A DNA stretch of 33,625 bases. Source: Bryobacterales bacterium. Lineage in GTDB: Bacteria; Acidobacteriota; Terriglobia; Bryobacterales; Bryobacteraceae. This document shows, piece after piece, positions 1 to 33,625 of this stretch. The stretch's first letter is position 1, and every line of letters starts with the position of its first letter. The translations under genes and the position numbers were made by a program. The DNA lies in assembly GCA_003167255.1 (NCBI GenBank), contig PMTR01000197.1:1-33625 (forward strand), in the 5' to 3' direction. The notes under the pieces are model-generated. The model saw nothing but the letters and a program-made list of their open reading frames with translations. It was not told the origin of the DNA and made no database searches.

Positions 1-914
1 ACCGGTAGCACCGAAATTTGCGATGGCCGCCGCTCCATCAGTTCCAAAGCCTCGCCCAGGGTGGCATCCGGGCCGATGGTCACGGGTGTGCGCGTCATCA
101 CGTCTTCGGCGCGCAGCGCGCGGATGTCGTCATGGTGCGTCAACACGCGCCGCAGGTCGCCATCGGTCACGAAGCCGGCGAGCGCTCCATCCGCCCGCAC
201 CACGCAGGCGCCGCCCATGGGCCGCTCGGTCATGGCGAGGATCACTGCCTGGAACGAAGTCTCCGGCGCCACCGTGGCCACTTCGCCGCCGCTATGCATC
301 GCCTCTCGCACGCTCAGCATCAGGTTACGCCCCAGTTGGCCGCCGGGATGAAAACGGCCGAACGCCTCGGGCGTGAAGTCGCGCGCGCTCATCAGCGCAA
401 TCGCCAGCGCGTGCCCCACCGCCAACGCCGCCACCGCGCTGGCCGTGGGCGCCAGGTTGTGCGGGTCGGCTTCGCGTTCGACCGATGCGTCCAGGAGCAC
501 GTCGAGCCGGCCGGCCAGCGGCGACGTCGCGCTGCCCAGAATACCGATCAGCGGCGAACGCAATTCGCGCAGCAGCGGAACTAAAGCCAGCAGCTCGCGA
601 GAGCTGCCGTTCTTCGAAATCAGCACCGTCGGGTCGCCCGCGGTGTAGATCCCCAGATCGCCGTGTACCGCCTCGGCCGGGTGCAGAAACACCGCCGGCG
701 TGCCCATGCTGCAAAGCGTGGCAACGATTTTGCGCGCGATGTGGCCCGATTTTCCGATGCCCGTCACCACCACTTTGCCGGGATGCGCCAGAATCAGTTC
801 CACCGCGCGGATCAGCTCTCCATCGAGGAGCGCGGCCGTCCGTACCAGCGCCGCGGCTTCGATCTCGATGGCGGCGCGCGCTACCGCCAGCCACTCCTGT
901 TTCGAGCGAGACAT
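1..914 (-). CDS. kdsD: Arabinose-5-phosphate isomerase, KpsF/GutQ family (3' end cut by window)
   Basis: This enzyme interconverts ribulose 5-phosphate and arabinose 5-phosphate, the first step towards Kdo for lipopolysaccharide or capsule; it is cytoplasmic. The frame is open from the ATG at 914 to the window edge (about 304 residues visible; the family is usually 320-330), so only the last few codons are missing. The N-terminal SIS domain shows VTGIGKSGHIARK near residue 50 and HPAEAVHGDLG near residue 88, both typical of KdsD. The C-terminal half carries two CBS domains, beginning near MLSVREAMHSG and ending in SQISVLP at the edge. The gene is divergent from the phosphoesterase gene at 965, with only 50 bp between the two starts. 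A catabolic GutQ paralogue cannot be excluded; the family call is secure, the symbol less so. Confidence 0.87.
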   Translation of the reverse strand, partial: MSRSKQEWLAVARAAIEIEAAALVRTAALLDGELIRAVELILAHPGKVVVTGIGKSGHIARKIVATLCSMGTPAVFLHPAEAVHGDLGIYTAGDPTVLISKNGSSRELLALVPLLRELRSPLIGILGSATSPLAGRLDVLLDASVEREADPHNLAPTASAVAALAVGHALAIALMSARDFTPEAFGRFHPGGQLGRNLMLSVREAMHSGGEVATVAPETSFQAVILAMTERPMGGACVVRADGALAGFVTDGDLRRVLTHHDDIRALRAEDVMTRTPVTIGPDATLGEALELMERRPSQISVLP

Positions 915-964
915 GAGGAACCGACTATCATCGCATGTGTCATGCCGCGCTAAAATGGCGCTCT

Positions 965-2278
965 ATGTCACTCCGGCGTTTTCTTGCGGTGGCACTGGTC
1001 GCCTGCGCGCCTCTGGCCGCGGAGATCCGGTCGCTGACCATTCTCCATACCAACGACGTGCACGCCCATCTCATGCCCAACGACAGCCACTTGGGCGGCT
1101 TCTCGTATCTCGCCTCCGTGATCCGCCAGGAGCGCGCCAACTGCACCGATTGCATCCTGCTCAATTCGGGCGACCTGGTGCAGGGCACTCCCGTCTCCAC
1201 CATTTTCCACGGCCTGCCGGTCTTCGAAATCGGCAACCTGTTCGGCTACGACGCCGCCACGCTCGGCAATCACGAATTCGATTACGGGTGGATGCAGGCC
1301 CGCAAATTCATAGAGACAGCCAAGTACCCCATCGTCACCGCCAACCTGGTCAATGCCAAAGGCGAACTGTTCACGCCCAAGGCTTACGTGATCCTCAAAG
1401 TGAACGGGCTTCGCGTGGCCGTGATCGGCGGCATGACCGAAGAGCTCCACACCCTTACCAATCCCAACTCCATGGGCGACTGGCACACCACGCCGTTGGT
1501 GGAGGCCGTGCGGAAATGCGCCGCTGAGTTGCGCGGCCAGGCCGACCTGATTGTGCTGCTGGCGCACATCGACGGAAACGAAGAGCAGGCCATCCTGGAA
1601 TCGGTTCCCGAGGTTCAGGTTTCCGTTACCGGCCACCTCCACACCGGCCTCACGGAGGCGCGCTCGCACGATGGACGCGTGCTGGTGCGCGTGAAAAGTT
1701 ACGGCGTCGAGCTCGGCCGCCTCGATCTCAAGGTCGATACGGCGACGCACAAGCTGGCCGATTGGAAATGGAAACGGATCCCGGTGGATTCCACCAAGAC
1801 CGCGCCGGCCGCCGATGTCGCCGCCCTGGTGGACAACTGGGAGACGCAGGTGAAGGCCCTGGTCGATCGCCCGCTGGCGATTTCCAAGCGCGAGTTTACG
1901 CCGCGCGAAATCAAGAGCCTGATGGAGAAGGCGCTCTGCGAAGAGACCGGCGCCGATTTCGTATTCATCAACGCCGGCGGCGTCCGTGACATCCTGCCCA
2001 AGGGCCAGTTGCTGGAGCGCAATGTCTGGAACATCATGCCCTTCGACAACGTGCTGGTGATGGGCACTTTCAAGGGCAAAGACCTACCCGCGGTGGTGCT
2101 GGACGGCCGAAAAGTGGACCCGAACCACGAGTACACGCTGGCTGTCAGCGATTTCACCGCCGCCAATCAGTCCACGGCGGAGAACCTGCGTTCCACCGGC
2201 CTCGAGTTCCCGCACCAGATCGGCATGGTTCGGGATCTGCTCATCGATTGGTTCCGTAAGAAAAAAGTGATCGAGTAG
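965..2278 (+). CDS. Exported 5'-nucleotidase / UshA-type metallophosphoesterase
   Basis: Predicted periplasmic or secreted phosphoesterase that removes phosphate from nucleotides or related esters using two metal ions. The chosen ATG (965) gives MSLRRFLAVALVACAPLAA, a clean signal peptide; an ATG 30 bp upstream (935) would put ten polar residues in front of it. Dinuclear metal-site motifs occur in order: TNDVHAH (residues 29-35), NSGD (67-70), GNHEFD (101-106), AHIDG (200-204) and GHLH (223-226). The C-terminal nucleotidase domain has INAGGVRD (335-342) and the substrate-pocket motif PFDN (359-362). At 437 residues it is shorter than E. coli UshA (about 550) but has both domains. Substrate range (5'-nucleotidase, 2',3'-cyclic phosphodiesterase or UDP-sugar hydrolase) cannot be read from sequence. 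No clear Shine-Dalgarno precedes the start. Confidence 0.88.
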   Translation: MSLRRFLAVALVACAPLAAEIRSLTILHTNDVHAHLMPNDSHLGGFSYLASVIRQERANCTDCILLNSGDLVQGTPVSTIFHGLPVFEIGNLFGYDAATLGNHEFDYGWMQARKFIETAKYPIVTANLVNAKGELFTPKAYVILKVNGLRVAVIGGMTEELHTLTNPNSMGDWHTTPLVEAVRKCAAELRGQADLIVLLAHIDGNEEQAILESVPEVQVSVTGHLHTGLTEARSHDGRVLVRVKSYGVELGRLDLKVDTATHKLADWKWKRIPVDSTKTAPAADVAALVDNWETQVKALVDRPLAISKREFTPREIKSLMEKALCEETGADFVFINAGGVRDILPKGQLLERNVWNIMPFDNVLVMGTFKGKDLPAVVLDGRKVDPNHEYTLAVSDFTAANQSTAENLRSTGLEFPHQIGMVRDLLIDWFRKKKVIE

Positions 2279-2311
2279 GCGATGCCTGGCAGATGGATAA
2301 AGAAGGATTGG

Positions 2312-2383
2312 CCGCCGATGAACGCCGATGAACGCAGATCCAAGACAGATCGTTTATCGGCGTTTATCGGCGTTTATCGGCGG
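2312..2383 (+). repeat. Inverted repeat made of 10-bp units, 24-bp arms
   Basis: The left arm (2312-2335) contains two CGATGAACGC units and the right arm (2360-2383) contains CGTTTATCGG units; a third CGTTTATCGG unit lies at 2351-2360, so three run in tandem over 2351-2380. The arms are reverse complements at 22 of 24 positions. Both exceptions (G at 2320 and 2330 against T) would be G-U pairs in a plus-strand transcript, so the RNA stem is unbroken; the minus-strand RNA would have A-C mismatches. The loop is 24 nt. It lies between the phosphoesterase stop and the GTG of the next gene. It could act as a processing or termination structure, or be a dispersed repeat. Confidence 0.8.
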
Positions 2384-2427
2384 CTGAAATTGGCTTTTTC
2401 AGCATCCTGCCGGAGAACGATGCCCAC

Positions 2428-2922
2428 GTGTTGATCGTTTTCACCGGGCCGCCCTGTTCGGGCAAAACCACGCTCGCGGCGGAAGTGGCGCGGCTTCGCG
2501 GCCTGCCCCATCTTTCCATGGACGCGACGCGCCAGCGGCTCCTGCCCGATGCCGCTCATACGCGCGCCGATCGGCAGGTGGCTTATCGCGGGATGCACTT
2601 TGCCGCGGAACTCCTTCTGGCTGCGGGCGCCGGAGCCGTCCTGGACGCGCCTTACGACCATCCCGAAGACCGCGCGGAGCTCACCCGCATTGCCGGAACG
2701 CAGTCGAAGCTCATCGAATGCCACGTCTCGCCCGACGTCGCGGCAGCCCGGCTGCGGCAGCGCGGCCTCAACGACCCGGCGCGGCCGGATCTCACCGAAG
2801 AGAGAGTCCGCCGCCTGGCTCGCGACTATCCCTACTCCGGCGCCGGTCTGTCGCTCGACACCGCCGCGGCCGCGCCCGAAGCCTGCCTGGCGCGCATCGA
2901 CGACTATCTTCGTGGGGGATAA
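2428..2922 (+). CDS. Small P-loop kinase / AAA-type ATP-binding protein
   Basis: A 164-residue single-domain P-loop protein. The Walker A motif GPPCSGKTT is at residues 7-15, directly after the first beta strand (LIVFT), as in zeta-toxin-like, chloramphenicol phosphotransferase-like and gluconate-kinase-like small kinases. SMDATRQRL follows, then an LDAPYDHPEDR segment where such kinases keep a Walker-B-like acidic residue, and an arginine-rich lid (RRLARDYPY) near residue 130. The substrate cannot be named. The start is GTG at 2428, eight bases after a CGGAGA ribosome-binding site; the ATG at 2420 runs into a stop at once. It is the first gene of a plus-strand trio, 13 bp before the monooxygenase gene, so a role in modifying a small metabolite is plausible but unproven. 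Confidence 0.72.
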   Translation: MLIVFTGPPCSGKTTLAAEVARLRGLPHLSMDATRQRLLPDAAHTRADRQVAYRGMHFAAELLLAAGAGAVLDAPYDHPEDRAELTRIAGTQSKLIECHVSPDVAAARLRQRGLNDPARPDLTEERVRRLARDYPYSGAGLSLDTAAAAPEACLARIDDYLRGG

Positions 2923-2935
2923 TAGCAGTCATCGT

Positions 2936-3241
2936 ATGCTCATTCTTCATGTGCACGCTCACGTTAAAGAAGAACACATCGAGGCTTTCCGCCGCGCCAC
3001 CATCCAAAACGCCGCCTCGAGCGTCCAGGAGCCCGGCGTCGCGCGCTTCGACGTGATACAACAGGCCGACGACCCCACGCGCTTCGTGCTGGTGGAGGTC
3101 TACCGCAACCTCGACGCCACCGTGAAGCACAAGCAGACCAGCCACTATCACATTTGGGCCGCCACCGTGACCGACATGCTGGCCGAGCCGCGCACGCGCG
3201 TCACCTATGAGAACGTCTTCCCCGCCGACCAGGGCTGGTAG
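2936..3241 (+). CDS. Antibiotic biosynthesis monooxygenase (ABM) fold protein, LsrG/YgiN-like
   Basis: A 101-residue protein starting at the ATG at 2936; the open frame extends further upstream but there it overlaps the kinase gene. The sequence begins MLILHVHAHVKEEHIEAF and has the family signs: an N-terminal beta strand, a helix with ATIQNAASSVQEPGV, a central strand VLVEVYRN, a TSHYHIW histidine motif near residue 68 and the ending RTRVTYENVFP. This is the arrangement of LsrG/YgiN ABM proteins, small ferredoxin-like dimers that isomerise or oxygenate quinones and similar molecules without a bound cofactor. It lies 4 bp before the alcohol dehydrogenase gene, so the two are probably co-translated and may act on the same carbonyl or quinone compound. 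That link is inference. Confidence 0.82.
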   Translation: MLILHVHAHVKEEHIEAFRRATIQNAASSVQEPGVARFDVIQQADDPTRFVLVEVYRNLDATVKHKQTSHYHIWAATVTDMLAEPRTRVTYENVFPADQGW

Positions 3242-3245
3242 CGCC

Positions 3246-4391
3246 ATGCCATTCGACTTCTCGACCGCCGCGCGCATCCGGTTCGGCGAAGGAACCGCGC
3301 GGGAAGTCGCCCGAGCCGCGGCAGTGCTGGGGCGCCGCGCCCTGGTGGTCACCGGCCGGTCGGCCGAACGCTTCGCCGGCCTGCTCGACGGGCCTCGTTT
3401 TGCCGTGCCGGACGAACCCACTATCGAACTGGTCCGCCGGGGCATCGCATTCGCACGGGAACAAAAATGCGATGTGGTGGTCGCGATCGGCGGCGGCAGC
3501 GCCATTGACGCCGGCAAAGCTGTGGCCGCGCTGCTCGCCAATTCCGGCGACCCCCTCGATTACCTGGAAGTGATCGGCCGCGGCCTGCCCCTGGAGAATC
3601 CGTCGGCCCCTTTCATCGCCGTCCCCACTACCGCCGGCACTGGTTCGGAAGTCACCCGCAACGCCGTGTTGGCGTCGCCCGAGCACCGCGTCAAGGCCAG
3701 CCTGCGCAGCGCTTCCATGCTGCCGCGTCTCGCCGTGGTCGATCCCGAACTCGCCTACGATCTTCCCCCCGCCGTCACTGCATCCACCGGGCTCGACGCG
3801 CTGACCCAATTAATCGAACCCTACGTCTCTTCGCGCTCGAACCCCATGACCGATCTCTACTGCGTCGAGGGAATTCGCGCGGCCTCCGCCGCCCTGCCCC
3901 GTGCTTACGATAACGCCCGCGACGCGGAATCCCGCCGAGCCATGGCTTGGGCCAGCCTGCTGGGCGGCCTCGCTCTGGCCAACGCCGGCCTCGGCGCCGT
4001 TCATGGTTTCGCCGCGCCCATCGGCGGCATGTTCCCCGCCCCGCATGGCGCCGTCTGCGCCGCCATCCTTCCTCACGCCATGGCCGTCAACATACGCGCC
4101 CTGCGCTCGCGCGCTCCCCAAAGCCCGGCCCTCAGCCGCTACGATGAGGTCGCGCGGCTCCTCACCGGCCGCCCTCACGCCACCGCCTCCGACGCCGTTC
4201 GGTTCGCCGCCGATCTCTGCCGCCGCTTCGAAATCCCCTCGCTCGCCACCTACGGCATCGGCGCGGGCGATATTTCGACGCTCGCCGAGAAAGCCGCGCG
4301 GGCCAGCAGCATGCAAGCCAACCCCATCGTTCTTTGGCCCGGAGAGCTGCGCGAGATCCTCACCCTGGCGCTTCCGGCGACAGCAAATTGA
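3246..4391 (+). CDS. Iron-containing alcohol dehydrogenase family oxidoreductase
   Basis: Predicted NAD(P)-dependent group III dehydrogenase (Fe-ADH / maleylacetate-reductase-like), 381 residues, cytoplasmic. The dinucleotide-binding half shows GGGSAIDAGK (82-91) and PTTAGTGSE (127-135). In the metal-binding half, three ligand positions are present: Asp184 (in GLDALT), His253 (GAVHGF) and His267 (APHGAV). The fourth, normally His in the motif DALTHxxE, reads Gln188 (DALTQLIE); this variant occurs in a recognised subgroup, so activity is not ruled out. The start at 3246 follows the ABM gene by 4 bp. The 3' end overlaps the opposing methyltransferase gene by 32 bp, a tail-to-tail overlap that leaves no room for a separate terminator. 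Confidence 0.87.
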   Translation: MPFDFSTAARIRFGEGTAREVARAAAVLGRRALVVTGRSAERFAGLLDGPRFAVPDEPTIELVRRGIAFAREQKCDVVVAIGGGSAIDAGKAVAALLANSGDPLDYLEVIGRGLPLENPSAPFIAVPTTAGTGSEVTRNAVLASPEHRVKASLRSASMLPRLAVVDPELAYDLPPAVTASTGLDALTQLIEPYVSSRSNPMTDLYCVEGIRAASAALPRAYDNARDAESRRAMAWASLLGGLALANAGLGAVHGFAAPIGGMFPAPHGAVCAAILPHAMAVNIRALRSRAPQSPALSRYDEVARLLTGRPHATASDAVRFAADLCRRFEIPSLATYGIGAGDISTLAEKAARASSMQANPIVLWPGELREILTLALPATAN

Positions 4392-5163
4392 AACCCCGGC
4401 ACGCCGGGCAGCGGTAGCGCTCCCAAAACCAGAGCACGGTCCGCACGCTCGCTTTTCTGCGCAGATACGCCTCGGAATGTCCGGCGCCGCACCGCACGCA
4501 AACATTCACCCAGGCCTCTTGGGCAGCCGCCACGCCAGCGCCGCCGAACTCGAACGCCCAGCCGTAGCGGCTGAGCCGCGTCCCCAGATGCCGGTCCAAA
4601 CTCCGCAGCGCCCAGTTCAGGATTGCCAGGAAGCGTTCGTTGCCAAACGCAAACAACGCAATCCGCCGCGGCGGCGGCGCGACGAAGTTGTGCGAGTTCA
4701 AGAACGAAAGCGAGCTGTACAGCGTTTTTGTGCGGCGGTGCTTCACCCCCGCCATCCGTTCCACCAGCCCGACCACTTCCTCCGGCCGGCGAAACGCGTT
4801 CACGTGCCCTCCGCCACGCCCCAGCCACCGGTAGATCCGATCCGTCAGAGTGGTCGCGTCCGGCACCGCGACATACAGCGCGCCGCCCGGCTTCAGAACG
4901 CGCCCCGCCTCGCGCACCGCCGCTTCCAGTTGGTGGAAGTGCTCCAGGCTGTGGTTGCTGCAAATCAAGTCGAAAGAGTGCGTCGCGAAGGGCATCCGCG
5001 CCGCGTCACCCCAGACGTACCATCCCGCGGCCATCGCGTGCGGCTTCTCGAGGTCCAGGCGGACCACCATCACGTCGTTCCGGTTGGCCGCGAAGCTTCC
5101 TGCGCTGGCGCCCATATCCAGCACGCGGGAGTGGGGCATAAGGCCTTGGATCAAGTGCATCAC
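4360..5163 (-). CDS. Class I SAM-dependent methyltransferase with C-terminal CxxC pairs (5' end uncertain)
   Basis: Type-11 methyltransferase, 267 residues from a GTG at 5163 or an ATG three bases later. Motif I is VLDMGASAGS (14-23), followed by WGDAARMPFATHSFDLICSNHSLEHF and the post-motif VREAGRVLKPGGALYVAVPD. Two cysteine pairs near the C terminus (Cys222/Cys225 and Cys252/Cys255) could form a zinc ribbon. Motif I begins only 13 residues after the start, shorter than usual, and a frame shifted by one base upstream (5245 to about 5172) encodes the protein-like MDSGIRSRYVWEYPEEFTS and then DYAI, so the true N terminus may have been lost to a frameshift. The substrate is unknown. It converges on the alcohol dehydrogenase gene with a 32-bp overlap and is not in an obvious operon. 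Confidence 0.78.
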   Translation of the reverse strand: MMHLIQGLMPHSRVLDMGASAGSFAANRNDVMVVRLDLEKPHAMAAGWYVWGDAARMPFATHSFDLICSNHSLEHFHQLEAAVREAGRVLKPGGALYVAVPDATTLTDRIYRWLGRGGGHVNAFRRPEEVVGLVERMAGVKHRRTKTLYSSLSFLNSHNFVAPPPRRIALFAFGNERFLAILNWALRSLDRHLGTRLSRYGWAFEFGGAGVAAAQEAWVNVCVRCGAGHSEAYLRRKASVRTVLWFWERYRCPACRGFNLLSPEAPG

Positions 5164-5347
5164 CAGCGTCTGTTATCGCATAATCCGGAGATGTAAATTC
5201 CTCGGGATATTCCCAGACGTACCGGGACCGGATGCCTGAATCCATTTTGGCCCGTCATGCGTCCAATGATCAAAGCAGTTTCGGACCCGAATCCGGCCGG
5301 TTGCTTCGCCGCAATACGTAAACTGATTTAAATCGAAAACTATGGAC

Positions 5348-5376
5348 TTGCACATGGGTCTGGAACCTTTTAAGAT
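5348..5376 (+). promoter_or_regulatory. Predicted sigma-70-type promoter for the Rrf2-clpP pair
   Basis: TTGCAC (5348-5353) and TAAGAT (5371-5376) are separated by exactly 17 bp, the preferred spacing for TTGACA/TATAAT elements. Transcription would begin around 5383, about 35 bp before the regulator's ATG at 5417. This is a by-eye prediction supported by the local AT-rich composition. Confidence 0.5.
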
Positions 5377-5381
5377 AACGA

Positions 5382-5393
5382 AGTAACCTTACT
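5382..5393. promoter_or_regulatory. Palindrome AGTAACCTTACT at the predicted transcription start
   Basis: A 12-bp sequence with perfect 5-bp inverted arms (AGTAA/TTACT) around CC sits six bases after the predicted -10 box. Its position over the expected transcription start, directly upstream of an Rrf2-family gene, fits an autoregulatory operator. Binding by this protein is inference; the palindrome itself is seen. Confidence 0.4.
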
Positions 5394-5416
5394 CCGAATT
5401 ATTTGGGGGTTTTAGG

Positions 5417-5893
5417 ATGATTTATTCCCGTTCAGCCGAATACGCGATCCGCGCTTTTGTGCACCTAGCTACGGTGCAGGAAGGCAAGTACGCGATGGTG
5501 AAGAACATCGCGGAGCAGGAGGATATTCCGGCGCACTTCCTGGCCAAGATTCTCCAGCAGCTCGCCCGTAAAGGACTGCTTCGTTCCAGCAAGGGACCGA
5601 CGGGCGGCTTCGCGCTGCGCGTCGATCCATCCGAAATCCGCCTGCTGGATATCGTCGAGGCGCTCGACGGTCTGGCTCCTTACCAACAGTGCGCGAGCGG
5701 CCTGTCGGAGTGCAACGACGACATGCCGTGCTCCATGCACGATAGCTGGGTGAACCTGCGATCGCGTATCATGGATTATCTGGGGCGGAATACAATCCTG
5801 GACTTGGCCAAGGCGCTGGAGCAGAAGAAGAAGTCGATTGCCATGACCAAACAGCGCAAGACCAGGCGCTCGGTTACCGCCAAGCGGGCTTAG
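5417..5893 (+). CDS. Rrf2-family transcriptional regulator with three-cysteine cluster motif
   Basis: A 158-residue regulator. The N terminus MIYSRSAEYAIRAFVHLA is the Rrf2 signature, followed by a winged helix-turn-helix (residues about 25-65: IPAHFLAKILQQLARKGLLRSSKGPTGGF). Cys92, Cys99 and Cys105 lie in the loop where IscR keeps the three cysteines that hold its [2Fe-2S] cluster, so sensing of iron-sulfur status, oxidants or NO is likely by family knowledge. The C terminus is a lysine/arginine-rich tail (about 133-158) not found in IscR. No isc or suf gene is adjacent; the next gene, 30 bp downstream on the same strand, is clpP. A promoter and a palindrome lie just upstream. Which cluster it holds and which genes it controls cannot be read from sequence. 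Confidence 0.87.
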   Translation: MIYSRSAEYAIRAFVHLATVQEGKYAMVKNIAEQEDIPAHFLAKILQQLARKGLLRSSKGPTGGFALRVDPSEIRLLDIVEALDGLAPYQQCASGLSECNDDMPCSMHDSWVNLRSRIMDYLGRNTILDLAKALEQKKKSIAMTKQRKTRRSVTAKRA

Positions 5894-5923
5894 GCTCGCG
5901 ATTCTGGATAGTCCGGAGGCACG

Positions 5924-6541
5924 ATGGGATCGGTATTAGTCCCCATGGTGGTCGAACAGACCTCGCGGGGCGAACGCGCGTACGACATTTATTCACGGCT
6001 CCTCAAGGAAAACATCATTTTTCTGGGCACTCCGATTGACGACCAGGTCGCCAATCTGATCATCGCCCAACTGCTCTTCCTGGAAGCCGAAGACCCGGAA
6101 AAGGATATTTCCATTTACATCAATTCGCCGGGCGGCTCCATCACGGCCGGCCTGGCGATCCTCGATACCATGGCCTTTATCCGGCCCGATATCGTCACAA
6201 TTTGCGTGGGCCAGGCCGCGTCGATGGCGGCGGTCCTGCTGGCCAAGGGCACCAAGGGCAAGCGCTTCAGCCTGCCCAACTCGCGCATCATGATCCACCA
6301 GCCCTCCATGCAGGGTCTGGCAGGCCAGGCCGCCGACATCGATATTTATGCGCGAGAAATCCTGCGCATGCGCGAGATCCTCAACGGAATGCTCGCCGAC
6401 GCCACCGGCCAGCCCGTCGAGCGCGTGGCCAAAGACGTGGACCGCGATTACATCATGGAGCCCGACGCCGCCGTGCAATACGGCATGATCGACCGCGTCA
6501 TCACCAGCCGCGATCTGGCGCCCCAGCCGATCAAAGGGTAG
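5924..6541 (+). CDS. clpP: ATP-dependent Clp protease proteolytic subunit
   Basis: Serine peptidase (family S14) that forms the tetradecameric chamber used with ClpX or ClpA/C ATPases for regulated protein degradation in the cytoplasm. At 205 residues it has the normal length. The catalytic Ser100 lies in GQAASMAA, His125 in MIHQP and, by alignment from memory with the E. coli enzyme, Asp175 in DVDRDY. The handle region ([11 protein letters not shown], 67-76) is intact. The start at 5924 follows a GGAGG ribosome-binding site. The usual partners tig and clpX are absent from this side; it instead follows an Rrf2 regulator by 30 bp, suggesting co-transcription and redox or Fe-S-linked control. 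A repeat-rich region follows. Confidence 0.95.
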
Positions 6542-6580
6542 ACAGCGTCCAAGAAACAGGTGGACAGTCGTGCAGAGAGA

Positions 6581-6620
6581 GCCGCCTAAAGGCGGCTGCG
6601 GCCAGGATTGGCCGCCCCAC
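6581..6620 (-). repeat. Hairpin repeat module, type A (two tandem hairpins, CCCCAC end)
   Basis: Two stem-loops lie side by side: GCCGCC-TAAA-GGCGGC (6581-6596), then GCGGCCA-GGAT-TGGCCGC (6598-6615), followed by the terminus CCCCAC. Read on the minus strand it begins GTGGGGCGGCCA, the same start as the module at 31369. It is placed between clpP and the convergent peptidase gene. Confidence 0.75.
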
Positions 6621-6656
6621 AAAGCGGCATAGCCACAACCGAGCTGCGTGGTGATA

Positions 6657-6745
6657 GTGGGACAGACGATCGGTTTTTGTCGTCTGTCGGGCCTTTGCGC
6701 TTTGGCGAGGCAAGACAGGCCACAAAAGGCGATGGCCTGTCCCAC
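6657..6745 (+). repeat. Hairpin repeat module, type B (89 bp, inverted ends GTGGGACA/TGTCCCAC)
   Basis: The element is bounded by GTGGGACA (6657-6664) and its inverse TGTCCCAC (6738-6745). Inside are a 7-bp stem CAGACGA/TCGTCTG (from 6662) and a 9-bp stem GACAGGCCA/TGGCCTGTC (from 6714). Its first 33 bp recur in inverse orientation at 31489-31521 with one mismatch, and 15 bp of its other end (6730-6744) recur exactly, inverted, at 31333-31347. This shows a true dispersed repeat, not a chance palindrome. Confidence 0.82.
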
Positions 6746-6823
6746 GAGGGGCACGGAATCTTCGCAGCGATCGAAGAAACTGAGTTGGTGTAATACACGT
6801 GGCCAGTCATTTCACGACAGCCT

Positions 6824-7657
6824 TTACTTGACCCTCCGCATGGCCACCAGGATCCGGGTCCAGTGCGGGTCCGTCAGATCGTCGATGCGCACCATGGGGG
6901 TTTCGAACGTGGTGGCGTCGATGAACTTGCCGTCACCCAAATAGACCCCGGTGTGGGTGATGCGTTTGTCGGAGCTTCCGAAGTACAGCAGGTCGCCCGG
7001 TTGTAGATCTTCCCGTTTGACGGGCGCCAGGCCATTCCAATCGGCCTGCGGCTGCGCGTCGCGCGGCATCCCGACGCCGCGGCGGCGCTCCAGCATTTGG
7101 GCAAAGCCGGAACAATCGTAGCCGAAGCTGGATGTGCCACCCCAGGTATAAGGCGCGCCCATGAACCGCTTCGCCACCGCCAGCATTTCCGGGATGGAGA
7201 GCGGCTTTACGTGGAAAGCCACGTCTGCGGTCTGGATCCACCCGGCGCGGTCGTCGGGCAGGCGCACCTGCAGCCACCGGTCCTCGGGCGAAGGTTTGGA
7301 AACGGCTTCCAGGTGCGTTTCAAACGGCACCGTGAGAAGCGGCGCGTGCCTGGTGACGTTCGCCTCGCGATAGATATGCGCGAACAGGCTGACGACCTGC
7401 GCGGCGCCATCGGTCGAGGCATAGGCAGGCCCCGGCCGCAACATCGAAAGCGGCGTCCACCCCGTATAATCGTCGGCGGTGCGGATATGCGCCCAACCCT
7501 CGCGTTCTTCCATCAGCGTGACGTTCGAACCGTAGATGGCCTGCGACACCACGTCGGCGTCCTCGGTGGGCTTGGAGTACATGTTGGCCACCGGACGCAA
7601 CACCACGGCATTGGGCAACTCCGCGGCGAAAAGAGCGAGCACCACCAGTCCTGTCAT
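6824..7657 (-). CDS. Exported SH3b-NlpC/P60 (C40) cysteine peptidase
   Basis: Predicted cell-wall peptidase cutting peptidoglycan stem peptides, 277 residues, exported. The start at 7657 gives MTGLVVLALFAAELPNAVV, a short signal peptide, with GAGGGTGAA just upstream; the longer open frame upstream overlaps the cytochrome gene. Two SH3-like segments (about 18-75 and 85-150) precede the NlpC/P60 domain, an architecture like YkfC-type gamma-D-glutamyl-L-diamino acid endopeptidases. Catalytic Cys182 is in YDCSGF and His235 in THTGVYL. The third position, commonly His in the motif FIHA, is Asp247 (FIDAT), which may serve the same polarising role. It lies 8 bp after the cytochrome gene on the same strand and is probably co-transcribed; why the two are paired is unclear. 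Confidence 0.88.
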   Translation of the reverse strand: MTGLVVLALFAAELPNAVVLRPVANMYSKPTEDADVVSQAIYGSNVTLMEEREGWAHIRTADDYTGWTPLSMLRPGPAYASTDGAAQVVSLFAHIYREANVTRHAPLLTVPFETHLEAVSKPSPEDRWLQVRLPDDRAGWIQTADVAFHVKPLSIPEMLAVAKRFMGAPYTWGGTSSFGYDCSGFAQMLERRRGVGMPRDAQPQADWNGLAPVKREDLQPGDLLYFGSSDKRITHTGVYLGDGKFIDATTFETPMVRIDDLTDPHWTRILVAMRRVK

Positions 7658-7665
7658 TTCACCCT

Positions 7666-8679
7666 CTAGGGTACCGCGGGCTTCTTCGGAAATCCCGGGT
7701 GGGTATCCACCGGGTTGTGGACCGCCGGCAGCGTTCGCAGGTATGCGTAGATGGCGCTCAATTCCTCCGGCTCTCTCTGCGAAAAGTTCAGCCACGGCAT
7801 GAGCGTGAAGTCCTGCGGCCCAGGCAATGGCGGCGGGCCGTTGGTGGCGTACTCTTTGTAATCGTAAAATTTCTTCTGAAAAAACTCCTCGCTCCATTTG
7901 CCCGTGCCGGTATCGGTGTCGGGCGTGATGTTGGCGCTTACCACTTTGCCAAACGTCGTATCGAATAGCATCCCGCCGGCCAGAAGCTTGCCCGGCAGTG
8001 GATTATGTTTATCATCCACCGGTGTGTGGCAATCGCCGCAGACGCCCACCGTGACCAGGTACTCGCCGAACTTCTTGCGGTCAGTGCGATCTACCGGCGC
8101 CACGCTGCCGACCGGTTGCGGAGCGCTCTTGATCAGCACCGAGACCGGGAAAATCAGTTTGGTCCGCGGCAGCGGATTGTGGACCGGCGGAAGCGAATCG
8201 AGAAACGCCACCAGCGCCTGCACGTCGTCGTCGCTGAGGCGGCGGTACAACTGGTAAGGCATCATCGGAAACAGCGCCCGGCCATCTTTATCGACTCCTT
8301 CGCGGATGGCGCGGATCTTCTCGCCGTCAGTCCAGGTCCCGATTCCGGTTTCGGGCTCGGGCGTGATATTGGGAGCCACCACCTGCCCCGGCAACCCTTT
8401 CAAAATGTCGGAGAGCACGGTGCCGCGGCCGCGGCCCGATTCCACTTCGGGACCGCCCACGCGCGTAAAATCCCGTTGCGAGTGGCAGCCGCCGCAATTC
8501 GCGACGCTCGTAAACACGTATTTCCCCCGCGCGATCCGTTCCGGCGCCATCGACACTTTAATAGACGAGGCCGGCGCCATGGCCGGTTTGCGCAGAAACA
8601 GCCAGGCGATGCCAGCCCCGCCGAGAACCACGACCGCCAGCAACAGGCTTCCGAGAATGAGCAGTATCTTCTTCCACAT
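7666..8679 (-). CDS. Membrane-anchored dihaem cytochrome c
   Basis: A 337-residue protein with one N-terminal membrane helix (about residues 4-28, MWKKILLILGSLLLAVVVLG) and two cytochrome c domains facing the periplasm. Haem-binding motifs are CGGCH (62-66) and CGDCH (214-218). Candidate distal Met ligands are in LFPMMPY (about 137-142) and TLMPWLNF in the second domain. Both halves repeat the pattern ANITPxxxTGxGxW and a final LPxVHNP, showing an internal duplication. This resembles cytochrome subunits of periplasmic alcohol or aldehyde dehydrogenases, but no such dehydrogenase is adjacent. The ATG at 8679 is preferred over 8733 because it sits right before the membrane helix. Electron transfer is certain as a class; the partner is unknown. 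Confidence 0.88.
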   Translation of the reverse strand: MWKKILLILGSLLLAVVVLGGAGIAWLFLRKPAMAPASSIKVSMAPERIARGKYVFTSVANCGGCHSQRDFTRVGGPEVESGRGRGTVLSDILKGLPGQVVAPNITPEPETGIGTWTDGEKIRAIREGVDKDGRALFPMMPYQLYRRLSDDDVQALVAFLDSLPPVHNPLPRTKLIFPVSVLIKSAPQPVGSVAPVDRTDRKKFGEYLVTVGVCGDCHTPVDDKHNPLPGKLLAGGMLFDTTFGKVVSANITPDTDTGTGKWSEEFFQKKFYDYKEYATNGPPPLPGPQDFTLMPWLNFSQREPEELSAIYAYLRTLPAVHNPVDTHPGFPKKPAVP

Positions 8680-8701
8680 AGCACCAAGTATCTTGCCATA
8701 C

Positions 8702-8759
8702 TTTTCCCCGCAGGGGGAAACGATCTGGGGCAAGCTAAAGCATGCCCCACCTGCCCCAC
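8702..8759. repeat. Degenerate hairpin module between divergent genes
   Basis: A stem TTTCCCC/GGGGAAA lies at about 8703-8720. It is followed by GGGGCAAGC-TAAA-GCATGCCCC (one mismatch, 8727-8748) and two CCCCAC termini (8745-8750 and 8754-8759). The TAAA loop and CCCCAC ends match the module at 6581. It lies in the shared upstream region of the cytochrome and DUF3617 genes. Confidence 0.6.
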
Positions 8760-8830
8760 CTCATTGGCTGGACAGCTTGCGCCGCAGGGCCTATCATGAA
8801 TGTGCTTATCTTGAGACCAGGAGGGTCGAT

Positions 8831-9292
8831 ATGAATCCTGCTTTTACACGGGTTTGGCGGGTGGCCGCCGGTGCTCTGGTTTTTCTCGCGGCCGGCGCCG
8901 GTGTGGCACAGCAGGGATTTCCAGAGCGGCCGGGCGATTGGGAGTTCACCAGCAAGACCGACGCGCTTCCCGAACCGATGGTAGACCACTTCTGCTTGAC
9001 CAACGAGACTTGGGCAAAGGCGTTGACGCAAGTCCCCGACTTCTGCAAAATTCAAATCTCCGTGACATCCAAGGGCATCCACTGCACCATGGATTGCGAT
9101 ATGAAGACTTTTCAGATGAAGGGCCCGACCGATATTGCCTTTGACGGACTGGAACACATGACCGGCAAGGCCACAATCACAACGACGATGGGCGGGAAGA
9201 CCACCACCTCGGTGGTCACGACAGACTATCGCTGGAAGGGCGCGGCCTGCACCGATGCCGACGTCAACACGAAGAAGAAGGGCGGAGGTTAA
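8831..9292 (+). CDS. Exported DUF3617-type protein
   Basis: A 153-residue exported protein of unknown function. The first 27 residues (MNPAFTRVWRVAAGALVFLA and then AGAGVAQ) form a signal peptide, preceded by a strong AGGAGG site. The mature part begins with the DUF3617-like PGDWEFTSKTDALPEP, followed by Cys55 (FCLT), Cys72, Cys85, Cys89 and Cys140; these cysteines could form disulfides in the periplasm. The ending is KKKGGG. Family members are small periplasmic proteins common in Proteobacteria and Acidobacteria with no known role. It is followed 30 bp later by the multicopper oxidase gene and probably shares its transcript, so a periplasmic metal or redox context is possible. Confidence 0.7.
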   Translation: MNPAFTRVWRVAAGALVFLAAGAGVAQQGFPERPGDWEFTSKTDALPEPMVDHFCLTNETWAKALTQVPDFCKIQISVTSKGIHCTMDCDMKTFQMKGPTDIAFDGLEHMTGKATITTTMGGKTTTSVVTTDYRWKGAACTDADVNTKKKGGG

Positions 9293-9322
9293 CGACTGAT
9301 GGCCGGCTGCCCGGGAGGGCCA

Positions 9323-10843
9323 ATGCCAAGTTTTCGGTTTTCGCGCCGGAACTTCGTTAGAACGGTGGGCACACTGGCGGGAGGGTCCTTGCTTGGCCAG
9401 ACGGTTGGCTGCAAGCAGTCCTCCCTGCCGCAGGCTAAGGAGGGCGCTCCGCAAGCCGGCGGGCCTGCGGATTATACCCTGACCATCGCGGTGAAGCCGG
9501 TGGAACTGGCGCCGAATCGCATCGTCTCCACGACTACTTACAACGGTCAATTCCCCGGGCCGCTGCTCCGCTTCCAGGAAGGCAAAGCAGTCACGATCGA
9601 CATCCAGAACCAAACGGACACGCCCGAGCAACTGCATTGGCATGGGCAGTTTCTTCCCACCGTCGTGGATGGCGCGGCGGAAGAGGGCACGCCGTTCATT
9701 CCCGCGCATGGAAGCCGCCGCATCACGATTGTGCCGAAGCCTTCGGGATACCGGTTTTATCACACGCACGTGCGGGCGGGGGCAAATCTGAGCGCGGGAC
9801 AGTACACGGGCCTGGTGGGTCCGGTATATATCGAACCGAAGAACAACCCGGGAAATTATGATCGCGAGGTGTTCCTCACGCTGAAGGAATTCGAACCGAC
9901 GCTGAGCCGCGGCGGTGACATGAACATGGACTTTCTGCTGCCGGCAACCACGGTCAAGGAATTGAAAGACTCCGGCGAGAAGGCCATGAAGGCCTCGCTC
10001 GCGAAAGGCATGCCGCATGGATTCGAGGTGGGGTACGGCTCCTTCACGATCAACGGACGGATGTTGGGCAGCGGCGAACCGATACGGGTGAAGCAAGGCG
10101 AACGGGTACTGTTTCACGTCCTGAACGGGAGCGCGACGGAGATCCGAAGTCTGGCGTTGCCGGGACACAGCTTCACGGTGGTTGCGATGGATGGCAACCC
10201 AATCCCGAGGCCAGTGACGGCGCCGGGGCTTTGGCTAGGCACGGCAGAGCGGGTGTCAGCGATTGTCGAGATGAATCACCCTGGGATTTGGGTCATGGGC
10301 GATGTGTCGGACGACGACCGGCGGCACGGCATGGGCACGGTGGTGGAATATGCCGGCCAGAAAGGTAAACCGCAGTGGGCGGCTCCCAAGCCGTTCCACT
10401 GGAACTACGCTCAGTTCGGAAATGCGGGGGCGGCAGTGTCGGAGCCGGATCAGGTCATCGACATGACTTTTGCCAAGCAAAACGCAGCCGAGGGCGGCTT
10501 CAACCGGTGGACCATCAACGATGTCTCGTTTGCGGAAGATCAGATGCAGGGGATGCACGCGATGCCGCCGATGTTTCGCGTCAAGCAGGGTAAGCGGTAC
10601 CGGCTGCGCATGCGCAACTCGAGCGACGACATCCATCCGATCCACCTTCACCGCCACAGTTTTGAACTGACGCGGGTGGCGGGGCAGGCGACGTCGGGTG
10701 TGATCAAGGATGTGGTGATGCTGGGCGGTTACCAGGAGATGGAGGTCGACTTTGTGGCGGACAATCCCGGCCTCACGCTGTTCCACTGCCATCAGCAGGT
10801 GCACATGGATTTCGGCTTCATGGCGCTGTTCGAATACGTCTAG
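9323..10843 (+). CDS. Tat-exported multicopper oxidase (laccase-like)
   Basis: Copper enzyme that oxidises phenols, metals or similar reductants and reduces O2 to water, acting outside the cytoplasm; 506 residues. The twin-arginine signal SRRNFVR (7-13) precedes a hydrophobic stretch and Cys30, which could be lipidated although the lipobox (TVGC) is weak. All four copper motifs are present: HWHG (105-108), HTH (147-149), HPIHLH (438-443) and HCHQQVH (488-494). The T1 axial position (ten residues after Cys489) is Phe499, as in high-potential laccases, with Met500 next to it. The start at 9323 has GGGAGG close upstream and places the Tat motif near the N terminus; an ATG at 9299 is also possible. 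The physiological substrate is unknown. Confidence 0.92.
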   Translation: MPSFRFSRRNFVRTVGTLAGGSLLGQTVGCKQSSLPQAKEGAPQAGGPADYTLTIAVKPVELAPNRIVSTTTYNGQFPGPLLRFQEGKAVTIDIQNQTDTPEQLHWHGQFLPTVVDGAAEEGTPFIPAHGSRRITIVPKPSGYRFYHTHVRAGANLSAGQYTGLVGPVYIEPKNNPGNYDREVFLTLKEFEPTLSRGGDMNMDFLLPATTVKELKDSGEKAMKASLAKGMPHGFEVGYGSFTINGRMLGSGEPIRVKQGERVLFHVLNGSATEIRSLALPGHSFTVVAMDGNPIPRPVTAPGLWLGTAERVSAIVEMNHPGIWVMGDVSDDDRRHGMGTVVEYAGQKGKPQWAAPKPFHWNYAQFGNAGAAVSEPDQVIDMTFAKQNAAEGGFNRWTINDVSFAEDQMQGMHAMPPMFRVKQGKRYRLRMRNSSDDIHPIHLHRHSFELTRVAGQATSGVIKDVVMLGGYQEMEVDFVADNPGLTLFHCHQQVHMDFGFMALFEYV

Positions 10844-10852
10844 ACTAAGCTG

Positions 10853-11161
10853 ATGCCTAGACTCAAACCGATTGTTGCCTCGACGCCTGAAGAACTGGCT
10901 TCGGCCCTGGGGCTATCCGCCCTGGAGGCCAAGGAGTGGCAGGTTCAGTATGTGCTACTCAAGCGCTTGAAGGAAGTGGTGCGCAGGCGAAGCATCACCC
11001 ACGCGGAGATTGCAAAGCGGGCGGGCACTTCGCGATCCCGAGTGACTGCGATCTTAAACGATGACCTCGAGCATGTATCGACCGATCTGCTGATTCGTAT
11101 CCTTGGCTCGCTAGGATACCGGGTGAAGGTTTCAGTGGTACGCTCCGAAAGCGCTGCGTAG
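10853..11161 (+). CDS. HigA/XRE-like helix-turn-helix protein without toxin neighbour
   Basis: A 102-residue DNA-binding protein. A helical N terminus (EELASALGLSALEAKEW) leads to a helix-turn-helix at about 48-72 (ITHAEIAKRAGTSRSRVTAI and then LND), followed by STDLLIRILGSLGYRVKVSV. This layout is typical of the HigA-like antitoxins paired with RelE/HigB-type toxins and of related solitary regulators. No toxin gene lies on either side: the multicopper oxidase ends 9 bp upstream and the glycosidase begins 1 bp downstream. It may be an orphan antitoxin turned regulator of this gene run. The fold is clear; the role is inference. Confidence 0.78.
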   Translation: MPRLKPIVASTPEELASALGLSALEAKEWQVQYVLLKRLKEVVRRRSITHAEIAKRAGTSRSRVTAILNDDLEHVSTDLLIRILGSLGYRVKVSVVRSESAA

Positions 11162-11162
11162 C

Positions 11163-12890
11163 ATGATCCAAGGGATGCCAGGCAAGATCCGCAATCCGAT
11201 TCTGCGGGGGTTCCACCCGGACCCGTCGATTGTGCGCGTGGGAGACGATTACTACATCGCCACGTCGACGTTCGAGTGGTACCCGGGAGTGGAGATTCAT
11301 CATTCGCGGGACCTGGCGCATTGGCGGCTGGTGAGGCGGCCGCTTGAACGGGCGACGCAGTTGAACATGCTCGGCGATCCGGATTCGTGCGGGATCTGGG
11401 CGCCATGTCTGAGCTACGCGGACGGGCTGTTCTATCTGGTCTACACCGATGTGAAGCGCTACGGGCGGTCGACGGCGGGGCCGGGTGGCGTGCCGCACGT
11501 AAGAGTTGACAATGAGAGCATGAGCGCGACCAGGGGTTCGCGCGCGGACGAGGGCGTCCGCCCCACTTTGGGCGTAATGTTCCGCGACATGCACAATTAC
11601 GTGGTGACTTGCGCCAGCGTGGAAGGGGAATGGTCGGAGCCGGTTTACCTCAACTCGAGCGGGTTCGACCCGTCGCTGTTCCACGATGAGCGAGGGCGGA
11701 AATATTTGGTGAACATGGTGTGGGACCATCGGCCGGGTCGCAATCGGTTCGCGGGGATCGGCTTGCAGGAGTACTCGGCGGCGGAGCGAAGGCTGGTGGG
11801 GCCGGCGCGGGTGATCTTCGAAGGGACGGCGCTGGGGTTCACCGAAGGGCCGCACTTATACAAGCGCGGGGGCTGGTATTATCTGCTCACGGCGGAGGGC
11901 GGAACGGGATACGGGCACGCCGTGACGCTGGCGCGTTCGCGGGATCTGCAGGGGCCGTATGAAGTGCATCCGGAGGGGCCCATTCTGACGTCGCGCGACC
12001 GGCCGGAGCTGGAACTGCAACGCGCGGGCCACGCCGACCTGGTGGAGACGCAGCACGGCGAGACGTATCTGGTGCATTTGTGCGGACGGCCGCTCAGCAG
12101 CCTCGGGCGGTGCACGTTGGGCCGGGAGACGGCGATCCAGAAGATGGCTTGGGGCGAGGATGGATGGCTGCGGACGGCGGACGGGCGGGGCCTTCCCTGC
12201 CCCGAAGTGGATGCGCCTCGCTTGCCGGCGTGTGTCTTCGCGGCGGCGGCGGCACGGGAGGAGTTCGACGGCGAGAAACTCGCGGCGGACTTCCAGTGGC
12301 TGCGGTCGCCGTGGCCGGAGGAGTTGTTCAGCTTGACGGAGCGGCCCGGACACTTGCGGCTGTACGGGCGGGAATCGCTGGGCAGTTTGTTCCGGCAGGC
12401 GCTGGTGGCGCAGCGGCAGCAATCGCACCGCTACACCGCCGAGACGGTGATGGAGTTCGAGCCGGAGAGCTTCCAGCAGATGGCGGGGCTGGTGTGCTAT
12501 TACAGCGGCGTCAAATTTCATTACCTGTACGTGTCGCACGATGGGGAGTTGGGGAAACATGTGGGAGTGATGAGCTGCCATCCGGACACCGGGCAGCCGG
12601 ATCTGGCGATTGCGCCGCGGGCCATTCGCGCGGGAGCGGCGGTGGGGTTGCGGGTGGAGGTGGATCGCGAGCGGCTGCGGTTTGGGTATCGGGTGGGGGA
12701 GGAAGAGTGGCAATGGATTGGGGAGGAATTCGATGCCGGCATCCTGTCGGACGAGGCGCCGCCGCCGGGCCCGAATTTCACGGGGGCCTTCGTGGGGATG
12801 TGCTGCCAGGATCTGGCGGGAACCGGAAAGGCGGCGGACTTCGATTTCTTCGAATACCGGGAGGCGGAGGAAGTTGAAAGAAGGGCGTAG
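11163..12890 (+). CDS. GH43 beta-xylosidase/arabinofuranosidase with in-frame repeat insertion
   Basis: Glycoside hydrolase family 43 enzyme, probably releasing xylose or arabinose from hemicellulose oligosaccharides; 575 residues. The five-bladed catalytic domain shows the general base Asp20 (HPDPS), the pKa-tuning Asp169 (SGFDPSLF) and the general acid Glu228 (TEGPHLY). A C-terminal beta-sandwich domain (about 370-570) matches the XynB type. No signal peptide is seen, so it is probably cytoplasmic and acts on imported oligosaccharides. Residues about 101-138, between YTDVKRY and MFRDMHNYVVT, have no counterpart in the usual sequence (about 540 residues) and come from a hairpin repeat inserted without breaking the frame. 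The start at 11163 is 1 bp after the previous stop; Met5 (11175) is an alternative. Confidence 0.88.
   Translation: MIQGMPGKIRNPILRGFHPDPSIVRVGDDYYIATSTFEWYPGVEIHHSRDLAHWRLVRRPLERATQLNMLGDPDSCGIWAPCLSYADGLFYLVYTDVKRYGRSTAGPGGVPHVRVDNESMSATRGSRADEGVRPTLGVMFRDMHNYVVTCASVEGEWSEPVYLNSSGFDPSLFHDERGRKYLVNMVWDHRPGRNRFAGIGLQEYSAAERRLVGPARVIFEGTALGFTEGPHLYKRGGWYYLLTAEGGTGYGHAVTLARSRDLQGPYEVHPEGPILTSRDRPELELQRAGHADLVETQHGETYLVHLCGRPLSSLGRCTLGRETAIQKMAWGEDGWLRTADGRGLPCPEVDAPRLPACVFAAAAAREEFDGEKLAADFQWLRSPWPEELFSLTERPGHLRLYGRESLGSLFRQALVAQRQQSHRYTAETVMEFEPESFQQMAGLVCYYSGVKFHYLYVSHDGELGKHVGVMSCHPDTGQPDLAIAPRAIRAGAAVGLRVEVDRERLRFGYRVGEEEWQWIGEEFDAGILSDEAPPPGPNFTGAFVGMCCQDLAGTGKAADFDFFEYREAEEVERRA
11524..11566 (-). 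repeat. Hairpin repeat module inside the GH43 coding sequence
   Basis: Two abutting stem-loops, GCGCGA/TCGCGC (11524-11543, 8-nt loop) and GCGGACG-AGGG-CGTCCGC (11544-11561), are followed by the terminus CCCCAC (11561-11566). Read on the minus strand it starts GTGGGGCGGAC, matching the ends of the intergenic modules at 25274 and 31369. Together with flanking bases it encodes the extra loop of the enzyme. Confidence 0.72.
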
Positions 12891-12902
12891 AATCAAAAGA
12901 CC

Positions 12903-13262
12903 ATGAGCCGACCAAGAAACGAAAACCAAATCGACTATATTGAACTGCCGGCGAGCCAAATCGAGGCCACCAAGCAATTCTACGGAACCGTCTTCGGGTG
13001 GACCTTTGAGGATTATGGTCCCGATTACACGAGCTTTTTTGACGGCCGCCTGGCCGGAGGCTTTACAAAGGCAGCGCCGGCGCCAAGCCAGGGCCTGTTG
13101 CTGGTGGTTTACGCGCGTGATTTGGCCGCGGTCCAGCAAAAAATCAAGGCCGCCGGCGGAGCGATCGTGAAGGAGACATTTTCTTTCCCCGGCGGGCGTC
13201 GATTTCATTTTACTGACCCGAACGGCAATGAACTGGGCGTGTGGTCGGACGTGGAAGAGTAA
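12903..13262 (+). CDS. VOC (glyoxalase/bleomycin-resistance) family protein
   Basis: A 119-residue vicinal-oxygen-chelate protein. It opens with DYIELPASQIEATKQFYGTV, followed by FGWTFEDYGPDYTSF, and closes with the signature FHFTDPNGNELGVW. Two beta-alpha-beta-beta-beta halves can be traced. The family includes glyoxalases, dioxygenases and drug-binding proteins; small solitary members like this one rarely have a known substrate. It starts 12 bp after the GH43 gene and is the last gene of the plus-strand run from 8831. There is no signal peptide, so it is cytoplasmic. Confidence 0.82.
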   Translation: MSRPRNENQIDYIELPASQIEATKQFYGTVFGWTFEDYGPDYTSFFDGRLAGGFTKAAPAPSQGLLLVVYARDLAAVQQKIKAAGGAIVKETFSFPGGRRFHFTDPNGNELGVWSDVEE

Positions 13263-13606
13263 GCGCTAACCAGGGACTCCGTGATCGATTCGGCGGCGGG
13301 TGCCCGGCAATCTCCATAGAACTTCAGGGCCCAGCGGTGATGCTGGCTCTTGCAGTAGATGCGGAGTCGATGGCTCAAGTAGACTGCCCAACTGACCAGC
13401 GGCCTAAGTAGCGCGAGATTCACGCAGGACGCATTCGCCTGGCGGGTCACGAATCAAGAACGGTTAAATGATTCCGAATGTCCGTAATTGGGACGACCGT
13501 GTTCTGGAAACGTACGGGTGAGGGTAGGGGCGGAACGCAATAACCGCTTGTCGATAAGACATATTGGGTATGGTCCGATACGTGCTTGCGCAGGGGGTCA
13601 TATCGT
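13263..13606. other. Intergenic region upstream of the ADOP permease
   Basis: This 344-bp stretch has no gene I can support. A minus-strand open frame (GTG at 13450 to 13205) encodes an arginine/serine-rich peptide overlapping the VOC gene end and shows no family motif. No clear hairpin terminator, promoter or RNA was recognised; AGGGGG at about 13592 is the ribosome-binding site for the permease. Confidence 0.5.
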
Positions 13607-15997
13607 ATGAGCATCCAGATTCATTTGCGCAGGCTGCTGCGATCGCGGGGCTTCCTGGCCACGGCAATCCTGGTCCTAGGCTTAGGCTTGGGCGTCAATC
13701 TGATTCTCTTCAATACGGCGTACGCGCTACTGTGGCGGCCGCTGAGCTTCCCGCAACCTGACCGTCTGGTCACGCTCAACGGACGGAGCGCCTCTGGCCA
13801 TCTGAGCGGAGCCCTCTCGGGACATGAGGCCTGGACTTTGCGGGGCCAACCGGCTGTTGTCGGGGAAATTGGATTGACGGGGCAGCGGCGCCTGGTTTCG
13901 CTTTTGCTGGGAGACGAAGCGATCGATATGACGGCGGCAGCCGTGGACTCCGGCTATTTTCGAGCGCTGGGGCTGCGGCCCGTGGCGGGGCGGTTTTTGG
14001 GTGCGGAAGAGGATCTCGGCGACGAACCCGAACAGCCGGCGGTTCTCACGGAATCCGCCTGGAGGATGCACTTTGGGTCGGACCCTTCCCTTGTGGGCCG
14101 CGTGTTTGTTGTGCAGAACGGCGGCAGGCGCCGGCAGACGCGGGTGATTGGGATTGCACCTGGGGCGGCCACGCTGCCGTTCGCACCGGACGCCGAAATC
14201 CTGGTGCCGATCGCGTCGGCCAGTCCCGGAGTGCGAATGAATTCTGGCGATGCGTTATACCGCTCGGTGGTGCGGTTGCAACCGGGCGTGTCCCTCCCGC
14301 AGGCTTCCGCTCAAGTGGATGCGGCGCTTCAGGCCGCGGCGCCCCAATCGGGGGCCGGCGTTTGGGGCCGCCACTGGATGGAGCCATTGCGCACGGCGGT
14401 GGCCCCGGTGAACGCTACGACGATGCTATTGCTTTACCTCTCGGCGTGCCTGCTTCTGGTGCTGACGTGCGCCAATCTGGCAAGCCTTTTCGTGGCACGC
14501 TCGCTGGCGAGAACCCATGAAACCAGCGTGCACCTGGCGCTGGGAGCGACGCGTTGGCGCGTGGTGGGCGCCAACTTTCAGGAAGCCTTGCTGGTGTGTG
14601 CGGCTGGGACCGGCCTGGCCTTCCTAGTGGAAAGCTGGGCCCGGCCGCTGGTTCCGAGGTTCATTCCCGTTGTGAAGAATGTCGGACCGGAATTGCTGGC
14701 CACGGGCCCGGTGCTGGTGGCATTTGGAATTCTGACCTGTCTGGCAGTTTCGTTGGTGGTGTCGGCAGCATCGGGCTTGCGGTTCCAGATCGAGGGTCTT
14801 GCGGGATCTCTGGCGCAAGGCGGCCGAAGCGGCGGGTTATCCGGCGGCGGAAGATTCCGCGCGATATTGGCTGCGGCCCAGTTGGCGATTGTGATGACAT
14901 TGCTTACCGTGTCGGGGATGGTGGGGCGGAGTTTTCTCTCCGCCATGCGGTCGAAGCCGGGTCTGGATGCGCAAGGGGTAGTGACCTTTGCAGTATCGCT
15001 TCCCGGCTCGCAGCGGGCCAACCTGCCCGTGATTTCGGATCTCGTGGGTCAGATTGCAGCGGTTGCCGGCACGAATAGCGTCACATTTGCGGCCGAATCG
15101 CCGGTCGGCTCGCCTGCATTTTCGACGGTCACGGCTCCGCGCGGCGGTGACCTGCGGTCGACCGATCCGATGATTGCATACCGCCTGATTGGTGCTTCGT
15201 ATTTCGAAACATTGGGCGCGCACCTCGCGGCGGGGCGGACATTCTCGGAAGAAGAAATGCAGCAATGCCGGCAGGTGGTGATCCTGAACGAAGCCGCGGG
15301 GCGGCTGCTGTTTCCTGGCGAAGCGGCAATCGGCCGGACCGTACATTCGGGCTTTGCCGACCGCAGAAGCGTTGTGGTGGGCGTGGTGAAGGATATCCGC
15401 ACGGAAGGACTGGACCAGGCGGCGCCCCCGATGGTCTACATGCCATATTTCCCAGGGTGGGGCTTGCGATTCATGGTCCGGACCAGCAGCGCACCCGACA
15501 GGTTGCTTCCATTGCTGAGGGCCCGAGTGCGCGCCGATTACCCGGGAGTCTTGCTGCAACGGTTCCGGTCTTTGCCCGACATTCTGGACGAGACGGTTCA
15601 GGAGCGCATGGTTTCAGGCGTGCTGGTCGGCGGCTTTGCCCTGTTGGGTCTGATCGTCAGTTCGGTGGGATTGTACGGAACACTGGCTGCGCAGGTGCAA
15701 CAACGCCGGCGGGAAATCGGCGTCCGCATTGCGTTGGGGGCGACGGTTCGCCAGGTGGCGACTGCCATTCTGGGCGAAGGGCTGCGGATCGTGGTGTTAG
15801 GCGCATCAGCCGGTGTGGCGGCGTCAATAGTCGCCGGACGGCTGATTCATGGGGCATTGTACGGCGTGAGTCCGCTGGATTTGACTTCTTTTAGCGTGGC
15901 GCTGGCGCTTTTGTCGGGCGCGGCATTGGCCGCATGCGTGATCCCCGCTGTCCAGGCTGCACATACGGATCCGATCCAGGCGCTGAAGGTTCAGTAG
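13607..15997 (+). CDS. ADOP-type ABC transporter permease (duplicated FtsX, MacB-like)
   Basis: A 796-residue membrane protein of the acidobacterial duplicated orphan permease kind. An N-terminal helix (about 15-37) is followed by a MacB-like periplasmic core. The first FtsX unit has LLYLSACLLLVLTCANLASL with the coupling signature ETSVHLALGATRWR. A second periplasmic core follows, then a second FtsX unit with RREIGVRIALGATVRQ and the ending AAHTDPIQALKVQ. Such proteins are thought to do mechanical work across the envelope with a separate MacB-like ATPase; none is adjacent here. ATG at 13607 is chosen because AGGGGG lies about ten bases upstream. The transported or moved substrate is unknown. 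It converges with the phosphoketolase gene, 26 bp apart. Confidence 0.9.
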   Translation: MSIQIHLRRLLRSRGFLATAILVLGLGLGVNLILFNTAYALLWRPLSFPQPDRLVTLNGRSASGHLSGALSGHEAWTLRGQPAVVGEIGLTGQRRLVSLLLGDEAIDMTAAAVDSGYFRALGLRPVAGRFLGAEEDLGDEPEQPAVLTESAWRMHFGSDPSLVGRVFVVQNGGRRRQTRVIGIAPGAATLPFAPDAEILVPIASASPGVRMNSGDALYRSVVRLQPGVSLPQASAQVDAALQAAAPQSGAGVWGRHWMEPLRTAVAPVNATTMLLLYLSACLLLVLTCANLASLFVARSLARTHETSVHLALGATRWRVVGANFQEALLVCAAGTGLAFLVESWARPLVPRFIPVVKNVGPELLATGPVLVAFGILTCLAVSLVVSAASGLRFQIEGLAGSLAQGGRSGGLSGGGRFRAILAAAQLAIVMTLLTVSGMVGRSFLSAMRSKPGLDAQGVVTFAVSLPGSQRANLPVISDLVGQIAAVAGTNSVTFAAESPVGSPAFSTVTAPRGGDLRSTDPMIAYRLIGASYFETLGAHLAAGRTFSEEEMQQCRQVVILNEAAGRLLFPGEAAIGRTVHSGFADRRSVVVGVVKDIRTEGLDQAAPPMVYMPYFPGWGLRFMVRTSSAPDRLLPLLRARVRADYPGVLLQRFRSLPDILDETVQERMVSGVLVGGFALLGLIVSSVGLYGTLAAQVQQRRREIGVRIALGATVRQVATAILGEGLRIVVLGASAGVAASIVAGRLIHGALYGVSPLDLTSFSVALALLSGAALAACVIPAVQAAHTDPIQALKVQ

Positions 15998-16023
15998 GAG
16001 CCGATGCGTTCCGCGCGCCCGCG

Positions 16024-18432
16024 TTACGCCGGCTTGCCTGCGTTGGCCGGGTCCCACTTCCAATTCCGAATCTCCGGCAGATCCTCGCCATGTTTGTCGA
16101 TGTATTGCCTGTGTTCGATCAGCTTGTCCTTGAGTTGCTGCTTCAGGTAGATGCCCTGGTCGCCGGTCTGCGGCAGGCGGTCGATGGTGTCCATCACAAG
16201 GTGGAAGCGGTCCAGATCGTTCAGCACCGTCATGTCGAAAGGCGTAGTGATAGTGCCCTCTTCCTTGTAGCCGCGGACGTGGATGTTATCGTGGTTGGTG
16301 CGGCGGTAGGTCAGCCTGTGGATCAACCAAGGGTAGGCATGGAAGGCGAAGATGACCGGCTTGTCCTTGGTGAAGAGCTCGTCGAAATCCATGTCGCTCA
16401 ACCCATGCGGGTGCTCGGTTTGCGGCTGCAGCCTCATGAGGTCGACAACGTTGACCACGCGGATTCTCAGGCCGGGCAGATGCTCGCGCAGGATGGAGAC
16501 GGCGGCCAGCGTCTCCAGCGTGGGCACATCGCCACAGCAGGCCATGACCACATCGGGGGCAATGCCCTGGTCGTTGCTGGCCCACTGCCAGATGCCGATA
16601 CCCTCGGTGCAGTGCTTGACGGCGGCGTCCATCGTCAGCCACTGCGGCGCCGGGTGTTTGCCCGCGATCACGACGTTGACGTAATGGCGGCTGCGCAGGC
16701 AGTGGTCCATCACCGACAGCAGGCAGTTTGCGTCCGGCGGAAGGTAAACACGCACGACCTCGGCCTTCTTGTTTACAACGTGGTCGATGAAACCGGGATC
16801 CTGGTGTGTGAATCCGTTGTGATCCTGGCGCCAGACATGCGAAGCCAGCAGGTAGTTTAACGAGGCGATCTTCCGCCGCCACGGCAGTTGCGACGTGACC
16901 TTCAGCCACTTGGCGTGCTGGTTGAACATCGAATCGACAATGTGGATGAACGCTTCATAGCAATTGAAGAGTCCATGCCGGCCGGTGAGCAGGTAGCCCT
17001 CGAGCCAGCCCTCGCATTGGTGCTCGCTGAGCATTTCCATCACGCGCCCGGTGGGCGCGAGGAATTCGTCGTTCGGCACGGTGGCGGCGTCCCATTGGCG
17101 CTGGGTCGCTTCAAAGAGGGCCTCCAGGCCGTTGGAGAGCGTCTCGTCAGGGCCAAAGACCCGGAAATTCCGCTGCTCATTGTTCAGCTTCGTCACGTCG
17201 CGCAGGAAACGCCCGAGCACATGCGTGTCGCCGATACCGCCCACCCCCGGCGTGGGCACGTCCTCGCCGTAGTCGCGGAAATCCGGCATCCGCAGGTCGC
17301 GGAGCAGAATGCCGCCGTTGGCGTGGGGATTCGCGCCCATGCGCCGTTCGCCCTTGGGGGCAAGTTCGGCCAGCTCCGGTTTCAGGCGGCCCTGATCGTC
17401 GAAGAGTTCCTCCGGGTGGTAACTCCTCAGCCAGTCTTCCAACAGCTTGAAGTGTTCGGGATGAGTGGCCGGGTCGGAGAGCGGCACCTGGTGCGAACGG
17501 AAGGTGCCTTCAACCTGCAGGCCATCGACCATCTTCGGCCCTGTCCAGCCCTTGGGTGAATTGAGGACGATCATTGGCCAGCGCGGACGCGCGCCGTTGC
17601 CCCGGATACGGGCGTCCTGTTGGATCTGTTGGATCTGCTTCACCGCCGTGTCGAGCGCCGCGGCCATGGCCTGGTGCATCGGAAGGGGCTCGTCACCCTC
17701 GACGAAGTAGGGCGTCCACCCGTAGCCGCGGAGCAACTGCTCCAATTCCTCGCGGGTGATGCGGGCGAGAAGCGTCGGGTTGGAAATCTTGTAGCCGTTG
17801 AGATGCAGGATCGGCAGTACCGCGCCGTCGGTGGCCGGATTGAGAAACTTGTTGGAATGCCACGCCGTGGCCAGCGGCCCGGTTTCCGCCTCGCCATCGC
17901 CCACGACGCAGGCGACCACGAGATTGGGATTGTCGAACACCGCCCCGAACGAATGGCTGAGCGAATAGCCCAACTCGCCGCCTTCGTGGATCGAGCCTGG
18001 GCACTCCGGCGATGCATGGCTGGGAATTCCTCCGGGAAACGAGAATTGAATAAAGAGCTTCCGGAGCCCGGCTTCATCCTGGCTGATGTTGGGATAGATC
18101 TCGCTGTAAGTGCCCTCCAGGTATGTGTTACCCACGACGGCCGGGCCGCCGTGCCCGGGGCCTGAGACGTAAATCATGTCGAGATTATATTTTTCGATGA
18201 CCCGGTTCAAGTGCACGTAAATGAAGTTCTGCCCGGGCGTCGTGCCCCAGTGTCCCAGCAGCATGTGCTTCACATCCGCGAGCGTCAGCGGCCGCCTCAA
18301 CAGTGGATTGTCGTAGAGATAGATTTGGCCGACAGACAGGTAATTGGCGGCTCGCCAATACGCGTTCATCTTGTGCAGGAGTTCGGGCGACAGGGGTTGG
18401 TCCATGACAGGGCCCCCCGGGGTTGATGGCAT
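16024..18432 (-). CDS. xfp: Phosphoketolase (xylulose-5-phosphate/fructose-6-phosphate)
   Basis: Thiamine-diphosphate enzyme that splits xylulose 5-phosphate (and often fructose 6-phosphate) with phosphate to acetyl phosphate plus glyceraldehyde 3-phosphate (or erythrose 4-phosphate). It has 802 residues, normal for the family. GPGHGGP (91-97), [12 protein letters not shown] (145-156) and the diphosphate-binding GDGEAETGP (178-186) are clear. The start at 18432 is one base after the zwf stop, with the GAGGAG ribosome-binding site inside the last codons of zwf, so translation is coupled. It is last in the minus-strand order gnd-zwf-xfp and converges with the permease gene. Placed after the oxidative pentose phosphate enzymes, it would pull pentose phosphate to acetyl phosphate. 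Whether it also accepts fructose 6-phosphate cannot be told. Confidence 0.95.
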
Positions 18433-18433
18433 T

Positions 18434-19978
18434 CTATTTGGTCTCCTCTTTCTCACACCGGCGTTGAGGTCCCGCCAATTCCACGGGGGCCGGCCAACTG
18501 TGCCCCTGTTGAACCAGCAGACCTTGCGTCGCGTCGGGCCCCCAAGTGCCGCCGGCATAATTTGGAAAATCGTTGGGAGGGCTGGCTTTCCACGCATCCA
18601 GCACCGGCATCAATAGCCTCCATGCCGCCTCCACCTGGTCGTCGCGCATGAACAACGTGGCATCGTTGTTGATCACGTCCCAGAGCAACGTCACATAGGC
18701 CTCCGGCGATGGCGTGGCGAAGCTTTCGCGATAGTTGAAGCGCATGTCCACTGGCTGCAACACCATCTCCGGCCCCGGATGTTTTGCCTGAAAGCGCAGC
18801 ACGATGCCTTCGTCGGGCTGGATCGACATGATCAGACGCGCCGGTTGCCAGTCGATGGTCGCCTCGTTTGGAAATGCCTGATGGGGAACCGCGCGGAACT
18901 GGATGGCGATCTCCGATACCTGACGGGGGAGGCGTTTACCGGTGCGAAGATAGAATGGCACGTCCTGCCAGCGCCAGTTGTCCACGAACAGCCGCAATGC
19001 CGCAAACGTCTCCGTCTGTGAATCGGGTGGCACGCCGTCTTCTTCGCGATAAGCGCGCACTTTTTTGCCGCCAATCCAACCCTTGCCGTACTGCCCGCGA
19101 ACCGTGGAATGATGCACCGCGTCAATCGGAATGGGACGAACCGCGTGCAGCACATCCACTTTCTTGTTGCGAATCTCGTCGGCCTCGAAGGAGACCATCG
19201 GTTCCATGGCCACCAGGCAGAGCAGTTGCAACAGGTGATTCTGCACCATGTCGCGCAAGGCGCCGGCCCCATCGTAATAGCCGCCGCGATGTTCCACGCC
19301 CACCTCTTCGGCCACCGTGATGGTCACGTAGTCCACATAACGCCGGTTCCAGATGGGCTCGAACAGCGGATTGGCAAAACGGAACGCCAGGATGTTCTGC
19401 ACGGTCTCTTTGCCCAGGTAATGGTCGATGCGGAAGATTTGGGATTCTTGAAAAACGCCGGCGAGCGTGCGGTCGAGCGCCCGTGCCGACTCCAGGTCGT
19501 ACCCGATGGGCTTCTCGATGACGATGCGCGCCCGTTCCCGGTCGGCCGCCAGGCCGGCATAGTTGAGGAAGGTAGGGATTTCGCCAAACAAGGAGGGCGG
19601 CGTGGCCATGTAGAAAATGCGTTGGGCTTTCGAGCCCCACTCCTTTTCCAGATTGGCGCACTGGTTACTAAGTTCCTTATAAGTCGCGTGGCTCTTGAAA
19701 TCGCCCTGCAAGTAGCGGATATGCCGGGAGAACTCGTTCCACTCCCTGGCTGCGGTTTTTCCGCTGCGGGCGAACTTCCTGACTCCCTCATGCAGACGCT
19801 TGCGCAGGGCTCGCTCGCTGAGCGCGACGCGGTCCACCGCGATGATCGAAAAATGAACCGGAATACTGTGACTCTGCGAAAGATCAAACAGGGCCGGCAT
19901 CAACTTCCGCCAAGTCAGGTCGCCCGCTCCGCCGAAGATGACGAATATGTTTGGTGCAAGTTGATCGTTGGTCTTCAT
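18434..19978 (-). CDS. zwf: Glucose-6-phosphate 1-dehydrogenase
   Basis: First enzyme of the oxidative pentose phosphate pathway, oxidising glucose 6-phosphate to 6-phosphogluconolactone with NAD(P)+; 514 residues, cytoplasmic. The coenzyme loop is [11 protein letters not shown] (16-26), differing from the common GASGDLAKRKL; the Arg that usually contacts NADP cannot be assigned, so coenzyme preference is open. EKPIG (155-159) and the substrate site RIDHYLGKE (183-191) are intact. ATG at 19978 follows the gnd stop by 5 bp; a TTG at 19987 overlapping gnd is less likely. The gene for 6-phosphogluconolactonase is not next to it. Its last codons carry the ribosome-binding site of the phosphoketolase gene. 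Confidence 0.95.
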
Positions 19979-19983
19979 GGCTC

Positions 19984-21399
19984 TCAACTCTTCGTCCAGT
20001 CCGTGTGAAATGTGCCTTTGACGTCGATGCGCTCGTAGCTGTGCGCGCCGAAGTAGTCGCGCTGGGCCTGGATCAGGTTGGCCGGCAGCCAGGCGCTACG
20101 GTAGCCGTCAAAGTAGCCCAGCGCCGTCATGAAACAGGGTGCGGGCAAACCCAGCTCGATTGCCACGCAGACCACGCGGCGCAGATCCCGCTGGTTGGCC
20201 ATTACCTTCTTCGATAGCTCCGGAGCGAGGAGCAGATTCGGCAGGCCGGGCTGGTTGCGATATGCCATCCGGATATCCTCCAGCAACGCCGCGCGGATGA
20301 TGCAGCCGCCCCGCCAGATTCGCGCCACTCGCTCGAGATCGAGGTGATACTCATACTTATCCGAGGCTGCCGCCAGGACCGCCATGCCCTGTGTGTAGGC
20401 CATGATCATCGCGGCATAGAGCGCGTGGCCCAGTTGATCGATGAAGATCCTGCGGTCGCAGGCTATCGGCGGGATGGGCTGTTTGAAGATCTCGCCGGCC
20501 GTCTCGCGCTGCTTCTCGAGCACGGACATGTCCCGCATCGCGACCGCCAGGTCGATGGTGGGAGCGGGCACTTGCAGTTCCATGGCGCTTTGCGAGGTCC
20601 ACATGCCGGTGCCATTTTGTTTGCCCACATCCAGGATCTCATCGATCAATCGCCGGCCGGTTTTTTCGTCGACCTGGCTGAAGATGCGAGTGGTGATCTC
20701 GACCAGGTAGCCGTTCAGTTCGCCTTGATTCCACGTGTCGTACACGTCGCGCAGTTGGTCGTCGCTCAAGCCAAGGCCGCGTTTCATCAGGTCGTATGTC
20801 TCGGCCAGGAGCTGCATCAGCGCGTACTCGATGCCATTATGTACCGTCTTGACAAAATGGCCGGCTGATCCGGGGCCGAGGTAAGCTACGCACGGGTCGC
20901 CGTCGACCTTGGCAGCTACCGCCTCGAGCAGCGGGCGGACCCGCTCGTAGGCCTCTTCAGGTCCCCCGGGCATGATGCTCGGGCCGTGGCGCGCGCCCTC
21001 CTCGCCGCCAGACACGCCCACGCCGAGGAATTGAATGCCCTTCGCGGCCAGGTTACGGGCACGCGCATTTGTATCTTTGAAGTAGGAGTTGCCGGCGTCG
21101 ATGATGAGATCGCCCTTTTCGAGGAGCGGCATCAGGTCGCCGATCACCGAATCCACGGGCGGGCCGGCGGGCACCAGCATCATGACCGCCCGCGGCGAAC
21201 GGAGCAGTCGGATGAAATCCGTGATGTTGGCCACGCCGTGTATCTTGCTTCCCGCGGATTCCTTCTGCAGCGCTTCCACCTTGCTGGGGTCGTTGTCATA
21301 GCCCGCCACCGGGAAACCGTGGTCAGCCATGTTCAGTAACAGATTGCGCCCCATCACGCCCAAGCCGATCATGCCGATTTCATGGCGTTGAGTTTCCAT
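19984..21399 (-). CDS. gnd: 6-phosphogluconate dehydrogenase, decarboxylating
   Basis: Converts 6-phosphogluconate to ribulose 5-phosphate and CO2 while reducing NADP+; 471 residues, the long form. GLGVMG (12-17) is the dinucleotide fold, DAGNSYFKDT (101-110) and GVSGGEEGARHGPS (128-141) form the substrate site, and the catalytic residues Lys184, Asn188 and Glu191 lie in HFVKTVHNGIEY. The ending RIDVKGTFHTDW is also typical. A good GGAGGACTGGT site precedes the ATG at 21399. It heads the gnd-zwf-xfp operon; the 250 bp upstream hold a hairpin repeat and then the phosphorylase gene. Confidence 0.96.
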   Translation of the reverse strand: METQRHEIGMIGLGVMGRNLLLNMADHGFPVAGYDNDPSKVEALQKESAGSKIHGVANITDFIRLLRSPRAVMMLVPAGPPVDSVIGDLMPLLEKGDLIIDAGNSYFKDTNARARNLAAKGIQFLGVGVSGGEEGARHGPSIMPGGPEEAYERVRPLLEAVAAKVDGDPCVAYLGPGSAGHFVKTVHNGIEYALMQLLAETYDLMKRGLGLSDDQLRDVYDTWNQGELNGYLVEITTRIFSQVDEKTGRRLIDEILDVGKQNGTGMWTSQSAMELQVPAPTIDLAVAMRDMSVLEKQRETAGEIFKQPIPPIACDRRIFIDQLGHALYAAMIMAYTQGMAVLAAASDKYEYHLDLERVARIWRGGCIIRAALLEDIRMAYRNQPGLPNLLLAPELSKKVMANQRDLRRVVCVAIELGLPAPCFMTALGYFDGYRSAWLPANLIQAQRDYFGAHSYERIDVKGTFHTDWTKS

Positions 21400-21489
21400 A
21401 CCAGTCCTCCATTCGAAGTCAGCGGTTCTCGAGCAAGGGCGTGCGCGCCTTTGTTATTGCTTTCATGTTCCACACACTCGGCGGCCTTT

Positions 21490-21599
21490 GTGGGGCAGGA
21501 TGGTATCCTGCGCGCCGGTTGGCAACCGGCGCTGGGCGGCCGTTTGCAAACGTCGGCAAGCGGGTTACCAACCCGCCGCGGGTTACCAACCTGCCCCAC
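21490..21599 (+). repeat. Hairpin repeat module, type A, with at least four tandem palindromes
   Basis: Bounded by GTGGGGCAG (21490-21498) and CTGCCCCAC (21591-21599). Inside, in order: AGGAT/ATCCT, a near-perfect 21-bp palindrome GCGCCGGTTG-G-CAACCGGCGC, the 12-bp palindrome CGTTTGCAAACG, and GCGGGTT-ACC-AACCCGC. It lies between glgP and gnd, upstream of the gnd start. Confidence 0.82.
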
Positions 21600-21650
21600 A
21601 AGCCAGCACCTGCCGTCACTGGTAGTTTGACTGGCATAGATTTGTTCCAA

Positions 21651-24197
21651 TCAACGCTGCCACAGGATGCGAGCAGATTCCAGGGGAACGGCAACGCCGG
21701 TATAGTGTGTTATCAGGCGGGCCGTATAGTCGGTAGCCGGACGTGTGGCGGGCACAAAAGCGCGATAAGCGTAGCCTCCAGACGCGTCTGTCAACTGGCT
21801 GACGCGCTCCATCTCCTGCCGCACTGCGTCGCCGCCGTTGACGCCGTCGGCATAGATCTCTACTCGCGCGGCATTCGGGTCGGCATCACTGAGATAGACC
21901 TGAACCTCAAACACGTGCTGCTCTCCGGTGGTTTCAACCTTCATTTTACCGAAGCGCATGGCGGGCCACTCCTTGTCCATGGATTCCCGCCAATCGACCA
22001 TCTGCCTGCCCACCGCGCCCTTGTCGGCAGCCCGCGCACGGTAGGCTGCCGCTCGCGGGAGGTAGTGTTGCTCGGTGTATTCGCGCACCGCGCGGTCCGC
22101 GGAAAAGCGTGGTGTCAAGCTCGCCATGCTTTTCCGCATCCGCGCCACCCAGGCCGTGGGGATACCCTGCCCGTCGCGGGCATAAAACCCGGGAATCACT
22201 TCACGTTCGAGCAGGTCATAGAGCGCGTCGGCTTCGGCAGCATCCCAAGCCGGGTCGTCGTGATGTTCCTGGCCGTCCCCCAAGGCCCACCCGATTTCAG
22301 GCGTGTAGGCCTCCGCCCACCAGCCGTCCAACTCCGACAGATTGATGCCTCCATTGACCAGCACCTTCATGCCGCTCGTTCCACAAGCTTCCCAGGGGCG
22401 CCGTGGCGTGTTGATCCAGACGTCCACGCCTTGCACCAGGTGCTCGGTCAAGAGCATGTCGTAATCACTGAGGAAGATCGCATGGGAACGCGCCTCGGGC
22501 CGGCGGATGAAATGCGTCCATTCCTGAATCAGGGCCTGCCCCGCCTGGTCCGCCGGATGCGCCTTGCCGGCGATGATGAGTTGCACCGGGCGCTCAGAAT
22601 TGGCCAGGAGACGAAGCAGGCGCGGCGGGTCGTGCAGTAGCAGGTTCGGTCTTTTGTAGGTCGCGAAGCGGCGTGCAAAGCCCAGCGTGAGGGCGTTGGG
22701 ATCAAAAAGATGCTTCGCGGCGTCGATCTCCTCGGGCGGCGCGCCTGCTACGGCCAGGTCCAGCGACAATCGTTCACGAGCATACTCCACAAAAGACTTG
22801 CTGGCGTCAGTTCGGAATTCCCAGAGCCTGGCGTCGGAGACCCGGCGAATGTCGTGCTCCAGGGTTTCGGTCGTCCCCAGCCAGCGGTCCTTTCCACAGG
22901 TCTCGGTCCAAAGATCGTCGGCAGCCGCCGAGTCCCAGGTGGGCATGTGGACTCCGTTGGTCACGTGGGCGACTGGCACTTCATCCTCCGGCCAGCGCGG
23001 GAATAGAGGCAGAAAGAGGTGCCGGCTCACCTTCCCGTGCAAGCGGCTCACGCCATTCGCCGCCCCGCTTCCGCGGATTGCCAGATACGCCATGTTGAAA
23101 GGCTCCGACGAGTCGTTCGGGTTCTGGCGGCCAAGAGCCAGCAGATCGTGAAGTGCAATGCCGAGCTTGTTTTCGGCATATCTCCCAAGGTATTGCTCGA
23201 TGAGGGCGGGAGCAAAACGGTCAAAACCAGCGGCCACCGCCGTGTGGGTTGTGAAGAGGTTGCCCGCTCGTGTGACTGCGAGCGCGACTTCGAAGGGCTG
23301 CCCTGTCTCTTCCATGAAGTTGCGCGCACGTTCCAGGACGGCGAACGCCGCGTGTCCTTCATTCAGGTGACAGACCTCCGGTTGGAGCCCGAGTGCGCGG
23401 AGCAGCCGCCATCCGCCGATCCCGAGAAGCAGTTCCTGCTTGAGGCGCAGCTCCGGGCCGCCCCCATAAAGCTCGCTGGTAATCCCCCGATGAGCGGGGA
23501 AGTTCGCCGCGTCATTGCTGTCCAGCAGGTAAAGCTTCACCCGGCCGACCTTCGCCTGCCAGGCGCGCACCCAGACCGAGTATCCGGGCAACGCGATCTC
23601 CAATCGCAACCACTCCCCGTTCGGTTGGCGCAACGGTGTGATCGGCAACTGTCCGGGATCGTTATACGGCAAGAGGGCCTGTTGCTCGCCGTTCTTGTCG
23701 ATCACCTGGCGAAAATAGCCCTGCTGGTAGAGCAGTCCCACGCCGGCCACCGGCACTCCCAGATCGCTGGCGGCTTTTAGTTGATCGCCGGCCACGTTAC
23801 CTAGCCCGCCCGAGTAGATCGGCAGAGCTTCGCTCAACATGAATTCCATGCTGAAATACGCGGCACAGGTGAGTGGAGCTTCCGAATGATTCCGCTGAAA
23901 CCACGCGGGCGCTTCCGCCGCCTGCCGGCTGGCTTCGACCAGGCCATCTACGTTCTTTCGGAAAATGGGATCGGCCAACACGCGCTCGATCTGGTCGCGC
24001 GAAACCGTCTGCAGGACCACCCACGGGTTATGCGTGATTCCCCACAGTTCGGGATCGAGCTGCCGCCACACTTCGTCGGTGGCATGATTCCACGACCAAT
24101 GCATATCCAAGGCGAGCGACGCCAGAGAATCGAATCCCTCGATCTCCGTGGGCAGGAGATGGTATATGGGGTGGCTGACGCGGGTGTCTTTGCTCAT
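21651..24197 (-). CDS. glgP: Alpha-glucan (glycogen/maltodextrin) phosphorylase
   Basis: PLP-dependent GT35 enzyme that releases glucose 1-phosphate from the ends of glycogen or maltodextrin; 848 residues, cytoplasmic. The N-terminal HLLPTEIEGFDSLASLALDM and WSWNH mark the subgroup with a DUF3417 head (as in Thermotoga and actinobacterial enzymes). AYFSMEFMLSEALPIYSGGL is the substrate gate. HLNEGHAAF, TNGVHMPTW and RRFATYKRPNL follow, and the PLP lysine Lys611 is in CGTSGMK. No allosteric site can be inferred. It lies 251 bp upstream of gnd on the same strand, separated by a hairpin repeat, so co-transcription is possible but not certain. It would supply hexose phosphate to gnd and zwf once a phosphoglucomutase has acted. 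Confidence 0.95.
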   Translation of the reverse strand: MSKDTRVSHPIYHLLPTEIEGFDSLASLALDMHWSWNHATDEVWRQLDPELWGITHNPWVVLQTVSRDQIERVLADPIFRKNVDGLVEASRQAAEAPAWFQRNHSEAPLTCAAYFSMEFMLSEALPIYSGGLGNVAGDQLKAASDLGVPVAGVGLLYQQGYFRQVIDKNGEQQALLPYNDPGQLPITPLRQPNGEWLRLEIALPGYSVWVRAWQAKVGRVKLYLLDSNDAANFPAHRGITSELYGGGPELRLKQELLLGIGGWRLLRALGLQPEVCHLNEGHAAFAVLERARNFMEETGQPFEVALAVTRAGNLFTTHTAVAAGFDRFAPALIEQYLGRYAENKLGIALHDLLALGRQNPNDSSEPFNMAYLAIRGSGAANGVSRLHGKVSRHLFLPLFPRWPEDEVPVAHVTNGVHMPTWDSAAADDLWTETCGKDRWLGTTETLEHDIRRVSDARLWEFRTDASKSFVEYARERLSLDLAVAGAPPEEIDAAKHLFDPNALTLGFARRFATYKRPNLLLHDPPRLLRLLANSERPVQLIIAGKAHPADQAGQALIQEWTHFIRRPEARSHAIFLSDYDMLLTEHLVQGVDVWINTPRRPWEACGTSGMKVLVNGGINLSELDGWWAEAYTPEIGWALGDGQEHHDDPAWDAAEADALYDLLEREVIPGFYARDGQGIPTAWVARMRKSMASLTPRFSADRAVREYTEQHYLPRAAAYRARAADKGAVGRQMVDWRESMDKEWPAMRFGKMKVETTGEQHVFEVQVYLSDADPNAARVEIYADGVNGGDAVRQEMERVSQLTDASGGYAYRAFVPATRPATDYTARLITHYTGVAVPLESARILWQR

Positions 24198-24304
24198 GAT
24201 CTATTCTGGCGCGTCACGATGAACACCTTCAATGTCTGGCCCCTTCTGTCGCACGTACCAACTCCCCCTTTTGGGTCGGATCGCTGTACCCGGCTTGCCC
24301 TACA

Positions 24305-25201
24305 CTAATTCTCGGTCGGCGTTCTCTCCAGGTGGTCCACCACCAGCAGCGTTAGCGGCAGCCGGCGCGGCTCCAGCTTGAGACCGGCTTTCTGTACCGA
24401 CGCGAAGACCGAGTCGCCGCCAGGGTCTGTAGCCCCTTCCGGCGCACGCCGTGCCGCGTCGATCACCATGCCCGCGGCCCGCGCCGCGTTGAGCATCTCG
24501 TCGCGCGAGGCGTCCAGCCCCAGGTCGTATCGTCCTGTCAGCCCCGTCTGGTCCACCACCGGCCGGTCCGTGAATCGCGATAGCCAGTCGAGCATACTGG
24601 CGATCGTCATGTTCTTCAAATCGACGTGCAGCCCATTCGCAGTCGTAGACATCTGCGCCGATCCGTTAGGACCACTGGTGGTCATCGGACTGGCGCCCAT
24701 CCCAGACCGGCCGCCGGCCGCTGCACCCGCTCCATCCGTGGCCTCATCGGGCGTTGACTCCTTCAGCTTCGATCCATCCTTACCGGCCACCAGCGCATAC
24801 ACCGGCATCTCCTTGCTGGAGATGTGCAGCACCAGGTGGAATCGTTCCTTGAGCAGCGTCTGCATCATCTCGGGCACCTGGTCGGATTTGGCGCCTTCGG
24901 GCAGCTTGGCCACCACGTCGAACCTCGAGGTGGTCATCCAGTCCGGTCCGGAAATCTGGTAGAGCTTCACGCGGTAGGCCGCGCGAATCAGCTCGGCCAG
25001 CGAGACGTCCGAAAAATCCACGCGCGCGGCGTCCACGTTGACGCTGATGTGCTGCTGGCCGGCCATCATTCGTTCCGCGCTGAGCGGCTCAGCCGGCTTG
25101 ATCGACGCCACTTCGAAGGCCAGCGTGGCCGCGGCCTTCTGGGGCGGAGCCGCCGCCAACGCCACTCCCGCCCACACACCAATCAGGATCCTATTCCGCA
25201 C
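24305..25201 (-). CDS. TIGR03435 / DUF3738 family exported protein (copy 1)
   Basis: Member of a family strongly expanded in Solibacter-like Acidobacteria; function unknown. About 298 residues from a GTG at 25201, chosen because it gives the signal peptide MRNRILIGVWAGVALAAAPP with GGAGGGG about 12 bases upstream; the open frame goes further but runs into a repeat module. Family blocks in order: [49 protein letters not shown], the segment VPEMMQTLLKERFHLVLH, DRPVVDQTGLTGRYDLGLD and the closing LLVVDHLERTPTEN. The same domain occurs fused to BlaR1-type M56 peptidases, so an envelope-sensing role is conceivable. It is most like the copy just upstream at 25403. A glycine/alanine-rich linker lies between the two halves. 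Confidence 0.85.
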   Translation of the reverse strand: MRNRILIGVWAGVALAAAPPQKAAATLAFEVASIKPAEPLSAERMMAGQQHISVNVDAARVDFSDVSLAELIRAAYRVKLYQISGPDWMTTSRFDVVAKLPEGAKSDQVPEMMQTLLKERFHLVLHISSKEMPVYALVAGKDGSKLKESTPDEATDGAGAAAGGRSGMGASPMTTSGPNGSAQMSTTANGLHVDLKNMTIASMLDWLSRFTDRPVVDQTGLTGRYDLGLDASRDEMLNAARAAGMVIDAARRAPEGATDPGGDSVFASVQKAGLKLEPRRLPLTLLVVDHLERTPTEN

Positions 25202-25273
25202 AGATAACAACCGCCCCTCCGAGGCATGCTGCGTTTCGCAGTACCCCTGTCGTCCATTTTGACACGGGCGCCG

Positions 25274-25362
25274 GTGGGGCGGGCAATCCTGCCCGCAGCC
25301 GGCTTCAGCCGGCTTCTGGACCCGCTGGAAAGCGCGTCCGCAGCCTGAAAAGGCTGCCCCAC
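25274..25362 (+). repeat. Hairpin repeat module, type A (89 bp)
   Basis: Bounded by GTGGGGC (25274-25280) and GCCCCAC (25356-25362). It contains the stems CGGGCA-ATCC-TGCCCG, GCCGGC-TTCA-GCCGGC, CGCT-GGAA-AGCG and CAGCCT-GAAA-AGGCTG in tandem. Its first half closely matches the module at 31369-31414. It separates two DUF3738 genes. Confidence 0.82.
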
Positions 25363-25402
25363 AGTCCGGGCGCATACTCGGCATTCTGGTTGCCCCACTC
25401 CC

Positions 25403-26368
25403 CTAGTTCGCGACCGGGACTTTCTCCAGGTGGTCGATCACCAGCACCTCCACGGGGAGCTTGCGCGGTTCCAGCTTGAGCCCGAGCAATTCGATGGAGT
25501 TCGCGAGCGAGACCGCGCTCGGATCCGCGGCCGCCTCCACTGGCGCGCGGCCCGCTTCTCCCGCGCCAGGTCCGGAAACCGCCATGCCGGACGCTCTCGC
25601 CACGTTGAGCAACTCCTCGCGCGAAAGGTCCAGCACGAAATCGTAGTTGCCCTTCAGCGCGGTCATGTCCGTGACCGGACGCTCCGTGAAGCGCGCCAGG
25701 TATTCCGCCAGCACCGGCATGGTCATCGTCTGGATGTCCAGGTGCATGCCATTGGGGCCGGTGGTCTGCCGGATGGTGCCGTTGGGCCCGGTGGAGGTGA
25801 CCACGCCCTTGTTGTCGATCCCGGCATCGTACTGGATCGCGCCAGTGCCGCCGGCCGCCGGCGCATTCGGATCGGGTGCGGATTCCTTCACCTTCGGCCC
25901 GCCCTTCGCCACCACCAGCGCATAAGCAGGCAATTCCTTGGTGGTGCGGTGCAGCGTGAGCTGAAACCGCTGCTCCAGCAGAGTCTGCAGCATTTCAGGA
26001 ACGTCGCTGCGCTTGGCCCCTTCCGGCAGCTTGGCTACCACGTCGAAACGCTCGGTGTTCATCCAGTCGGGACCGGAGAGCTGGTACGACTTCACTCTGT
26101 ATGCCGTGCGGATCAGATCGCCCAGAGACAGGCTCCGGAGGTCCACGCGCGCCGCATCGATGGTCACGCCGATGCGTTGCTGGCCCGCCGCCAGTTTGGC
26201 CGGGTCGAGCGGCTCAGCCGCTTTCACCGACGCTACTTCGAATGCCGGCGGGGCAGTCTGACTGGCCGCGGCCCCTGCCGCGAGCGCGGCTGCCACCATA
26301 CCGCTTACCAACCTGATCCCTGCGGATCTCACCCGGCGCCTCCAAACCTTTGTCTCACCCCGCCCCAT
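25403..26368 (-). CDS. TIGR03435 / DUF3738 family exported protein (copy 2)
   Basis: Second DUF3738 protein, about 321 residues. The ATG at 26368 lies inside the last codons of secA (14-bp overlap), with the secA sequence AAGAAG as ribosome-binding site, so it is translationally coupled to secA. The N terminus is a basic region ([15 protein letters not shown]) and then a hydrophobic signal core ([16 protein letters not shown]). Family blocks: [49 protein letters not shown], the segment [37 protein letters not shown] and [15 protein letters not shown] Gly/Thr/Asn-rich middle section (about 175-215) varies from copy 1. No catalytic motif is evident. Being an exported product following the export motor gene may reflect position only. 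Confidence 0.87.
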
Positions 26369-29291
26369 GGCACTTCTTATACTTCTTCCCGCTGCCGCAC
26401 GGGCAAGGATCGTTGCGTCCCACCTTGTGCCCCACGGCCACGGTTCTCGGCCCGCTGGAATCGTCGCCGCCCAATTGCAATGCCGCCAGTTCCTTATCCT
26501 TCTTGCGCTCGATGTTGCGCGTGAAGTCTTCCATCTGCGCCTTGGCCGCCCGCCGCCTCTCTTCGTCCACGGCTTCCGCGGCCGCGCCGCCGCGCGAATC
26601 TCCGCCGCCCGATCCCGACGGCACGCCGTTGCCCGATCCGCCGCCTTCCCCTTCGTCATCTTCCGGGAACGGCAGAATCGGCCCGGAACCCGTGCTCACC
26701 TGCAGGAAGAACAGGTATCGCACCGTCTCGTCTTCGATCCGGTCCATCATCGCCGTGAACAGCTCGAACGATTCCTTCTTGTACTCCACCAGCGGGTCCT
26801 TTTGCCCGTACGCGCGGTTGCCGATGCCCTGCTTCAGCTCGTCCATCGAGAGCAGGTGGTCCTTCCATTGGTTGTCGATCACCTGCAGCATCACGATGCG
26901 CTCGGTCTGCCGCATCACATCGGCGCCCACCATGTCTTCTTTTTCCTGGTACTTCTGCTTCAGCCGTTCGAGCACCGCGTCGGACATCTCGATCCGCGTC
27001 TTGTCGCCCAGCTCCGCCAAATCGATCTTCGCTCCGAACGCGCTCAGGACATCGTTGCGCAGCGTAGCCAGGTCCCAGGTGTCGGGGTGCTTGTCGTCGG
27101 GGCAGCGCATGTCGATCAATTGATCGACGATGCCCTGCACCATCTCCATTACCCGCTCCTTCTGGTCGATGCCTTCCAGCAACTGGCGCCGCATTCCGTA
27201 GACTGCCTTGCGCTGTTTGTTCATCACATCGTCGTATTCCAGCAGGTGTTTGCGCGCCTCGAAATTCTGCATTTCGACGGCTTCCTGCGCCTTGGCGATG
27301 CGCTTGGTGATGAGCCCGCTCTCGATCGGCACGTCCTCTTCCATGCCCAGGCGCAGCATCAGGTTCTGCATCCGCTCGCCGCCGAAAATGCGCAGCAGGT
27401 CGTCCTGCAGAGAGAGGAAGAACTTCGAGCTGCCGGGGTCGCCCTGGCGGCCGGCGCGCCCGCGAAGCTGGTTGTCGATGCGCCGCGATTCGTGCCGCTC
27501 CGTCGCCACAATGTGCAGCCCGCCCAACCCCACCACTTCGTCATGCTCCCGGTCGGTTTCTCCCTTGTAGCGCGCATAGATCTCGTCCCACTTGTCGCGC
27601 CGCACGCGGTAGAACTGGTCCAGGTGCGTGAAGAAGAAAAAATGCTCGTCGGCAATGTACTTCGCTTCGCTCTCCGCGAGGCGCTCCGCCACCTTCTCCT
27701 TCAGGCAGGCATCCTTGGTCATGAACTCCGGATTGCCGCCCAGCAGGATATCCGTACCGCGCCCGGCCATGTTGGTCGAAACCGTCACCGTGCCCTTGCG
27801 CCCGGCCTGCGCCACGATGCTGGCTTCGCGCTCGTGGTTCTTGGCATTCAGCACTTCGTGCCGCACACCCATCTTCTTCAGAATGCCCGACAGCTTCTCG
27901 GATTTCTCCACTGAGATGGTGCCCACCAGCACCGGCTGTCCCTTGGCGTTGAGTTCCTTGATCTCCTTCGCCGCGTTGCGGAACTTCTCTTCCTCGGTCC
28001 GGTAAACCATGTCCTGGTTCTCTTTGCGGATCATCGGCTGGTTGGTGGGAATCACCGTGACATCGATGTTGTAAGTCTTCTGGAATTCCGCCGCTTCCGT
28101 CTCCGCCGTGCCGGTCATCCCCGACAGCTTCTTGTACATGCGGAAATAATTCTGGAATGTGATGGTCGCCAGCGTCTGGTTCTCCCGCTGGATCTTCACA
28201 TTTTCCTTGGCTTCCACCGCCTGGTGCAGCCCGTCGGACCAGCGCCGTCCCGGCATCAGGCGCCCCGTGAACTCGTCCACGATGATCACTTCCGGCCCTT
28301 CGTCGCCGTCCTTGATCACGTATTCGCGATCCTTCTGGTATATTACGTGCGCCTTCAGAGCCGCTTCCACGTGGTGCTTCCATTCCTGGGTTTCGTAGCT
28401 GTAGATATCGGGAAGGTTCAGCAACTTGGCCACTTTGTCGAAGCCATCTTCGGTGAGCGCCACGGCTTTGTGCTTCTCGTCCATCGTGTAATCGCCAGTG
28501 GTGATGCCTTTTTCGCTCGGATCTTGGGTCTCGATCACTTCGCCACGCACCAGTTTCGGGATTATGCGATTGGCCCTGTAGTACTTATCCGTGGATTCCT
28601 CGCTCGGACCCGAAATGATCAGCGGCGTCCGCGCTTCGTCGACCAGGATCGAATCCACTTCGTCCACGATGGCGTAATGATACTCGCGCTGCACGCAGTC
28701 CGTGATGCGGAACTTCATGTTGTCGCGCAGGTAGTCGAAACCGAATTCGTTGTTCGTCCCGTAGGTGATGTCGGCGCCGTAGGCCGCCTTGCGCTGCTCG
28801 TCGTCCAGATCGTGAACGATCACGCCCACGTGCAGACCCAGAAACTTGTGCAGCCGGCCCATCCATTCCGAGTCGCGCTTGGCCAGGTAATCGTTCACCG
28901 TGATTACGTGCACGCCCTTGCCTTCGAGCGCGTTCAGGTAGCACGGCAGCGTGGCCACCAGCGTCTTGCCTTCGCCGGTCTTCATTTCGGCGATCTTGCC
29001 CCGGTGCAGCACCATGCCGCCGATCAACTGCACGTCGAAATGCCGCATGTTCAGCACGCGCCGCCCGGCCTCGCGCACAACCGCGAAGCTCTCAATCAAC
29101 AAATCGTCCAGCGGCGCGCCCTGCGCCAGCTTTTCTTTGAACTCGATGGTCTTGGCGGCGAGGTCAATGTCCGACAATTGGCGCATGGCCGGCTCGAGAT
29201 CGTTGATCGCCGCCACGGTGGGCTGCATCTCTTTGATCTCGCGCTCGGTTTTAGTGCCGAAGACTTTCGCCAGGATGGTGTCGACAATCAT
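26355..29291 (-). CDS. secA: Preprotein translocase ATPase SecA
   Basis: Motor ATPase that pushes unfolded preproteins through SecYEG at the inner membrane; 978 residues, longer than E. coli SecA (901). Walker A is MKTGEGKT (103-110), and the DEAD-type site is [16 protein letters not shown] (about 208-223). The second ATPase domain has [20 protein letters not shown] and the arginine finger region [13 protein letters not shown], preceded by an extra segment ([19 protein letters not shown]) that accounts for some of the length. A long Gly/Ser-rich linker precedes the C-terminal zinc motif [13 protein letters not shown] used for SecB or lipid contact. The start [20 protein letters not shown] is canonical. 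The gene is followed with overlap by a DUF3738 gene and preceded on the same strand by another. Confidence 0.97.
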
Positions 29292-29436
29292 GAATGGTCT
29301 CGGTACGGTGGGAAGCCCGCAACTTCTATTTTAGCTTGTATGCAATGAGGACGGACCGGGGCGCCGCGGTTTAGCGTAGCTACTCCTCCGATGCGAGCCA
29401 CGACCGTCAGGGAGTGGTTTCCGCTGTTCAAAAACA

Positions 29437-30162
29437 CTAGTTCTCCGACGGCTTCTCCACATGGTCGATCACAAAAACCTCCACGGTCCGCTTGGTTGCC
29501 TCCAGTTTCAGCCCGAGTTGCTCTTGGATGCCTGCAAAAATGGAAGGCCCCAAATCCTCGTTCGTGGGGGTGGCAGCCGCTTGCACGGGCGCAAAATCCA
29601 GAGTGACGTCGTACTTGCCCTCGAGGCCGGTCTCATCGAAAACCGGGTGTTCCAGAAGCTTCGTCAGCATGTCCACCAGAGCGGCCATCCCGATCCCCTT
29701 GCCTCTAATGCGGCGCGGGCCCCAGCTTGCGCTGCTGGTTTCCGTCGCCTGCGGCATCTTGGGTCCGCTCTTCGCCGGCACCAGGAGATAGGCCGGCAGG
29801 CTCCGGGTTTCGCGGTGAAATGTCAGCTTGAACCGGTCCGCCAGCAGCGCCTGCAGCATTTGCGGAATCTGCTCGCCCTTACCGCCCTCCGGCAGTTTGG
29901 CGAAAATGTCGTATCCCTCCGAGTCAAACCCTTTCGGCCCGCCGGCGAGTTGGTTGTCGTTCAGGTGATACGCCATCTCGATGCAAGCTTTCACCGTGTA
30001 GTTGCGTAGCTCCACCCTGCCGGGAAGCGAGCGCATGCTGTAGCCGTTGAGGTTCGGATCGCCGGGCTTGATGGATGCCACTTCGAACTGCGCCTGCGCG
30101 CCCCAGGCGGCCAGTGCCACAACCAGCCCCACCGCGCCGCCGACCTTTCGCGTGATCTTCAT
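29437..30162 (-). CDS. TIGR03435 / DUF3738 family exported protein (copy 3)
   Basis: Third and shortest DUF3738 protein, 241 residues. ATG at 30162 follows GGAGGGACAGACC and starts a signal peptide (KITRKVGGAVGLVVALAAW). Mature blocks: FEVASIKPGDP, VELRNYTVKACIEMAYHL, QLAGGPKGFDSEGYDIFAKL, the segment IPQMLQALLADRFKLTFHRE, EHPVFDETGLEGKYDVTLDF and VFVIDHVEKPSEN. It lacks the Gly-rich middle insertion of copies 1 and 2 and is clearly more diverged, so the three are not a recent triplication. It lies 145 bp upstream of secA on the same strand and is divergent from the beta-propeller gene (42 bp between starts). Confidence 0.86.
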   Translation of the reverse strand: MKITRKVGGAVGLVVALAAWGAQAQFEVASIKPGDPNLNGYSMRSLPGRVELRNYTVKACIEMAYHLNDNQLAGGPKGFDSEGYDIFAKLPEGGKGEQIPQMLQALLADRFKLTFHRETRSLPAYLLVPAKSGPKMPQATETSSASWGPRRIRGKGIGMAALVDMLTKLLEHPVFDETGLEGKYDVTLDFAPVQAAATPTNEDLGPSIFAGIQEQLGLKLEATKRTVEVFVIDHVEKPSEN

Positions 30163-30204
30163 GGTCTGTCCCTCCAGGCCGCCGCCCTTGATACCATCCT
30201 AAGT

Positions 30205-31326
30205 ATGGCTGGTCTGCCGCGCGGCTGTTCGCGCAGAGGGTTCCTGTTTTCGGGCTTTGCGGCTGGTCTCTTCGCCCAGGAAAGACCCTCGGCCAGCTTT
30301 CCCTCCGCCGTCAAACGGTATCCCGACCCCACCACCGACTTCGACGTCTACCGCCTCACCGATCCCTCCTATTCCAGCACGCTGCCCGCCGCCTACAACC
30401 GCGCCATCGCGCACAACAACGCGTCGATGCTCTTCTGTTGCGAACGCAATGGCTCGCCGCAGGCCTTCCGCCTCGATCTCAAGTCGGGCGAGACCAGAGA
30501 GCTCACCACAGTCGAAGACCTCGACGGCAGCTCCCTCACCCTGACTCCCGACAACCGCTCCTTCTGCTTTTTCGCCGGCCGCTCTTTGTTCCTCTCGGGC
30601 CTGGGTGGCCGGCCGCGCGAACTCTACAAGATCCCCGAGGGTTGGGAGCGCACCGCGGGCCTGAGCGTCGGCCCCGACGGCACCCACGCCACCTTCGCCG
30701 AGCGCCAGGGCAATGGCTCGCGCCTGCGCATGGTCTCGCTGGCGCAAGCCACCGCCCGCACCGTGGTGGAATCGCCTTTCGCCATCAGCCACCCCATCGC
30801 GCGGCCCATGCGCGCCCAGATCCTCTTCCGGCAAGACGACGCCCTCTGGCTGGTGAATTCAGACGGCACCCAGAAGCACCCGCTCAAACTCGCCGCCGGC
30901 CGCGTGGGTCCGGCCGATTGGGCGCCCGACGGCAAGACCGTCCTCTACCTGAATTTCCCCGAGGATTCCAAACAGTTGACCGCCATCCGCGAGTGCGCCC
31001 CCGACGCCGCTTCCGACAAGCTCGTGGCCAAGACCAGCCAGTTCGCGCACTTCGGATTCAATCGCGATACTTCCGTGTTCGTGGGCGCCAGCCGCAGCGC
31101 CGCCTCGCCCACCATCCTCCTCCTGCTGCGCATCACGCAACGGGAATTGACGCTCTGCGAACACAAGGCCAGCCACCCGGAAACCACCGCGCCGCGCTTC
31201 TCACCCGACGCCCAACGCGTCTATTTCCAGAGCGACCGCGACGGCAAGCCGGCCATCTACTGCATGCACGTGGAGCGCTTGGTCGAAAAGATCGACGCGG
31301 AATCCCGGCCCGCCGACCCGCGCTAG
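30205..31326 (+). CDS. Tat-exported beta-propeller protein, oligogalacturonate-lyase-like
   Basis: A 373-residue protein with a twin-arginine signal, SRRGFLF (9-15), ahead of a short hydrophobic stretch (SGFAAGLFAQ). The rest is a series of TolB/WD40-like blades: VYRLTDP, QAFRLDLKSGETRELTTVED, SLTLTPDNRSFCFFAGRSLF, LSVGPDGTHATFAERQGNGS, ADWAPDGKTVLYL and APRFSPDAQRVYFQSDRDGK. The blade pattern and RLTDP start resemble oligogalacturonate lyases (PL22), which act on pectin fragments, but their metal-binding His/Gln set cannot be assigned here, so it may be a non-enzymatic relative. The ribosome-binding site is weak. It is divergent from DUF3738 copy 3 and followed by a composite repeat. Confidence 0.68.
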   Translation: MAGLPRGCSRRGFLFSGFAAGLFAQERPSASFPSAVKRYPDPTTDFDVYRLTDPSYSSTLPAAYNRAIAHNNASMLFCCERNGSPQAFRLDLKSGETRELTTVEDLDGSSLTLTPDNRSFCFFAGRSLFLSGLGGRPRELYKIPEGWERTAGLSVGPDGTHATFAERQGNGSRLRMVSLAQATARTVVESPFAISHPIARPMRAQILFRQDDALWLVNSDGTQKHPLKLAAGRVGPADWAPDGKTVLYLNFPEDSKQLTAIRECAPDAASDKLVAKTSQFAHFGFNRDTSVFVGASRSAASPTILLLLRITQRELTLCEHKASHPETTAPRFSPDAQRVYFQSDRDGKPAIYCMHVERLVEKIDAESRPADPR

Positions 31327-31332
31327 ACGCAA

Positions 31333-31521
31333 TGGGACAGGCCATCGGCGCTTGACAGGGTCGAAAAAGTGGGGCGGCCAATTTTGGCCGCAGCCGGCTT
31401 CAGCCGGCTTCCGGTGCTGCCCCGCCCACCCGGCGACATCCCGGCTCCCCCACATTTTCGTGAAATTTCGCGGGCCGCAGGTCCTCTGCGACAGACGACA
31501 AAAACCGATAGTCTGTCCCAC
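31333..31521 (-). repeat. Composite repeat: type B ends enclosing a type A module
   Basis: The inner edge at 31489-31521 is the inverse of 6657-6689 with one mismatch in 33, and 31333-31347 is the exact inverse of 6730-6744. Between them lies a type A module (31369-31414) beginning GTGGGGCGGCC, with the stem GCGGCCAA-TT-TTGGCCGC and two AGCCGGCT units. The type B halves are 141 bp apart here against 40 bp at 6657, as if the A module had been inserted into a B module. Confidence 0.75.
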
Positions 31522-31547
31522 CCTCGACGTCCCCCCAACACCCGGCC

Positions 31548-32435
31548 TTATCGGCTTGACGCGTCCTTAGGCGTCGAAAGATAGCCGACGATCTGGTCTT
31601 TCGCTATCTTGTTGATCACTATTTCGTACGGCGTGTGGCCGCCCTTGGCGGTTAAGAACTGCACCGGCTCGTTCAGGCTCTTGTCTTTCTTTGCGATAAG
31701 GTTGTCGTCAGCCATCACGTCCACCGTGTACGTGTGCTTCTTGGTGTCGACACTCTTCAGCGTCAGCGTGATGTCGGCGAACCGCTTACCCTTCTTGTCG
31801 TTCTTGGTGAGATTGATGTCCACGTAGTTGCGCTCGCCCTTCAGCTTCAGCGCCGCCAACTCAGTGCCGTTGGTGGCGATCAAGCCGCTCTGCACACCCA
31901 GATCGCCGCGCGCGGTTTTCAGGTCGGCGATGGTCTTCTGCAGTTCGGCATCGGTAGCGGTCAAATGCGTCTTCACGCCGCCGACATCGGTCGTTACGTC
32001 GGCAATCTTCGCATTAGCCGCGGTAGCCGCCTGCTGCACGTCGCCAATCTGGGATTGTTGCGCTGCCACCTGCGCCTTCATTTTGGATTCTTCTTCCGCA
32101 ATCTGCCTCGCCAGCGCATCGGCGTGCGCCGTGGCTTCCTTTTGCGCCTGCGCCGACAGGTTCTTGGCCTGCGCCGCGTTCTGCGTGCGTGTGTTTTCCA
32201 GATCTTCCTTCAGCGCTTCGATGCGCTTCTGTTGGGATGACATGCTCGCCGCGGACGCATCCTTCTCGTTGGTCATCGCGGTCATCATCTTGTCTTGCAC
32301 TTTGGCCAGGTCCGTCTGCAGGTGATCGATCTGCACGAACAAATAGATGACCGCGGCCAGCAGGGCGATAATCGCGCCGGCCACCAGCGCCGTCATCAGG
32401 CCCGAGCGGTCTTTTTCGTAGTGTGTGGGGCTCAC
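31548..32435 (-). CDS. Single-pass membrane protein with long coiled coil
   Basis: A 295-residue protein I do not recognise as a named family. It has a short cytoplasmic head (MSPTHYEKDR), a membrane helix at about 13-35, then a long alanine/glutamine/lysine-rich coiled coil (about 36-190) with heptads such as LQTDLAKVQDKM and IEALKEDLENTRTQ. The C-terminal globular part (about 195-295) is rich in beta strands (NYVDINLTKNDKKGKRFADI, YTVDVMADDNLIAKKD). It would project into the periplasm. The start is GTG at 32435 with AAGGAG nine bases upstream, which decides it. It follows the beta-CASP nuclease gene by 59 bp on the same strand. A structural or adhesion-like role is possible, but nothing in the sequence settles it. 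Confidence 0.75.
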   Translation of the reverse strand: MSPTHYEKDRSGLMTALVAGAIIALLAAVIYLFVQIDHLQTDLAKVQDKMMTAMTNEKDASAASMSSQQKRIEALKEDLENTRTQNAAQAKNLSAQAQKEATAHADALARQIAEEESKMKAQVAAQQSQIGDVQQAATAANAKIADVTTDVGGVKTHLTATDAELQKTIADLKTARGDLGVQSGLIATNGTELAALKLKGERNYVDINLTKNDKKGKRFADITLTLKSVDTKKHTYTVDVMADDNLIAKKDKSLNEPVQFLTAKGGHTPYEIVINKIAKDQIVGYLSTPKDASSR

Positions 32436-32494
32436 GTAGCTATGCTCCTTGTACTCTTCAGTATAGATGGTAAGCCGGGCGGTTTTGGTTTCGC

Positions 32495-33625
32495 CTATTT
32501 CAACTCAAAGCTCTGTCCGGGTGACGGAACCACCACCTCCAGCCCGTATGTGGAGTGAAGCAGTTTCGCCAGAACCTCGGCTTGTTGGGGTTCGCCATGC
32601 ACCAGAAACACTTTGCGCAAGGAGGGCGCCAGCGGCTCAATCCACTGCAACAATTCGTGTTGGTCGGCATGGCCGCTCAGCTCGTCCAGGCTCGAAATCT
32701 CCGCGCGCACCCGCAGCGGTTCGCCAAAGATAGCGACTTCCGGCCATTTTTCCACTAGTTTCCGCCCCAGCGTGTCCTGCGCCTGGAACCCCGTGATCAG
32801 CACCGTGTTCCGCGGATCTTCAATATTATTGCGCAAGTGGTGCAGAATCCGGCCTTGCTCGCACATGCCCGACGCCGAGATCACCACGAACGGCCCGTGC
32901 AGGTCGTTCAGCTTTTTCGAATCCTCGGCCGAGCGAACGTACTGCAAACGCCCAAATCCGAAAGGGTCCTCGCCGTGGGTCAGGAACTCGCGCGCCTCGT
33001 CGTCGAAGCACTCCGGGTGGTCGCGGTGCACCTGCGTTACGTTCAACGCCAAGGGGCTGTCCACGAAAATCGGGATGTTCGGGATCTCCTTCGCGTTCGC
33101 CAATTGGTGCAGCAACAGCACCAGTTGCTGCGTGCGGCCCACCGCGAAGGCCGGCACGATAATCCGGCCGCCCCGCTTCGCCGTGCGGATCACCACTTCG
33201 CGCAGCTTGTTGATGACGTGGCTGGCGCTCTTATGCAGGCGGCCGCCGTAGGTGCTCTCCATGATCAGGTATTCGGCCGGCGGCATGCTCTCCGGGTCGC
33301 GGATGATCGGCAGGTTGGGACGCCCTACGTCGCCTGAAAACGCCAGCCGCACCTGCCCGCCGTCTTGCTGTTCGTGCAGCACCACGCAGGAAGAGCCCAG
33401 AATGTGGCCGGCGTCATACGGTACGTAGATCAGCCCCGGCGCCAGATTCTGCGGGGAGTGGTATCCCACCGCCTGAAACAACGGCAGCGTCCGCTCGGCA
33501 TCCTCCGTCGTGTAGAGCGGCACCACCTGCCCGTCCGCAAGCCCCAGTTTCTTGCGGTGCTCGCGCCGCTTATTGAAGAACTCCGCGTCCTTCTCATGGA
33601 TGTGCGCCGTGTCGCGCAACATCCA
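32495..33625 (-). CDS. Beta-CASP metallo-beta-lactamase-fold RNase-like protein (5' end beyond window)
   Basis: The frame is open at the window edge; the first visible Met (33622) is internal, since family members read similarly at LRDTAHIHEKDAEFFNKR well after the start. The metal motif HxHxDH is therefore off the window. Visible parts: YDAGHILGSS and SGDVGRP (metal-site His and Asp), MESTYGGRLH, then the beta-CASP domain with VPAFAVGRTQQLVLLLHQL, FVDSPLALNVT, ISASGMCEQGRILHHL and FQAQDTLGR, followed by the returning LSGHADQHELLQW and VFLVHGEPQQAE motifs. This is the CPSF73/YSH1-like group of bacterial and archaeal RNA endo- or exonucleases. It probably acts in RNA processing or decay in the cytoplasm; the substrate is unknown. 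Confidence 0.9.
   Translation of the reverse strand, partial: WMLRDTAHIHEKDAEFFNKRREHRKKLGLADGQVVPLYTTEDAERTLPLFQAVGYHSPQNLAPGLIYVPYDAGHILGSSCVVLHEQQDGGQVRLAFSGDVGRPNLPIIRDPESMPPAEYLIMESTYGGRLHKSASHVINKLREVVIRTAKRGGRIIVPAFAVGRTQQLVLLLHQLANAKEIPNIPIFVDSPLALNVTQVHRDHPECFDDEAREFLTHGEDPFGFGRLQYVRSAEDSKKLNDLHGPFVVISASGMCEQGRILHHLRNNIEDPRNTVLITGFQAQDTLGRKLVEKWPEVAIFGEPLRVRAEISSLDELSGHADQHELLQWIEPLAPSLRKVFLVHGEPQQAEVLAKLLHSTYGLEVVVPSPGQSFELK

Follow-up and report, generated by a model that had tools for sequence, protein, structure and literature searches.

An in-frame REP element within the GH43 glycosidase gene of a Bryobacterales bacterium

The GH43 gene and its insertion

The window, i.e. the whole stretch of 33,625 nucleotides analysed here from a Bryobacterales bacterium (GenBank assembly GCA_003167255.1, contig PMTR01000197.1), carries a beta-xylosidase-like gene whose loop between the YTDVK and HNY motifs is unusually long. 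The features of this locus are the following, with the basis of each in brackets.

11163..12890, plus strand: GH43 beta-xylosidase-like gene, 575 aa (GH43 domain PF04616 and C-terminal GH43_C2 domain PF17851)
11483..11563, no strand: net insertion of 81 nt, i.e. 27 codons, residues 108-134 (comparison with the empty sites of G001, locus L032, and of L060)
11500..11566, minus strand: REP element with spacer, the part resembling other copies (by eye, L005, L008 and L015 share the AAGAGTTG box and the double hairpin)
11501..11509, plus strand: AAGAGTTGA box (pattern AAGAGTTGAN{10,22}GAGCGCGAC at 3 places in the window's own genome, G000, and 0 in G001; control 0)
11524..11543, no strand: hairpin 1, GCGCGACCAGGGGTTCGCGC, 20 nt (fold and consensus; the sole core mismatch lies here)
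11544..11561, no strand: hairpin 2, GCGGACGAGGGCGTCCGC, 18 nt with a 7-bp stem and a 4-nt loop (fold)
11563..11566, minus strand: GTGG tag, CCAC on the plus strand, separated by 1 nt from the base of hairpin 2 (sequence)

The product of this gene matches PF04616 (E 5.2e-99) and PF17851 (E 2.7e-63), and its AlphaFold model superimposes on the xylosidase 1yrz_A of Bacillus halodurans with a Z of 52.5 and an rmsd of 1.6, at 57% identity over 517 residues. The reading frame is open throughout, and Asp20, Asp169 and Glu228, which we take to be the catalytic residues, are invariant in an alignment of 13 sequences, so that the intact frame and catalytic framework reported in a preliminary description of this DNA stand. 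With the GH43 domain, the Asp/Asp/Glu set and a beta-xylosidase C-terminal domain, the protein qualifies as a GH43 beta-xylosidase of predicted activity; a PADLOC scan of it gave no match. In phmmer alignments with solved homologues the match is broken at about residues 100 to 140.

The site is free of the insert in the same-genus genome G001, which is 82% complete and the sole congener compared. It is also empty in L060, from Bryobacterales bacterium palsa_349, a locus identical to G001 over 160 bases; the two may perhaps be one assembly. Against these sites the insertion measures 81 nt, the alignment allowing its edges to shift 2 nt leftwards. The loop from YTDVK to HNY has 45 residues in the window, versus 18 in nine loci of relatives (L032-L036, L060-L063) and 9-11 in seven more distant loci, when only loci matching the YTDVK/HNY pattern are counted, the remaining ones being uninformative. 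Homologues of the GH43 protein at E up to 1e-80 occur in 6 of 151 genomes, the window's own included. The preliminary description had put the insert at 38 residues (about 101-138), a figure that reflects comparison with shorter-loop enzymes and that must be corrected to 27; the span it gave, 11461-11583, contains the insert but is somewhat too wide. Its expectation that the segment is not common to homologues from unrelated genera agrees with the 18-residue loops of the nine relatives' loci. A real gene, a preserved frame and an uninterrupted orthologue are thus all at hand, and on these sequence comparisons the case qualifies as an in-frame intragenic REP.

Between the window and G001, the GH43 gene has a dN of 0.041 and a dS of 0.319 over 541 codons, i.e. 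a dN/dS of 0.13. When G067 is used as outgroup, 20 synonymous and 5 amino-acid-changing codons fall on the lineage carrying the insert, and 31 and 7 on the other lineage. Judged from these substitutions, the gene is constrained, and the lineage with the insert shows no sign of relaxation or of a surplus of amino-acid changes. The event itself may be recent, since the 45-nt core of the element has a single mismatch to the consensus of 16 copies, and the selection test hence says little about the time since insertion. In the structural model, residues 100-140 have a pLDDT below 50 and lie between strands 89-97 and 143-150. The insert loop is probably disordered according to this prediction, and the order of the strands would place it on the catalytic face.

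The repeat and its genome-wide family

Read on the minus strand, the element consists of a GTGG tag, a hairpin and a second, abutting hairpin. This is the arrangement first noticed at 11524-11566, where two abutting hairpins of 20 nt and 18 nt are followed by a CCCAC tail (11562-11566), and the predicted fold of the 43-nt core reaches -24.9 kcal/mol. By eye, the part of the insert that resembles other copies of the repeat covers about 67 nt (11500-11566); the 17 nt at the start of the insert (11483-11499) match none of the copies compared. As anticipated, the insert DNA has copies elsewhere in the genome: its 23-nt end recurs with at most 2 mismatches at 38 places of the 7.35-Mb genome, and the reversed-pattern control gives 0. 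Among the copies of this subfamily that were read, three of which contain N bases, an abutting first hairpin is present in most, and in several of them compensatory base changes preserve the stem of the second (GCAGAC..GTCTGC, GCCGAC..GTCGGC, GCGGGC..GCCCGC). In some cases (L004, L009, L010) a second GTGG unit in inverted orientation accompanies the copy.

A pattern for the wider GTGG class matches 471 places in the same genome, again with 0 matches for the reversed pattern. Of 101 genomes, 53 have one match or more; the counts are 471 in G000, 335 in G049, 332 in G037, 305 in G030 and 42 in G001; low counts in other genomes may be due to chance, as controls gave 0 to 2 per genome. Within one bacterial family, the counts range from 0 to 471 (G000, G030, G037 and G049 versus other members), a spread that, taken at face value, suggests repeated bursts and losses.

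The criterion and the biochemistry of REP systems with a GT[AG]G tag have been described (PMC6006769, PMC8266576). The former source asks for GTAG or GTGG placed 0-2 nt 5' of a secondary structure whose basal stem measures 7 to 20 nt and whose loop has 2-5 nt. The GH43 element has GTGG, 1 nt, a 7-bp stem and a 4-nt loop. It also has many copies, its subfamily occurring at 38 places and its class at 471, and they are mostly intergenic, only 6 of 112 clusters being judged intragenic, as expected of the REP superfamily.

The window itself contains five GTGG double-hairpin units, the GH43 one included (GTGG starting at 6620-, 11566-, 21490+, 25274+ and 31369+), which bears out the earlier remark that the same architecture recurs in it. 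None appeared in any of 10 mononucleotide shuffles. A GTGG tag followed by one hairpin is far less distinctive, with 7 in the window versus 0 to 6 in shuffles. The other units, all from a scan of the window for GTGG hairpins, are:

6580..6620, minus strand: GTGG double-hairpin REP of another subfamily
21490..21532, plus strand: GTGG double-hairpin REP
25274..25362, plus strand: REPIN-like pair formed by a GTGG double-hairpin REP (25274, +) and, facing it, a GTGG unit with one hairpin (25362, -)
31369..31409, plus strand: GTGG double-hairpin REP (also found by comparison of repeats within the window)

Two further features of the window were observed. A 33-nt inverted pair (6657-6689 and 31489-31521, GTGGGACAGACGATCGG..), 97% complementary and with arms about 25 kb apart, lies near GTGG repeats at both ends. 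Three similar ORFs, two of them adjacent (24305-25384, 25403-26659, 29437-30162 (-)), share DNA stretches 72-77% identical; by this resemblance they represent a local duplication of an unnamed gene family.

In-frame REPs in other genes of the genome

We examined 112 distinct clusters of repeats. They came from 30 of the 38 places (L001-L030) and from the surroundings of 98 class members (98 of the 100 listed among the 471 matches, two at the start of contig C11 being omitted); clusters near a locus end were dropped. By a strict codon-usage test, neither flank is coding in 74 clusters, one flank in 30 and both in 8, and three of these 8 are open in one frame. A looser test was passed by nine loci, six of which we counted after inspection by eye; the other three (L011, L132, L189) were read as shadow frames, upstream extensions or gene ends. 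We thus judge that REPs lie in frame within genes in 6 of the 112 clusters, three of them by the strict test:

L002: GH43 gene with in-frame REP (strict test)
L157: phosphomannomutase-like enzyme with in-frame REP (strict test)
L199, 726-2594, minus strand: CapA-like protein with REP behind the PGA_cap match (strict test)
L202, 524-1942, plus strand: MFS transporter with in-frame REP spanned by the MFS_1 match (looser test)
L005: secreted protein with in-frame REP, weakly like alpha-galacturonidase, 32 bits for a cut-off of 1300 (looser test)
L030: membrane protein with in-frame REP and without family match (looser test)

The in-frame REPs occur in both orientations. In the MFS transporter a double REP adds about 38 residues midway through the MFS_1 match, which are not seen in G001 or G002, and the repeat-coded segments of the MFS, phosphomannomutase-like and L005 proteins are absent from their G001 orthologues. 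The CapA-like protein has a REP-coded peptide in both species (VGQALSPAN in L199, VGRALSPAN in L216 of G001), and such peptides can thus persist through speciation. The membrane protein has two REP-coded peptides, one of them also in G001; as it matches no family, its case rests on the coding score and on the G001 orthologue.

No clear case of an out-of-frame insertion in a gene was found among the 112 clusters. Two candidates from the strict test, in which a stop or a frame change occurs (L186, L203), are read as REPs that lie where one gene ends, before another. Open frames across REPs in L004, L007, L009, L011, L013, L014, L015, L017, L021 and L028 were taken by eye for shadow frames, gene ends or upstream extensions. 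The remaining eight of the 38 places (L221-L228), scanned apart, gave no firm in-frame case; L227 may be a C-terminal one, outside the count. The proteins of L203 and L227 are similar (..LFLRYQ.Q.ER.YRRAI..), and the C-terminus of each runs into a REP (VGQTPWSARVPLDPL, VGRTPPSVRDSLVAP).

The repeat itself is nearly free of stops. Whichever of its six frames is read, the 45-nt core is uninterrupted in 26 or 27 of the 27 N-free copies, and the full 81-nt GH43 insert is open in 4 of 6 frames.

Origin of the insert and relation to known systems

These observations are best accounted for if a GTGG-tagged REP of a large resident family entered the GH43 gene at a surface loop of the enzyme after the split from G001. 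A net 81 nt were brought, hence the frame was kept. Since the element is GC-rich and nearly stop-free in every frame, and the loop was already variable in length, the protein would still fold and purifying selection would persist on an enzyme with 27 extra residues. The insert might then be near-neutral and the enzyme presumably still active. We hold it highly probable that this is an in-frame REP insertion into a maintained GH43 gene; why it was kept is a separate matter.

The insertion could have been made by transposition through a RAYT, an enzyme of the Y1/HUH type. The genome has 16 matches to the Y1 transposase domain PF01797, and 6 of them (L046, L047, L048, L051, L053, L056) have a GTGG hairpin of 7 bp or more within about 1.5 kb. 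Repeats of the GTGGGGC type are only mildly frequent near Y1 loci, with 5 in about 50 kb versus about 3 expected (471 in 7.35 Mb); the GCGGACGCCCTCGTCCGC repeat of the GH43 subfamily was found within about 1.5 kb of none of them. In an NCBIfam scan of seven ORFs (six from G000, one from G001), L050 passes NF047646, the REP-associated tyrosine transposase, with no GTGG hairpin seen nearby; L048 falls just below that cut-off, and L037 passes the IS200/IS605 one. RAYT-like genes have been reported in Acidobacteria (PMC3733652). From what is known of the family, mobilisation of the GH43 REP by a RAYT seems likely. CCCAC is already present at the empty site of the GH43 gene, and we considered a target rule of the IS200/IS605 kind, with insertion 3' of GTGG. 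We dropped it as a general rule: among 17 other copies compared with G001, ten lack the repeat across an aligned site, four align by one flank and three are unreadable, and the ten have untidy junctions with, by eye, CCCAC or CCAC in 0 of 10 empty sites, and they yield no precise target rule.

Two accounts of why the insert was kept are compatible with the insertion reading. The repeat might be retained for its RNA or DNA hairpin, acting in attenuation or mRNA stability, the amino acids being a by-product. The stable predicted fold is in line with this, and other REPs are considered to influence mRNA (PMC3733652). Yet the element lies inside the gene with only TTT after the hairpins, and it is lineage-specific, so that no conservation supports such a role; we find it unlikely. 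The new loop might instead have been selected for a change in substrate binding or enzyme stability, as its inferred position on the catalytic face would allow. But the loop is predicted to be disordered, one mismatch from the consensus leaves little time or sign of adaptation, and REPs are also found in unrelated proteins of the same genome, which makes this slightly less likely still. 

Two other accounts do away with the insertion. Assembly or binning artefacts at repeats are a natural concern in a genome of 200 contigs, with N bases in or beside some REP copies. However, both flanks of the insert belong to one gene, read in a single frame on one contig, whereas a wrong join at a repeat would usually link different genes, and five further genes hold in-frame REPs, two of them with a repeat-coded peptide that G001 shares; an artefact is therefore very improbable. 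That the segment is an old GH43 feature lost by relatives is hardly credible, for although the loops of relatives range from 9 to 18 residues, nine of their loci have exactly 18 and the DNA core is one mismatch from the consensus of a genomic repeat.

In-frame insertion of a REP thus remains our reading, and the GH43 gene and its empty site allow a clean comparison of the states before and after a mobile hairpin became protein; the enzyme, moreover, should be easy to assay for activity. With 6 of 112 clusters judged in frame and 471 class members, REP-rich acidobacterial genomes are suggested to carry more such cases, and if so the old question of whether intragenic REPs are tolerated or useful becomes directly testable. 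One might speculate further that the REP population is a recurrent source of ready-made protein segments in this bacterial family, its all-frame-open units entering loops and linkers of many proteins in either orientation, some persisting across species and a few gaining a function, possibly the catalytic-face loop of GH43 among them. As a whole, this broader scenario seems to us rather doubtful.

In-frame intragenic REPs are already known from other bacteria, and the GH43 case is a well-documented addition to them. They have been described in unrelated genes of several bacteria, mostly Opitutus terrae and Rickettsia conorii (PMC3733652), so that the preliminary description, which cited Rickettsia only, overstated the novelty. 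The sections of that report consulted here name no intragenic case in Acidobacteria, and we found no paper on such cases among the literature matches listed.

The element shares with REPIN/RAYT systems (PMC3116915, PMC2817692) its tagged hairpins, the occurrence of paired inverted units and the presence of Y1 transposases in the genome, but, unlike in those systems, no transposase gene with the element's own subfamily within about 1.5 kb was found among the Y1 loci of G000. Rickettsia palindromic elements, as cited in PMC3733652, are also palindromes in frame within likely functional proteins; two of them, RPE-4 and RPE-6, are grouped there with the CGTC repeats, for which that paper reports no association with transposase genes, and we liken them to our case by their description. 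The closest parallel is found in the intragenic GTAG/CGTC REPs (Di Nocera et al. 2013, PMC3733652), which are likewise short tagged palindromes in frame within unrelated genes. They occur singly, as dimers or in groups encoding 20 to 30 residues, are otherwise mostly intergenic, and genes inactivated by their insertion are thought to be purged. The GH43 REP differs from them in its GTGG tag, its second abutting hairpin and its acidobacterial host, and it goes beyond that report by adding the empty site of a congener and a test of selection on the interrupted gene.
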